DNA from: Dehalococcoidia bacterium
GTDB taxonomy: Bacteria; Chloroflexota; Dehalococcoidia; Lucifugimonadales; UBA826
Reading direction: 5' to 3'
Assembly (NCBI GenBank): GCA_029936675.1
Contig: JAPYSB010000003.1
Coordinates: forward strand, 31,489-95,488
Length of the DNA stretch: 64,000 nucleotides
Each line of letters begins with the position of its first letter. Positions within the stretch are counted from its first letter, which is position 1. A model generated the notes under the pieces. That model made no database searches, was not told the origin of the DNA, and saw only the letters and a program-made list of their open reading frames with translations. A program made the translations under genes and the position numbers. This document shows positions 1-64,000 of the stretch, one piece after another.

Positions 1-2078
1 CAGCACCAGCCGCAGCAGCACCAGCCGCAGCAGCACCAGCCGCAGCAGCACCAGCTGCCAAAGCGGCAGCCCCTGCAAAGGAAGAATCGATAGCCGCTCA
101 ATATATTGGGACTTTAGAGGGTCCTGCGACGGTTACGGACTCTAGTAAGTTCCCAAGCTCCTACGGTGAGGCTCCTCAGCTTGCTGCTATGGTGAAGGCT
201 GGAAACCTCCCTGCTATTGGGGAGCGTCTGCCGGTTCAAAGCGACCTTCTCGTGATTGATAACATTGAAGGTATCGGAGAGTACGGCGGGATATGGAGAC
301 GAGGTTTTACCGGCCCTGCCGACAAATGGAATGGATATCGATGCTGTACCGGGCCTGACCACGTACTTTTCTGGGATTACACGGGAGATGTCCCCGAGCC
401 TAACGTTGCCAAGTCAGTAGATGTTAGTGATGACGGGCGAGTATTTACGGTACATCTTAGAGAGGGTATGAGATGGTCTGACGGAGTACCCGTTACCGCC
501 GATGACTGGTTGTTCTGGTATGAAGATATGTATGGTAATGAAGAGCTTGTGCCAAATAAAAGCGCGGTTAGCGGAATTAATGGCAAGCAAGGAAACTTCG
601 AAAAAATTGATGACTACACAGTTAGATGGACGTTCGAAGATCCTTACTACTTCTTTACTAGTGTTCTAGCAGGACGAACTGACCTCGGTGGAGGCCAGGC
701 GGATAGAGGACCGGTAGGCAAAGGATCTTTTGCCCCGAAGCATTATCTATCCCAGTACATTCCTGATATTGCAGGTAAAGATGCTGTAGACAAAATCGTG
801 GCGGACGAAGGTTATGACACCTGGGTCAACCTGATTAAATTCAAGAATGACTGGGCGCTTAATCCAGAGCTGCCAGTTTTGACTCCCTGGGTTACAGTTC
901 AGCCTATAAACAATGCTGTATGGATACTGGAAAGGAATGCGTATTACTACGGCGTAGACCTGGAAGGAAATCAGCTGCCCTATATTGATACAGTCGTTCT
1001 CACGATGGCTGAAGATCTGGAAGTTATGAACCTTCGAGCAATCGCAGGAGAGTATGACTGGCAGGCGAGACATTTGAACATGGCTAAGGTTCCCCTGTAC
1101 ATAGAGAACCAAGAGAAAGGTGAATACAAACTTTATTTCGATACGCAGGACGCCGGTGCCGATGCACAGTTGAAAGTAAACATGGCCTACACACAGGACA
1201 TGTATATTGGGGACCTACTTCGGGACAAAAAGTTCAGGCATGCTCTAGGCGCCTCCTTTAAAAGGGAACAGTTGAATGAGGTGTTTTGGCTGGGATTAGG
1301 TGTACCGGGGTCAAGTGCTCCGGCTCCCGCAAACTTATACAGTCCTGGTCCGGAGTCAGAATGGCGTTTAAAGAATTCAGTTTTTGATCAAGACAAAGCA
1401 AACGCGATTTTTGATGAGTTGGGCCTCGACAAGAAAGACTCATCTGGATTCAGACTTCGTGCTGACAATGGAGAAAGGCTTGTTCTCGAGATCGTAGCCA
1501 GGACTGCCCAGTTCATGGAATTCGTTGGCATGGCTGAGATGATATGTGAGCACCTTGGTGAGTACGCTGGAATACAATGTACTGTCAATGCCGCTGAGCG
1601 AAGCTTAGTGGGTCAGATCACAGCGGCCGATGAGCACATGTTCTCAGTAGAGTGGGGAGACGGTGCGGATCACTTGTTTACTTTCCCTGGGCACGTATTC
1701 CCGGCAGGAACTAACAGTTCATTCGGTTCTGCCTTAGGACTATGGTTCCAGACCGGTGGAGAGAAAGGCATGCAGCCTTCGGCGCCTTTGCAGAAGGTGT
1801 TCGACAATTTCGAAAAGGCGTTCGGCGTGCCTGAAGCAGAGCGAATCGCATTAGGAAAAGAAATCTGGGAAATTGCAACAGAGGAGCAATGGGGTATCGG
1901 CATTGCCGGACAGTCTCCTGCTTCTCTAGGTGTGAGAGTTGTAAAAACCGACTTGGGTAACGTCCCATCAAGGCAATACAACAACCCAGACACAAAGACT
2001 CCAGGGATATCACGTCCCATGACTTTATACTGGAAGAGCGAAGGAAACAGGGCACCACAAGCTCTGTCATACGAGTAA
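1..2078 (+). CDS. ABC transporter substrate-binding protein, family 5 (oligopeptide/dipeptide type), 5'-truncated by window edge
   Basis: ORF 189-2078 resembles SBP_bac_5 proteins (e.g. YGGIWRRGF, SDGVPVTADDWLFWYEDMY); the same frame stays open upstream to base 3, encoding APAAAPAAAPAAAPAAKAAAPAKEESIAAQYIGTLEGPATV, so the ATG at 189 is not the start; followed by dppB/C/D/F-like genes. Confidence 0.9.
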   Translation, partial: APAAAAPAAAAPAAAAPAAKAAAPAKEESIAAQYIGTLEGPATVTDSSKFPSSYGEAPQLAAMVKAGNLPAIGERLPVQSDLLVIDNIEGIGEYGGIWRRGFTGPADKWNGYRCCTGPDHVLFWDYTGDVPEPNVAKSVDVSDDGRVFTVHLREGMRWSDGVPVTADDWLFWYEDMYGNEELVPNKSAVSGINGKQGNFEKIDDYTVRWTFEDPYYFFTSVLAGRTDLGGGQADRGPVGKGSFAPKHYLSQYIPDIAGKDAVDKIVADEGYDTWVNLIKFKNDWALNPELPVLTPWVTVQPINNAVWILERNAYYYGVDLEGNQLPYIDTVVLTMAEDLEVMNLRAIAGEYDWQARHLNMAKVPLYIENQEKGEYKLYFDTQDAGADAQLKVNMAYTQDMYIGDLLRDKKFRHALGASFKREQLNEVFWLGLGVPGSSAPAPANLYSPGPESEWRLKNSVFDQDKANAIFDELGLDKKDSSGFRLRADNGERLVLEIVARTAQFMEFVGMAEMICEHLGEYAGIQCTVNAAERSLVGQITAADEHMFSVEWGDGADHLFTFPGHVFPAGTNSSFGSALGLWFQTGGEKGMQPSAPLQKVFDNFEKAFGVPEAERIALGKEIWEIATEEQWGIGIAGQSPASLGVRVVKTDLGNVPSRQYNNPDTKTPGISRPMTLYWKSEGNRAPQALSYE

Positions 2079-2202
2079 AAGAACTGCTCTTCGGAGCAAA
2101 GAAACCTCTTAGACGAGGCACCGGGTTCGCCGTCTAGCCATAGGCTGGCGGTGGATCCGGTGATCGTATATAACCATTGATGATAACTAGTCAGGAAAGT
2201 GC

Positions 2203-3192
2203 ATGATCGGTTTTATTGTTAACAGGCTCATCCTCGCCCTTATAACTATCTGGGTAGTAACTGTAATATCTTTTGCACTAATTCAGCTACCTCCTGGGGA
2301 TTACATCACTTCGTATGTCGCTCAGTTAATGACTCAGGGTGAAGTGGTTTCAGATCAAGAAGCGGCAGCACTCCGGGAACAATACGGATTAGAGGCTCCT
2401 TTTGTAGTTCAATATTATAAGTGGCTACAGAAAGCTGCAGTTGGTAACTTCGGCATCTCAATGGAGTACCAAAGACCTGTGACAGAGGTGATCGGGGATC
2501 GACTTTTTTTAACAGCTATTTTGGCTCTCACTGCGGCACTATTCACATACGCCATCGCAATACCGATTGGCGTGATATCAGCCGTTAAGCAATACTCAGT
2601 TACTGACTACGTTGCGACTTTTTTGGGTTTCTTGGGACTGGCGGTTCCAAATTTTCTTTTAGCATTAGCGTTGCTTTATTTTGGATTTGTTTTATTCGAC
2701 GCAAACATTGGCGGGCTTTTTTCTGCTGAATACGCGTCAGCGCCATACAGTATAGGTAAAATAATCAATCTGTTGTCACATCTATGGCTTCCTGCGTTGG
2801 TGCTATCGATTGCTGGAACGGCCCAGGTTATCAGGGTATTACGAGCGAATATGCTGGACGAGTTACGGAGGCCTTATGTCGTTACGGCCCGTGCCAAGGG
2901 ACTCGGAGAATGGAGGGTTATTCTAAAATATCCATTAAGGGTCGCTCTAAACCCCGTTGTTAGTACGTTGGGTTATCTTTTGCCAACCCTTGTTTCTGGC
3001 AGCATAATCGTATCAATCGTTATGAGCCTGCCAACCCTGGGTCCACTGTTATTGAGGGCGCTCATAGCTCAAGACATGTTTCTCTCCGGAACTATCGTAC
3101 TGATGATTGGAATTATGACAGTAATTGGGACATTTATTTCAGATCTATTGCTTGCATGGGTTGACCCTCGTATCCGCATGGAAGGAGGATAA
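2203..3192 (+). CDS. ABC transporter permease (DppB/OppB-like)
   Basis: 329 aa multi-pass protein with N-term MIGFIVNRLILALITIWVVTVISFALIQLPPGDY typical of DppB/OppB; operon context. Confidence 0.93.
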   Translation: MIGFIVNRLILALITIWVVTVISFALIQLPPGDYITSYVAQLMTQGEVVSDQEAAALREQYGLEAPFVVQYYKWLQKAAVGNFGISMEYQRPVTEVIGDRLFLTAILALTAALFTYAIAIPIGVISAVKQYSVTDYVATFLGFLGLAVPNFLLALALLYFGFVLFDANIGGLFSAEYASAPYSIGKIINLLSHLWLPALVLSIAGTAQVIRVLRANMLDELRRPYVVTARAKGLGEWRVILKYPLRVALNPVVSTLGYLLPTLVSGSIIVSIVMSLPTLGPLLLRALIAQDMFLSGTIVLMIGIMTVIGTFISDLLLAWVDPRIRMEGG

Positions 3193-4344
3193 ATGGCAGA
3201 GGAAAGCCTCACTGAGCAAGAACCTTTCCTGGAAGAAATAACTAGTCAAGGAACAGACCAGATATACTCGGCGTCTCAATGGCAATTGATGTGGTGGCGT
3301 CTAAAAAAGCACAAACTTGCAATGATTGCGAGCGTGACGCTTGCGATTCTTTATTTTATCGTGATATTTGCAGATTTTCTTGCCGTTGCCGAACCCAAAA
3401 CAAGCGAGGCGAAAAGAGGGGAAATGCCCCCTCAAGGCGTACATGTAACCTTTGATGGTATTAACCCTAAACTATACGTATATGGTACTAAGGGTGTCAG
3501 GGATCCCGCTACATTTAAGAAAGTTTTCGTTGCTGATGACACGACAAAAGTCCCTATCAAACTTTTTGCAAAAGGGTACAAGTATAAGATCCTTGGTGTC
3601 TTACCATCAGATCGTCACCTGCTGGGTGTCAATGCTCCCCTGAAAGCTGAGGAAGCCATATATCTGCTTGGAACAGATGTTCAAGGTAGAGACGTATGGT
3701 CGAGACTAATGCTGGCGACCAGGATATCTATGACAATAGGGCTATTAAGTGTTTCTCTCAGTCTATTTCTAGGTGTACTCCTTGGCGGGATATCTGGATA
3801 TTACGGTGGGTTAATTGATCTCGTAATACAGAGAATAATAGAGATTTTAAGATCCATACCAACTATACCTCTGTGGATGGCTATTGCGGCTTCAGTACCC
3901 CAGGATTGGTCAATAATCCGTGTATATTTTGCAATCACGATAATCATAGCAATGTTCGAATGGACCAGGCTTGCTCGTGAGGTAAGAGGTAGGTTTCTGT
4001 CGCTTCGAGATGAGGATTTTGTTACAGCTGCAGCGTTACTTGGTGCCAGTAAAACAAGGATCATATTTAGACACATGGTTCCCTCTTTTATGAGCCATAT
4101 AATAGCTTCCTCTACCTTGATGATTCCCTTCATAATAATCAGCGAGACATCACTTAGTTTTTTGGGTTTAGGTTTGCGTCCTCCAGCCATCAGCTGGGGC
4201 GTAATGTTGCAGGCAGCACAAAACGTACAGACAATAGCGCTAACTCCGTGGCAACTAATCCCGGCTGCATTTGTTGTTGTAGCCGTTTTGGCGTTCAATT
4301 TTCTGGGTGATGGTTTAAGAGACGCAGCGGACCCATACGGTTAA
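3193..4344 (+). CDS. ABC transporter permease (DppC/OppC-like)
   Basis: 383 aa; LLGTDVQGRDVWSRLMLATRISMTIG typical DppC motif; start abuts the preceding stop. Confidence 0.93.
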   Translation: MAEESLTEQEPFLEEITSQGTDQIYSASQWQLMWWRLKKHKLAMIASVTLAILYFIVIFADFLAVAEPKTSEAKRGEMPPQGVHVTFDGINPKLYVYGTKGVRDPATFKKVFVADDTTKVPIKLFAKGYKYKILGVLPSDRHLLGVNAPLKAEEAIYLLGTDVQGRDVWSRLMLATRISMTIGLLSVSLSLFLGVLLGGISGYYGGLIDLVIQRIIEILRSIPTIPLWMAIAASVPQDWSIIRVYFAITIIIAMFEWTRLAREVRGRFLSLRDEDFVTAAALLGASKTRIIFRHMVPSFMSHIIASSTLMIPFIIISETSLSFLGLGLRPPAISWGVMLQAAQNVQTIALTPWQLIPAAFVVVAVLAFNFLGDGLRDAADPYG

Positions 4345-4357
4345 GGAATGTGAAGCA

Positions 4358-5380
4358 ATGATGAGCAGTGACCAACCCATATTAGAGGTTAAAAACCTGG
4401 AAACGCATTTTCCCCTCGAAGAAGGGACTGTTGTTGCGGTGAATGGTGCCAGCTTCAAGGTAATGCCGGGCAAAACTCTTGGAATTGTCGGAGAGAGTGG
4501 CTGTGGTAAGAGTGTGGCTGCAAGGTCTATTATGAGAATATTAGACAAACCAGGCGAAATTGTAGGCGGAGAGATTTTATTTCGTAGAAATATGGGTGAA
4601 AGCAGCGAGGAAGTCGTCGACATCGCATCTTTTGACTCTAACAGTTCCGAAATAAAATCGATCAGGGGTGGTGAGATCGCCTACGTGTTTCAGGAACCCA
4701 TGACCTCCTTTAGTCCGGTGCATACAATAGGGAACCAAATTATTGAGGCCATAAGATTACACCAGAACATAAGCAAGCAAGGTGCAAAAGAGGTTGCCAT
4801 ACATGCTCTAGGTGCAGTAGGGATACCACTAGCTGAAAGTCGCCTCAACGACTATTCATTTCAATTAAGTGGTGGGCTTAGGCAAAGGGCCATGATAGCG
4901 ATGACTTTAGTTTCTAACCCTACAATATTGATCGCCGATGAACCGACCACGGCTTTGGATGTCACCAACCAGGCTCAATTGCTTGAACTTATGTCCGAGT
5001 TACAGAGTGACAACGGAATGGCCATTGTTTTGATTACGCATGATCTCGGTGTTATCGCCGAAATGGCGGATCACGTGTCAGTCATGTATTTGGGGGAGGT
5101 AGTTGAGAGCGCTCCAGTGGACGATATTTTTCACAATCCTCAACATCCATATACCAAGGCACTGCTGAAATCTATCCCTAAAATAAGATCAAATTCGTCG
5201 GAGAGACTGGCTTCCATTAGCGGAACTGTTCCACATCCATATGATAGACCCCAAGGATGTGCCTTTGGACCTCGATGTGATTTCTTTATGCCGGGCCGGT
5301 GTGATGCTTCAATTCCAGCTCTACAGGAAGTCAGACCTGTCCATCAGGTGAGCTGTTTTCTTTACGATAAGGGAGATTAA
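4358..5380 (+). CDS. Oligopeptide/dipeptide ABC transporter ATP-binding protein (DppD-like)
   Basis: Walker A GESGCGKS, signature LSGGLRQR, Walker B ILIADEPT, C-terminal Cys-rich oligo_HPY region. Confidence 0.95.
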   Translation: MMSSDQPILEVKNLETHFPLEEGTVVAVNGASFKVMPGKTLGIVGESGCGKSVAARSIMRILDKPGEIVGGEILFRRNMGESSEEVVDIASFDSNSSEIKSIRGGEIAYVFQEPMTSFSPVHTIGNQIIEAIRLHQNISKQGAKEVAIHALGAVGIPLAESRLNDYSFQLSGGLRQRAMIAMTLVSNPTILIADEPTTALDVTNQAQLLELMSELQSDNGMAIVLITHDLGVIAEMADHVSVMYLGEVVESAPVDDIFHNPQHPYTKALLKSIPKIRSNSSERLASISGTVPHPYDRPQGCAFGPRCDFFMPGRCDASIPALQEVRPVHQVSCFLYDKGD

Positions 5381-5383
5381 GAG

Positions 5384-6421
5384 ATGACAACTACTGAATC
5401 TAGGTTATCGGAAGAACGGCTATTAGAGGTCTCCGATCTTGAGAAACACTTTCCGATAAAGCAAGGTTTTCTAAAAAGAGAGGTCGGACAAATTCTAGCT
5501 GTTGATGGTGTTAACTTTCACATTAATGAGGGAGAGACGCTAGGTTTGGTTGGTGAAAGCGGATGTGGAAAAACAACGACTGCGCGCTGTATTTTAAGGG
5601 CGGTTGATCCGACAAACGGAGAAATCCTATTTAGGACCCGAGAGGACGAAGTGGTTGACATAGCAATGTTAAAGGGAACTGAGTTAAAGAAAATAAGAAG
5701 CGACATTCAAATGATCTTCCAGGATCCCTTTTCGTCCTTGAATCCCAGGATGACATTACTGGACATAATTGGCGAGCCATTGCTACTTCACAATATGGGA
5801 ACAAAAGACGATCGTGAACAACGAGTCGCTGAGCTTTTAGAAATGGTGGGGCTACGGCCAGAATATATGCGAAGGTTCCCTCACGCATTTAGTGGAGGTC
5901 AGAGGCAAAGGATCGGTATAGCAAGAGCATTGGCACTAAATCCAAAATTGGTCGTTGCAGATGAACCAGTATCGGCGCTTGACGTTTCTGTGCAGGCACA
6001 AGTTTTGAATCTCATGGTGGATCTCCAGGAAGAACTCGGTTTAACATATTTGTTTGTGGCTCACGATTTGAGTGTCGTTAAACATATAAGTAACAGAGTG
6101 GCAGTGATGTATGTTGGGAAACTAGTTGAAATGGCTCCCACGGATGAGCTTTTCTCCACGCCCAAGCATCCATACACAGCAGCACTACTTTCGGCTGTGC
6201 CAGAACCAGATCCTAGAACAAAATCAGAGAGAATAATTTTGCAAGGAGAGGTTGCAAACCCTGCAGATCCTCCTAGCGGATGTTACTTCCATCCCCGTTG
6301 TTCTTATGCGACAGAACAATGCAAATCAGAGACACCTGCTTTGCAGGAAATTACGGAAGGACACTATGTAAGCTGCCATCGTGCGGAAGAATTGATTCTC
6401 GACGGAGTTCTTGCTGAATGA
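5384..6421 (+). CDS. Oligopeptide/dipeptide ABC transporter ATP-binding protein (DppF-like)
   Basis: Walker A GESGCGKT, signature [19 protein letters not shown], oligo_HPY C-terminus. Confidence 0.95.
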
Positions 6422-6453
6422 GCCAGCTAAACTGACAATCTATCCGAACATCA

Positions 6454-7086
6454 ATGCTTAAATCAAAGATCTATTTCAGTCGAATAACCAATCTTTCTAG
6501 TGTAGGGAAATTTATAGCCATCGCTGTACTATGCGGGGGCGCTTCTAGCTTTGCTAGGTTCTTCATTTCAGACATTGTTCAGAAGAAAGTCAGATGGGAA
6601 GATCCCATACATATGAGTTGGCTACCATCCACATATCTCGGGATACCGGCCTTTCTCGCAGGGGCCTTATTAACATATGTCCTGGTAAAAGTAATAATAG
6701 GGGAAGGCTACCTGAACAGAAATATTTTCATATGGATATTTATAGGACTTTTGTATGGTATTTTTGTTCCGTTTATGACCGGACTCCTGCTTCCGATGGG
6801 AATGTTTGTTATGAATGTCTCTATTGGGGTGATTGAATCAAATAAGGCTTTCTATTTCTTTCTTGACGCTATTGTCCTAGCTCCAACAAACGCTTTCACA
6901 CACGGTATTTTTGGAGTTATTAGTGGATTAATATGTGGTATGTGTTTGGCTGTAGCTTTGGGACTCATGGATAGAATTCAGCTTTTCGGGTCCCGATGGC
7001 AACTTGCTGTTGGTATCGCCTTTTCAGCATTCATGATTATTTTTTCAAAATTCGCCCCGACTCCTTTTCTCGCGAACTTCGGGTAA
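6454..7086 (+). CDS. Hypothetical multi-pass membrane protein
   Basis: 210 aa with several hydrophobic helices; family not recognised. Confidence 0.6.
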   Translation: MLKSKIYFSRITNLSSVGKFIAIAVLCGGASSFARFFISDIVQKKVRWEDPIHMSWLPSTYLGIPAFLAGALLTYVLVKVIIGEGYLNRNIFIWIFIGLLYGIFVPFMTGLLLPMGMFVMNVSIGVIESNKAFYFFLDAIVLAPTNAFTHGIFGVISGLICGMCLAVALGLMDRIQLFGSRWQLAVGIAFSAFMIIFSKFAPTPFLANFG

Positions 7087-7097
7087 AAGGAAGTTTC

Positions 7098-8057
7098 TCA
7101 ATAAGTTGATATGGTTTTAAACCATAGTTTCTTGAGATTGACATCATCCACTTCCAGGGCAACATTGACTGAATTAGCATCAGCTATAAAATTTCCTCGG
7201 CTGCCGTCTACTGTTTGACCCCTTGTGTATTTACCCTCGGTCTCTATAACTACCTTTAATCTCTCACATGTAAACAAGCTGTCATCAATCGCGTAGCCAA
7301 CGGCTGGCATATCGTTGTATCTTACGGCTCCTTCTTTGGCCTGCCCAATTTTCCCATAAGCAGATTGAATAAAAGGTGTGATTTTTTTTAGGAAATTAGA
7401 GACTGGGGATCCAAGGTTCCATATCTTTTCTTGCTCTAGCACGGATATTTCGACCTTATTGCATACATCTAGTCCAATTTGAGCAATGTTTAATCCAGAG
7501 GCGTAGACAACAGCTGCTGCCATTACATCTCCGTACAAATTGGCACTTGCAACCGGCGTTGCATTTCCCGGCTGATGTATCGCGCCTCCCATGACGACGA
7601 CTTCAGAGATAAGGTCGACTAAGGTTGGGTCCAAACTTAAAGCGAGGGCGAGATTTGTAAGCCTTCCGAGGGCAATATATGTAATTTTCCCGTCATATTC
7701 ATTCACGATGTCGACGGTGGCGTTAACAGCATGTTTTGCTTTGTGCGTAATTGAAGGTTCGGGTATGGAGGCGTCGCCTAATCCGTCGTTTCCGTGAATA
7801 TGCCTCGCGTCTACAGGGTTTTTGAAATCGAAGGTCCGGCCGGCCCCCTTGTAGACTGGAATCTTCTCATTTCCTGAAACCTCCAATATCTTTAAAGTAT
7901 TGATGGTGGTTTGATCTAGGCCAACGTTTCCAAAGACAGTCGTTAGCGCAACCACATCTAACTTATCGCTAGCCAAGGCCATAAACAGTGCAGCGGCGTC
8001 ATCTATTCCAGGGTCGCAATCTATGATAACTGATTTGTTTGGATTCATATTTGTCAT
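7098..8057 (-). CDS. Inosine-uridine preferring nucleoside hydrolase family protein
   Basis: MTNMNPNKSVIIDCDPGIDDAAALFMAL: canonical DxDxGxDD motif. ORF track starts at 8120; ATG at 8057 preceded by GGAGAG is more plausible. Confidence 0.92.
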   Translation of the reverse strand: MTNMNPNKSVIIDCDPGIDDAAALFMALASDKLDVVALTTVFGNVGLDQTTINTLKILEVSGNEKIPVYKGAGRTFDFKNPVDARHIHGNDGLGDASIPEPSITHKAKHAVNATVDIVNEYDGKITYIALGRLTNLALALSLDPTLVDLISEVVVMGGAIHQPGNATPVASANLYGDVMAAAVVYASGLNIAQIGLDVCNKVEISVLEQEKIWNLGSPVSNFLKKITPFIQSAYGKIGQAKEGAVRYNDMPAVGYAIDDSLFTCERLKVVIETEGKYTRGQTVDGSRGNFIADANSVNVALEVDDVNLKKLWFKTISTY

Positions 8058-8378
8058 GGATAACTCTCCAGTTTCGGATTGAGATTTAAATGAATTGAAG
8101 ATTATGCTTAAAATTATCACATGAGTGTTTAAGCTATATTTACTCAGTCAGGGGTTGCTTTGTGCAGCCTCCTTCGTTAGTAATTTGAGATGGATTATAC
8201 ACACTCAAATCCTGTTGCTGTGCAGCTGAGCCTGGCATGTCCGATTCTGTATGTGGACATGTAGGAATTCCAAGAAGTAAGATCAAGTGTATCGGCCAAT
8301 TTTTCTGACTTTTGTCAAACAAATTTGATTTAAGGTGCCCCCACTAAAGTGGAGATTGTTTGACGGTTCAGTTGTGAG

Positions 8379-8984
8379 TTAGATTACTTTTTCTATGCGT
8401 GAGATTGATATTGAGGAATCACTGATGGGTTTTACCAAATTTCGTACTTCAGCAAAACTGTTGGCTCGATCCAGCCATTTATGTTCGCTACCTTGCTCCA
8501 ATATGACCGGCATTCTGTTGTGTATCTCAGACATGATTTGGTTGGATTTTGTGGTGATGATGGTAAAGGTATTCACCGGTCGTCTATTTTCATCCATCCA
8601 TAAAGTATGCAAACCACAAAAATTCATTAATGAGCTATCTGCTGGTTTTATAAAATAAGGCAACTTACTCACTGGATCCCATTCGTAAAAACCGTTGGAG
8701 GGAACAATACACCTTTGCGTATTAACTAAATTTTTAAAAGAGGGTTTTTCAAGAAGAGTTTCACATCTTGCATTGATTAATTTATTAGCGAACGATTTAT
8801 TTTGAGACCATGAAGGAATCAAACCCCACTTCATATTTACCACCTGATTTTCGATAATTACAGGCATTTCCATAGTTGGAGCAAAATTTGTAATTTTTAC
8901 TCCTAGGAACGGGGCGACATCATGACTGGGGAATCTATTTTTTAATTCTACATCGTCAATATAAACAGAAAATCGGCCACACAT
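8379..8984 (-). CDS. SOS response-associated peptidase (SRAP / YedK / HMCES family)
   Basis: Starts MCGRFSVY with catalytic Cys2; FAPTMEMPVI, RCIVPSNGFYEW, FTIITTKSNQIMSEIHNRMPVIL. Confidence 0.93.
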   Translation of the reverse strand: MCGRFSVYIDDVELKNRFPSHDVAPFLGVKITNFAPTMEMPVIIENQVVNMKWGLIPSWSQNKSFANKLINARCETLLEKPSFKNLVNTQRCIVPSNGFYEWDPVSKLPYFIKPADSSLMNFCGLHTLWMDENRRPVNTFTIITTKSNQIMSEIHNRMPVILEQGSEHKWLDRANSFAEVRNLVKPISDSSISISRIEKVI

Positions 8985-9066
8985 AATTGACTCCCAAAGA
9001 ATATTTCAAAGGGTTCTTGAATTTTTTTTCTCGCGTCATCTAGAAGGATTCGATCATAGCGATTTA

Positions 9067-9336
9067 TCAGGAATAAAATGTTTGCTCAATCACAGGTGTG
9101 ATGTTGAAGTCACCTAATTTCTTACACTGGCCAATAGTGTTCTCGATTTGAGAATAATCTTCAGCTTCCATTAATAAAAAAAATGTATGTTCTGTCGGAT
9201 TAACTTTAAAGAACCTGATCGATACATTATTTTCTTTTGCCAGAGAAGGTATCTGTTTCCATAAATCCATGGATTCAGAATTCCCAGAAAAACAATTTTC
9301 GAAAGAGTGGACGTGGGTAACGTGATAGGTAGCCAT
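9067..9336 (-). CDS. Small hypothetical protein (possible ferredoxin-like alpha/beta barrel)
   Basis: 89 aa ORF, MATYHVTHVHSFENCF..., plausible start; family not identified. Confidence 0.5.
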   Translation of the reverse strand: MATYHVTHVHSFENCFSGNSESMDLWKQIPSLAKENNVSIRFFKVNPTEHTFFLLMEAEDYSQIENTIGQCKKLGDFNITPVIEQTFYS

Positions 9337-9749
9337 TTGATACTCCTTATTTAACAGGTTTATAACTATATACTTATCAGTGAGGTATTTGTCAGGGACA
9401 TAATATTTTCATTTGGTCAATGAGACAGAAGTGTTTTAGCTCTAGCTTCGCATGGAAAATAATGCTACAAATTTCTCAGCAATGGCTACCTCTGGGAATA
9501 CCATTAATATTCCATCAAGATCACTGCTAGCCCCTGTTTATGAATGATTCCAATACACTGGTTTTGGCAGGCTCGTAAAAATGGAATTCATCATAAAAAC
9601 TCCCGAAACAACTATTTTGCGCATGAAATCTAAATTTGCTTTTTGCTCATGAGTACTACTTTGTCTCAAGAGGTCCCTCTAAAAGTGAAGTTGACATAAA
9701 AAGAGATAGTCTATAGGTTTCCGAAAGAAACGAACTAGGAGACTTATAT

Positions 9750-10643
9750 ATGGTCAAGAGAATTAACAGAGCCATTGAATTATTAGAAGATGATCAGCCA
9801 ATTTACTATACAGGATTGCATTCCTTCTCAAGAGATTTTCTGACTTATGAACAAGGTGAAAAAGACTCTGCGATATGGGCTGACTATATAAATATAGGGA
9901 TGGAACATGGCCCATTCGATATGGGTGGCTTAGAGGCCTACATGGATGGGTTAGTCGACGGTGGCCCTACACCATCAGGACATATCACCCCGACCGTAAT
10001 TGTTGAACTTCCTGTACAAGGAGAGAACGCAGAAATAATTAGGTATAACGCGTGGCAAATTAGGCAAATTTTAGCCAGAGGTGTTCATGGAATATTGTTG
10101 TGTGAGGCAACATCGGCAGAAGCAGTTGCCGCTTTTGTCGAATCTTGTAGATATAAACGCAATGATATAGGTGTCGGATACGGCCTTAAAGACGGGACAA
10201 GAGGAGTAGGTTCAGAATTTAAGACAAAACAAAAATGGGGTATTGAAGACGATAACGAATATAGAGCAAAGGCTGACCCTTGGCCATTGAACCCGGAAGG
10301 TGAGCTTCTATTGGGCCTCAAAATAGAAACTCTGGCAGGATTAAATAACTGTGAGCAAATACTAAGCGTTCCTGGGATTGGGTTTGCTGAAATGGGGCCT
10401 GGCGACATGTCCATGTCTATGAAAATCAAAAGAACTCCAGGTGCACCCCCTGATCAAAGAATAAAGGATGCCTCTTTAAGGGTTAAGAAAGCATGTGATA
10501 AAAATGGGGTCAAGTTTTTGGAAACAGGGACTCCGCAAAACATAATTGAAGTAATAGATTCCGGTGCCAGAGTGATAGCTGGGCAAAGTCAGGAGGCTGC
10601 AGAAATAGGAAGAAAGTACACCAACAGGAAAATGAAAAGTTAG
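9750..10643 (+). CDS. HpcH/HpaI aldolase / citrate lyase family protein
   Basis: 297 aa; LARGVHGILLCEATSAEAVAAFVESCRY, GFAEMGPGDMSMSM resemble HpcH/HpaI aldolases. Confidence 0.8.
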   Translation: MVKRINRAIELLEDDQPIYYTGLHSFSRDFLTYEQGEKDSAIWADYINIGMEHGPFDMGGLEAYMDGLVDGGPTPSGHITPTVIVELPVQGENAEIIRYNAWQIRQILARGVHGILLCEATSAEAVAAFVESCRYKRNDIGVGYGLKDGTRGVGSEFKTKQKWGIEDDNEYRAKADPWPLNPEGELLLGLKIETLAGLNNCEQILSVPGIGFAEMGPGDMSMSMKIKRTPGAPPDQRIKDASLRVKKACDKNGVKFLETGTPQNIIEVIDSGARVIAGQSQEAAEIGRKYTNRKMKS

Positions 10644-10858
10644 TTATTTTCTTGCAATGAATAGATTGGTATTGCTCATACTAAACTTCAAAAGAGCTAG
10701 GTTGTCCTGAGTGAAAATACCCTTTCCTTTTAAAAAAGGCTCAACATTGGACAATTTATTTATTTTTACACAATACACTTATTTAACCTCCCAACTCCTT
10801 CTGAGAGTTTCAGGGCTTAGATACTTAATTAAAACCTTAATGAGAAAGGAGGAAATGG

Positions 10859-11154
10859 ATGCCGAAAGCCTATGCGATTGCCCATGTTACATTGATTAAT
10901 TCTGAGAATTTATAGAGCAATATGGCTCAAAAGTGGAAGACACTTTTAAAACCTTTGGTGGTGAATTTTTGGTCCGAGGTGGCAACATTTCATATATTGA
11001 AAGGGAGAAGCTAGGGGATCTCGATGTGGTTGTTGAGTTTCCTGACAGGGCCTCTGCCCTCGCATGGGAAAGAAGTTCAGAATATCAAGCCATATTACCG
11101 GGGCGTACTAAGAATGCCACAACTAACTTTATAATAATTGATGGTGTCGCCTAA
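10859..11154 (+). pseudogene. DUF1330 family protein with a single-base frameshift
   Basis: ATG at 10859 after AGGAGG encodes MPKAYAIAHVTLINSE, then stops at 10913; the other frame continues EFIEQYGSKVEDTFKTFGGEFLVRGGNISYIEREKLGDLDVVVEFPDRASALAWERS... Together they form one normal DUF1330 protein; frames join near 10904-10908. Confidence 0.75.
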
Positions 11155-11215
11155 ATTAATCGTTACCTTGAAGCAGTAAAACGGAATCAATAACCGCAGT
11201 AATGCATGGTTATTA

Positions 11216-12343
11216 TTGGTAGAACAATTGCAGGATGTCGATAGGAGTTCTAATGATATGAGATATCAGGATGAGAGGAACCACGGTTGTAGAGTATCAG
11301 ATGATTGGATGTTTCGAGGATTGAAGACAGTCGTCATGGAAAATGAAGTTCTGCGTATCGTTATTTTAGCCGATAAAGGTGCTGATATATATCAATTCGT
11401 TCACAAACCTTCGGATATTGATTTCTTGTGGAGGTCGCCCTGGGGAGTAACTAACCCTTCAACCTTTATACCTACTACTGGGGATGGAGTAGGTATTTGG
11501 ATGGATACCTATGAAGGAGGTTGGCAAACTGTGTTACCTGGTGGCGGGTTCCCATCAGAGTATGGGGGAGCGGATATGGGGTTGCACGGAGAAGTTAACA
11601 CAATTCCATGGGATTGCTTAATTTTGGAGGATGACGTCCGCCGTGTCAGTGTTAAATTCTCTGTCCGGGCGCATAGGACCCCGTTCTTTTTTGAGAAGAC
11701 ACTAACACTAGAAGCTGGGTCAGCGCGATTGAAAGTCGAGCAACGTCTTGTAAATGAAGGTGAAGAGGCTGTTCATTGTGTATGGGGTGAACATATCGTT
11801 CTTGGTGCTCCTTTCTTGAGTGATCAGTGCGTCATAGATCTGCCTGGTGGGACCGTTAAAAATCATCCTGTTGTTTTTCATGATAATAATCGTCTTAAAA
11901 CAGCTCATGAGTCTGTTTGGCCTTATACTCAACTCAAGGATGGTGGCACTCATGATTTAAGCATTGTGCCTAACAAAGACTTCAAATCATATGACCAATC
12001 ATATGTTACTGATATGCCCCAGGGTTGGTATGGCATCACGAATACAGAAATTGGAGTCGGGTTTGGGGTTTCGTATTCTACAGATGTGTACCGATACTTG
12101 TGGTACTGGCAGTCTCTCGGAGGAGGTTCTGGTTATCCCTGGTATGGGAGGACGTACAATGTCGGAATAGAGCCATTCACCAGTTATCCTAATGAGGGAT
12201 TGGGAAAGGCAGTCGAAAATGGGACTGCCTTGCTTGTAAATGGGGGAGAAGAAATCACGACCACCCTATTTGCAGTGGCATTTGAGTCTAACAAAGGTGT
12301 CAGAAATATTCTTGCCGATGGTACGGTCAAGCTAAAACCTTAA
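11216..12343 (+). CDS. DUF4432-like / aldose-1-epimerase-fold protein
   Basis: 375 aa; NEVLRIVILADKGADIYQFVHKPSDIDFLWRSPWG and LHGEVNTIPWD like galactose mutarotase-fold proteins; start (TTG 11216 or ATG 11258) uncertain. Confidence 0.7.
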   Translation: MVEQLQDVDRSSNDMRYQDERNHGCRVSDDWMFRGLKTVVMENEVLRIVILADKGADIYQFVHKPSDIDFLWRSPWGVTNPSTFIPTTGDGVGIWMDTYEGGWQTVLPGGGFPSEYGGADMGLHGEVNTIPWDCLILEDDVRRVSVKFSVRAHRTPFFFEKTLTLEAGSARLKVEQRLVNEGEEAVHCVWGEHIVLGAPFLSDQCVIDLPGGTVKNHPVVFHDNNRLKTAHESVWPYTQLKDGGTHDLSIVPNKDFKSYDQSYVTDMPQGWYGITNTEIGVGFGVSYSTDVYRYLWYWQSLGGGSGYPWYGRTYNVGIEPFTSYPNEGLGKAVENGTALLVNGGEEITTTLFAVAFESNKGVRNILADGTVKLKP

Positions 12344-12404
12344 TTTTAAGCTACCGGGCGGAGCCCTAAATAACATATCTTTAGAATAAGAGGCGATTGA
12401 TATT

Positions 12405-13643
12405 ATGAAAGCCGTGATTTGCGGGGAACTGTTTGATGGAACTGGGCTAACCTTGAAATCAGATTGGACCTTGTTCATTGACAAGGAAGAAATAATATCT
12501 TCCCATCCCACTTCAGATCGTGAAATTCCGTTAGATGCAGAGGTAATAGATGCACGGGAATTCACTGTTATCCCCGGATTAATTGACTGCCATGACCACA
12601 TTGCGTCATTCGGTTATGAAATTGCAGGTAGATGGGGGTTAACAGAACAGCAAAGTCATAGACATATGCGGATTGCATCTACACTCCATCAGACACTGCA
12701 AACTGGATACACCACAATAAGAGACGCTGGAGGATTGCCCGCGGGGTTTAGAGACGCAATAAACGAAGATTTGATACCAGGGCCTAGATTGATGATCTCG
12801 GTAGGTATTATCTCTCCGACAGGGGGAATTGCTGGACACCTGAGCCCCTCAGGCCATAAAACTCCATTTAGTAACGATCCTACTCTTCCTGACGGTGTTG
12901 CCAATGGGCCAATTGAGATGAGGAGCAAAGTTAGAGAGATGATTGGGGCGGGGGCGGATGTCATCAAATTTGCAGCAACTGGAGGCGCCAGCTCCCGTAT
13001 GGGATTGGAACCTAGAGACATGCTTATCACAAAAGATGAGATTGAAGCCATTGTTGATGAAGCCCACAAACTTGGTAAAAAAGTTATGTGCCATGCTTTG
13101 GGCGGTCCTGGCCTTACTGCAAGTTTGGAAGCTGGCGTGGATTCGATCGAACATGGTACTTTCCTCCATGAGGATCCTGGAAATCTCAAGGTGATGGCTC
13201 AAAACGATATTTTTTTTACACCGACATTTGCCGTATACAAATATCATTCTGAAAGAGGGACTCCCCATGGGAGACGTAGAGCGAGTGAGCTAAAAACTGA
13301 TCACACTAAGAGTTTATTGGCGGCGATGGATTATGGAGTGAAAATAGTTGCTGGTACAGATGCGGGAGGCTGGATCCACGGCAATAACGCAGAGGAATTG
13401 TCCTGTTTGGTGGAGGCTGGGATGAGCCCCAGCCAGGCTATTCTAGCTGGGACCCAAACAGCAGCGGAATGCATTGGTCTCCACGAAGAATTAGGAACCT
13501 TAGAGAAGAAGAAAAAAGCTGACCTTTTATTTGTATCCAAAAATCCGCTTGAGGATATATCTTGTCTCGAATTTGGTGAAGCCGTCTCTCTAGTAATGAA
13601 AGGAGGGAAAGTGGTGTTTGACAAACGTCATCAAAGCCCGTGA
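12405..13643 (+). CDS. Amidohydrolase family protein (imidazolonepropionase/prolidase-like)
   Basis: VIPGLIDCHDHIASFG, VMCHALGGPGLTASLEAGVDSIEHGTFL, IVAGTDAGGW: conserved metal ligands. Confidence 0.92.
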   Translation: MKAVICGELFDGTGLTLKSDWTLFIDKEEIISSHPTSDREIPLDAEVIDAREFTVIPGLIDCHDHIASFGYEIAGRWGLTEQQSHRHMRIASTLHQTLQTGYTTIRDAGGLPAGFRDAINEDLIPGPRLMISVGIISPTGGIAGHLSPSGHKTPFSNDPTLPDGVANGPIEMRSKVREMIGAGADVIKFAATGGASSRMGLEPRDMLITKDEIEAIVDEAHKLGKKVMCHALGGPGLTASLEAGVDSIEHGTFLHEDPGNLKVMAQNDIFFTPTFAVYKYHSERGTPHGRRRASELKTDHTKSLLAAMDYGVKIVAGTDAGGWIHGNNAEELSCLVEAGMSPSQAILAGTQTAAECIGLHEELGTLEKKKKADLLFVSKNPLEDISCLEFGEAVSLVMKGGKVVFDKRHQSP

Positions 13644-13685
13644 TTCTAAACTAAATAGGCTCAAGAAGATGTTGTTAAAATATGG

Positions 13686-14582
13686 TTACGAATTTGGTGG
13701 ATAGTTCTGAAGCCACCATTTCGCAATTTCATCTCTTCTTGCAAACCATACATCAGGTTTGCAGCTGACATATTCGAAAAATTGCTTTAGGATTCCCGCC
13801 CTGGATGGCCGACCAATAATGCGACAATGAAGCCCGATATTCATAAGTTTCGGATTGCTAATTCCTTCTTCATACAAAAGATCAAACGTGTTTTTAAGTG
13901 TCTCAAGGAAATCTGAAGGTCGATTCATTCCACCACGCCAAAAACGAGTATCATTTACTTCAAGAGAATATGGAACGATCAACCAAGGGTTGCCATTAAC
14001 ATTTTCATAATAAGGGATATCGTCAGAATAGGAATTCGAGTCATAAATGAAGCCTTCCGTAGCAGCGATTAACTCCCTAGTTTTTTCGCTGGGAGCGTAT
14101 CTCGTATACCAGCCTTGAGGCCTGACGCCAGTGGTTTTTTCAAGGGATTCTACGGTTTTATCAATAGCGGTTCTTTCCGATTCTGTGTCCATAAGATAGT
14201 ACTCTTCCCACCTGTACCCGTGGCCTACCACCTCATGACCACGCCTAACTATTTCAGGACCAACAATCGGGTTTCTCTCGAGTGCCAATGCGCAGCAGAA
14301 AAAAGAAGCAGGAATCGAATAACCGTCGAGTATATCCATAATCCTCCATACGCCAACCCGGCTTCCATACTCGAAGAAAGACTCATTTGCGAGATCTCTT
14401 TGTGAAGGCGGTACAGGCGAGGGCACCTCATTATTGGATTCATGGGTTTCGTCCCCATCCAAAATCGAATATTCAGAGCCTTCTTCGTAATTGACAACCA
14501 CCGAGATAGCTATACGTGAATTGTTTGGCCAAACAACTTTGGGAGGTGAATTGCCATAACCTTGAAAATTTCTACTGGTCAT
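13686..14582 (-). CDS. Polysaccharide deacetylase family protein (PuuE/allantoinase-like)
   Basis: RIAISVVVNYEEGSEYSILDGDE, RVGVWRIMDILDGYSIPASFF, EVVGHGYRWEEY resemble PuuE-type deacetylases. Confidence 0.88.
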   Translation of the reverse strand: MTSRNFQGYGNSPPKVVWPNNSRIAISVVVNYEEGSEYSILDGDETHESNNEVPSPVPPSQRDLANESFFEYGSRVGVWRIMDILDGYSIPASFFCCALALERNPIVGPEIVRRGHEVVGHGYRWEEYYLMDTESERTAIDKTVESLEKTTGVRPQGWYTRYAPSEKTRELIAATEGFIYDSNSYSDDIPYYENVNGNPWLIVPYSLEVNDTRFWRGGMNRPSDFLETLKNTFDLLYEEGISNPKLMNIGLHCRIIGRPSRAGILKQFFEYVSCKPDVWFARRDEIAKWWLQNYPPNS

Positions 14583-14843
14583 ATAATTCCTCTTACCTCA
14601 CTTGATAATTTAATTATTTATTACAGCATTCTAAAACAAATCCATAAATAATTATGATGCTCACATCGTATAGAATTTGAGAGATAGATGTAGCCAACGA
14701 AGGATGTTTGCCACGGAGTCAGTAGCTATGAAAAAATTTCTTGATTTCTACCAAATCTGGCAATTTTATCGAGGAGATGAGTGGACCAACCATTATTGAA
14801 CTTACTCAGAGGGGTTCATCCTTCACCTCTGGGTGGACACTGC

Positions 14844-15266
14844 CTACCCGGCATCCCCGTAGTAAATGTGCTCAGGCACAACAATAATCGCAGAGCGCCG
14901 GTCCTTTTGCACAGCCAGGTCGAACTCTTCCCAGTCAGGATGCTCTTTGCCGCTGCCTGCCCTATAAACTTCACGTAGGGTTAGCCTTAGCTTCTCTACG
15001 GGCGTAGCATCGGGGGACAATACCTGAGCGTGGCCTTCCAGAACGGCGTAATCGCCCCAGTCACGCCGAGAGACCATCAACGAGCAGCGAGGATTACGTC
15101 TTAGGTTAGCTAGCTTGGCGCTGCCTGGGGAGATTGTGAAGGCAACACCGTTATTGACGACGCCCACAGTGACGATACTTATTTGGACCGCACCGCTCCT
15201 ACGGAAGGTGGTGAATACTGCATCATGGTTAAATGCCACGATTCCCTCTATCTTGTCTAATTGCAT
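14844..15266 (-). CDS. PPOX-class / F420-dependent flavin-fold oxidoreductase
   Basis: 140 aa split beta-barrel: FNHDAVFTTFRRSGAVQISIVTVGVVNNGVAFTISPGSAKLANLRRNPRCSLMV; paralogue of 38836-39264. Confidence 0.82.
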   Translation of the reverse strand: MQLDKIEGIVAFNHDAVFTTFRRSGAVQISIVTVGVVNNGVAFTISPGSAKLANLRRNPRCSLMVSRRDWGDYAVLEGHAQVLSPDATPVEKLRLTLREVYRAGSGKEHPDWEEFDLAVQKDRRSAIIVVPEHIYYGDAG

Positions 15267-15468
15267 GCAATCTCCTTAGCCTATTCTCCAATCACTTTCT
15301 TTATCCCACCTTACCATCCATTTCGTAGAGGAATATTACCGAATGTAGGCAGAGCATGAGTCGAAGTTACCCTCCGCGCAATGATGGGTTCGTCTTTTGC
15401 TACCCCCACATAGGGAGCCTACTGCCCATAAAATTTTGAATTACCTATAATGGCGCCGGGAGGATGGT

Positions 15469-16572
15469 ATGACTTCACAGACGATATGTTGGTGTGGACA
15501 TGAGTTTAGACGACATTATTTTTTTTCTTGTAATCTTTGCGACCAACATTCACCATCAAAATGCTGGTGTGGACATCATATTAGGTACCATCGCAATGAA
15601 AGGTGCACTCTGTGCTTTAAACAAAAGAAAAACAGTCAGCATATTTTTACCATTATTGAATATCGCATATGTGAGTGCAGGCACCGTAGGGAGTTCCACG
15701 AAGAAATTTATAGCGGCGATGAGCATGAACAGAGAGAGTGTACTCGCTGTCAAAGTTGCCTCCAGTACATACCTTTGTTCCCATATGCCTACAAACCTCT
15801 GGAACCTCCTCTAGCTGTTAGCAGTACTAATAAAATTAATAGCGACAAACTGGACAAATCCCTACTGATTACATCAGATAACAGGGTGGTGAATCTCAAA
15901 GATGATAGTACTTGGGAATACCTAACATTTCCTCAATCGAGCCTAGACACGTTGCAAGCTATTAAACAGACTCCTGCGGCACTTAAGCTTTTTCATGGTT
16001 TGTTCCATATAGCCGGTGTCAGGGTTTTAGACACAGGGGAGACATTTACCTGCGTGCAGGCTGACACAGGTATCGAGTTCATCGATGGTATAAACGAAAA
16101 CAATGTGGCCTACACTGTTCAGATACACGCCTACCAAGCCGAGAGGCTTGCCAGATATCTGCGGAAAGAAGACATCGATGAAATTGAACAATACCGAATC
16201 GTTAGAAGTTTGTATGAACCCATGGCCTCAGCAGCATTGAAGAACACTGGGGTACTGTGGTTCATGAACAATTCCTTAATCAGTCTTCTTGTAAATAGGA
16301 AACGAGTGGTACACATTGAGTTGCTCTCCCCGAACCCAGAGCAGGAAAATCACGCCTATTACACCCTATTAGGTGTGTCCAATCAGTGGCTGATTTTAGA
16401 TGGGCATCATGGCACTCCAGATAGGACGTTCAGTATGAACCATCTCGATGTCTTAGAAATGTGTAGACATGTCACAACCACTCTGAGGACTGAAGGGTGG
16501 GTAGGATGGATTAGGTTAGCCAAGTGGTACGTTGGGTGGCGAAAGAAAGTTCAAAATGATCTGAGCAACTGA
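15469..16572 (+). CDS. Hypothetical protein with three N-terminal Cys/His (zinc-like) modules
   Basis: 367 aa; CWCGHEFRRHYFFSCNLC, CWCGHHIRYHRNERCTLC and CECRHRREFHEE...RECTRC in tandem; C-terminal domain not recognised. Confidence 0.7.
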   Translation: MTSQTICWCGHEFRRHYFFSCNLCDQHSPSKCWCGHHIRYHRNERCTLCFKQKKNSQHIFTIIEYRICECRHRREFHEEIYSGDEHEQRECTRCQSCLQYIPLFPYAYKPLEPPLAVSSTNKINSDKLDKSLLITSDNRVVNLKDDSTWEYLTFPQSSLDTLQAIKQTPAALKLFHGLFHIAGVRVLDTGETFTCVQADTGIEFIDGINENNVAYTVQIHAYQAERLARYLRKEDIDEIEQYRIVRSLYEPMASAALKNTGVLWFMNNSLISLLVNRKRVVHIELLSPNPEQENHAYYTLLGVSNQWLILDGHHGTPDRTFSMNHLDVLEMCRHVTTTLRTEGWVGWIRLAKWYVGWRKKVQNDLSN

Positions 16573-16600
16573 TTCTCAATCAGTAGGGCCATTTAATGCC

Positions 16601-16656
16601 ATATTTTCTGCCTGATATCAGATCGTGTCGGGAATTTGGTCGGCAAAATGTCGGCA
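16601..16656. repeat. 56-bp imperfect direct repeat, copy A
   Basis: atattttctgcctgatatcagatcgtgtcgggaatttggtcggcaaaatgtcggca; differs from copy B at 22936-22991 at 5 of 56 positions. Confidence 0.9.
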
Positions 16657-16767
16657 GAGATGAACCGGTTGGGATAGGGCAGCACCTTTATATTGGTCTG
16701 TAGTGGCTCAGACTATTTCTTGCCTATTTGGATACCGTGAGACTTACAGGGCCAGATAACTATTAGA

Positions 16768-17964
16768 TTAGAACTCGTTCGGCCACCAGGGCTGTAAGTC
16801 AGTCTTGAACATATTGTCTGCAAGAGCCAACGAGCCCTGCCTGTTTTCGTGGGCGCGTCCCGCGCGAGCAAGTGCAGTGAAGGTAATTCCTCCCAGATAG
16901 GCGGAAGACAGGTCCGCAGCTGATATAGAGATATCGGAGGGTTTGCTGGTCAGAACACAACTGGATCCTTGAGGGCTTCCTTCAAGCTCATAGAAATTTT
17001 CATTCCAGGGGCAGAACCTATCATTTATCTCGAACACCAGACGTCCTTCACAGTCATAACTCCGTTCCGATAGGGCATCTTTGACAGCAACTAAACGAAG
17101 CCAAAGATCGTCTCTCAGGGACTGATGTAGTCGCCGAGGGTCTGACAGCATCCAGGGTAAAGGATCGTCAATAGGACGTTTGGGCGCATCAATACGTCTC
17201 ATTAAATCTACCCCGAAGCAATACCTCCAGAGCGCTGTATGAGATGTTGAGGTCGCCGATATCATCTCGTGAATCATTAAGATATCTTTTCTTATCCGGT
17301 AGCTCACATATCCGTCTACCTGTCCATTTTCCTCATAGACAACGTGGAACAGCTCGCTGGCATCACCCCGATGGTACTCAGGGTCTGACAGGTATAGCTT
17401 CCACAGGGATTTGGTGCCCTTAATAAACCCTGACCGTTTGGCATTGGCGCGTTCAGCCACTTCGGGTAGCGTGTCAAGGGCGTCACCGCTATTGATAAAG
17501 CTGTACTTACCCTTTGTCGAAACATCATTAATAAACGCTGTATGGCGACGATCAATGGAGAAATCTACCTGCCTAGAACCTATGCCATAACCATATCGGC
17601 CGTAGATTATTGACTCAGAGGCCCCTAGAGCAGACAAAGTTTCCCCACGCGCATAAAAGTCGCGCATGTGAAAATCCATCATTCGGTTGAGAATGCCTCT
17701 TCGCCGATGAGTTGGCAATACCGCCACATTGTCTAAGAGGGTAGTGGGAAATCTTTCTATTCCCACGTTCATTTTGAGGGGATAGGCGATGCCAAACCCT
17801 ACTATAATACCTTCATCAAACGCAGCGACCCCTCGACCGTCATTTAGGGCTTCGGTAATAAGAGGCAATGCAGCTTTGTCGCCATGTCCCCCGTTGGCAC
17901 GTTCTACCGCAATATGACTTTCAAGAATTTCATCTTTCTGGATATACCGAATTTCTATTGTCAA
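16768..17964 (-). CDS. GNAT family N-acetyltransferase, Eis-like with C-terminal SCP2-like domain
   Basis: 398 aa; DNVAVLPTHRRRGILNRMMDFHMRDFYARGETLSALGASESIIYGRYGYGIGS is diagnostic of Eis-type acetyltransferases. Confidence 0.9.
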   Translation of the reverse strand: MTIEIRYIQKDEILESHIAVERANGGHGDKAALPLITEALNDGRGVAAFDEGIIVGFGIAYPLKMNVGIERFPTTLLDNVAVLPTHRRRGILNRMMDFHMRDFYARGETLSALGASESIIYGRYGYGIGSRQVDFSIDRRHTAFINDVSTKGKYSFINSGDALDTLPEVAERANAKRSGFIKGTKSLWKLYLSDPEYHRGDASELFHVVYEENGQVDGYVSYRIRKDILMIHEMISATSTSHTALWRYCFGVDLMRRIDAPKRPIDDPLPWMLSDPRRLHQSLRDDLWLRLVAVKDALSERSYDCEGRLVFEINDRFCPWNENFYELEGSPQGSSCVLTSKPSDISISAADLSSAYLGGITFTALARAGRAHENRQGSLALADNMFKTDLQPWWPNEF

Positions 17965-18128
17965 ATATCTGCTTCCTCCATCTGAGAATGGGAGCCAGAT
18001 TCATGTTTCATTTGCAAACATTCCTGCAATTTTTGAAATAATAAGATTTAACGCATAGTAACATTTTGACTACCACACGGTGTGATTGGAAATAGCACTG
18101 TTGGGGGTAGATAAATGGGGTACGCACG

Positions 18129-18163
18129 AAGGGGTGTCAGGCAGCATTCTTCCCAACGCAAAC
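18129..18163. repeat. ~35-bp imperfect direct repeat, copy 1
   Basis: aaggggtgtcaggcagcattcttcccaacgcaaac; matches 19256-19290. Confidence 0.75.
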
Positions 18164-18197
18164 CGAAACTGTCCCTCACGCTGAAGTCATGGAGTCT

Positions 18198-18236
18198 ATT
18201 GAACTCTGGGATAATGTATTTGCCCCAGAGTTCAAT
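18198..18236. repeat. Perfect 13-bp-arm inverted repeat
   Basis: ATTGAACTCTGGG ataatgtatttgc CCCAGAGTTCAAT; 3' of the 18278-19081 minus-strand gene, no T-tract. Confidence 0.85.
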
Positions 18237-18277
18237 TAGTGATTTGGCAAAGCTCCATTTATAAGAGCTATATCAGC

Positions 18278-19081
18278 CTAAGGTTGCGAGGCCTCTTTCT
18301 CCATTTTTAAAGCCGTTTGCGACACGGTCTCCATACTTTCCAGAAGGATGGTCGGGTTCAATCGGCTTGCGTGATCTAAATAGCCTGCTTTTTCAAGCAT
18401 AGGTCCAAGTTTTCCACCATTTAGTAAGTCAAGGGTCCATTTAAGAGAATCTGGAAATACTGTCTGGTCAAGATACATTCGCTGATTTTTTGCCCGTGGA
18501 CCATAATGGTAATGAGGAGCACGCTTGAAACAATCGAAGGTGAGCAACTCAATTTCTTCACCATTTACATCACCTAAAACATGAATCGCAACTCCCTCGT
18601 CGTTAGAAAGATGCCGATACTCAACACCGAATCGAATGGGGCCTGCTTCGACAACAACATCCCCCCTGTCATGCATAACCGTCTTTCTTCCAGTAACTGA
18701 GAGACTTTTTGCAGCGGCCGATAGTTCATCGATGGAGCCTGACATGTCCATACTCCGCGCATCCTCGGATAACTCTTGGTAACCGGCTCTTTCAATCATT
18801 TCTGGAAGACGCTCCGAAAACTTATTCAGAACCCAGTCCATTGAATCCCCTTCGGTGGTTACATCCAGCATCAGGCGCTTATTTTGGTTTTCGGGACCGT
18901 AATGATAGTGAGGTTCGTTATCAAAACAATCAAACCGAAGTAGCTCGACATCCTCTCCACCTACCTCACCAAATACATTAATACAGACACCTTGATCAGA
19001 AAGTAAATCTCTGTATTCCAAACCAAATTTTATCCTTCCAGTACCTATGATATTTACGCCAACTTTCTTATTCATATCCAA
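18278..19081 (-). CDS. Hypothetical protein made of two tandem homologous domains
   Basis: 267 aa; both halves carry FG[LV]EYR.L..D.GV.I.V.G.V.GE..ELL.FDCF...PHYHYGP.. Confidence 0.7.
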   Translation of the reverse strand: MDMNKKVGVNIIGTGRIKFGLEYRDLLSDQGVCINVFGEVGGEDVELLRFDCFDNEPHYHYGPENQNKRLMLDVTTEGDSMDWVLNKFSERLPEMIERAGYQELSEDARSMDMSGSIDELSAAAKSLSVTGRKTVMHDRGDVVVEAGPIRFGVEYRHLSNDEGVAIHVLGDVNGEEIELLTFDCFKRAPHYHYGPRAKNQRMYLDQTVFPDSLKWTLDLLNGGKLGPMLEKAGYLDHASRLNPTILLESMETVSQTALKMEKEASQP

Positions 19082-19255
19082 TCTCCATATCTTTCAACGT
19101 TACTTCCCTGATTTATCTTTTCTCTCCACCCGGAACCTGTCGATACATATATTGAAGGAAACAGGACATTTTTAAAAGGGTTTGTAAACAAATGCCCCAT
19201 TGCCTCTACCCAATCAACTATGGGATATCTATCAATCCATAATCTTCTAATTTAC

Positions 19256-19290
19256 AAGGGGTGTCACGTAGCATTCTCTCCAATGCGAAC
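19256..19290. repeat. ~35-bp imperfect direct repeat, copy 2
   Basis: aaggggtgtcacgtagcattctctccaatgcgaac; flanks the duplicated-domain gene together with copy 1. Confidence 0.75.
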
Positions 19291-19418
19291 TGTGGATGGG
19301 GTAGCGCCTCTATATAGGTTAGGTACAGTTTACGACGAATGAACAACTACAATACAATTACGACACTGAACACCGGGAATAACATAAAAGACTGAAAAAA
19401 AAGCCTGTGCAATCCTTA

Positions 19419-20339
19419 ATGGATGAATTTGTAATACAAACCGATAGGTTGACCAAACGATACAAGAATGTTGTAGCCGTGGATGATCTTTCAATGGAGA
19501 TACGCCGAGGCCGCGTCTATGGACTGCTTGGGCCAAATGGTTCCGGCAAGACAACTACGATGGGACTGCTACTGGGACTCCAGACCCCTACTTCCGGAAC
19601 CTTTAGCCTGTTTGGTTATAACCATGGTCACCGGGAGTTATTACGGCGGGTTGGGGCGCTTGTCGAAAACTCGTCCTTCTACCCTTATCTTTCAGGATAC
19701 CAGAACCTGAGATATTTCCAGAAGGTATCCGGGAGGGGGTCAGAAGAGGAACTTGAAAGTTTGGTTGATCGAGTAGGACTATCAGGGAGGGGCCATGATT
19801 TGTTTCGGACCTACTCATATGGGATGAAACAGCGCCTTGGGATCGCATTAGCCCTTCTAGGGGATCCTGACCTCGTGTTCCTAGACGAGCCCACCAATGG
19901 TTTGGACCCTGAAGGAATGATTGAGATGCGAGAATTGATCAAGAGTTTAGGGGACGGTAGCAGAACTGTACTTTTTTCCAGCCACCTGCTTCATGAGGTG
20001 GAGCAAGTCTGTGACAGCGTAACAATTATTTCAAAAGGTAGACTCATTGCACAAGGTGAAGTTTCTCAGTTAATTGCTACGGCCGGAAGCGAACAAATAC
20101 GTATAAAAACTACTGACAACAGCAAGGCACTTCAGTTGCTATCGACCCCAGGCTGGGTTGAGGATATATCCAGGGATGAAGACTCACTTTTGATTACTGC
20201 ACCGATTGAACGTTCAGCCGAACTGACCGCAGCCTTAGCAAATGCAGAGGTGTATGTGGCCGAAATGGTGCCTATTCGAAAATCCCTCGAAGAGTACTTT
20301 TTGGAAGTCACTAGGCGTGGAAATGAGGATTTACAGTGA
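19419..20339 (+). CDS. ABC transporter ATP-binding protein (drug/exporter type)
   Basis: Walker A GPNGSGKT, signature YSYGMKQRLGIA, Walker B LVFLDEPTNGLDP; ORF track begins at GTG 19407, ATG at 19419 is an alternative. Confidence 0.93.
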   Translation: MDEFVIQTDRLTKRYKNVVAVDDLSMEIRRGRVYGLLGPNGSGKTTTMGLLLGLQTPTSGTFSLFGYNHGHRELLRRVGALVENSSFYPYLSGYQNLRYFQKVSGRGSEEELESLVDRVGLSGRGHDLFRTYSYGMKQRLGIALALLGDPDLVFLDEPTNGLDPEGMIEMRELIKSLGDGSRTVLFSSHLLHEVEQVCDSVTIISKGRLIAQGEVSQLIATAGSEQIRIKTTDNSKALQLLSTPGWVEDISRDEDSLLITAPIERSAELTAALANAEVYVAEMVPIRKSLEEYFLEVTRRGNEDLQ

Positions 20340-21400
20340 TCACTCATCTTCTGACCTTGATAGAAGGTGAGTGGTTTAAATTGAGACGGCGGTGGCTACC
20401 GTGGATACTGCTTGCTGTAATCATCCTTGTTTCGCAGGCATTTCTTTGGGGATTTTATGCTGTCCATCACATAACAGAGGGTGAAGGGACCAACACTTTC
20501 CTCTCTGATTACCAGTATTCCGGTGATACGGCCACCTTACAGGTGTCCTGTTCCGACCTGCTCGATGGACGTCTCCAAGAAAGAATCCAACCTCTTTCAA
20601 TAGAAGAACGTTTGATAGTTGAGGGAGAAATAGCTGAATGGGGACCGAAAGAGTGTTCAGACTACGCTTATGAACCCGAAAAATTTTTCATGTTCGTGTT
20701 ACCAACGAGTATTGTGGGAAGTATCTACCTAGTATTTCTGACCGGATTGCCCTTTATGCTAATCATGATCCTATCGGCATCCTTGCTGGGGTCAGAGTAC
20801 GGATGGGGAACCCTGCGGGTTGTTGTCTCGAGAGGACTGGGGCGATGGCAGCTTATATCTGCCAAGCTGATTTTGTGTGTTCTGGTAGCTTTTGGGTGGT
20901 TGGCCGTTATGGTGCTACTTAACATTGTGTCCAGTATTTTGGCTGGGATAATTCCTCCTGACGAGGGAGTATCACTAATAATATTGCCCGAGGGAGATAC
21001 GTGGCCATCAGTCCTGTCAACGTTTGGTAAGTTTATTGGTAAAGCTCTCTACGCGACCGTCCCATATATATGTCTTGGAACCTTCTTTGTCGTCTTAACT
21101 CAATCAACAGCTCAAGGGATTTCCCTGTCGGTCATGACATATGTGGCGGAAGCTATGGTGATACCCGCGTTGCTGGCTATTTCCGAAAAACTTGAAAGAA
21201 TCAATGAGGGTCTTCTGAGCTCGAATGTTAGAGAATGGATTTCTTTAGGAGACTCAAAAGCAGCCGTGGCCTTGAAAGGTGCAGAGACACCCGATACCTT
21301 CCAGGCGTTTTTAGTGATACTTGCTTACTCTTTAGTAATGCTCGTGGCTTCAATATGGCTTTTCCAACGTAGGGACCTCTCAGGCGCAAAGGGAGAGTGA
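20336..21400 (+). CDS. ABC-2 type transporter permease
   Basis: 354 aa multi-pass protein overlapping the preceding ATPase by 4 nt; SEYGWGTLRVVVSRGLGRWQLISAKL typical of ABC-2 permeases. Confidence 0.87.
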   Translation: MITHLLTLIEGEWFKLRRRWLPWILLAVIILVSQAFLWGFYAVHHITEGEGTNTFLSDYQYSGDTATLQVSCSDLLDGRLQERIQPLSIEERLIVEGEIAEWGPKECSDYAYEPEKFFMFVLPTSIVGSIYLVFLTGLPFMLIMILSASLLGSEYGWGTLRVVVSRGLGRWQLISAKLILCVLVAFGWLAVMVLLNIVSSILAGIIPPDEGVSLIILPEGDTWPSVLSTFGKFIGKALYATVPYICLGTFFVVLTQSTAQGISLSVMTYVAEAMVIPALLAISEKLERINEGLLSSNVREWISLGDSKAAVALKGAETPDTFQAFLVILAYSLVMLVASIWLFQRRDLSGAKGE

Positions 21401-21464
21401 GTGGGGTCTTTGGACGATTCTTGGTGATTGGTGCCGAAGGAGGGATTCTAGCCACGTTCTGTTG

Positions 21465-21509
21465 CTCTATATCAGCTAAGCAGTTTTTAAATGCTTAGAT
21501 GATATAGAG
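21465..21509. repeat. Long inverted repeat (18-bp arms, one mismatch, 9-nt loop)
   Basis: CTCTATATCAGCTAAGCA gtttttaaa TGCTTAGATGATATAGAG; no flanking T-tract. Confidence 0.85.
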
Positions 21510-21688
21510 TACAAACAAACCTTTCAGTGTTTAAGCGGAGGAGGCATTTTTTGGAAACCTCGTGACTGAGTGCCTTTTAAAAAGGGATGAATTTATGGCC
21601 GACAATATGTCAACACACTATCCAAAATAACTGAAAAACATTAAGTGCACCAACGGAAAAATTATCGACAGCAGGTTAGGAGATTAAG

Positions 21689-22885
21689 ATGGACAAAGCA
21701 CTAAAAGGCGTGAAAATTATCGATATGAGTCGAGTACAAGCCGGCCCGTCGTGTGCCCAGCTTATGGGTTTTCTTGGAGCCGATGTAATAAAACTCGAAG
21801 ACACAGCTGGTGGAGATAACACACGCGTTGACATGGCTCACATTAAAGGTGTTGACAGTGTTTATTACACGATCTTTAACGGTAATAAGCGTGCCATGAC
21901 ATTGAATCTCAAATCCCCTGAAGGTACCGAGATAATGGATAAGCTTGTCAAATGGGCAGACATTATTTTAGAGAACTTTTCTTCAGGCGTTATGGATCGA
22001 CTGGGATTTGGTTATGAGAGATTAAGGGAAATTAATCCTGGAATAATCTATGCTAGTATCAAAGGATATGGGGACTACGGCCCATACAGCTCCTACAAGG
22101 CTTTTGAATATACGGCACAAGCCATGGGAGGATTAATGGCGGCAAATGGTTTGCCTGACGGTCCACCGATGGGAACTGCGGCTGGTATCGGTGACTCTGG
22201 TACTGGCCTCCACATGGCTATAGGTATTCTTGCTGCCCTGAGACAGAGAGATAAAGACGGAGAAGGACAACGTGTGGAGGTGGCTATGCAAGATGGGGTA
22301 GTCAATTTAATGAGAATCCGTTTAATCAGAAGCCTTAGTACTTCCGAGCCTAACGTGAGAGGAGTTGTCTTAGGAAAAACTAACATCCCGCATACATTTG
22401 CCTGTAGTCCTGGTGGATATGATGACTATGTAATGATTCATTTGAGAGGATATATGTGGGAAACGGTACTAGCCGTTATGGGTAAGGAGGACCTGATAGG
22501 GGATGAACGTTATATAGACGAGCAGGCTCGAGACAAGAGACCAAAAGAAGTTGTTGACATAATCACATCCTGGACTTCCACCAAGTCTAAATACGAAGTA
22601 TTTCATGAGATGGCCGCCGCCGGGGTATGGTGCGGGGCTGTAATAAGCCCAGAAGAGGTTATTACAAACGAGCATTTGATAGCGAGAGAAATGGTTGTGG
22701 ATGTCACCGATGATGTGAGAGGCGATTATAAAATGATTGGGTGCCCGGTTAAACTTAGTCGCTCTCCTGTAGAAGTCACGAGAGCCCCAATGTATTCGGA
22801 GCACACAGAGGAAATACTAACTAACATAGTTGGTATGGTCCGCGAAGATATATCTTACTTGAAGGAAGAAGGGGTTATAGTGTGA
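21689..22885 (+). CDS. CaiB/BaiF family CoA transferase
   Basis: GVKIIDMSRVQAGPSCAQLMGFLGADVIKLED and LNLKSPEGTEIMDKLVKWADIILENFSSGVMDRLGFGYE: family III CoA-transferase. Confidence 0.94.
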   Translation: MDKALKGVKIIDMSRVQAGPSCAQLMGFLGADVIKLEDTAGGDNTRVDMAHIKGVDSVYYTIFNGNKRAMTLNLKSPEGTEIMDKLVKWADIILENFSSGVMDRLGFGYERLREINPGIIYASIKGYGDYGPYSSYKAFEYTAQAMGGLMAANGLPDGPPMGTAAGIGDSGTGLHMAIGILAALRQRDKDGEGQRVEVAMQDGVVNLMRIRLIRSLSTSEPNVRGVVLGKTNIPHTFACSPGGYDDYVMIHLRGYMWETVLAVMGKEDLIGDERYIDEQARDKRPKEVVDIITSWTSTKSKYEVFHEMAAAGVWCGAVISPEEVITNEHLIAREMVVDVTDDVRGDYKMIGCPVKLSRSPVEVTRAPMYSEHTEEILTNIVGMVREDISYLKEEGVIV

Positions 22886-22935
22886 CGCTCTATTTTCTCA
22901 GCTGAGGGCACGGTTGAACTAAAATCTTGACCTCA

Positions 22936-22991
22936 ATATTTTCTGCCTGATATCAGCCCGTGTCGGGAATCCGGTCGGCAGAATGTCGGCA
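22936..22991. repeat. 56-bp imperfect direct repeat, copy B (60 bp from tRNA-Lys)
   Basis: atattttctgcctgatatcagcccgtgtcgggaatccggtcggcagaatgtcggca. Confidence 0.9.
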
Positions 22992-23050
22992 AGATGGGAA
23001 CTCGGGTAACATCAACGGGACGCAAATTCACTGTTTTCGTGATTGCAAAA

Positions 23051-23126
23051 TGGTGAGCCGGGTGAGATTCGAACTCACGACACTCGGATTAAAAGTCCGA
23101 TGCTCTGCCAACTGAGCTACCGGCCC
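23051..23126 (-). tRNA. tRNA-Lys (anticodon UUU), CCA encoded
   Basis: Reverse complement gggccggtagctcagttggcagagcatcggacttttaatccgagtgtcgtgagttcgaatctcacccggctcacca folds as a full cloverleaf; anticodon loop CUUUUAA. Confidence 0.97.
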
Positions 23127-23187
23127 ATTTTAGTTTCACTAAACATCAATTCTATATATAGAATTTCCTGTCTTCAAGAAAAATATG

Positions 23188-23808
23188 TTAATTATCGTAG
23201 GTTTCTTGTGTGATAGGTGATAAAGAACACACTGAGGAAGGATATCGTCCGAGGTATTTTCCTATTATGTGCTCGGCCGAAATTGTTCCCCAAGCTCTGG
23301 AGTCATTGCTTGCTCTTCTGTTATCACCTAGGACGAAATATTCTCCTATTCCTACAACATTTGGACCCCAATTGGAACTATCGGTTAACGAGGGATCGAG
23401 GTATGGTTCCTCCAATAAAACACTATTTAAAAAAACCTCACCATCATTGATATGGATGTTATCTCCCTCCTTACCTATCACTCTTTTTATAAAATGGCGA
23501 CTCGGATCTTTCGGATAGGTGAACACTATGACATCGCCTATATCGGGATCTCCAAATAAATAGCTGCTTTTTAAGATGGGAGTATTGTTGTCTAAGAAAA
23601 TTCCAAAGCGAGTTTCTGATATTTTCCAGTAGGCAGCTTTATTAGCTATGACACAATCGCCTTGGTTGATATTTGGGGTCATGCTGGAGCCTTCGACTTG
23701 GTAATTTTGAATCGTAATATACATAATAGAAAAGACGAACAAAGCCAGTATTGATGTTTCAATAATTTCGCGAATTGCCCTTTGAATTTTTCTCTCATAA
23801 ATGTACAT
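23188..23808 (-). CDS. lepB: Signal peptidase I
   Basis: VEGSSMTPNINQGD (Ser catalytic), DPSRHFIKRVIGKEGD (Lys catalytic), YFVLGDNRRASNDSRAWG. Confidence 0.95.
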   Translation of the reverse strand: MYIYERKIQRAIREIIETSILALFVFSIMYITIQNYQVEGSSMTPNINQGDCVIANKAAYWKISETRFGIFLDNNTPILKSSYLFGDPDIGDVIVFTYPKDPSRHFIKRVIGKEGDNIHINDGEVFLNSVLLEEPYLDPSLTDSSNWGPNVVGIGEYFVLGDNRRASNDSRAWGTISAEHIIGKYLGRYPSSVCSLSPITQETYDN

Positions 23809-23929
23809 AGCATCTAATTATATCTTTTAATACAAGAAGCCGGTGCCAAAACAGGTTTTTTGAATCCGGATAGTTGTATCCTTTAAGAAGTTAATATTTG
23901 CCCCAAATGTACTATTTATAGGTGATCAG

Positions 23930-24787
23930 ATGAACAAGCTGATTGTTTCGACATTACTAATAATAAGCATGAGTTTGGCTTGCTCCAACAACGAACCAAT
24001 CACCGATGAGAATGTTGCGCGCCTAGAACCAACAGCCTTGTCGCCGGTTTATGCTTCCTCTTCCACATTTGCAGATGGAGGAACTGTAAAAGGTGTTGCC
24101 AATTCAGAGTCTTTAAGCGTGAATGACGTTCAGGGCGGGATAAGAGTTTCCGGTACGGGGACGGTATCTGTGGAACCCGACGTTGCAGTACTTGAGATTG
24201 GAGTTGAAGTGTTTGCAGGTAAGGTTAGTAAGGCTAGGTCTGAAGCATCTATAGCTATGGATTTGGTAATCTCAACCATAAAAAAACTTGGTGTCGAAGA
24301 GAAGGATATCCAGACAACCAGTTTTACCATTTACCCTAGATATGACTACGAGGAAGCGATAATTAACGGTAACCGAATCAATACCCAAGTACTTACGGGC
24401 TACACTGTAAGTAACACTGTAAAAGCTAAGGTTTTTGAAGTGGATAAAGTGGGGGAAATAATTGACAGTGCAGCGGAGGCAGGAGGGGATTATGTTCGGA
24501 TTAATGGTGTTGACTTCACTATTGATGATCCAAATCCGTACAAGACAACGATTAGAAAGATGGCAGTGGAAGACGCGGTCAACAAAGCTCAAGAATATGC
24601 TCTTTTGACCAATGTAGAATTGGGCCCCATAATCTCATTAGAGGAGATGGGATCCGGCTCTATTCAGTCTCCATATGAGGCTGATTATGGTATGAGGATG
24701 ATGATGGCTGCTGCACCGACTACCTCTATTAATAGCGGTCAGTTGGATATTAGCCTGACTGTTAATACTTTGTTTGCGATTAAGTGA
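23930..24787 (+). CDS. SIMPL (DUF541) domain lipoprotein
   Basis: Lipobox SMSLAC; GIRVSGTGTVSVEPDVAVLEIGVEVFAGKVSKARSEA typical SIMPL/DUF541. Confidence 0.9.
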   Translation: MNKLIVSTLLIISMSLACSNNEPITDENVARLEPTALSPVYASSSTFADGGTVKGVANSESLSVNDVQGGIRVSGTGTVSVEPDVAVLEIGVEVFAGKVSKARSEASIAMDLVISTIKKLGVEEKDIQTTSFTIYPRYDYEEAIINGNRINTQVLTGYTVSNTVKAKVFEVDKVGEIIDSAAEAGGDYVRINGVDFTIDDPNPYKTTIRKMAVEDAVNKAQEYALLTNVELGPIISLEEMGSGSIQSPYEADYGMRMMMAAAPTTSINSGQLDISLTVNTLFAIK

Positions 24788-24875
24788 TTCCTGCAGTGAC
24801 TCTGAATAGAATGTCTTTCCGAAAAATTTCTTGAGCTATTGATAGGATCAGAATTTAAGACTACGGAGACCAACA

Positions 24876-25445
24876 ATGGTACTTAGCGATCGAACAATAA
24901 GGGAGGAGATTGCTGCTGGCAGGATTATTGTTGACCCTTTGGGCGAAAATGCTATTCAGCCTGCAAGTATTGATGTTCATCTCGACAAAACCTTTCTTGT
25001 TTTTCGGAATTCTAGATTGCCTTATATAGATGTTAGGCAGAGTTCTGAGGAGTTGACAGAAAAATTGGAGATCGAAGGCGATATACCATTTATGCTTCAT
25101 CCAGGAGAATTTGTACTGGGTAGTACCCTTGAACATATAGAATTGCCTAACGACCTTGTGTCAAGGGTGGAAGGCAAGAGTTCGCTCGGTAGATTGGGAT
25201 TATTGATACATTCTACGGCCGGCTATGTAGATCCTGGTTTTAAAGGACATCTAACACTTGAACTGAGTAATGTCTCTAATTTGCCAATAACCTTGTATTA
25301 CGGTATGAAAATAGGCCAGCTGTCTTATGTGCGCCTAACCACTCCGGCGGAATATCCCTATGGTTCGCCAGAGTTGGGCAGCAAATATCAAGGGCAATCA
25401 GATCCGACTGCAAGCAAAGTGCATCAGGATTTCCAAAGAAGGTGA
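24876..25445 (+). CDS. dcd: dCTP deaminase
   Basis: LSDRTIREEI, IQPASIDVHLD, VEGKSSLGRLGLLIHSTAGYVDPGFKGHLTLELSN. Confidence 0.95.
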   Translation: MVLSDRTIREEIAAGRIIVDPLGENAIQPASIDVHLDKTFLVFRNSRLPYIDVRQSSEELTEKLEIEGDIPFMLHPGEFVLGSTLEHIELPNDLVSRVEGKSSLGRLGLLIHSTAGYVDPGFKGHLTLELSNVSNLPITLYYGMKIGQLSYVRLTTPAEYPYGSPELGSKYQGQSDPTASKVHQDFQRR

Positions 25446-25448
25446 TCC

Positions 25449-26528
25449 ATGTCATATATGGACACCGCTTTAGCTGCTGGTAAAAAGGCTCGAGGCGTAT
25501 CTAACCCTAACCCCCCTGTTGGGGCTGTCCTAGTAAAAAACGAACAGGTATTATCAGAGGGGTTTACGGGACGCCCTGGGTCTCCACACGCTGAAGTGAT
25601 GGCGATAACTGCAGCAGGAGATGGTGCAAAAAAGGCCGCTCTATATGTTACTTTGGAGCCTTGCTGTCATTTTGGTAGAACCCCCCCATGCACCGAAGCA
25701 ATTATCGAATCAGGAATATCAAAAGTCTATATTGCCATTCAAGACCCGGATAACAGGGTGTCGGGCAAGGGTATTGATCGATTACAAGAAGCAGGTATAG
25801 AAGTTGTTTTGGGTCTTGGGGAAAAAACAGCTGAGGTTGATTTGGAGGCCCATATTAAATTGTCGAAGACAGGGTCTCCTTTTATTACTGCAAAATTTGC
25901 TGTTAGTTTAGACGGCAAGATAGCAACTTCATCGGGAGACGCTAAGTGGATAACCAGTGAAGAATCTAGGGCACGAGCTCATTTTATGCGATTTGAGTCG
26001 GACGCTATTATGGTTGGAGTGAACACTGTGATAGCCGATGACCCTCAGTTGACAGTTAGGTTGAATGGTAAAAAGATTGAGAGACAACCATTGAGAGTGG
26101 TAATTGATTCGTCTGGGCGTATTCCTGAGAAGAGTGCCTTGTTTTTGGAAAAAGGAACTACTTTCGTTGCCTCGACCCAAGACCTCAAGCTTCCAGATAA
26201 TCTGCAAAATGTCACAACCAAGGCCTTTCCTAGTAAGGAAGCAAGAGTGGATCTTACCTCGGTTTTTAAATACTTAGGGAATATTCCTGTTTCCTCCGTA
26301 TTAGTGGAGGGGGGGTCGGAATTGCTTGGATCCTTATTTGACGAAGGTTTAGTAGATAAGGTGGTGGCTTTTATTTCTCCTAGCATTATTGGAGGAAGAT
26401 TGAGTTTAAGCGCAGTGGGAGGGAGAGGAGCAAATGTAATGTCAGAAAAGTATTCACTCGTTGATGTCTCGAGAGAATTCATTGGGCCTGATGTTTTAAT
26501 ATCAGGATACTGTGAAAAAGGAGATTGA
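25449..26528 (+). CDS. ribD: Bifunctional diaminohydroxyphosphoribosylaminopyrimidine deaminase / 5-amino-6-(5-phosphoribosylamino)uracil reductase
   Basis: PHAEVMAI...YVTLEPCCHFGRTPPCTEAII and reductase domain; rib operon context. Confidence 0.96.
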   Translation: MSYMDTALAAGKKARGVSNPNPPVGAVLVKNEQVLSEGFTGRPGSPHAEVMAITAAGDGAKKAALYVTLEPCCHFGRTPPCTEAIIESGISKVYIAIQDPDNRVSGKGIDRLQEAGIEVVLGLGEKTAEVDLEAHIKLSKTGSPFITAKFAVSLDGKIATSSGDAKWITSEESRARAHFMRFESDAIMVGVNTVIADDPQLTVRLNGKKIERQPLRVVIDSSGRIPEKSALFLEKGTTFVASTQDLKLPDNLQNVTTKAFPSKEARVDLTSVFKYLGNIPVSSVLVEGGSELLGSLFDEGLVDKVVAFISPSIIGGRLSLSAVGGRGANVMSEKYSLVDVSREFIGPDVLISGYCEKGD

Positions 26529-27127
26529 TGTTTACCGGTCTAGTTGAAGAACTTGGAATTATTTCATCTATCAGCCAGACTGATATATGGATTGAATCCT
26601 CGATTGTTATGGATGATCTTGGTGTTAAGGACAGTATTTCTGTGAATGGTGCTTGCCTTACAGTAGTCAGCATTGAAAAAAATTTATTTAAAGTCAATGT
26701 TGTACCTGAAACTCTACGCCGTACTGATTTAGGAGACCTTTCAGTAGGAGACAAGGTTAATTTGGAAAGATCGGCTCAACTTGGAGGGCGTCTTGGAGGA
26801 CACATTGTTCAAGGTCATGTGGATGGAACTGCTCAAATAACTGCATACGTACAAGAGGGAAGTGCATGGCTTATAGAATTTGAAATATCAAAGAATTTAT
26901 CCAAGTATATAGTGGAAAAAGGGTTTGTTTGCGTGGACGGTGCTAGTCTCACGGTTGTAAACTGTGACGAAAATACATTTACCATAGCTTTGATACCCTA
27001 CACTCGAGATAATACAGTTTTGGGAACCAAAGGAGTAGGTAGCTCTGTAAATATAGAGACTGACATAATAGGGAAATATATAGAAAAACTCTCAATCGGG
27101 AATCAACCCAGTATTGACTTGGATTGA
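26528..27127 (+). CDS. ribE: Riboflavin synthase alpha chain
   Basis: MFTGLVEELGII, duplicated lumazine-binding domains (VNGACLTVV / VDGASLTVV), LGGHIVQGHVDGT; ATG at 26528 overlaps the ribD stop (TGATG). Confidence 0.95.
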   Translation: MFTGLVEELGIISSISQTDIWIESSIVMDDLGVKDSISVNGACLTVVSIEKNLFKVNVVPETLRRTDLGDLSVGDKVNLERSAQLGGRLGGHIVQGHVDGTAQITAYVQEGSAWLIEFEISKNLSKYIVEKGFVCVDGASLTVVNCDENTFTIALIPYTRDNTVLGTKGVGSSVNIETDIIGKYIEKLSIGNQPSIDLD

Positions 27128-27151
27128 TCTTATTTGGGAAGGTACATATCC

Positions 27152-28384
27152 ATGCCATTATCCAAGATAGAAGAAGCCATAGATGACATAAAAAACGGCA
27201 AGATGGTCATCGTTATCGATGATGAAGATCGTGAGAATGAAGGCGATCTAACGATGGCTGCCGAAATGGTGACTCCGGAAGCTATTAATTTCATGGCTAC
27301 ATATGGCAGAGGTTTAATATGTGTGCCGATGCTGGGAGAACGCTTAGATAAATTAAATTTACCGCCCATGGTTTCCAGCAACACAGCAAGATTAAGTACT
27401 GCCTTTACGGTATCTGTAGATTCGTTAATAGGAACTACCACTGGGATTTCTGCATCGGATAGATCTAATACTATTAGGACTCTTGTAGATGATGAAACAA
27501 AACCAGAAGATTTGGGCCGACCTGGACATATTTTCCCGCTGCGGTATGTTGAGGGAGGGGTTTTAAAACGAACTGGACAGACTGAAGCCTCTATAGATCT
27601 TTGCAGGTTGGGTGGGCTACGAGAAGCTGCGGTAATTTGCGAAATAATGGCAGATGATGGCCATATGGCGAGAATGCCTCAATTAGAAAAATTTGCTCAA
27701 CAACACGATATAAAGATTGTCAGCGTAGAGGATTTGATCTCTTATCGTCGACTGCACGAGAGGTTAATTGAAAGGGTAGCAGAAGCAAGAGTGCCAACAG
27801 AGTATGGGGAATTTACAGCAGTGTCGTATAGCAGTGTGGTAGATGTGCAGGAGCATGTCGCTTTTGTAAAAGGAGACATCAATCAAAACGTTCCAGTATT
27901 AGTGAGAGTTCACAGTGAATGTTTGACGGGGGATGTGTTTGGAAGTAAAAGGTGTGACTGTGGATACCAAGTTCAATTGGCTCTTGAGGCGATTGAAAAA
28001 TATGGAAGTGGAGTGCTGCTTTACATGCGACAGGAAGGTAGGGGCATAGGGATTCACAATAAATTAAAGGCCTACGCCCTGCAAGACAAAGGTTACGATA
28101 CCGTGGAGGCTAATGTGATGCTGGGATTTGCACCTGATCCTAGGCAGTATGGAATAGGTGCCCAAATTTTGGAGGATCTTGGCGTAAAAAAAATGAGACT
28201 TTTGACAAATAATCCCACCAAAAGAGTTGGTTTGGAAGGATTCGGTTTGGAGGTTGTGGAGCGGGTACCGATAATAGCCCCCCCCACTGATGAAAATGTG
28301 AAATATATGGAAACAAAAAGACAAAGGATGGGACATATTTTGGATCCCATTCCGGATGCCTCGGGAGACGACTCCGGTGATTGA
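27152..28384 (+). CDS. ribBA: Bifunctional 3,4-dihydroxy-2-butanone-4-phosphate synthase / GTP cyclohydrolase II
   Basis: [12 protein letters not shown] (RibB); [23 protein letters not shown] and MRQEGRGIG (RibA); ATG 27152 preferred over TTG 27134. Confidence 0.96.
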
Positions 28385-28844
28385 GGGTGACTTGAACGGA
28401 ATCGGCATGCGATTTGGTATTGTCGTTGCCGAGTTTAATGATTTCATTACACTAAAATTGTTGGATGGTGCCAAATCAGCTTTGTTAGAAAATGGGGTAT
28501 TAGAGAGTGATATAACCGTCGCCAAGGTACCCGGATCATTTGAGATTCCTGTTGTGGCCGATGGCATGGCATCCTCTGGAAATCATGATGCTGTTATATG
28601 TCTAGGAGCAGTAATTAAGGGTGAAACAGATCATTATGAATATGTTTCACAAGGGGCAGCGGAAGGCATTTCCAGGGTGGCCCTAGATAATCAGATCCCC
28701 GTAATGTTTGGAGTTTTGACGACTCACAATGTAGAACAAGCCTTGGATAGATGTGGTGGCCGCAAGGGTAATGAGGGTGAAAGTTGTGCGATCTCAGCGA
28801 TCAAAACAGTAAATGTGCTTAACCAGATAAATAATACCGGCTGA
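28356..28844 (+). CDS. ribH: 6,7-dimethyl-8-ribityllumazine synthase
   Basis: [52 protein letters not shown]; overlaps ribBA by 29 nt. Confidence 0.95.
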
Positions 28845-28890
28845 ATTATCCGACAGTATTTTAGATCATTTCCTTTGATAGCCCCTTTTA

Positions 28891-29892
28891 ATGAAATGGA
28901 ACTCAGATAATATGTCTAGTATTGATAACCCACATAAAGAGATTGTTCGATTACTTGATGGCAGTATAAGAGCTCTCTCCAAATTAATCACATTAATCGA
29001 GTCAGACCCACAGGTACTAACTTCTGTCTACCCTGAAATAAAGGATTTCAGTGGGAGGAGCCATATTGTCGGCATAACAGGCCCTCCAGGAGCAGGCAAA
29101 AGTACTCTTTCTTCAGCTTTGGCTTCCATTATTAGAGACACCGGCCGGACAGTTGCAATACTTGCATGTGATCCAAGTAGTCCGTTTACCGGGGGATCTA
29201 TTCTCGGTGATAGGGTAAGGATGCAATCGCATTACACTGACCCAGGAGTGTTTATCAGAAGCATAAGCAGCCGAGGATCGAGCGGTGGACTGTCCACTTC
29301 AACTTATGGAATCACTACCTTACTTGATGCATTTGGCTTCGATATTGTTTTGGTAGAAACTGTAGGAGTGGGACAGACTGAACTGGATGTGATGAAGATT
29401 TCGGACACAGTTATTGTTGTCATCGTCCCTGAATCAGGGGATTCCATACAAGCAATGAAAGCTGGACTGATGGAGATAGCCGATATATTTGTTGTTAATA
29501 AATCTGATCGAGTCGGCGCTGATAGAATGGTCAAGGATGTCAGGGGTGCCTTACAGCTTTCCGACAAGCATGTCGTGGATTTACCACCGGTCCTCAAAAC
29601 TAGAGCTGATGTAGGAGATGGTGTGCTAGAACTTCTTTTTGAGATTGAGCGTATACATTCAGATCACGAGTCCTACAACTCCCTCGCTGGCCATAAGTCA
29701 AGGAGAAGATTGGAGGCGTTGCGAAGCACTACTTTATTGGAGATAGAGTCTAAATTAGACATGATTCTTGATGAAGAAAATCCTAGAGCTAACTTGGAAG
29801 TCATGAAACTGAAAAAGGACGTGGAGCTCGGACAAATAGACCCTATTAGTGCGTCCCGGACTTTAGTGAACTTGATAAAAAACCTTGAATGA
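28891..29892 (+). CDS. meaB: Methylmalonyl-CoA mutase-associated GTPase MeaB / ArgK family
   Basis: GITGPPGAGKSTLSSAL, ILACDPSSPFTGGSILGDRVRM, VETVGVGQTE. Confidence 0.93.
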   Translation: MKWNSDNMSSIDNPHKEIVRLLDGSIRALSKLITLIESDPQVLTSVYPEIKDFSGRSHIVGITGPPGAGKSTLSSALASIIRDTGRTVAILACDPSSPFTGGSILGDRVRMQSHYTDPGVFIRSISSRGSSGGLSTSTYGITTLLDAFGFDIVLVETVGVGQTELDVMKISDTVIVVIVPESGDSIQAMKAGLMEIADIFVVNKSDRVGADRMVKDVRGALQLSDKHVVDLPPVLKTRADVGDGVLELLFEIERIHSDHESYNSLAGHKSRRRLEALRSTTLLEIESKLDMILDEENPRANLEVMKLKKDVELGQIDPISASRTLVNLIKNLE

Positions 29893-29916
29893 AGCGTTAG
29901 ATAAAATAAACATTTT

Positions 29917-30888
29917 TTGAATATGGATATTCCGCTAGAAGAAAATTTTATTATAGGCATTCAAAACGACGCCTATGAACTGGCTATGTCAGCTGGCAAA
30001 TTGCTCCAAATGTACTTTCGAGACCCTCTATCAGAATCACAGGATTTGAAGGTCAGTTACAAGGACTCAAAAGGAAGAGACCCAGTGACTAGGGCTGATA
30101 AAGATGTACAGAATTTTCTATCTGAAGAGATAATCAAAAGGTACCCCGGTCATGGGGTTGTTGGTGAAGAGGAAGATTCAACTGAAGACTCTCTTCCTGA
30201 TATTGTTTGGGTACTAGACCCTTTAGATGGTACCCGTAATTTTATGCACGGTTTTCCATGCTATGCCTCTTCTATTGGAATTATGTACAAAGGGTTGCCA
30301 ATTGCTGGTGCAATATTTATACCCTGGCCCAACCAGAATCCAGGTATTGTTATTCATGCAAGCTATGGGAATGGTTGTAAAGTAAACGACAAACGACTGA
30401 AGGCTCCGGTAATTAAAGAAATCGATCCAAACGCAATAAATACCCTTCCTGGTTCCTTTGCCAGTAGGTTCAAATTTGATAGTGAGTTTACCCATAGATC
30501 AGGGGAGCCTCGCATGGGGGGGAGTATAGCTTATGAAATGTCGTTGGTGGCCCTTGGGATAACAGAGTACGCTGTTATATCTGGGTCGCATTTGTGGGAT
30601 GTTTTAGCAGGAATAATTCTGGTGAATGAATCTGGGGGAAGATCTTTGATGCAAAATCCCAGTAATTCTGTGAAAAGTGATACTGGTGTGTGGTCTGAGT
30701 TTGGACCGGTTATTGAGAGTTGGGAATCTGGCATAACGAAAGTCAGCGATCTTAGGCGCGGGATGTCCCCACTGCTTTTGGCTCAGTCAGATATTATCAA
30801 CACTTTGGCCACGAACATACAACTTAAACAAAATCCGATAAAAAAAATTGCGAAATCCCTATTTTCCCAAAATATATTCGCAATATAG
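29917..30888 (+). CDS. Inositol monophosphatase family protein
   Basis: GHGVVGEEE, DIVWVLDPLDGTRNFMHGFPCYASSIG, SHLWDVLAGIILVNESGG; start TTG 29917 or ATG 29923. Confidence 0.93.
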   Translation: MNMDIPLEENFIIGIQNDAYELAMSAGKLLQMYFRDPLSESQDLKVSYKDSKGRDPVTRADKDVQNFLSEEIIKRYPGHGVVGEEEDSTEDSLPDIVWVLDPLDGTRNFMHGFPCYASSIGIMYKGLPIAGAIFIPWPNQNPGIVIHASYGNGCKVNDKRLKAPVIKEIDPNAINTLPGSFASRFKFDSEFTHRSGEPRMGGSIAYEMSLVALGITEYAVISGSHLWDVLAGIILVNESGGRSLMQNPSNSVKSDTGVWSEFGPVIESWESGITKVSDLRRGMSPLLLAQSDIINTLATNIQLKQNPIKKIAKSLFSQNIFAI

Positions 30889-30918
30889 TAATAATTTAAA
30901 TAGGATCGATTAGTATTC

Positions 30919-31347
30919 ATGAATATATATTTTGATGTTGATTACACTCTAATAGCTATGGATGGCAGCCTTAGGCCAGGGACTACTGAAGTGTTTGAAA
31001 AATTGATTAATGATGGCCATTCGATATACATTTGGTCTGGAGTTGGCATGAGGACAGATGACATAGAAAGATTAGGACTTTCAAAATTTGTTTCGAGTAT
31101 TTTTGTAAAGCCTATTACGGAATATGAAGTTGGATTAAAAAGGTTTTCAGTCTCCCCAAGGCCTGATTTTGTAATTGATGATCATAGAGAGATCGTAGAG
31201 GTGTTTGGGGGAGTACACGTAGAGCCCTACTATTTTAGGTCTGCGGAAGATGGACATATGCCGGAATTGTACAAGGCGATAAAAGATTTCATATCAACTG
31301 GTACTTCAAATCATAGGGGATTCAAACCAGTTTCAGAAAAAGAGTGA
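30919..31347 (+). CDS. HAD-like hydrolase
   Basis: MNIYFDVDYTLIAMDGSLRPG (DxDxT motif I), FVIDDHREIVEVFGG. Confidence 0.78.
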   Translation: MNIYFDVDYTLIAMDGSLRPGTTEVFEKLINDGHSIYIWSGVGMRTDDIERLGLSKFVSSIFVKPITEYEVGLKRFSVSPRPDFVIDDHREIVEVFGGVHVEPYYFRSAEDGHMPELYKAIKDFISTGTSNHRGFKPVSEKE

Positions 31348-31355
31348 AATTACCT

Positions 31356-33098
31356 ATGCCTGTTATAAGGAAACTTACTCCCGAAATTTCCGCCTTGATA
31401 GCAGCCGGAGAGGTGATTGAACGGCCTGCTTCAGTGGTGAAAGAGTTAGTGGAAAATTCTCTGGATGCGGGTGCAGACAGGATATATATTTCTACGTCCG
31501 GAGGTGGAATCGATTCAATTGTTGTGTCTGACAATGGTATGGGTATCAATCCAGAGGAAGTAGAAGTTGCTTTTGAAAGACACTCGACGAGTAAGATATA
31601 TACCCAATCAGATCTGGATTCTATATCTACTTTAGGGTTTAGAGGAGAGGCACTTTATAGCATATCTTCAGTGTCCCAAGTGGAACTCGCAACTAGGGCG
31701 AGAGGGGAAGTAAAAGGTGTGCGCATAGGTTTGGATAACCATGTTCTCGTCACCAAATCATTCGCAGGCATTGATTACGGTACAACGATTTCTGTTTCTG
31801 AACTTTTCTCGAAATTTCCGGCCCGAAAGAAATTCTTCAAATCTGAGTCTGCTGAGGGAAACCGAATTCATTCTCTGATACAAAAGTTTGCTATATGTAA
31901 TCCGAGGGTGGCTTTTGAATTAAATCAGGGTTCATCTAGGCCATTGAGGACATCAGGTTCCGGAGTTTTGAGAGATGTCATGGTTGCAATATTAGGTATA
32001 TCTGAGGCCTCCAAAATGATTGAAATATCAGAGGATTATGACCAAGATTGGCAAGGACCTATAATATCTGGAATCATAGGCACTCCAGAACAAAAGCGAT
32101 CTAATAGATCTCGTATTTTCCTATTTGTTAATGAAAGATTAGTACAGAGTAGAACCCTTTCCTTTGCATTTGAGCAAGCGTATAAAGGATTTTCTTCGGA
32201 TAATAAATTTCCTATCGGTGCAATCGCACTTCGGGTACCTTTGGATGAAGTGGATGTGAATGTTCACCCTGCTAAAACTGAAGTACGTTTCAAAAATGAA
32301 AGTCAGGTCTTTTCCATCGTTCAAGGGGGGATTAAGAGTACCCTTCTGAAGGAATCGCCTGTGCAGTCCATAGTAAATTACAGCCAGAAAAACCCCAAAT
32401 TTATCGAAGGTTCAGAGCCTTCTGCATTTTGGCCAACAGCTCTTAGTACCGGCGGGTTTGAAGCTGGGGGAACTCCTGTTTTAAATGCTTTTTCAGAACA
32501 AAATACTATTAGCCGATACCAAGAAGTGCTTCCATTGCTCCGTGTTTTGGGACAAGTGTCTGACACATATATTGTGTGCGAGGGACCTGACGGTATTTAT
32601 ATGATTGATCAACATGCTGCGCATGAGAGGATAATTTTTGAGAAAATTGCGGCGGATGCCAAAGGGAGAACAATTGAGACACAAATGCTGCTTGAACCTA
32701 TCAATCTGGAATTGGATTCGAATCAAGAAATATTAATTGAGGAAAATAAAGATATTTTTGATGCCTTCGGAATGATTCCAGAGCCATTTGGGCCCAACTC
32801 CTATTTAATACGAAATGTACCTAAAGTGTTAGCGGAGGCTGATCCAAGAGATTCATTCCATAAAATGTTATCTGCTTTAAATGAACAGGTTGAATTTAAG
32901 TTCTGGGAAGACAAAGCTGCTTATTCACTAGCATGCCACGCAGCCATCAGAGCTGGCAAAAAGATGTCTTATCGCGAAATGACCCTTCTTGTGAAGCAAT
33001 TAGAATCCTGTTTGCAACCCAATAATTGCCCGCACGGTCGCCCCACTATGATCAACATGAACAAGAATCATTTAGAGCGGGAATTTTCTAGGAGTTAG
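31356..33098 (+). CDS. mutL: DNA mismatch repair protein MutL
   Basis: IAAGEVIERPASVVKELVENSLDAGAD, GFRGEALYSISSVS; C-terminal DQHAAHERIIFEKI endonuclease motif and CPHGRPTMI; ORF track starts at GTG 31344. Confidence 0.96.
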   Translation: MPVIRKLTPEISALIAAGEVIERPASVVKELVENSLDAGADRIYISTSGGGIDSIVVSDNGMGINPEEVEVAFERHSTSKIYTQSDLDSISTLGFRGEALYSISSVSQVELATRARGEVKGVRIGLDNHVLVTKSFAGIDYGTTISVSELFSKFPARKKFFKSESAEGNRIHSLIQKFAICNPRVAFELNQGSSRPLRTSGSGVLRDVMVAILGISEASKMIEISEDYDQDWQGPIISGIIGTPEQKRSNRSRIFLFVNERLVQSRTLSFAFEQAYKGFSSDNKFPIGAIALRVPLDEVDVNVHPAKTEVRFKNESQVFSIVQGGIKSTLLKESPVQSIVNYSQKNPKFIEGSEPSAFWPTALSTGGFEAGGTPVLNAFSEQNTISRYQEVLPLLRVLGQVSDTYIVCEGPDGIYMIDQHAAHERIIFEKIAADAKGRTIETQMLLEPINLELDSNQEILIEENKDIFDAFGMIPEPFGPNSYLIRNVPKVLAEADPRDSFHKMLSALNEQVEFKFWEDKAAYSLACHAAIRAGKKMSYREMTLLVKQLESCLQPNNCPHGRPTMINMNKNHLEREFSRS

Positions 33099-33112
33099 GC
33101 TAACGGTTTTAA

Positions 33113-33907
33113 TCAAATACCTACATCTCTATTATAAAAACCGTACAATGAGACTGCAAAACATAAAACCGATAATCCTAGCATTACGGAGAAACTTGTT
33201 TCATTCAGTCCGCTTACCAGTACGGAAGGGCCATCATAATAATTAAAAAGCGAGATATATTTCAGGGAATTCAAACCATAGATCAACCCTGATATTACCA
33301 TCATCACATAACTAAGTCCGACAAACCCGCCCCCTACGCCCAATGCGAGTCCCTTTCTCCCGGTAAGTGCCTGGATGGACATAGTTATATAAGCCACAGT
33401 CGTACCAAAAATCCATCCCATACCAGTTGCGGAAAACACGTTGGTTAAAGACACATCGAATGGGAAAAGGATAGATCCGATCGCAATGCCTGCCCATAGA
33501 GATCCGCTGATAATCGCCAGCTGGACCATTACTCCTAGCGATTTCTCCAATACCACTCTGCCTCTGCTTATAGGGCTGGCTAAGATAAGTTCAATAGTGC
33601 CTGATTCTTCTTCTGTACCGATTGCCGAGGCTCCTGCTGATACTGCGATTACTGCTAGCAGGATAGGGAATAATAGTCCGTAAAGTTCTATTCCTAACCA
33701 ACCTTCAGGTGTGACAGCGCCTTCAGGGATTGGTCCCAGCATGGCCTCCATTAGTTTGGGCGCGTTGCCTATCACATCGGTGATTTCACCTTTAAAAGAG
33801 TCGTAAAGGCCTGTGAACATTAAGGCTAAAAGAAACATTGAGGCCGACCAAACCACGATGCTTTTCCATTTTGAGATTATATGAATAGAGAATATGTAAT
33901 TAACCAT
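33113..33907 (-). CDS. ABC-2 type transporter permease
   Basis: 264 aa multi-pass; AIGTEEESGTIELILASPISRGRVVLEKSLG. Confidence 0.85.
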   Translation of the reverse strand: MVNYIFSIHIISKWKSIVVWSASMFLLALMFTGLYDSFKGEITDVIGNAPKLMEAMLGPIPEGAVTPEGWLGIELYGLLFPILLAVIAVSAGASAIGTEEESGTIELILASPISRGRVVLEKSLGVMVQLAIISGSLWAGIAIGSILFPFDVSLTNVFSATGMGWIFGTTVAYITMSIQALTGRKGLALGVGGGFVGLSYVMMVISGLIYGLNSLKYISLFNYYDGPSVLVSGLNETSFSVMLGLSVLCFAVSLYGFYNRDVGI

Positions 33908-33911
33908 AAGG

Positions 33912-34811
33912 TCAATCCTCGTAGTACTTCATAAATATATCTTCGAGACTGGTTTCCTCTTCAGAAAGATCTATTGGATCGTGATTAGAAAGCTTTCTGA
34001 TAAATTCTGAAACGTCTCCTTTCACCGTCAAAGTTAATTTGTTCTCATCTTGGGTTATTTCAGATACTGAATATATTTTCTCAAAATCGGTTACGTTAGG
34101 GGATTTTGAAAATGTAACGGTATATCTCCTGAGGCTAAATTCGAAATTTTCCCTAATGCTTTCAGTTGCTATAAGTCTGCCTGACTTAATGAATGCTGCT
34201 TTATCGCAAATATGTTGGACTTCATTGAGGTCATGAGATGACACGAAAATACTATTCCCAAGGCGTTTCATCTCAAGAACCATTTCATAGAAAATCTGTT
34301 TCATCAAAGGATCTAACCCACTGGTAGGTTCATCTAATATCAGCAATTTTGGTTGGTGCATAAACGCTTGGATTAAACCAATTTTCTGTTTATTTCCCTT
34401 CGATAGTGTTCCTATTTTTGATTGCAGGGATACCTGTAACCGGTTGCCCAGATCATTAACATAATCCCAATTAGTGTGTTTTCCTAACCCGGTGAGGTAT
34501 TTAAAAAGTTGATAACCAGACATGGAGTCATAAAGCGAAATATCACCTGCCAAATATCCAATATGATTCTTGATTGCAACACTGCTTTTTACGCTGTCTA
34601 GACCAAATATCCTGATTTTACCGCCGGAGGGCGTTAGGAAATTTAGTATGGATTTTATTGTGGTGCTTTTCCCTGCTCCATTGGGACCAAGAAAACCAAA
34701 CACTTCACCTTTCTCCACTGTCAGGTCTAGCCCGTCAACCGCAATTTTAGTTCCGTAGGTCTTGGAAAAATCTGTAATTTCTAAGGGAGCATCGGTTATT
34801 ATGGAATTCAT
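33912..34811 (-). CDS. ABC transporter ATP-binding protein
   Basis: Walker A GPNGAGKS, LSKGNKQKIGLIQA, LLILDEPTSGLDP; ATG at 34811 (MNSIITDAPLEITDFSKTYG) preferred, since the 34880 start overlaps the upstream CDS. Confidence 0.92.
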   Translation of the reverse strand: MNSIITDAPLEITDFSKTYGTKIAVDGLDLTVEKGEVFGFLGPNGAGKSTTIKSILNFLTPSGGKIRIFGLDSVKSSVAIKNHIGYLAGDISLYDSMSGYQLFKYLTGLGKHTNWDYVNDLGNRLQVSLQSKIGTLSKGNKQKIGLIQAFMHQPKLLILDEPTSGLDPLMKQIFYEMVLEMKRLGNSIFVSSHDLNEVQHICDKAAFIKSGRLIATESIRENFEFSLRRYTVTFSKSPNVTDFEKIYSVSEITQDENKLTLTVKGDVSEFIRKLSNHDPIDLSEEETSLEDIFMKYYED

Positions 34812-34819
34812 ACCAACCT

Positions 34820-35143
34820 CTAAATCTCGCCTTCGTCTGGCTCCGATGGGCTGGGCATGTCCTGGTTGCTGGGGGGCCATTCCATTTTGTGATCGAGTCT
34901 AGATATAGGTATAGCTGGTACTGTTTGTATCTCAACCCCAACTTTAACCCCTAATTCGAGAGAAAATCTCGCTGCGGTTTCATTGTCAGGAGCTTCAAGA
35001 ATGGTTATAAAATCGTGATCCCCTAGAACTGCATATAATCCCATGCAATGAACTTCAAGTAAGTCACTAGAATGAGCGGCGTGCAGAACTACTTCTGGGT
35101 CATCGTTAACTAGGCGTCTTCCTTCCTGAGTAAGAGTCATCAA
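34820..35143 (-). CDS. GYD-domain-like protein
   Basis: 107 aa: YAVLGDHDFITILEAPDNETAARFSLELGVKVGVEIQTVPAIP resembles GYD domains. Confidence 0.7.
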   Translation of the reverse strand: MMTLTQEGRRLVNDDPEVVLHAAHSSDLLEVHCMGLYAVLGDHDFITILEAPDNETAARFSLELGVKVGVEIQTVPAIPISRLDHKMEWPPSNQDMPSPSEPDEGEI

Positions 35144-35216
35144 TAAAAAATAAGTAGAAATTTTATTACTCCCTATGTTGTACGTTAGTTAGAAACGGAG
35201 GGAATAGGTAGAAGGA

Positions 35217-35555
35217 CTACCAATTCAGAAGGCAAGGTTTTTGATCTTTCCAACCTTGATCAGAAGGAAAGACAGTGTTCATCATTACTCTTTCAACGTC
35301 TCCATCAAACCAGGCTTCTACCGTCGACCGCCATTTTTTATAGTGAGGAGAATTTCTATGGGCCTCCAGCGCAGACTGGGTTTCATAAACTTCGTATAAA
35401 TGGAATTTATTCATGTCTTCAGCATTTCGAAGGATATCGAATCTGTAGCACCCTGTTTCGTCTCGAACAGACCCTTGACTGTCACCGAAGCTGGCTTCAG
35501 TAAATTGCTCTGCATACCCATCTTTTACTTGTATCGTGACAAATATTGAAATCAT
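35217..35555 (-). CDS. Antibiotic biosynthesis monooxygenase (ABM)/quinol monooxygenase-like
   Basis: MISIFVTIQVKDGYAEQFTEA, ETGCYRFDILRNAEDMNKFHLYEVYETQSALEAHRNSPHYKKW. Confidence 0.85.
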   Translation of the reverse strand: MISIFVTIQVKDGYAEQFTEASFGDSQGSVRDETGCYRFDILRNAEDMNKFHLYEVYETQSALEAHRNSPHYKKWRSTVEAWFDGDVERVMMNTVFPSDQGWKDQKPCLLNW

Positions 35556-35663
35556 AATTTCCCTCGGTGTAATTGTGGGCTTTGGTGGGCCCGGGTAGTT
35601 TTAATCAACTAGATTATATCAGCGAGCCCCGTCTAATCCTTGCTACTTGTAGCTTAAATTAGC

Positions 35664-37073
35664 CTAAATTTCTTCTAAGAGTTCTGCAGGATGTCTTAAA
35701 TGCCAATCAGTTTGCTGTTGAAACCGATTTGCTAAGTTCAAAATTGAATTTTCAGCATATACCTGTCCAACAAACTGAATACCTGTAGGCAAATTGGCTT
35801 TAGTGAACCCGTTTGGGACTGAGATAGCAGGCAACCCGACTGAATTTCCTAGGGCGCCAAGGGTATCTTTTGCGTTGCCCCGGATGGCACCCCTGAACTC
35901 GTCTTCCAAGTTTGATGCCGGTGTTCCCTTAGTTGGCCCACATACAGCATCATATTTTGACATTATGGGATCAATTTTCTGGGATATTTCGTCTCTTAGT
36001 CGTAGTGCCTTTAAATAATCCTTGGCAAGCACAGCGGTTCGGGCGTAAGGTCCATATTTATCTTCCGGTGCTGTAAGGAGGGCTGCAGTTCCGCTACTAG
36101 AAAATTCTTCAAAAATGGTACCAGATTCTGCTAACATTATCGTTCTAGTTACTGCTTCATAAGGGTATTCCGGAAAATTTATTTCTTCTATCTCACAAAA
36201 CTGGCTAAGAGTATCTAAACTTTCTTTGAAACTGTCTGCTACTTCTTCATCTATGTTGGTAGTAGCACCAGCTAATACTGCCAGTTTGAATTTACGTTGA
36301 TTAGAATCAACACTATATTCATAGAGCTTATCGCTGGATGAAGGATCTTTGGGGTCTGGTCCCGCGATTTCATTTAGCACAATGCCGCAGTCATCGGCAG
36401 ATAAACATAGTGGACCTATTTTGTCTAGCGACCAGCTAAGAGCCATTGCCCCATATCTACTCACTCGGCCAAAAGTGGGCCTTAGGCCTGACACTCCACA
36501 ATTGTTGGCTGGTGACAATATGGACCCCCAAGTTTCTGAGCCTATGGCGAAAGGTACCAGGCCTGTTCCGACTGCTGAACCAGACCCACTGGAGGAACCT
36601 CCGGCCCACGTATTTTTGTCCCAAGGGCTTTTGCACGGTCCTGTAAGAGAGGCATTTGGTTGCCTGTAACCCATTCCACCAGCGAGCTCTATCATAGCTA
36701 ACTTAGAAACTAATATTGCCCCTGAAGAGCACAATTTATTTATAACGGTAGCGTTGTATGGAAAGGTTTGATGTCGGAAGGGTTCCGCACCCCAAGTTGT
36801 TGGAATTCCTCCGTCTGTGGCCAGTAAATCTTTCGCTCCAAAGGGAATGCCATGTAATGTTCCCCTATATACACCGGACATAATTTCTCTCTCAGCAACC
36901 TCTGCCTGCCTCAGAGCCCGTTCATTTGTAACAGTGATTACGGAATTATATTCCGGGCCCAGTTCATTTAGACGGGCTAGGTAGTATTTTGTTATTTCTG
37001 TAGGGGAGATTTTCTTGTTTTCTAGTTCTTTTGCTACAAATCGTAAATTTTTAAACAAAGGAGTCTTATTCAT
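35664..37073 (-). CDS. Amidase signature family protein (GatA/AtzF-like)
   Basis: GIPFGAKDLL, WAGGSSSGSGSAVGTGLVPFAIGSETWGSILSPA. Confidence 0.95.
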   Translation of the reverse strand: MNKTPLFKNLRFVAKELENKKISPTEITKYYLARLNELGPEYNSVITVTNERALRQAEVAEREIMSGVYRGTLHGIPFGAKDLLATDGGIPTTWGAEPFRHQTFPYNATVINKLCSSGAILVSKLAMIELAGGMGYRQPNASLTGPCKSPWDKNTWAGGSSSGSGSAVGTGLVPFAIGSETWGSILSPANNCGVSGLRPTFGRVSRYGAMALSWSLDKIGPLCLSADDCGIVLNEIAGPDPKDPSSSDKLYEYSVDSNQRKFKLAVLAGATTNIDEEVADSFKESLDTLSQFCEIEEINFPEYPYEAVTRTIMLAESGTIFEEFSSSGTAALLTAPEDKYGPYARTAVLAKDYLKALRLRDEISQKIDPIMSKYDAVCGPTKGTPASNLEDEFRGAIRGNAKDTLGALGNSVGLPAISVPNGFTKANLPTGIQFVGQVYAENSILNLANRFQQQTDWHLRHPAELLEEI

Positions 37074-37281
37074 TTGCGTCGCCTTTGAATGGCTGGTACG
37101 AATTTAACAGCGGAAAGCTATCATCCAATGTGGTGGACCTAATCTCATTGGCGTCGGTAAGTATCCCTGCTATAGATTCCTTAACCTTCTCAACTTGATC
37201 GTCAGAAATCATGTTAGTGAAATGTAGATTCACCAAGTCCCACATGATTTCTTTTTCGCGCTCATGGTCATTTGATTTCAT
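37066..37281 (-). CDS. Small AtzG/DUF4089-like protein coupled to the amidase
   Basis: Overlaps amidase start by 8 nt; ~71 aa helical sequence MKSNDHEREKEIMWDLVNLHFTNMISDDQVEKVKESIAGIL; resembles GatC/AtzG-type small partners. Confidence 0.5.
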   Translation of the reverse strand: MKSNDHEREKEIMWDLVNLHFTNMISDDQVEKVKESIAGILTDANEIRSTTLDDSFPLLNSYQPFKGDANE

Positions 37282-38069
37282 GGTTGCCTTTCCTTTAACT
37301 TCACCTGTTGCCATAAATCATCCTGATTTTTCAATGTCAAATCAGAAAATTTTTGCCCTGCCTGCTCAGATAATTTTTCCATGTTTGTGAATCTGGAAAT
37401 AAATTTCCTATTGGCATTTCTTAACGCTTGTTCCGGGTCTATACCATTATGGCGAGCCATATTAGCGACCGTAAATAACAAGTCTCCGACTTCTTCTTGT
37501 TGTTGATCACAGTTATTAGCAGCCTCGAATTCAGATAATTCTTCCAATATTTTCTGACGAATTTCATTAGAATCATCCCAATCAAAACCGCACCTTGCTG
37601 CCTTTTGTTGTATCTTCAGTGCACAGGAGAGGGCAGGTAAATTGCTGGGTATGCCATCCATTTCATAGTGTCTGGATTCTCCCTTTTCTTCTCGTTTTAT
37701 TTTTTCCCAGTTGCTCTTTAACTCTTCAATAGAATCCACTGTTTGATCGGAAAAAACATGAGGGTGTCGGCGAATGTACTTTTTCAGCGTTGATTCGAAA
37801 ACGTCTGACCGGAAGAATGTACCTGACTCTTCCGAAAGTAGAATTTGGAATGCGATATGCAAAAGAAGATCACCTATTTCTTCCAGCCTCTCAGAGTCTT
37901 GTTCATTTTCCGTGGCCTCTACTAATTCGTAACATTCCTCCAGCAACAGTGGAGATAACGTTTGTAAGGTTTGCTCTTTGTCCCAGGGACACCCATCCTT
38001 GGAACGGAGTTGAGCCACTAGTTGGAGAATCCCGTCAAAGGAGTCAGGGAAAGGTAGTGATGTAGCCAT
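37278..38069 (-). CDS. mazG: Nucleoside triphosphate pyrophosphohydrolase MazG
   Basis: LVAQLRSKDGCPWDKEQTLQTLSPLLLEECYELVEA, EEIGDLLLHIAFQ, duplicated MazG domains. Confidence 0.95.
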   Translation of the reverse strand: MATSLPFPDSFDGILQLVAQLRSKDGCPWDKEQTLQTLSPLLLEECYELVEATENEQDSERLEEIGDLLLHIAFQILLSEESGTFFRSDVFESTLKKYIRRHPHVFSDQTVDSIEELKSNWEKIKREEKGESRHYEMDGIPSNLPALSCALKIQQKAARCGFDWDDSNEIRQKILEELSEFEAANNCDQQQEEVGDLLFTVANMARHNGIDPEQALRNANRKFISRFTNMEKLSEQAGQKFSDLTLKNQDDLWQQVKLKERQP

Positions 38070-38131
38070 TTTTCTATCCTCTAGGACCTTTGTTGACACT
38101 CTTTAGGGCAGGTCAATAAGCTTAGTAAGGT

Positions 38132-38839
38132 ATGTACACTAGAATTTTCAATATCATTCTACAGGCCTTGTTTATTATTTGCGTCCCGCTGTTACTCATA
38201 ACCACCAATGTCAGAATAGTATTGAATTCAGCCACAATGTATGACTATGGATTCAGCAAATACAAAATTGAGAAATATACAGGTATAGAACTCGAACAAT
38301 TGCAAATAGCTGGGCAACAAATAAGGGATTATTTCAATAATGATTTGGACCGAATCACAATAAACATCTCGTTACACGGAGACAATGTCCCAAATTTATT
38401 TAATGAGAGAGAAATTCTTCACATGTATGATGTTAAACAGCTTGTGAAAATGGTTTACGTGGGGCAGTTATGTTCCGCGATATTGCTTTCAATGGGTTGT
38501 ATTTTTATGCTTTTTAATCCTTCAATTAATGGATGGATTTTGGCTTTGAAGTATCTGGGTAGAGGAGGAGTGTTTACTTTTAGCTTGGTGATAGCAATTT
38601 CTATTTTGGCTATTATTGGATTTGACAGGCTATTTTTGTTTTTCCATTTGGTTAGCTTTAGTAATGATTTATGGGTTTTGGACCCAAGACGCGACTATTT
38701 GATAGCCATGTTTCCACAAGGATTCTTCTTTGACTGTACGGTTGCTATTGCCTGCCTCACTTTGTTAGAAGGTGGGATCTTGAGTTTATTACCTCGGGTA
38801 ATTCGGCTTGCTTGGAAAAAACAGTTTAGGCTTCCTTAA
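38132..38839 (+). CDS. TIGR01906/DUF1461 family integral membrane protein
   Basis: LLITTNVRIVLNSATMYDYGFSKYKIEKYTGIELEQL, NEREILHMYDVKQLV. Confidence 0.8.
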   Translation: MYTRIFNIILQALFIICVPLLLITTNVRIVLNSATMYDYGFSKYKIEKYTGIELEQLQIAGQQIRDYFNNDLDRITINISLHGDNVPNLFNEREILHMYDVKQLVKMVYVGQLCSAILLSMGCIFMLFNPSINGWILALKYLGRGGVFTFSLVIAISILAIIGFDRLFLFFHLVSFSNDLWVLDPRRDYLIAMFPQGFFFDCTVAIACLTLLEGGILSLLPRVIRLAWKKQFRLP

Positions 38840-39264
38840 TTTTCTATAGTGCCATAAATATTTTCTCCACTCACGAATATAGCCACCCTATCATCTTTTT
38901 TCATGGCTTCATCGTAATCTGCCCAATTTGGGTGTTCTTTCCCTGCTGCTGATCTGTAGGCTGTGCGAAGAATACCCTTTAAAATGTTTGGTTTTGTTGT
39001 ATCAGCAGAAAAAATAAGAGCTTTACCTTCCAGGACTAGATATGGTCTCCAATTCGAATTCGAAATAAGTAGGGAGCACTCAGGAGTCCTGTTTAAATTG
39101 ACAAATTTGGCTCTAGCTTTTGTGGTGGTGAATATCGCGCCTCCTTTATAGAATCCAACTGTGACAGCACTGAGTTGAGTTGCACCGTTCGATCGTATTG
39201 TTGAAAGGACTGCGTCGTGGTTGTGGGTAAGGAAATGTTCTGCCCCACTGCTACTTATAGCCAT
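38836..39264 (-). CDS. PPOX-class / F420-dependent flavin-fold oxidoreductase
   Basis: LTHNHDAVLSTIRSNGATQLSAVTVGFYKGGAIFTTTKARAKFVNLNRTPECSLLI; paralogue of 14844-15266. Confidence 0.82.
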   Translation of the reverse strand: MAISSSGAEHFLTHNHDAVLSTIRSNGATQLSAVTVGFYKGGAIFTTTKARAKFVNLNRTPECSLLISNSNWRPYLVLEGKALIFSADTTKPNILKGILRTAYRSAAGKEHPNWADYDEAMKKDDRVAIFVSGENIYGTIEN

Positions 39265-39285
39265 TATCCTAGCTCCTTAGCATGA

Positions 39286-39741
39286 TTAAAATTCTTCTTC
39301 GTATAGGTAATAATCGGTTTCATGCATACCCAGATTTCTGTATACTTTCTGAGCGTTTCTATTATCTTTTTCAACATATAATCTGATCCCACAACAATTT
39401 CCACTTGCTTGAGTACGTCGAATCACTTCACTATGCATAAGTCGGTATACTCCTCGTTTTCGATACGCCGCATCGACGAACACACTCTGTATCCAAAAGA
39501 ACCAACCATTCCTCCAGTCACTCCACTCAAACGTTACCAATAAGCTACCAATGATGTTTGAATCTGCCTCCGCGATTATATAGAAGCCTTTATTGGGACA
39601 TTTCAAAACTGATTCGACCCCTTGTTGAACGATCCATTTATTCAAAATTTTAGATTCTGTCTCTAAGGCCATTTGCTGTTGAAATTTAGATATGGTTGGA
39701 GTATCAGATATACTTCCCTCTCTTATTGAAATTTGGTTCAT
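39286..39741 (-). CDS. GNAT family N-acetyltransferase
   Basis: IQSVFVDAAYRKRGVYRLMHSEVIRRTQ, LYVEKDNRNAQKVYRNLGM; ATG at 39741 preferred over 39888. Confidence 0.9.
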   Translation of the reverse strand: MNQISIREGSISDTPTISKFQQQMALETESKILNKWIVQQGVESVLKCPNKGFYIIAEADSNIIGSLLVTFEWSDWRNGWFFWIQSVFVDAAYRKRGVYRLMHSEVIRRTQASGNCCGIRLYVEKDNRNAQKVYRNLGMHETDYYLYEEEF

Positions 39742-39826
39742 TATTGACCTCTCTTTTTGAACCTGTATATTGGATGTGATCATCATGGGTTTTCCGAAAA
39801 TCAAACCTTCTAGGAGTATACGATAG

Positions 39827-40531
39827 GTGGAAAAAGTATTCAGTTCATTTGATGAAGCGGTGGCAGATATTTTTGATGGTGCCGTCATTATGGTTTCCGG
39901 GTTTGGGGGTACGGGTGGGACAGCCCAAAACCTTATTGTTGCTCTGAGAGATCACGGCGCTTCGAACCTGACCATCATAAGCAATACGGCAGGCCTCGCA
40001 AGCCTTATGGGGTTTGGTACTTTACCAGGACACACGGCTGTTGACTGCGGAATGTTGATCGATAATGACCAAGTAGGCAAACTCATAGCCTCCTATCCAG
40101 TTTCCCCTTCTCCTTCTAAGATAAATTCATTTGAATCTCATTTTCGGGAAGGGGAAATAGGTTTGGAATTGGTACCACAAGGTACTTTGGCTGAACGGAT
40201 AAGAGCGGGCGGTGCTGGGATACCCGCGTTTTTTACTCCCACTGGAGTAGGAACCCAGCTGGCGGAAGGAAAAGAAGTGAGGGAATTTGATGGTCGCCGT
40301 CATATACTGGAAACTGCTTTGAAAGCAGATTTCGCATTAGTTAAAGCGCATAAAGCGGATACCTTGGGAAATCTTTCATATAAGGGCACTTCCCAGAATT
40401 TTGGTGCTGTCATGGTCAGATCTTCTGGTATTTCTATCGTAGAGGTGGATGAGATAGTGAGCCCTGGTCAAATCGAATCACATTTGATAAATACTCCAGC
40501 TTTATTCGTCGATAGGATAGTGAAAAGATGA
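39827..40531 (+). CDS. scoA: 3-oxoacid CoA-transferase subunit A
   Basis: VMVSGFGGTGGTAQNLIVAL-type motif (VIMVSGFGGTGGTAQNLIVALRDHGASNLTIISN); followed by subunit B; GTG start. Confidence 0.92.
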   Translation: MEKVFSSFDEAVADIFDGAVIMVSGFGGTGGTAQNLIVALRDHGASNLTIISNTAGLASLMGFGTLPGHTAVDCGMLIDNDQVGKLIASYPVSPSPSKINSFESHFREGEIGLELVPQGTLAERIRAGGAGIPAFFTPTGVGTQLAEGKEVREFDGRRHILETALKADFALVKAHKADTLGNLSYKGTSQNFGAVMVRSSGISIVEVDEIVSPGQIESHLINTPALFVDRIVKR

Positions 40532-40567
40532 AGCGAACTCAATATATTTCTGAGAAGGTTAAGAACT

Positions 40568-41230
40568 ATGCTTGATAGGTTGCCAAGAGAAGTTATAGCG
40601 ATGAGAGTAGCTAAGGAATTAAAGGATGGAGATGTAGTCAATCTGGGATTGGGTATACCTTCGCTTTGCTCTCAATATGTTTCGGAAGGAAAAACTATTC
40701 TATATCACAGCGAAAGTGGGGTACTTAATTATGGGCCTATGGCAGAGCAAGGGGAAGAAGATGACGATTTAATTAATGCTAGCGGACAGTTTCTTGAACC
40801 TACTCCCGGCATGTCTTTTTTCCATTCTGCTGACGCCTTTGGAATGATAAGGGGAGGCCACATTGATGTTACTGTTTTGGGCGCCTTACAGGTTTCAAAA
40901 AAGGGAGATTTATCAAATTGGATGCTTCCATCTAGAGGGATCGGTAATGTCGGTGGCGCCATGGACCTAGCTGTTGGTGCGAAAAGAGTAATTGTTGCGA
41001 TGGAACATAAAGGAAGAGATGGGGAACCTAAAGTAGTCTCTGAATGTAGTTTTCCTTTGACTAGCCCTACATGCGTTAGCTTAATTGTTACAGATATTGC
41101 TGTTATTTCTGTGGAACAAGAAGGCCTAATTCTAAGAGAAACTGCTCCTGGTTGGGGATTGGAAGATGTTCAAAACGAGACTGAAGCTGAGCTAATTCCG
41201 GCCAATGATTTGAAGGAAATAAGCTTATAG
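40568..41230 (+). CDS. scoB: 3-oxoacid CoA-transferase subunit B
   Basis: VVNLGLGIPSLCSQYV, HSESGVLNYGP, GGHIDVTVLGALQVSKKGDLSNWMLP. Confidence 0.94.
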   Translation: MLDRLPREVIAMRVAKELKDGDVVNLGLGIPSLCSQYVSEGKTILYHSESGVLNYGPMAEQGEEDDDLINASGQFLEPTPGMSFFHSADAFGMIRGGHIDVTVLGALQVSKKGDLSNWMLPSRGIGNVGGAMDLAVGAKRVIVAMEHKGRDGEPKVVSECSFPLTSPTCVSLIVTDIAVISVEQEGLILRETAPGWGLEDVQNETEAELIPANDLKEISL

Positions 41231-43810
41231 CTAATACTGTAATGTAAAAACTGAACCGGATTCCGTTTTTGAAATTTCAATCTGTTGATCGAAATTTTCT
41301 TTCATTGACTCTACATGAGTTATGACCATGATTTTTTCAAAATCTTCGCTGATGGATTGTATGACTTCGATAAGCCTCTCTTGTCCTATCGTGTCCTGAG
41401 AACCAAACCCTTCATCAATAAATAATATTGGTAACGGCGCCCCTGATCTGGATGCAAGTAATTTTGACATTGCTATTCTGAGTGCAAAATCGATTCGAAA
41501 AGTTTCTCCTCCACTGAATGTTTCATAACTTCTAGCACCCTGTTCATCAGATATAGTTATGTTTAGTTCTTCTGAGGGGAGTCCTGTGGCCCTATCTATT
41601 CTGCCCTCTTTCAATTCCAATTTTATGGTCATTTTATTGTCGCTAAGACGAGCCAGAAGCTCTTTAGCGGTATTTTCTAGAATTGGAACAGCTCTTTCTA
41701 TCATTAACGCTTGGATCCCATTGCGACCAAAAGCGGAAGCTAATTCTTCGTATAATTGAACATCTTCATTGGTTTTAAATATTTCTAATTCCATTGATTT
41801 TATGTCTTCTTCAGCTTTAACGATCTCTTCAATTTGGTAGCGGGCCTGCTCCCGCATTGTCACAGCATTAAGACTTTGTCCCTTCACCTTCTTGATTTTT
41901 GATTGAGTCGAATTGATATTTTGATCCAAATTCCACTCTTCAGCCAACATTTTCTCAATTTTTACTAGTTCCAATTTCCAGGTTTCTGTTTGCAATTGTC
42001 TGGCTTCTCTAATGGATTTGGTGTCCTCGATAGATTGAGTTATTGATAGAAGTCTGTCTTGCGATCCTTGCAGTTGTACGTGAAGTTCCAAATAGGGGCT
42101 CAGTTTTTCAAGTTTAGATTCCAGGTAGCTATGATTTATTTCAGTGGCCTCTAATTTTTTGAGCTTAGAATCCAGGATTTTCAGCTGGCTTAATTCTTCA
42201 GAGCAAAACTTTTCAGAATTAAGTTCTTCTTCCATTTGGACCAAATTCAGTTTAATGGAGCCGAGTTCAATGGAAGAATCTTCACTTTTCCCCAATTGAT
42301 TAATCAGGTCAAGTTTTGTTTTTTCCGTTTTGGTCTTTTTTTGCACCAAATTGGTTTGTCGTAATTCATTTTGAGTAACTACTTCTTTTTTCATAGCAGT
42401 AAGAGTTTGGATTTTTTTCAAATTGGATTCGTATTCAACTTTGCTAGTTTTACCTTCACGTTGAAGCCCGTTCCTTATGTGATGTTTGTTGCCGGTTGAA
42501 ATAGATTGAAGGCAAAGCGGGCAGGTTGCCTCGGCATGATTTATCAAGTCAAACCTATTTCGGCTATCAGACATCTGTGTCAATAAAGTTTTATTGGAGA
42601 TTTGTAAAATGGTTACCTTCTCAGACATGGCGTTTGCTTTATCTAATAGGTGTTCCGTTTCGCCAATTCCGGTCTGCAAATTTTGAAGAGTGGTGTTTGC
42701 GAGGTTGATTTCATGTAGCAAGTTTGGAATGTTATCTACGAGTGGTTGCAGATCTGTTTCGATTCGATTTGATTTATTGGAAATTTGAGATTCCAATTTC
42801 AGTTTCTCAATAGCGATTGTCTTTTCTATTACATTTTTTTCCTCGTTTATTTTATGAAAAGCAGATATCAATGTGGAAGATCTGCCATACTCCGATCGTA
42901 AATTTTGATATTCGTTATAGGTTGATTGAATCTCTGCAGAGCGATTGAGCAAAGTTTTCAATTCACCTAATTCCTCCCTCCATCGCATTTCTTGAACCAA
43001 CATCATGTCGATTTCTTTTTTTGATGTCTCAATTTGGCCAGCCATGGTTTTTTTATTGGAGGTTGCGACTAATAAAGTTTGACGTTTTAGGTTTAGATCT
43101 TCCAATTTTTTACTAAGACTTTGTTCCTCAGATAATAAATCCTCATATTCTTTTTCATACGTTTCCAATTTTTCAAGGACTAATTCTTTTGGTCGAACAA
43201 CTGAAGATTTGTTCTCTATCATGGATTGTTGCACTTCAACATCATTTTGTAGTTGGCGGGAATTTTGTTTCGATGCTGATTCCAAGCGTTCGTAATATGA
43301 GAGGTCAAGTAAGTCGGCTAAAATTTTTTTCCTGTCGGTTGGCCTAGAAGATGTGAAGCGATTGGAATCCCCTTGCTTTAGATAAGAAGTGTTTATGAAG
43401 GTTTCATAGTCCATGTTGAGTAAGTTGACTATTTTTTCCTCAGTTTCTCTTATGGTATTCGCCATTAGGGAGGATACGGTGTCACCAATGATAACGGAGA
43501 GGTTTAGTTCTGATTTCCCTGATGAGGCGCCTCTGCCTTTTGTATAGGTGCGAGTAACTCTGTACCTGCTTTCGTCCGCGAAAAAATCTAGTTCTACAAA
43601 CATAGTGTTTCGAGTGATATTGACCAGTTCATCTTGGGTTTTCGCTCTTGATTTTCCCCATATCGCCCATGTTATCGCGTCAAGTAAAGCGGTTTTACCA
43701 TAACCGTTATCTCCGGAAATGCAGGCGATGTGGACTGGCTCAAGATTTAGAGAAGGAACATCTTCTCCATAGCACATAAAATTTTCGATCGTTAATAATA
43801 GTGGGATCAT
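41231..43810 (-). CDS. sbcC: SbcC/Rad50-like SMC-family ATPase (DNA repair exonuclease subunit)
   Basis: Walker A SGDNGYGKTALLDAI, long coiled coils, zinc-hook CPLC, C-terminal FSGGETFRIDFALRIA and ILFIDEGFGSQD. Confidence 0.92.
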   Translation of the reverse strand: MIPLLLTIENFMCYGEDVPSLNLEPVHIACISGDNGYGKTALLDAITWAIWGKSRAKTQDELVNITRNTMFVELDFFADESRYRVTRTYTKGRGASSGKSELNLSVIIGDTVSSLMANTIRETEEKIVNLLNMDYETFINTSYLKQGDSNRFTSSRPTDRKKILADLLDLSYYERLESASKQNSRQLQNDVEVQQSMIENKSSVVRPKELVLEKLETYEKEYEDLLSEEQSLSKKLEDLNLKRQTLLVATSNKKTMAGQIETSKKEIDMMLVQEMRWREELGELKTLLNRSAEIQSTYNEYQNLRSEYGRSSTLISAFHKINEEKNVIEKTIAIEKLKLESQISNKSNRIETDLQPLVDNIPNLLHEINLANTTLQNLQTGIGETEHLLDKANAMSEKVTILQISNKTLLTQMSDSRNRFDLINHAEATCPLCLQSISTGNKHHIRNGLQREGKTSKVEYESNLKKIQTLTAMKKEVVTQNELRQTNLVQKKTKTEKTKLDLINQLGKSEDSSIELGSIKLNLVQMEEELNSEKFCSEELSQLKILDSKLKKLEATEINHSYLESKLEKLSPYLELHVQLQGSQDRLLSITQSIEDTKSIREARQLQTETWKLELVKIEKMLAEEWNLDQNINSTQSKIKKVKGQSLNAVTMREQARYQIEEIVKAEEDIKSMELEIFKTNEDVQLYEELASAFGRNGIQALMIERAVPILENTAKELLARLSDNKMTIKLELKEGRIDRATGLPSEELNITISDEQGARSYETFSGGETFRIDFALRIAMSKLLASRSGAPLPILFIDEGFGSQDTIGQERLIEVIQSISEDFEKIMVITHVESMKENFDQQIEISKTESGSVFTLQY

Positions 43811-43837
43811 ATTTAATCCGCTGGCTTGTAATTTACC

Positions 43838-44347
43838 TTAGTCTATATTTACCTCTGTTCCATTTAGGGTGCATACACTTTTTAGGGGTACTGCGGTTTT
43901 CACTAAATTTTCAGCGAAACAACCTTTTTTTGCCAGTCGGATGACTTCAATTAAGTCTTCCTCCTGTTGCTCAGATTCAACATCGAAAAAACTTCTAACT
44001 TCAGTTACTCCGTTTTCGACTGTGTTATCGGCCACCGAGCCTTTTAAATAGTAATCCATTTCAACATGGACCTTCGCTGAGCGTATTCCTATCTCTTTCA
44101 TCGAAGCGTACCGCTTCAAATTAGTTAATAGTCAAAACCCTATTCCCCCGACTATGTATGTGAGTGGAGAAGGGTAATTGTCATCCCCCCCCAATCGGGG
44201 TGGCTCATCACAATAGAATGTAAATTTATCTCTCGTACCCATATGAAGCATTTTTTCAAGATGTTCGCACTCAACAGACACTGTCGATTTAAAAACATCT
44301 TTCGGTAGTTCGGACCCGACTGTAGATTGTGGTATGTCACTTGGCAT
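43838..44347 (-). CDS. OsmC/Ohr family protein, candidate selenoprotein read through an in-frame TGA at codon 72 (44132-44134)
   Basis: ORFs 44132-44347 and 43838-44119 are in the same frame (44347-44119=228) separated by one TGA: ...[42 protein letters not shown]...[11 protein letters not shown]...; the TGA occupies the family's catalytic Cys position. Confidence 0.75.
44101..44119 (-). promoter_or_regulatory. Candidate bacterial SECIS stem-loop
   Basis: After UGA: cuauuaacuaau UUGAAGCG gua CGCUUCGA; 8-bp stem incl. one G-U, loop GUA begins 21 nt after UGA with G first. Confidence 0.6.
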
Positions 44348-47300
44348 TGTGGGATTCTCCTTGGGGTGTACGAATATATTCCAACATTGATTTGACGTTA
44401 TAATTTGGACCTTCTGAAGTTAGGCTTTCGGCGGCAGCTGTTGCAGTGTCAATTGAAGTGAAACAAGGTATTCTTTTCTCCACTGCTGCCCTTCTGATAT
44501 GGAAGCCGTCTTGTACAGCACTTCCATTACCGGTAATTGTATTAACCACGGCGTTTACTGTTCCGTTAACAATTATATCTACCACATTGGGATGTCCTTC
44601 ATTGAGCCGTTTTGGTATTGCAACCACCTTTTCCCCCAATTCGCTTATAAGAGAGGCAGTACCTTCTGTGGCGAATAAGTCATATCCTGCGTCAACCAGA
44701 TTCTGAATTAGCCGGTCTGACTGTTTTTTGTCCTCATCAGAGATGCTTAAAAGTATAGAGCCTTTTTCGGGAAGTCTTAAATTGGCAGCAATCAAAGCTT
44801 TGCTTATTGCTGATTCAAAGTTATAATCTATTCCCATTACCTCTCCTGTCGATTTCATTTCGGGCCCTAGATATGTATCTACTCCCGTTAACTTAGACAT
44901 TGAGAATACTGGAGCTTTTACCCCGACTATTTCAGGAGCTGGAAATAGGCCTGTTCCATATCCCATACCTGTTAGCTTCTTGCCTAACATCGCCTTTACC
45001 GCCAGATTTACCATAGGGACTCCAGTCATTTTGGATATGAATGGTATGGTTCTGCTTGACCGAGGATTGACTTCAATGACAAATACTTCAGTTTTTTCGT
45101 ATTCGGAAATACCTTCCGTTATGGATCCCGGGCTTCTGTAAGTGTTGCCGCCAACAATAACGTACTGAATGTTCATGAGTCCTTTAATATTTAAAGATCT
45201 GCCGATTCGAGTTGTGTAGTCAGTAATTGTGGCTATCTCCTGCTTTGTTAGCGTCAGGCCAGGATAAATTGCCATTGAGTCACCACTGTGGACTCCAGCT
45301 CTTTCTACATGTTCCATTATTCCGGGAATCAAGACTGACTCTCCGTCGCATACGGCATCTACCTCGACTTCCTTGCCGACGAAATATTTGTCAATTAAGA
45401 CTTTTCTTCCTTCACCAGCCTCCAAAGCATCACCCATATAGCGTTGCAATTCCTCTGGGGTTTGTACAATTTCCATTGCTCTGCCCCCCAAAACATAGCT
45501 AGGCCGAACCAGGACCGGATATTTTATTTCGTTTGCTACTTGAAGGGCCTCTTCAATGTTAGATACTGATCCCCCAGGTGGGTTTGGTATATTTATTCCG
45601 CGTAAGAATTCTTCGAATAGATGCCGATCAGAAGCAACATCGATAGTGTGTGCAGTAGAGCCTAATATAGGCATAGATTCTTTGGCCAGGTTTTGAGATA
45701 GATTTATTGCTGTTTGCCCCCCAAACTGGACAATTGAAGGTGGATTACCATCTTGCTCTGGATCAGTGGCTAATCTTTCATTGTCGATTATGTCAAATAT
45801 CGATTCCTCATCGAGAGGTTCAAAATACAACCTATCACTAGTATCAAAATCTGTTGACACTGTTTCGGGATTGGAGTTCACTAGTATACTTTTCACCCCT
45901 TCTTCCTGAAGGGCCCACGCTGCATGTACAGAACAATAGTCGAACTCAATTCCCTGCCCGATTCTTATGGGTCCGCTGCCAAGCACCAAAGCCCTTTTGC
46001 CCTGAAGTGGTTCCGCTTCATTTTCAGTTTCATATGTGCTGTAAAAATAGGGGGTTTGGGCTTCGAACTCAGCGGCACATGTGTCTACCATTTTGTATAC
46101 CGGTTTAATATTGAGTCTTTTGCGTAATTTTCGAATATCTTTGGCGGATTGATTCACTAATTCTCCAATTCGTTGATCCGTGAATCCTAATCTTTTTGCT
46201 TTACGTAATAAATCGTAAGAAAGATCATTGGATTCTATGGTTCTTTCCATGGCGATAATTCTGGAAAACGATCGTGTAAACCAAGGATCTATCCCTGTAC
46301 GTCTGGAAAGCTCGTCAGGACTTACGTTTCTTCTGAGGCCGGCTAGTAGAGCCCATAATCTTTGGTCATTTGGATAGATAGGTAAATTATTCAATACCGA
46401 TTCTTCATTGGAAAACCATGAAGGGTCTTCCCATTCTATTGATCTGTTTGTTATCTCAAGTGACCGGACCGCCTTCTGAAAAGCAGCTTCGAAAGTTCTA
46501 TCGATGGCCATCACCTCTCCCGTTGCCTTCATTTGGGTTCCGAGGGTTCTTTCTCCAGAAGGGAATTTATCGAAAGGCCATCTTGGTATTTTCACTACAC
46601 AATAGTCTAATGCAGGCTCGAAAGCGGCTACTGTTCTTTGAGTTACTGCGTTTTGAATCTCATCAAGGGTCATACCTATAGCAACTTTTGCAGCAACCCT
46701 CGCTATGGGGTATCCGGTGGCTTTGCTAGCTAGAGCTGAACTCCTACTGACTCGTGGGTTTACTTCAATTACATAATAGGAAGGTCCGATTCTTCCGGCG
46801 TCAGGCAATGTTTCAGCGACTACATTTCCTGGTGCCAAAGCAAATTGCACGTTGCAACCACCTTCAATACCCAGTTTCCTTATGATTTTCAGGCTTGCTG
46901 TTCTCAACATCTGATATTCATTGTCAGAAAGAGTCTGGCTTGGGGCTACTACAATGCTGTCACCGGTATGAACCCCCATTGGATCGATATTTTCCATGTT
47001 ACATATAGTTATACAATTATCAGAACCATCTCTCATCACCTCATACTCAAGCTCCTTCCATCCAACTATTGATTTTTCAACCAGTACTTGATGGATAGGG
47101 CTTGCACTCAATCCTGATTTGACTATCTCGATGAAATCATCATCATCTTTAGCTATACCTCCACCAGTTCCCCCCAAAGTGTAGGCTGGCCTGATGACGA
47201 CCGGTAGGCCGATCGTATTTTTTGCCTCTGTTGCCTCTTCGTAGCTGTTTACTACAAAGCTGGGAGGAGTTGGTTCTCCAATATCAGTGAGCAATTCTCT

Positions 47301-47690
47301 GAACAACTGCCGATCTTCTGCTTTTTTTATAGAGTCGACACTGCTTCCTAATAACTGGACACCATACTTCTCAAGAACACCTGCTTCGGCGAGTTCAACT
47401 GCCAAGTTTAGGCCTGTCTGACCACCTAAAGTAGGTAATAGAGCATCCGGCTGTTCTCTTTCTATAATCCTTGTTATAACCGGAACGGTTAAAGGCTCTA
47501 TGTATACAAAGTCTGCTACATCTTCGTCAGTCATAATTGTTGCAGGATTTGAATTCACTAAGATGGTTTCAACTCCTTCTTCCCTTAACGACTTGCACGC
47601 CTGTGTTCCGGCATAATCAAATTCAGCTGCTTGGCCAATCACAATTGGCCCTGAACCTATTACAAGAATCCTTTTAGGTTTTTCAGTCAA
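44337..47690 (-). CDS. carB: Carbamoyl-phosphate synthase large subunit
   Basis: 1117 aa; [31 protein letters not shown], two ATP-grasp repeats, [22 protein letters not shown]. Confidence 0.97.
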
Positions 47691-48435
47691 TTGCTAATCC
47701 TTTCTTCTTTAAATAAGAAATTAACTTGTCCGGGAAGTTTATCGTCATACCATCAGCGCCACATTCAACTACATTTTCCATAAGCGCCTCAGTAAAAACT
47801 CCATGGCATCTAACCTCAAATCCGTTGTCATGTAACTTAGTAACAAGAGATGGGGTCACCAGATCGGCCCTCGGGCATATCTGATTGAATCTATGGTTTA
47901 AAGAATCCGATATTATCGAGTCATTCCACTCACTACCAGGTCCCATGGGGACCAGCCATCCAGTTTTTATTTCTGGTGCATATTGTCTGGTTTCGATTAG
48001 CCATGGCTTCCAAAATGAGGTTATTATTGTCTTCTCAATTGCGTTAAAATCTCTGATCATGTCACAGGTCTTTTGTGCTAGCTTAGGTGTATTTCCTTTA
48101 ATCTCCACGTGTAAGTAGACTGCCGATTTGTATTCAACGAGGATTTCTTCCAGGGTGCATAATTTTTCCCCAGAATATTTATGATCAAACCAGGAACCGG
48201 CATCCAGTGCCTTTAGTTCTTTTAATGTGCGGTCGGCTACGTTTCCTTTTCCATTTGTTGTCCGATTGAGCGTATCGTCATGGATCACAACTAGCCGACC
48301 ATCTTTTGAAGAATGGACATCAAGTTCTATATGTTTAACTCCCATATTGATCGCCATATCGAATGCTGCACGCGTATTTTCGGGAGCATAGGAGGAGGCT
48401 CCCCGATGGGCTATATTAGTGATTTTTCGTTGCAT
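47683..48435 (-). CDS. Glycerophosphodiester phosphodiesterase
   Basis: [56 protein letters not shown]. Confidence 0.95.
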
Positions 48436-48437
48436 AA

Positions 48438-49541
48438 CTATTTAGTCTCCTTAACCATCTCTATGAAATCGTCAAATATGTATTCATTGTCCTTTGGGCC
48501 AGGTGAGGCTTCAGAGTGGTATTGAATACTAAGGGCAGGAAGAGATCTATGGCGTATCCCTTCCACTGTGTAGTCATTCATGCTGATATGAGTGACGGTG
48601 ACGTCTGATGGCAAAGATTCGGGATCAATTGAATAGCCATGATTTTGAGCAGTTATGTAAATTCTTCCGGAAGCGGTATCTTTGACCGGATGGTTGGCTC
48701 CTCTATGGCCAAACTTAAGCTTGTAAGTTTTAGCACCGAGAGATTTTGCGAGTATCTGGTTTCCGAGGCAAATTCCCATCACAGGTACCTTACCCAAAAT
48801 ATCCTCAGTAGTGGTTACTAAATGATCCAGAAGTTCTGGGTCTCCAGGTCCAGGAGAGAGCAATATGCCGTCAGGGTTTTGAGCGAGCAGGTCATTAGAA
48901 GTAGCTGATGAAGGAAATACTTCCACATCGCAACCTTTACCTTTCAATATCCTGAGAATGTTGTATTTAAGACCATAATCTGAGACAAGAATTCGCAGGT
49001 TGTCGGCGATATGATCGTATCCTAGTCCTGATTCTGTCCACTGATAGCGTTCATTAGTTGTCACTTTTTGTACAAAATTTTGTTCGTCATATGAAGGTTT
49101 GTTCTTTAGCTGTTGCAGGGCCTGTTCGGGGGAAATATTGACTGTAATGACTCCCATCATTACACCTTTTGACCTTATTTTTCGTGTAACAGCACGGGTG
49201 TCAATTTCAGATATCCCAACAATTTCCTGGGAGGTAAGATATTCATTTATGGTTCCGGTTACCTCGGTATGACTCGGCTCTTCACAATATTGTCTTACGA
49301 CAAATCCCGAGACCTGAATTTGTGACGATTCTATATCTGAGCTGGTAATGCCGTAGTTACCTAGAAGCGGATATGTGGGAACTACTATCTGGCCGGTATA
49401 TGAAGGGTCTGTGAGTATTTCCTGATACCCTGTCATTGAGGTGTTAAAGACTATTTCACCGTAGGCCTCACCTTCGTAGCCAAATGACTCACCTGGGTAA
49501 ATAGATCCGTCTTCAAGTACTAGAAAAGCTTTTTTTGTCAA
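48438..49541 (-). CDS. carA: Carbamoyl-phosphate synthase small subunit
   Basis: LEDGSIYPGESFGYEGEAYGEIVFNTSMTGYQEILTDPSYTGQIV; glutaminase GICLGNQ. Confidence 0.97.
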   Translation of the reverse strand: MTKKAFLVLEDGSIYPGESFGYEGEAYGEIVFNTSMTGYQEILTDPSYTGQIVVPTYPLLGNYGITSSDIESSQIQVSGFVVRQYCEEPSHTEVTGTINEYLTSQEIVGISEIDTRAVTRKIRSKGVMMGVITVNISPEQALQQLKNKPSYDEQNFVQKVTTNERYQWTESGLGYDHIADNLRILVSDYGLKYNILRILKGKGCDVEVFPSSATSNDLLAQNPDGILLSPGPGDPELLDHLVTTTEDILGKVPVMGICLGNQILAKSLGAKTYKLKFGHRGANHPVKDTASGRIYITAQNHGYSIDPESLPSDVTVTHISMNDYTVEGIRHRSLPALSIQYHSEASPGPKDNEYIFDDFIEMVKETK

Positions 49542-49561
49542 TGTTCAATCACCAGTATTGA

Positions 49562-50875
49562 TTAATAAATTTTCCTACCTTTAAAAAAGGTGGCTTTAAT
49601 TTTTCCTTTAAGCAAGGTTCCTTCTATTGGCGTGTTTTTACCTTTAGATAAAAAAGTTTGTGGGTTGACAATCCAAGTTTCAGAAGGGTCAAAAACCGTG
49701 ATGTCTGCACTACTACCCTTTTTCAAACTTCCGATGCCCATACCCAAAAATTTCGCCGGATCTGCGGTAAGTTTTTTAATAAGAGTGTTTATATCTATAT
49801 GACCATTATCAACTAATGTCATGAGAGACCCGAAAGCGGTCTCTAAGACGCTAATTCCAAATGCTGCGTCTTGAAATGTAGTCGTTTTGTCCACCTGGTT
49901 ATGGGGAGCATGGTCGGTGGCGATCACGTCTATTGTGCCGTCCCGAAGCCCTTCTACCATCGACCTGACGTCAGATTGATTTCTGAGTGGTGGGTTCACC
50001 TTTGCATTGGTGTCATAAGCGTCAGGTGATAACGGAACAAAGGAATCTTCATTTGGTCCCATTACAAGCGTTTCTGAGAGTGTCAAGTGATGAGGAGTGA
50101 CCTCACAGGTTCCTCTAATTCCTCTGGCTTTTGCAGCCTTAATTAGGTTGAGTGTCCCCATCGTACTAGCATGGGCTATGTGAATATGGCCTCCCGTTAA
50201 TTCTGCTAAAGAGAGATCCCGTGCCACCATAACCTCCTCTGCTGAGTTAGGCATTCCTTTTAAACCCAATCTGTTGGACACCCACCCTTCGTTCATCGAA
50301 GCCCCATCGGCTAGGGCGGGGACCTCACAATGATTGATGATTGGAAGATTTAGACCGGCACTATAACTGAGAGCTTGCCTCATTATGTTGGGGTCTTCTA
50401 CCGGGTCACCATCATCGCTAAAACCTATGACTCCTAGCTCGGCTAGTTCCGACATTTCACTGAGTTGTTTGCCTTTACGGCCTATAGTTACAGAACCAAT
50501 GGGAAGCACTCTTATTTGAGCAGTTTCCTTTGCTTTCTTAATTACATATTCAACTACGGATTGGTTGTCCATTGCTGGAACAGTATTGGGCATAGCACAT
50601 ACGGTGGTGAATCCACCGGCAGCAGCAGCAGCAGTTCCTGTTTCAATTGTCTCTTTGTATTCTTCTCCGGGTTCTCTAAGATGACAATGTAGGTCTATAA
50701 ACCCCGGGCAAACTATTTTCCCTTGGGCGTCAAAAAACTCAGAGTTTCTCGGTCTATCTATGGAGGTTTTAATTTCCGTTATTATTCCGTCTGTCACCAG
50801 TAAGTCAGAAATTTCGTCAACTGACTGTGAAGGATCAATAATTCTCCCACCTTTTATCAAGACATTTAACGCCAA
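49562..50875 (-). CDS. pyrC: Dihydroorotase
   Basis: FIDLHCHLREPGEEYKETIETGT, ATDHAPH. Confidence 0.96.
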   Translation of the reverse strand: MALNVLIKGGRIIDPSQSVDEISDLLVTDGIITEIKTSIDRPRNSEFFDAQGKIVCPGFIDLHCHLREPGEEYKETIETGTAAAAAGGFTTVCAMPNTVPAMDNQSVVEYVIKKAKETAQIRVLPIGSVTIGRKGKQLSEMSELAELGVIGFSDDGDPVEDPNIMRQALSYSAGLNLPIINHCEVPALADGASMNEGWVSNRLGLKGMPNSAEEVMVARDLSLAELTGGHIHIAHASTMGTLNLIKAAKARGIRGTCEVTPHHLTLSETLVMGPNEDSFVPLSPDAYDTNAKVNPPLRNQSDVRSMVEGLRDGTIDVIATDHAPHNQVDKTTTFQDAAFGISVLETAFGSLMTLVDNGHIDINTLIKKLTADPAKFLGMGIGSLKKGSSADITVFDPSETWIVNPQTFLSKGKNTPIEGTLLKGKIKATFFKGRKIY

Positions 50876-50876
50876 G

Positions 50877-51875
50877 TTATGACTCCTTTTCAGAATGATT
50901 TCCAGTAATCAGGTCATAGAGGACTGCCATGCGGATTGCCACTCCTGTTGTAACCTGACTTTCAATAACTGATTGAGGCCCATGTGCAACATCAGATTCA
51001 ATTTCGATCCCTTCGTTCATGGGCCCTGGGTGCATAATGATGGCGTTAGGCTTAGCAATCTTTAGACGCTCAGAGGTTACTCCAAATCTTCTGGAATACT
51101 CTCGCAATGAAGGTAAATGGCCTGCCTTTTGTCTTTCAGACTGTAGTCTCAATGTCATTATCACATCAGCATCTTCTAGGGCAGTATCTATATTTTCTTC
51201 GATTTGTATATCTCGAAATGGGTGGTTAGTCTCACAGAGGCGGCTATCTAGGAAATCTTGAGGTAGTAAGGTTTTTGGTCCACATAGGACAATATTTGCT
51301 CCCATAGTGGTCAAGCCCCATAAGTTTGATCTAGCGACCCTGCTATAGAGTAAATCGCCAACTATGACGACCTTTTTAGAAGATATAGTGCCGAGATGCT
51401 TTTTGATAGTGTACAAGTCCAGTAAACTTTGTGTGGGATGTGCATGCATTCCATCTCCAGCGTTGATGATGCTTGTTGAATCCATTTGCTGTGCTAGGAA
51501 ATATCCTGCACCGGAATGCGGGTGTCTTATGACAATTGCATCTGCCTTCATAGCTTGGAGTGTTAGCGCGGTGTTGTATAGGGACTCCCCTTTTTTGCTA
51601 CTACTACCGTCACTGGACACATTTATGACATCTGCGCTCAATATCTTTCCGGCTTGTTCAAAAGATACTCTAGTGCGAGTGCTGGATTCGTAGAAAAGTG
51701 TAATGATTGTTTTCCCTCTGAGAGCAGGGACTTTTCTAATGCCCCTGTTTAGCACTTCCATCATCGAATCTGTGTTTTCGAAAATAAGCTCTATATCTGA
51801 CCGATTTAATTCATCCAAATCCAAGATATGCTTATGTCTAATGGAGTTTCTGGTATTGGTTTCGTTTGTTGTCAA
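50877..51875 (-). CDS. pyrB: Aspartate carbamoyltransferase catalytic subunit
   Basis: LFYESSTRTRVSFEQAGK, HPTQSLLDLYTI, MHPGPMNEGIEI. Confidence 0.97.
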   Translation of the reverse strand: MTTNETNTRNSIRHKHILDLDELNRSDIELIFENTDSMMEVLNRGIRKVPALRGKTIITLFYESSTRTRVSFEQAGKILSADVINVSSDGSSSKKGESLYNTALTLQAMKADAIVIRHPHSGAGYFLAQQMDSTSIINAGDGMHAHPTQSLLDLYTIKKHLGTISSKKVVIVGDLLYSRVARSNLWGLTTMGANIVLCGPKTLLPQDFLDSRLCETNHPFRDIQIEENIDTALEDADVIMTLRLQSERQKAGHLPSLREYSRRFGVTSERLKIAKPNAIIMHPGPMNEGIEIESDVAHGPQSVIESQVTTGVAIRMAVLYDLITGNHSEKES

Positions 51876-51887
51876 CTTCGTCCTCGC

Positions 51888-52424
51888 CTATGTTATTGGG
51901 CTTGAGATAACTACTTCATCAAGGCCGTCAACTTCCGCAAGCTTCACCTTCACATCTTCTTCTTTGGATGTCGGTACATTTTTGCCTACATAATCAGCTC
52001 GTATTGGAAGCTCTCTGTGCCCTCTATCTATTAGGACGGCCAATTGTATTTGACTCGGTCTACCTAAATCGTTGATCGCATCCATCGCAGCTCTTATTGA
52101 CCGGCCGGTGTATAAAACATCGTCAACTAGCACAACTATTCGTCCATTAATATCAACGGATATATCAGTCGGTTTCATAGTTGCCTGGGGTTTTTCGGAA
52201 ATGTCGTCCCTGTATAAACCAATGTCTAATGAGCCAACATCTACCGTTTGGCCTTCATAGCTGGATATTAACTTCCTAATTCTGAAGGCTAAAGGCACTC
52301 CTCTAGAATGCATACCAACAAGGATTAAATCTTTTGCCCCTGAGTTTCTTTCAAGTATTTCATGGGAAATTCTTGTTAAAGCCCGTTTCATTTGCACGTC
52401 TGTTTGTATCTTCTTTACAGACAT
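51888..52424 (-). CDS. pyrR: Pyrimidine operon attenuator / uracil phosphoribosyltransferase PyrR
   Basis: [39 protein letters not shown] at 52424 preferred (ORF track runs to 52511 through the leader). Confidence 0.95.
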
Positions 52425-52469
52425 GCTGGCCGATGTCGAACTTGGGTTGGATATGAGACTAGTTTTTCC

Positions 52470-52501
52470 AAAAAAAAACCTCCACCCAGATCGGCAAGAG
52501 G
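52470..52501 (-). terminator. Rho-independent attenuator terminator in the pyr leader
   Basis: Minus strand CCTCTTGCCGATCTGGGTGGAGG followed by T9, ~45 nt before pyrR ATG. Confidence 0.85.
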
Positions 52502-52544
52502 CATTTAACAAACGAGCTACCCGAGTAGGTAACGCGAAGTTTTC

Positions 52545-52577
52545 GCTCCCTTGGCAGACTCTCTGGACTGATTTAAA
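52545..52577 (-). promoter_or_regulatory. PyrR-binding-loop-like leader element
   Basis: Minus strand TTTAAATCAGTCCAGAGAGTCTGCCAAGGGAGC matches the classic CAGUCCAGAGAGnCUG.CAAGG PyrR RNA site, 120+ nt upstream of pyrR. Confidence 0.88.
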
Positions 52578-52680
52578 GGGTGCAGTGAGTAAAGCTACTC
52601 ACGCTATATTAAATATACACTCATAATCGCGAAAATTAAAGTTACATGCGTGGGTTGACTAGTGATAGGTTTACAGATAC

Positions 52681-53154
52681 ATGAAGGGTGTTATCTCCTC
52701 CGACCCTTTGGTTTACAATGTACTTAGAATGAATTTGGTATCAGCAGGCGGAATAGTTTATCGGAAAAGCGCTGACTCTATCTTTGTAGTGGTTTGTGGT
52801 AGGACTTGTCCTACCTCCTTCAATTTGCCCAAAGGTACCCCGGAACCCTATGAGACAAGGGGGCAGACCGCTTTGCGGGAGGTTGAAGAAGAGACGGGAT
52901 TAAAAGTCAAACTTGGTAAATACATTGGCTCGGTAAACTATTGGGTGACTAACCATACCGATTATCCAGATCAGCAACTGTATAAGACGGTCTATTATTA
53001 TTTGATGGAACCAATAGGTGGAGATTTCTCTAGGCATGATGGAGAATTCGATACTGTGGATTGGGTAGATGTTCGTGAAATATCAAATACCCTTTCATTT
53101 GAAAACGAGGTACAAATTGTTCAGAAGGGCATTTCCTTGGTCGAGAGGCGATAA
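52681..53154 (+). CDS. NUDIX hydrolase
   Basis: Nudix box GTPEPYETRGQTALREVEEETGL. Confidence 0.94.
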   Translation: MKGVISSDPLVYNVLRMNLVSAGGIVYRKSADSIFVVVCGRTCPTSFNLPKGTPEPYETRGQTALREVEEETGLKVKLGKYIGSVNYWVTNHTDYPDQQLYKTVYYYLMEPIGGDFSRHDGEFDTVDWVDVREISNTLSFENEVQIVQKGISLVERR

Positions 53155-53191
53155 TAAGGAACTCCCTCTTGTTAATGAAGAGGGAAAAAAA

Positions 53192-53698
53192 GTGCGTGTA
53201 CGAGAAAAGCGTGTGGAAGATATCCGAAACGAATATTCGTGGAGGGTGGACCCGGAGCTGTCTCGATTAGACGCAACCAGACCAATGACTATGTCTTATG
53301 AAGACTTTTTTAGATATTCGAAAGAAGAGATGCAATTTCCAAACTATCGCTCAAAAAGGCTGGCAGTTGAAACCTTGAAGGGCATTCATATTGGGAATAT
53401 TATGTATTACGATCTAAATATGCAGAATCGTCAGGCTGAATTAGGGATAATGATTGGTGATAAGGATTACTGGAGTAGCGGGTATGGCACCGATACAGTT
53501 GATACATTATTGCAACATTTGTTCGCTATTTTGGAATTAGATAGAGTTTATCTTCACACTCTTTCTTGGAATTACAGAGCCCAGGCATCTTTTACCAAAT
53601 CTGGTTTCAAATTGGTCCGTAACGTCAAAAGGGGCAGCCAAGACTTCATTTTAATGGAGGTTTTGCGATCTGATTGGGAAGAATCATATTCAAATTAA
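53192..53698 (+). CDS. GNAT family N-acetyltransferase
   Basis: ELGIMIGDKDYWSSGYGTDTVDTLLQHLFAILELDRVYLHTLSWNYRAQASFTKSGF; ORF opens at 53069 inside the NUDIX gene, GTG 53192 is a plausible start. Confidence 0.88.
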   Translation: MRVREKRVEDIRNEYSWRVDPELSRLDATRPMTMSYEDFFRYSKEEMQFPNYRSKRLAVETLKGIHIGNIMYYDLNMQNRQAELGIMIGDKDYWSSGYGTDTVDTLLQHLFAILELDRVYLHTLSWNYRAQASFTKSGFKLVRNVKRGSQDFILMEVLRSDWEESYSN

Positions 53699-53699
53699 T

Positions 53700-54563
53700 C
53701 TAAAGATCTAACTTATCCAATTCATTGGCAAAAATAATTTTGCCTGAAAAAACATCACTAATATCAGATCTGGCTGAATTCATCACCGTGGGGTCAGATA
53801 AATTTGGGCCTATGTGCACCAAAGCCAATTTTTTCACATTGGCGGCCTTGGCCATTTCTGCTGCACCAACTGTGCCACATTGCCCTTCGCTTTCTCCACT
53901 GCCGTTCATGTTGGATTGTTCATCCCAGCACATACAGATCATTAAATCCGCATCTTTGGCTAATTCTATGACTGAACTGCAAGGTTCAGTATCACCAGTG
54001 AAGACAATGCTTCCATCTGGCGTGTCAAACCGATATGCGAGGGAATCTAAATATGGTTGCACGTGCTTTGCGGGGGCACTGATGACACTCCAGTTGGATG
54101 TTTTAAATACTGGGCCGACCCCGATATCAAATGCTTCTACCTGTGGAGGTTTCCTTGGAAGTGTCCCACCTCTGTTGACATGAATTTTTTGGCTCAACGG
54201 ATGGCTGACCCGTGCTATCCAATCATGAGCGAACAATCCTGTAGATTCATCAAGAATTCCTTTAGTTATTTTTTCAGTTAAATCGGGGCCAAATACCTTC
54301 AGGGTATTTTCATTTCCTACACTTTGGTCCCATCTGCATAGCAGGAAGCATGGATAATCAATATCGTGATCAAAATGGTGGTGGGTGAAAAACAAATAGT
54401 CTATATTTGTGGGCCATAAACCAGCTTTAACTAATTTATGCGTGGCAGCTGGGCCACAGTCAATCATTATTTGGTCTCCGCCTATTTCAAGTGCAAATGA
54501 TGATCCAAATCTGTCAGGTGTCGGAGTCGGGGTACCTGCTCCTAAAATGTGTACTGTTGCCAT
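53700..54563 (-). CDS. MBL-fold metallo-hydrolase (RNase Z/arylsulfatase-like)
   Basis: LGAGTPTPTPDRFGSSFALEIGGDQIMIDCGPAATHKLVKAG, FFTHHHFDHDIDYP, FTGDTEP. Confidence 0.92.
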   Translation of the reverse strand: MATVHILGAGTPTPTPDRFGSSFALEIGGDQIMIDCGPAATHKLVKAGLWPTNIDYLFFTHHHFDHDIDYPCFLLCRWDQSVGNENTLKVFGPDLTEKITKGILDESTGLFAHDWIARVSHPLSQKIHVNRGGTLPRKPPQVEAFDIGVGPVFKTSNWSVISAPAKHVQPYLDSLAYRFDTPDGSIVFTGDTEPCSSVIELAKDADLMICMCWDEQSNMNGSGESEGQCGTVGAAEMAKAANVKKLALVHIGPNLSDPTVMNSARSDISDVFSGKIIFANELDKLDL

Positions 54564-54569
54564 TTGGTA

Positions 54570-56375
54570 TTAGCCTTCCAATGAATTCTCGGTGTAAGTA
54601 TAGATTTTGTATTCCTCGCCGGCTTGTATTAAAAGTATATTGCTTGCCTCTAAACTGATTATTGAATTGTATAAATCATCTATATCTGCTTTGATGCCTG
54701 TTCCATCAAAATTTGATTCGGCGGTCCATATGATTTCTTTCGCATCGTAGCCTAAACGGGTTTGCAAGGTTTTGATTAATTCACGATTACCGGCCCGACT
54801 AAATATAGTGACACTTTTTCTTGCAGTTTGTGAGCCCTGTAATTGAGGTTGGGTTTTTGGTTCAGATTCCGAACGTATACCTTTGAATATTCGACGGTGA
54901 TAGATTACAACGATTCCTAAAACCATTCCAATGGACAGGGGTACGATTAAAGATTCAATTGTCTGGGAGCCGAGATCGTTGGCAAGAAAATCCTTCAGCA
55001 GGATAAATAAAATACCCGCCATGGCGCCTGCCGTGAAGATAATACTTATTCCAAGGACCACCATGAAATAGATTCGGGCATAGATGATGTTTTCGTTAAA
55101 ATTGGCGGTCTGTGTAGTTAATCTTCTCCAAGATATGTACCACACAAGGCAGCCAACTATCACTAAACTTACACCTCCGGATAAAGAATCTTTCCAAGAA
55201 TCACCTGGTTGAACCACGTCAGTCCAGGTTAGTTGTAGTAGAGAGATCATCATTGAGTGTATTAGCACTGAAAATCCTGAAGACAAGAACCCCAACCCTA
55301 AAAACGCCAAAGAGAATATTAAAGCAGCATTAGGTTTTTTTAATAAATCAGTCATTTGGTGGTTATTGGGGTCTTGCTTTGTGTGATAAAGCAAGACAGC
55401 GGTGCTGATGCTCAAAGTACTTATTGAGGAGATCAGTATAAATCGCCAACCATCCATTTCCTCAATTTGGAAGACTTTACCGAATAGGGTCATTAGCAAC
55501 ATTGTGCTTGATACCATGCAGGACACTATCGTAACTATGTAAACTAGGTAGAGGTAGAACGGTTCATATTCCTGTTTTGCCAGTTTGTTCCTTAGAAGCA
55601 GCCAATGGACGGACCATGTCGCAAAGCCTAGTAGTACTGACACAGTTAACCTTAACGAGCTGAGGCCACCGTTGGAGATCAAAATTTCCCCATTATCCAA
55701 AATACTTTGGATAATGCTGAAGATTGTGAGGTAAATTAAACTGATTAAACTTGAAGCCAGTATGAATAATCCAATAAAACTGAAACTGTAAACAAAAGTA
55801 TTGCGTAGACTTTGACTATTTACACGAGCAGAAGGTTTGGCTTGCAACAGCACCTTTAAATGGTAACCCCAAACTAATAACCATAATATTAGTGTCGGTA
55901 TTCGAGGCCAGTTAAACTCGGAGGCTTGAACGATATCCGAAATAATGTCAGAAATACAACTTATTGATATGGCGAAAGATACCGACAAACACAAAAGAAA
56001 ATATGCAATTCTTATGCCTGACGTGATCCCATCTGAATTTTTCAATACCTCCTGGTTAACTTTTTGCCAATAAAGTATCCACAGAGGCCCTCCTATCACC
56101 AGCAATGATATTCCTAAAGCGGCTCGCTCTGGACCTGTCTCCAAGAGAGAGGGAGAAACTAAAAAACCTATTAAGTGAACTGATGATTGTTCCAATCCAT
56201 TCACAAGCATCAATAGGCCAACCCCGGAAATTATGTATAAATATAGCCGCTTCGCAGGGTCAGCCAATGATTGACCGGTATTACTACCTTTTCTGAAAGC
56301 GATTAACTGATAAATACAAAGATTTATTAATATAACTAAGGGGAGGAAAATCAGAACATCCACTGCTTCAATCAT
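54570..56375 (-). CDS. Large multi-pass membrane protein (DUF5671-like repeats)
   Basis: 601 aa with repeated ~150-aa hydrophobic blocks (YLYIISGVGLLML.., YFLLCLSVSFAIS.., YLVYIVTIVSCMVSS.., YFMVVLGISIIFTAG..). Confidence 0.65.
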   Translation of the reverse strand: MIEAVDVLIFLPLVILINLCIYQLIAFRKGSNTGQSLADPAKRLYLYIISGVGLLMLVNGLEQSSVHLIGFLVSPSLLETGPERAALGISLLVIGGPLWILYWQKVNQEVLKNSDGITSGIRIAYFLLCLSVSFAISISCISDIISDIVQASEFNWPRIPTLILWLLVWGYHLKVLLQAKPSARVNSQSLRNTFVYSFSFIGLFILASSLISLIYLTIFSIIQSILDNGEILISNGGLSSLRLTVSVLLGFATWSVHWLLLRNKLAKQEYEPFYLYLVYIVTIVSCMVSSTMLLMTLFGKVFQIEEMDGWRFILISSISTLSISTAVLLYHTKQDPNNHQMTDLLKKPNAALIFSLAFLGLGFLSSGFSVLIHSMMISLLQLTWTDVVQPGDSWKDSLSGGVSLVIVGCLVWYISWRRLTTQTANFNENIIYARIYFMVVLGISIIFTAGAMAGILFILLKDFLANDLGSQTIESLIVPLSIGMVLGIVVIYHRRIFKGIRSESEPKTQPQLQGSQTARKSVTIFSRAGNRELIKTLQTRLGYDAKEIIWTAESNFDGTGIKADIDDLYNSIISLEASNILLIQAGEEYKIYTYTENSLEG

Positions 56376-56847
56376 CGGATTTGCGAGGGTTTTCCAGTTT
56401 CATAAGGCAATTAATTGGAGATGGTATTTGGCTAATCTTCCAATTTCCATTCTCTTTCACAAGATTGAATTGTTCTTGGTAGGAATTTTCCGACGTTCCT
56501 ATTGGGAAGGCTGGCTCCACTTCAAATACTTCCACTAACACCACGGATTCCAAATTGTCCAACTGTGTAGTTAGGTGTTTGAAAGTCGACCGGGAGTACC
56601 TGGATTTTTCGTTATAGTTAGCAACGACAAAGTCGGTGATAGCACATGTTTTCTTGAGTTCAGTAGACAAGGAATTGTGCGCAGAATCATAATTTCCCCT
56701 GGAAACATGCTCTAGGAAAATCTGTACTGTTCTCGCCGGAGAGCCTTCTGGCATATTCGACGGTTTGTTACCAATGTTTAAAGCAATAATTGAAACAACT
56801 AAAATGAAACCTATGACGGTGCAAACTAAAATGGATGCCTTGTTCAT
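56368..56847 (-). CDS. Hypothetical membrane-anchored protein (DUF4878-like)
   Basis: N-terminal TM helix; EGSPARTVQIFLEHVSRGNYDSAHNSLS...VKENGNWKISQIPSP. Confidence 0.6.
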   Translation of the reverse strand: MNKASILVCTVIGFILVVSIIALNIGNKPSNMPEGSPARTVQIFLEHVSRGNYDSAHNSLSTELKKTCAITDFVVANYNEKSRYSRSTFKHLTTQLDNLESVVLVEVFEVEPAFPIGTSENSYQEQFNLVKENGNWKISQIPSPINCLMKLENPRKSDD

Positions 56848-56854
56848 TTTACGG

Positions 56855-57583
56855 TTATTCTAATGCTTTAATTTGCAGCTCGAAAAGCTTTGATATTGCC
56901 TCAACCCCTGCATCAAGGACTTGGTCAACCAGTTTTCTTGAAAACCTGTTTCCTTCCGCTGATCCTTGGATTTCAACTATGCCTCCATCCGAGGCCATCA
57001 CCATATTAAAATCGGCATCGGCCTTGGAATCCTCCTCGTAGCACAAATCCACCAACACTTTATCTCCAAATATACCCACACTTGTAGCTGCTACCGGCGT
57101 TACCGTAGGCAAAACATCAAGAGATCCTGAATCTAACATTTGCTTCACCGCTAAATTTAATGCCACAAACCCGCCTGTAATTGAGGCTGTTCTGGTCCCT
57201 CCGTCAGCTTGAATGACATCGCAATCGATCGTAATAGTGACCTCTCCGAGTCCTCCTAAATCGATGGATGCTCTAAGAGATCTTCCTATCAATCTGGATA
57301 TTTCCTGAGATCTTCCTTTTTTTTGATTGTCGCGCGGCACTCGTGGAGAAGTAGAGCCTGGTAGCATAGAATATTCCGCAGTGACCCAGCCTTTGCCCGT
57401 GCCTGCTAAAAAATTAGGAGTTTTTTCTTCGACAGTGGCGGTACATATAACTTTAGTTAAACCTGTGGAAATAAGCACAGATCCTTGTGAAAACCTGAGG
57501 GGATTTTTTTCAAAATTCACACACCTAAGTTGGTAGTCGGATCTATTGTCTAGCCTCAAGTTGTATACCTTTGTAAAGTCCAA
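56855..57583 (-). CDS. rph: Ribonuclease PH
   Basis: GSVLISTGLTKVICTATVEE, GWVTAEYSMLPGST, RSQEISRLIGRSLRA, DCDVIQADGGTRTASITGG. Confidence 0.96.
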   Translation of the reverse strand: MDFTKVYNLRLDNRSDYQLRCVNFEKNPLRFSQGSVLISTGLTKVICTATVEEKTPNFLAGTGKGWVTAEYSMLPGSTSPRVPRDNQKKGRSQEISRLIGRSLRASIDLGGLGEVTITIDCDVIQADGGTRTASITGGFVALNLAVKQMLDSGSLDVLPTVTPVAATSVGIFGDKVLVDLCYEEDSKADADFNMVMASDGGIVEIQGSAEGNRFSRKLVDQVLDAGVEAISKLFELQIKALE

Positions 57584-57758
57584 TATATATTTCAGTTGAT
57601 TTTATATTGTCACTAAACGGTTAGGAAGATTTTTAAAGCCAAAATTTAGAGGGATAAGGAAAAAATGACACGTCTTTGGTTTTTAGAGTTATCTCTACTT
57701 TTGCTTCTGTTGTAGACTGGATGAATGTTTTTGTCGGGAATGAGGTAGGGTTCGATCT

Positions 57759-58289
57759 ATGAAGGGCAATATATATCTGACAGGCTTTTCTGGTTCAGGT
57801 AAATCTACAGTAGGGAAAACTCTTTCCTTTCTAACGGGGAAAGAATTCGTAGATATAGACTTGATGATAGAGGAAATCGAGCAAAAATCCATATCAGATA
57901 TTTTTTGTTGTGAGGGTGAGGGATATTTTAGATCACTTGAAACGGCGTGCTTAAAAAAAATATCAATTCGTACTAACATAATTGTATCTACAGGAGGAGG
58001 AGTCCCTGTTGATCCGGTGAATGTTGGAATAATGGAGAATTCTGGTTGTGTTATCTGGTTAAAAGCTTCTCCGGAGACGATCCTTGAACGGCTAAATTTA
58101 CAGATTGAAAGCACAGGAGTTGAGAACGATAGGCCTATGCTTATTTCTGAGGAACCTCTGGAGCGAATTAAAAAATTGTTAGATAGTAGAAAGAATGCTT
58201 ATAAAACATCTCATGCTATTGTGGAAACAGACGGGAGAAATGTTGAAGCCGTGGCTGAAGAAATTCATAGGAGATTTGTGAGTTGGTAA
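57759..58289 (+). CDS. aroK: Shikimate kinase
   Basis: NIYLTGFSGSGKSTVGKTLS, FVDIDLMIE, IVSTGGGVPV. Confidence 0.94.
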   Translation: MKGNIYLTGFSGSGKSTVGKTLSFLTGKEFVDIDLMIEEIEQKSISDIFCCEGEGYFRSLETACLKKISIRTNIIVSTGGGVPVDPVNVGIMENSGCVIWLKASPETILERLNLQIESTGVENDRPMLISEEPLERIKKLLDSRKNAYKTSHAIVETDGRNVEAVAEEIHRRFVSW

Positions 58290-59389
58290 AAGAAAATTAT
58301 GATGATTTGGCATCAGAGGTGATCACCTCTGATGCCAAATATCCTGTATGGGTAGGGTGGAGCATAATTGATAAAATTGGAGAAAGAGTTAAAACTGTTT
58401 GTGATACTAAAGTCGCATACATTGTGGCTGATGAAGGTGTCAACAGCCAAGCTAGAAGAGTGCAGATTTCAATGGAATCGGCCGGTATTCCAACATACCT
58501 ATTTTTCGTCCCATCGGGTGAAAATCACAAGAACCTAGACACAGTTAAGCATATCTATTCTTGGCTAGCTGATCACAAAGCTGAAAGGGGGCATATGATA
58601 ATAGCAGTGGGTGGAGGAGTAATTGGAGATTTGGCTGGATTTGTAGCTGCCACATATTTGAGAGGGATGCCCTTTTCACAAGTGCCGACAACCCTGCTTT
58701 CGATGATGGATGCCTCCATTGGGGGAAAAGTTGCCGTTGATATGGAACAAGGTAAAAATCTGGTTGGCTCTTTTTACCAACCAAAATTTGTACTATCTGA
58801 CGTAGAGACTTTAAATACACTGCCTGCTAGAGAACTGACTTCAGGTTGGGCGGAGGCTATAAAACACGGGTTAATTCTGGACGAATCATTGTTGAATGTA
58901 TTTGAAGAAAAACATAGCGCAATAACTTCCTTAGACCCTGAAATAGCCACTGAAATCATAAGGAAAAGTGTCGCAATTAAAGCAGGAGTGGTTTCCAAGG
59001 ATGAGAAAGAAACGTTAGGGATCAGAATCCTACTCAATTACGGTCATACAGTTGGCCACGCTATAGAATCTACAACTGGTTATTCAAAATATTTACATGG
59101 AGAAGCCGTTAGTATAGGTATGATGGCGGCGGCGTTCCTGTCGAATTCGATGGGAATGATGTCTGATGAAGAAGTGCAAAGGCAGGAGTTTGTATTGAAT
59201 CAATATGATTTACCCACAACCTCAAATGCTATTGAATCTGAAAAAATTATCGAAGCCATAAAATCAGATAAAAAAACGGTTGGCGGTTCAGTCAACTGGG
59301 TACTTTTGAGTAAGATTGGTAAGGCTGTAACTAACAATGAAGTTCCAGAAACTTTTTTGTTGGAGGCTCTTTCAAATTTAAGGAGATAA
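58283..59389 (+). CDS. aroB: 3-dehydroquinate synthase
   Basis: VGGGVIGDLAGFVAATYLRGMPFSQVPTTLLSMMDASIGGKVAVD, NYGHTVGHAIE; start uncertain (see palindrome). Confidence 0.96.
   Translation: MVKENYDDLASEVITSDAKYPVWVGWSIIDKIGERVKTVCDTKVAYIVADEGVNSQARRVQISMESAGIPTYLFFVPSGENHKNLDTVKHIYSWLADHKAERGHMIIAVGGGVIGDLAGFVAATYLRGMPFSQVPTTLLSMMDASIGGKVAVDMEQGKNLVGSFYQPKFVLSDVETLNTLPARELTSGWAEAIKHGLILDESLLNVFEEKHSAITSLDPEIATEIIRKSVAIKAGVVSKDEKETLGIRILLNYGHTVGHAIESTTGYSKYLHGEAVSIGMMAAAFLSNSMGMMSDEEVQRQEFVLNQYDLPTTSNAIESEKIIEAIKSDKKTVGGSVNWVLLSKIGKAVTNNEVPETFLLEALSNLRR
58305..58340. repeat. Perfect 36-bp palindrome (18-bp arms, no spacer)
   Basis: ATTTGGCATCAGAGGTGA|TCACCTCTGATGCCAAAT, exact reverse complement. 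Confidence 0.97.
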
Positions 59390-59412
59390 AACTTGTTTAG
59401 CGAGATACACAC

Positions 59413-60294
59413 TTGATTGAAATAATTCTTTTTGTACTTGGTGTATCTACTGGAATTTACGGGGTTTTGGTGGGGGCTGGAGGAGGATTCATTTTAGCTC
59501 CAGTATTGATACTGTTTTTTTCAAAAGACCCAGAAATAGCTGCTGGCACTTCTTTGGCATTAGTATCGATCAATAGTATTTCCGGATTTATAGCCTATAG
59601 GAAATCTGGCTTTATTGACGTGAGAAGTGGGATTTTATTTGCTATTGCTGCTGTTCCCGGTTCCGTGCTAGCCCCGTTCATATTAGATGTAATGCCAGGC
59701 AACATTTTTAGAACACTTTTTGGGGTTTTACTATTGGGCTTGGCTACACACATGTTTTTTCGAGGCAGCAAAGCAGGGGATGATTCCAACCGTATATCAA
59801 ATGAAATAACCTTAAAACCTGCTCTTCCTAAATGGAAATCATTTACTGTTAGAGAAAGGAAAATCACAGCGTTTGATGGGACAATATTCAAGTATAGCTT
59901 CAATGAATCTATAGCAACTACATTCAATTTGGCCCTTGGGTTTGTATCTAGCTTTTTTGGAACAGGCGGCGGGTTCTTGAGGACCCCTATATTGGTGTCT
60001 GCTTTTTCCTTCCCAGTAAAAGTGGCAGTGGCTACTTCTATTTTTTCGCTCTCGTTTTATGCCACGATAGGTGCCGCCGCCCACGCTTTCAATCATAATA
60101 TAGAGTGGTATCCAACGTTAGTTTGGGGTGGATTAGGATTGGTTCTTGGAGGGCAGATTGGTGCAAGATTAACGCAAAGAATCAAGAGTTTTTGGATTCT
60201 GAAATTACTTCTTTTAGTAGTTTTATTTTTGGGGTTGCAGTTACTTCTGGAAGGGTTATGGCCAGGGTTATTAAAACTGCCATCGGCGCATTAA
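59413..60294 (+). CDS. Sulfite exporter TauE/SafE family protein
   Basis: GAGGGFILAPVLILFFSKDPEIAAGTSLALVSINSISGFIAYRKSG...GTGGGFLRTPILV. Confidence 0.92.
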   Translation: MIEIILFVLGVSTGIYGVLVGAGGGFILAPVLILFFSKDPEIAAGTSLALVSINSISGFIAYRKSGFIDVRSGILFAIAAVPGSVLAPFILDVMPGNIFRTLFGVLLLGLATHMFFRGSKAGDDSNRISNEITLKPALPKWKSFTVRERKITAFDGTIFKYSFNESIATTFNLALGFVSSFFGTGGGFLRTPILVSAFSFPVKVAVATSIFSLSFYATIGAAAHAFNHNIEWYPTLVWGGLGLVLGGQIGARLTQRIKSFWILKLLLLVVLFLGLQLLLEGLWPGLLKLPSAH

Positions 60295-60305
60295 AGAAAA
60301 CAGAA

Positions 60306-61463
60306 ATGTTTAATTTTACTTTGGAACATAAAGATGGACTTGCTCGGGCAGGGTGTATTAGCACTCCCCATGGGGAGATACTTACCCCAGTATTCATGCC
60401 TGTTGCCACCCAAGGATCCGTTAAGGCTCTAGATAGGGTCGATTTGGAATGTTTGGGAACGCAAATAATTCTTGGCAATGCCTATCATTTGTACTTGCGA
60501 CCTGGGGCCAAAATCATAAAAGAATCGGGAGGCTTGCACTCATTTATGAACTGGACCAGGCCTATCTTGACTGATAGCGGAGGATTTCAAGGTTTTAGCC
60601 TGCAACATCTAAGAAAAATAACTGACGACGGCATTACATTCAAATCTCATATTGACGGTTCAACCCATGAATTAACACCGGAATCCGTAGTTGAAATACA
60701 AACGGATATTGGATCCGATATTATTATGCCTCTGGATGTATGCCTCCCAACTGAGGCATCTAAAACTGATTTATCAGAGGCGATGAACTTGACTTCTAAC
60801 TGGTTGGGCCGATCGCTTCGCTCGCTGGATCGTAAATCGGACCAATCCCTGTTTGGTATTGTGCAAGGCGGACTACATGCTGACCTTAGACAGAAATCTG
60901 CTGATTTCCTTTCAAGCCTTGATCTGCCTGGATATGCAATTGGTGGATTAAGTGTGGGGGAGACAAAGGAAAAAATGTACCCAACAGTTGAAATTACTTC
61001 TAAATTGCTGCCAGCAGGCAAACCGAGATATCTTATGGGTGTAGGATCGCCAGAGGACTTGGTGGAGTGTGTTCTACGGGGTATCGATATGTTTGACTGC
61101 GTACTTCCGACACGAGTTGCAAGAAAAGGCGCAATGTACACCAAATTTGGTAGGCGTAATGTAACGAGATCCGAATACAAAAAAAGCGACAGTTCTTTTG
61201 ACAAAGAATGTGATTGTTACGCGTGCACTAATTTTTCTGCGGGATATATCCATCATTTGTTCAAGGCGAAGGAATACTTAGCTTATCGGCTGGCCTCAAT
61301 ACACAACCTGAGGTTCTTTATGCGAACTATGGCTGATTTACGAAAGGCAATCCAGCGGGGATTAGTAAAGGAGTACAGAGAACAATTTTGGGAAAATTAC
61401 CAACCCTCAGATCAATCAGCAAGGACTAATCAAGCACTCCGTCATATAAAGCGGTTCGAATAA
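60306..61463 (+). CDS. tgt: tRNA-guanine transglycosylase
   Basis: GEILTPVFMPVATQGSVKAL, TDSGGFQGFSL, zinc site CDCYACTNFSAGYIHHLF; ATG 60306 preferred. Confidence 0.96.
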   Translation: MFNFTLEHKDGLARAGCISTPHGEILTPVFMPVATQGSVKALDRVDLECLGTQIILGNAYHLYLRPGAKIIKESGGLHSFMNWTRPILTDSGGFQGFSLQHLRKITDDGITFKSHIDGSTHELTPESVVEIQTDIGSDIIMPLDVCLPTEASKTDLSEAMNLTSNWLGRSLRSLDRKSDQSLFGIVQGGLHADLRQKSADFLSSLDLPGYAIGGLSVGETKEKMYPTVEITSKLLPAGKPRYLMGVGSPEDLVECVLRGIDMFDCVLPTRVARKGAMYTKFGRRNVTRSEYKKSDSSFDKECDCYACTNFSAGYIHHLFKAKEYLAYRLASIHNLRFFMRTMADLRKAIQRGLVKEYREQFWENYQPSDQSARTNQALRHIKRFE

Positions 61464-61473
61464 TAAGCCCAGA

Positions 61474-61752
61474 CTACCTGCCTCCGGCTACTGCTGGAAC
61501 AATGCTTATTTCATCTCCAGATTTCACACCACTTTCTATACCATCCATGAATCTAATATCTTCCCCATTGACGTAAATGTTTACAAAGCTTCGCAATTCC
61601 CCATTATCATCGCATAGCCGGCTTTTAATGCCAGGGAACTGAGAGTCCAGCGATGCAATTATTGCACTTACTGTATCCCCATCTGCATCTGCTTTATCTT
61701 CTCCGTTGGTTACTTTCCTCAAAGGCGTAGGGATTCTTACGCTGACACTCAT
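61474..61752 (-). CDS. MoaD/ThiS family ubiquitin-like protein
   Basis: 92 aa ending ...DEISIVPAVAGGR; near C-terminal GG. Confidence 0.85.
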   Translation of the reverse strand: MSVSVRIPTPLRKVTNGEDKADADGDTVSAIIASLDSQFPGIKSRLCDDNGELRSFVNIYVNGEDIRFMDGIESGVKSGDEISIVPAVAGGR

Positions 61753-61793
61753 CTATATTCTCCTTGATTTTTAAATCGTCTGGGTTAGACCAC

Positions 61794-62036
61794 TTAGCCT
61801 TCGATGATGTCACCGGCTATTGGGTCGACTCTCACTCCTGTGGAAATTACCCATTCCAGCCCTTTATCTACCACGTCACCTTCTCCTTCTAATTCCAATA
61901 CAACCCACCCCATGTCGTCTCTTATATCGGCTCTTCTGATGTTGGTTACTATACCGAAATCAACACCAAGTTTATATATTACTGGTTCCTTTATAAGTTC
62001 TTGTGGAAAAGTAAATTTGACACGTTTTGTCACCAT
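61794..62036 (-). CDS. NIL domain-containing protein
   Basis: VKFTFPQELIKEPVIYKLGVDFGIVTNIRRADIRDDMGWVVLELEG. Confidence 0.88.
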   Translation of the reverse strand: MVTKRVKFTFPQELIKEPVIYKLGVDFGIVTNIRRADIRDDMGWVVLELEGEGDVVDKGLEWVISTGVRVDPIAGDIIEG

Positions 62037-62050
62037 AATCCTATACCACC

Positions 62051-63304
62051 TTAATCTCTTCGATTAGAAAGCTTCGTTTGAAAAGTGTCCAAATCAGGTT
62101 TGGTTTCAATTGGGGCCACAAAATCTCCCATTGCCTCTAAAGTTTTTAGGCCATTTCCTGTGACGAAGGCCACAGTGACTTCGTCTTTTTTAATCTTACC
62201 TTGTCTAACCAGTCTTTTTAGGCTGGATATTACCACTCCACCTGCTGTTTCCGTAAATATTCCTTCTGTTTCCGCAAGCAGACGGATACCATCGACTATC
62301 GAATTTTCGTAGGCAAAAACCCCGGTACCCCCGGTATCGCGAAGAACTTCAAGCGAATATGGTCCTGCGGCAGGGTTGCCAATGGCCAAAGATTTTGCAA
62401 TCGTTTTAGGTCTAACGGGCTTGACTTGGTTATTGCCAGATTCAAATGCCTCAACAATAGGTGCACATCCTTCTGCTTGGGCAAGGTGCATTTTTGTCTT
62501 GGCTTTGTCAATTAACCCGATCGCTTCGAATTCTTCCAAACCTTTCCAAATTTTCGTATGTAGCTCGCCTGATGCCCCCGGGACTACACAGTGGTCAGGA
62601 GCTTTCCAACCTAATTGTTCAGCGACCTCATATCCTAGAGTTTTGCTCCCTTCTGCATAATATGGGCGCATGTTTATATTTACAAACGCCCACCTGTGGG
62701 CGTCTGCGAGTTCACTGCAGAACCTGTTAGCCTGATCGTATGTGCCCTCTACCGCTACCATAGTAGGGCCATAAACAGCTGCTCCTAGAATTTTTCCTTG
62801 TTCAAGATCAGCTGGATAAAACACCATTGTCTCCATCCCTGCCTTTGCTCCGTGGGCTGCAACTGACCCCATTAAATTACCAGTAGAAACGCATGCTAGA
62901 ACTTCAAACTCAAATTCAAGAGCCTTTGTTGTTGTGACAGACACGGGACGATCCTTGAAAGAGAAAGTGGGATTTACGCTGTCGTTTTTTATGTAAAGGT
63001 GATCCAAGCCTATCTGACGCCCTAGGTTTTTCGCATGAATTAGAGGAGTAAACCCAGTTGATATATCAACTGCAGATTCCCTGTCCACTGGCAAGAAATC
63101 ATGGTATCTCCACATAGTATTTGGCCCAGATTCAATGCTTTTCCTCGAGACTGATTTAGCTACAGAATCATAATCATAGGAGACTTCCAAAGGTCCAAAA
63201 CAGAACTCACAGGCATTTAATGGCTCTATGGGATATTCGCTTTTGCATTCTCTACATTGTAGGCATTTTACGTGCGGCAACCTTTTGCTCCTTGGTTTTC
63301 TCAA
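62051..63304 (-). CDS. thrC: Threonine synthase
   Basis: HVKCLQCRECKSEYP...C..C zinc-like N-terminus, NPTFSFKDRPVSVTTTKALEF (PLP Lys), GNLMGSVAAHGAKAG. Confidence 0.94.
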   Translation of the reverse strand: MRKPRSKRLPHVKCLQCRECKSEYPIEPLNACEFCFGPLEVSYDYDSVAKSVSRKSIESGPNTMWRYHDFLPVDRESAVDISTGFTPLIHAKNLGRQIGLDHLYIKNDSVNPTFSFKDRPVSVTTTKALEFEFEVLACVSTGNLMGSVAAHGAKAGMETMVFYPADLEQGKILGAAVYGPTMVAVEGTYDQANRFCSELADAHRWAFVNINMRPYYAEGSKTLGYEVAEQLGWKAPDHCVVPGASGELHTKIWKGLEEFEAIGLIDKAKTKMHLAQAEGCAPIVEAFESGNNQVKPVRPKTIAKSLAIGNPAAGPYSLEVLRDTGGTGVFAYENSIVDGIRLLAETEGIFTETAGGVVISSLKRLVRQGKIKKDEVTVAFVTGNGLKTLEAMGDFVAPIETKPDLDTFQTKLSNRRD

Positions 63305-63424
63305 TGCAGTTGCTTAAGACTGCACAACTTGGGACACCAATTGAAATAAGGATCAGGCAGGAAATATTAGCAATCTAGTGAATTCAGTGTCAAGGAAATA
63401 AGAAACAATTTTAAGCTTATTCAT

Positions 63425-64000
63425 CTATAAATTTGCTATTGCATTCAATATTGGTCCTTTTGACCTTATGTCCCCAACGATAGCTATATTTAGTTTTGAG
63501 ACATCCAAATATTGGAAAGCGGCTGTTTGTAATTTCAATTTGTCATTTTTATCTATAGACTCTTTAATGACACTCTCACACTCTATCTGGTTATTGAATA
63601 ACTCCTGATGAGCATTCCATGCAGCGACGGCCTGTGAATCATCCATTCTTAACTGCATTCTCCCTTTTAAGATTTGTTTGGCACGAACGACCTCAGAATT
63701 CTCTAGTCTTGTTTTTAAGTTTTCTACCTCTGTCAAAATAGCTTTTATGGCATCAATGTATTTATTCTTATCAACCGCCAAAGTTATCCTGAAGTCTCCG
63801 ATATCGTGCAAATGTGTGACTCCTGACTCTATATCATAGACCAAACCGAGCCGTTCTCTTATTTCTTGGAATAGCCTGCTGCTCATTCCATCTCCTAAAA
63901 TGACATTCAATAGGTCTAGTGCATATCTATCAGGATGGGTTATAGATACTCCGGGATATCCGAGATGAATATGAACTTGTTCGATATCTCTTTTTTCTAC
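63425..64000 (-). CDS. M16 family peptidase (insulinase-like), C-terminal part, truncated by right window edge
   Basis: LLNVILGDGMSSRLFQEIRERLGLVYDIESG; same frame open to 64000 (VEKRDIEQVHIHLGYPGVSITHPDRYALDLLN...), so the annotated start at 63910 (TTG) is artificial. Confidence 0.9.
   Translation of the reverse strand, partial: VEKRDIEQVHIHLGYPGVSITHPDRYALDLLNVILGDGMSSRLFQEIRERLGLVYDIESGVTHLHDIGDFRITLAVDKNKYIDAIKAILTEVENLKTRLENSEVVRAKQILKGRMQLRMDDSQAVAAWNAHQELFNNQIECESVIKESIDKNDKLKLQTAAFQYLDVSKLNIAIVGDIRSKGPILNAIANL

Follow-up and report, generated by a model that had tools for sequence, protein, structure and literature searches.

The locus described here almost certainly encodes a selenocysteine-containing protein of the OsmC family, of the OsmC/YhfA type, in a SAR202-cluster bacterium (Dehalococcoidia, Chloroflexota), as judged from comparative sequence analysis. 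It lies within a stretch of 64,000 nucleotides, referred to below as the window, and its features are listed in Table 1. Two open reading frames on the minus strand, 44132-44347 and 43838-44119, lie in a common frame and only one TGA divides them, with coordinates and sequence as an earlier note on this DNA had claimed. The frame runs from an ATG at 44347-44345 to a TAA at 43840-43838, and its sole interruption is the TGA at 44134-44132. The second reading frame, as listed, opens with a TTG, and four codons separate the TGA from this TTG.

The earlier note had also proposed that the two frames, once joined, make up a single OsmC-like protein of about 169 residues, and profile searches agree with that proposal. 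The read-through product of 169 amino acids matches the Pfam OsmC family (PF02566) over residues 54-156 with a score of 51.5 bits, where the cut-off is 27.5. Searched separately, the downstream half reaches 29.3, and the Pfam profile search gave no PF02566 match for the upstream half. The NCBIfam model NF041052 (OsmC_like_Se, 'OsmC-related (seleno)protein') is matched over residues 23-163 with 156.9 bits (cut-off 95). The selenoprotein reading accounts for the splitting of this OsmC gene in two by standard gene calling.

Table 1. Features of the predicted selenoprotein gene and its neighbours (positions in the window)
Feature	Coordinates	Strand	Remarks
Predicted OsmC-family selenoprotein gene	43838..44347	-	169 codons + TAA, via TGA readthrough at codon 72
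Predicted selenocysteine, TGA codon 72	44132..44134	-	At the OsmC active-site Cys position
Codon 143, conserved Cys, resolving position (AKKGCFAE)	43919..43921	-	From conservation and homologue alignment
Predicted bacterial SECIS hairpin, UUGAAGCG-GUA-CGCUUCGA	44101..44119	-	Begins 12 nt past the UGA
GGAG, likely ribosome-binding site	44357..44360	-	9 nt 5' of the ATG, within the end of carB; function inferred
carB, carbamoyl-phosphate synthase large subunit	44337..47690	-	3' end shares 11 nt with the 5' end of the selenoprotein gene
SbcC/Rad50-like ATPase gene	41231..43810	-	27 nt downstream; conserved neighbour

The state of codon 72 in other genomes, which had been suggested as a check, proved informative. 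Our set of close homologues comprised 16 loci from other genomes with SAR202 cluster, Dehalococcoidia or Chloroflexi in their titles; codon 72 is TGA in 15 of these, at 58-92% identity, and their frames contain no further stop, a degree of conservation far above chance. The only broken member, L024 (L024:5001-5494), has lost 1 nt from a G run and, in a second deletion, 12 nt that include most of the 5' arm of the hairpin described below; on account of these two lesions we regard it as either a product of decay or a fault of assembly. In a class-wide sample of 294 genomes the TGA form was found in 15, including that of the window itself. The 14 further genomes have TGA at the aligned codon in proteins of 23-71% identity, mostly 23-45%, and the distant members of the class that were tested pass NF041052 with 118-171 bits. 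More distant OsmC proteins of the same sample have TGC or TGT at this codon. We note that two TGA-bearing genes of the OsmC family (L045 and G119:C113:1998-2366) occur together in genome G119, and that genome G276 has a TGA form alongside a form lacking the stop (L047 and G276:C97:46523-46960). A sequencing or assembly error in a TGC or TGT codon would need to alter only one base, and such codons do occur in the more distant relatives, but with the same TGA present in 15 independent assemblies from different projects this explanation is effectively excluded.

Substitutions between the window gene and its relatives follow the same pattern before and after the TGA. In comparison with locus L010, dN and dS are 0.012 and 0.276 upstream of the TGA and 0.046 and 0.302 downstream of it. 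Changes relative to L010-L014 cluster at third codon positions in both parts; their clustering past the TGA is evidence for in-frame translation of the downstream part. These patterns indicate that both halves of the gene are under purifying selection and, together with the lack of any other stop, they uphold the view that both halves are intact rather than decaying. In a single genome a split reading frame does have the appearance of nonsense decay, and homologue L024 is broken. Even so, a pseudogene, inactivated by an ordinary nonsense mutation and decaying in its downstream half, is extremely improbable, given that the TGA is present without any other stop in 15 intact homologues and in 14 more distant genomes, that purifying selection persists beyond it and that the hairpin which follows it covaries.

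This hairpin, which resembles a bacterial SECIS element, occupies nucleotides 16-34, numbering from the U of the UGA, and the corresponding 50-nt fold has a z score of -4.05. The mean length of the uninterrupted stem is 6.2 base pairs in 30 Sec-form genes, compared with 1.3 base pairs in the corresponding segment of 15 Cys-form genes; over 2000 codon shuffles the mean was 1.28 and the highest value 2.17. The hairpin genes were sorted into two loop classes by their own best register, a procedure which itself favours pairing, and in the first class (3-nt loop) 85% of cells pair, with two-sided changes at three of eight pairs, while in the second (4-nt loop) 98% of cells pair, with two-sided changes at six of seven. 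The comparisons with Cys forms and codon shuffles were free to choose the register in the same way (sums 48-50), and no such pairing appeared in them. None of 500 shuffles matched the percentage paired in either class, and sliding the partner strand by 1-3 nt abolished the pairing in both. The apical loop begins with the GG of codon +7, and 29 of the 30 Sec forms, but no Cys form, have CGG or AGG there; the arginine at this position is therefore probably dictated by the RNA.

The hairpin is weaker in four close homologues. In L018, L021, L023 and L025 the full structure is not the minimum free-energy fold of the 50-nt segment, and three of these four keep only the inner 4 base pairs; L012 and L015 each have one stem mismatch. 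An Rfam search of 43800-44400 identified no SECIS family, and its matches were all at chance level. When the genome was searched for the exact stem downstream of a TGA, the OsmC gene was the only site, so the stem sequence is not common to other selenoprotein genes. Other pairs of frames joined by an in-frame TGA outside the large reading frames of the window (at 25443, 27125, 37196 and 40529, all on the plus strand) were considered and rejected: their hairpins are weak or badly placed, and we read these TGAs as ordinary stops followed by a same-frame reading frame.

The machinery needed to decode selenocysteine, which the earlier note had proposed to look for elsewhere in the genome, is complete. 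The host genome (2.19 Mb in 53 contigs, 96.5% complete) contains a tRNA-Sec at C3:119561-119654, which scores 65.5 bits against a gathering score of 47 and is called tRNA-SeC with anticodon tca by ARAGORN. Profile searches found SelA (530 bits), SelB (351 bits) and SelD (384 bits), all above cut-off. The selD gene (L032; G000:C10:144035-144958, minus strand) is itself a predicted selenoprotein gene, with an in-frame TGA in LASCAG-U-ASK and, some 25 nt further on, a strong hairpin that carries an apical GGU. Within the class-wide sample, SelB has strong matches in all TGA-bearing genomes and exceeds the cut-off in 198 of the 294 genomes as a whole. The tRNA-Sec lies above its gathering score in 13 of the 14 further TGA-bearing genomes, the exception being a genome that is 57% complete.

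Translation of the UGA without selenocysteine, whether by general readthrough or under a reassigned code such as UGA for tryptophan, would also keep the frame open. We nevertheless find this account scarcely credible, because translation table 11 predicts the neighbouring genes normally, the homologues have cysteine and not tryptophan at this position, the full selenocysteine machinery is present and the hairpin is a signal specific to selenocysteine. Under the selenocysteine reading, the UGA at codon 72 would be decoded by tRNA-Sec carried by SelB, SelB would be recruited by the hairpin that begins 12 nt past the UGA (apical GGU), and the charged tRNA would be made by SelA and SelD.

The position of the predicted selenocysteine within the OsmC fold was assessed by alignment with solved structures. 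The residue aligned with the TGA is cysteine in 2opl, 3cje, 9wo1 and 1vla, in keeping with the proposal that the TGA replaces the catalytic cysteine of OsmC. Cys143 (AKKGCFAE) aligns with the second OsmC cysteine; as had been claimed, it is kept, being invariant in the close Sec forms, and an equivalent is present in every distant Sec form for which the full frame was read. The predicted structure is a moderate model (pLDDT 75, pTM 0.73) which resembles OsmC-like folds, the best match being 3cje (E = 3.7e-8, TM 0.63). The closest solved relatives by sequence are the OsmC-like proteins of Jannaschia (PDB entry 3cje) and Geobacter sulfurreducens (GSU2788; PDB entry 2opl), which are also among the best fold matches and share 18-23% identity with the window protein in structural alignment. 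Both have cysteine where the window protein is predicted to have selenocysteine, and the active-site cysteine of each aligns with Sec72. The second cysteine is retained in 3cje, where it lies in KKGCF, but 2opl has none at the place of Cys143.

The product would thus be a small protein of OsmC fold with Sec72 at the active-site cysteine position and Cys143 at the resolving position. Its selenol may reduce a hydroperoxide or a similar electrophile, and a Sec-Cys selenenylsulfide intermediate would then form and be reduced by a cellular thiol. We consider such a peroxidase activity reasonably probable from the OsmC fold and the Sec/Cys pair. All intact close relatives seen of this member of the little-studied YhfA-type OsmC group retain selenocysteine, an argument for redox catalysis at Sec72.

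A credible alternative, if not the one that we prefer, is that the gene encodes a genuine selenoprotein which is not a hydroperoxide reductase but a YhfA-type OsmC protein acting on another substrate (a persulfide, an acyl group or another electrophile) or serving as a redox sensor or carrier. The residue at position -10 from Sec72, read from the sequence, is leucine; in Ohr/OsmC this position is, we assume, a glutamate. The window protein falls below the cut-off of every Ohr or OsmC equivalog model in the NCBIfam search. A review files the OsmC-like selenoprotein family under COG1765/YhfA (PMC9312934), and members of YhfA are without the arginine and glutamate of Ohr/OsmC and are biochemically uncharacterised (PMC8945050). 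The window protein probably lacks the catalytic glutamate, as YhfA does. Against this alternative, both the fold and the Sec/Cys pair match the peroxidases.

The genomic surroundings of the gene are largely constant within SAR202. The order carA-(glycerophosphodiesterase-like)-carB-OsmC(Sec)-sbcC, which spans 41231-49541 in the window, is found at most of the SAR202 loci that are long enough to display it. At L018 and L025 carB is kept and sbcC was not seen, and at L021 neither was seen. The glycerophosphodiesterase-like gene was not found at some SAR202 loci, for example L014, L017, L019 and L020. Near the more distant Sec forms, where the flanks examined were short, the order carA-carB-OsmC(Sec)-sbcC was not seen. 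From the 11-nt overlap with carB we infer that the two genes share a transcript. The selenoprotein gene is also the only PF02566 match found in the host genome. A tentative and more specific suggestion is that the SAR202 Sec form, as the sole OsmC-domain protein, fixed as selenocysteine and cotranscribed with carB, might be a YhfA-type selenoenzyme with a redox role unlike those of the known Ohr/OsmC peroxidases.

The gene does not found a new family, because OsmC-like selenoproteins were recorded in surveys of 2005 and 2008 and have their own NCBIfam model, NF041052. The precedent invoked in the earlier note is therefore real. The Sargasso Sea report of 2005 lists them among 15 new families, with three sequences (PMC1088965), and the GOS report of 2008 gives five sequences and the motif UxxT (PMC2398784); reviews of 2022 and 2026 list them as well (PMC9312934, PMC13188914). 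No paper assigning the family to SAR202 emerged from a literature search of partial coverage. The window gene is a well-supported additional OsmC-like selenoprotein of a family known since 2005. To that family the present analysis adds the assignment to SAR202, the conserved carA-carB-OsmC(Sec)-sbcC order, the observation that the protein is the sole OsmC-domain protein detected in its genome, and a SECIS element supported by covariation.

Comparison with known systems indicates where the window protein stands. The organic hydroperoxide reductases Ohr and OsmC share with it the OsmC fold and two redox residues at the same places as Sec72 and Cys143, but their first redox residue is cysteine, whereas that of the window protein is predicted to be selenocysteine. 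There is no substantive difference from the NF041052 family, residues 1-22 of the window protein lying outside the model. The OsmC-like family of the Sargasso Sea and GOS surveys (PF02566/COG1765), likened here by domain and motif, has the same domain, and its UxxT is matched by U-L-L-T in the window protein. Both are of marine origin, and in both a stem-loop with an apical G follows directly after the UGA. The available parts of the survey reports name no host lineage, whereas the window gene has a SAR202 host and a visible operon. A family first reported from anonymous ocean reads is now placed in a named marine lineage.
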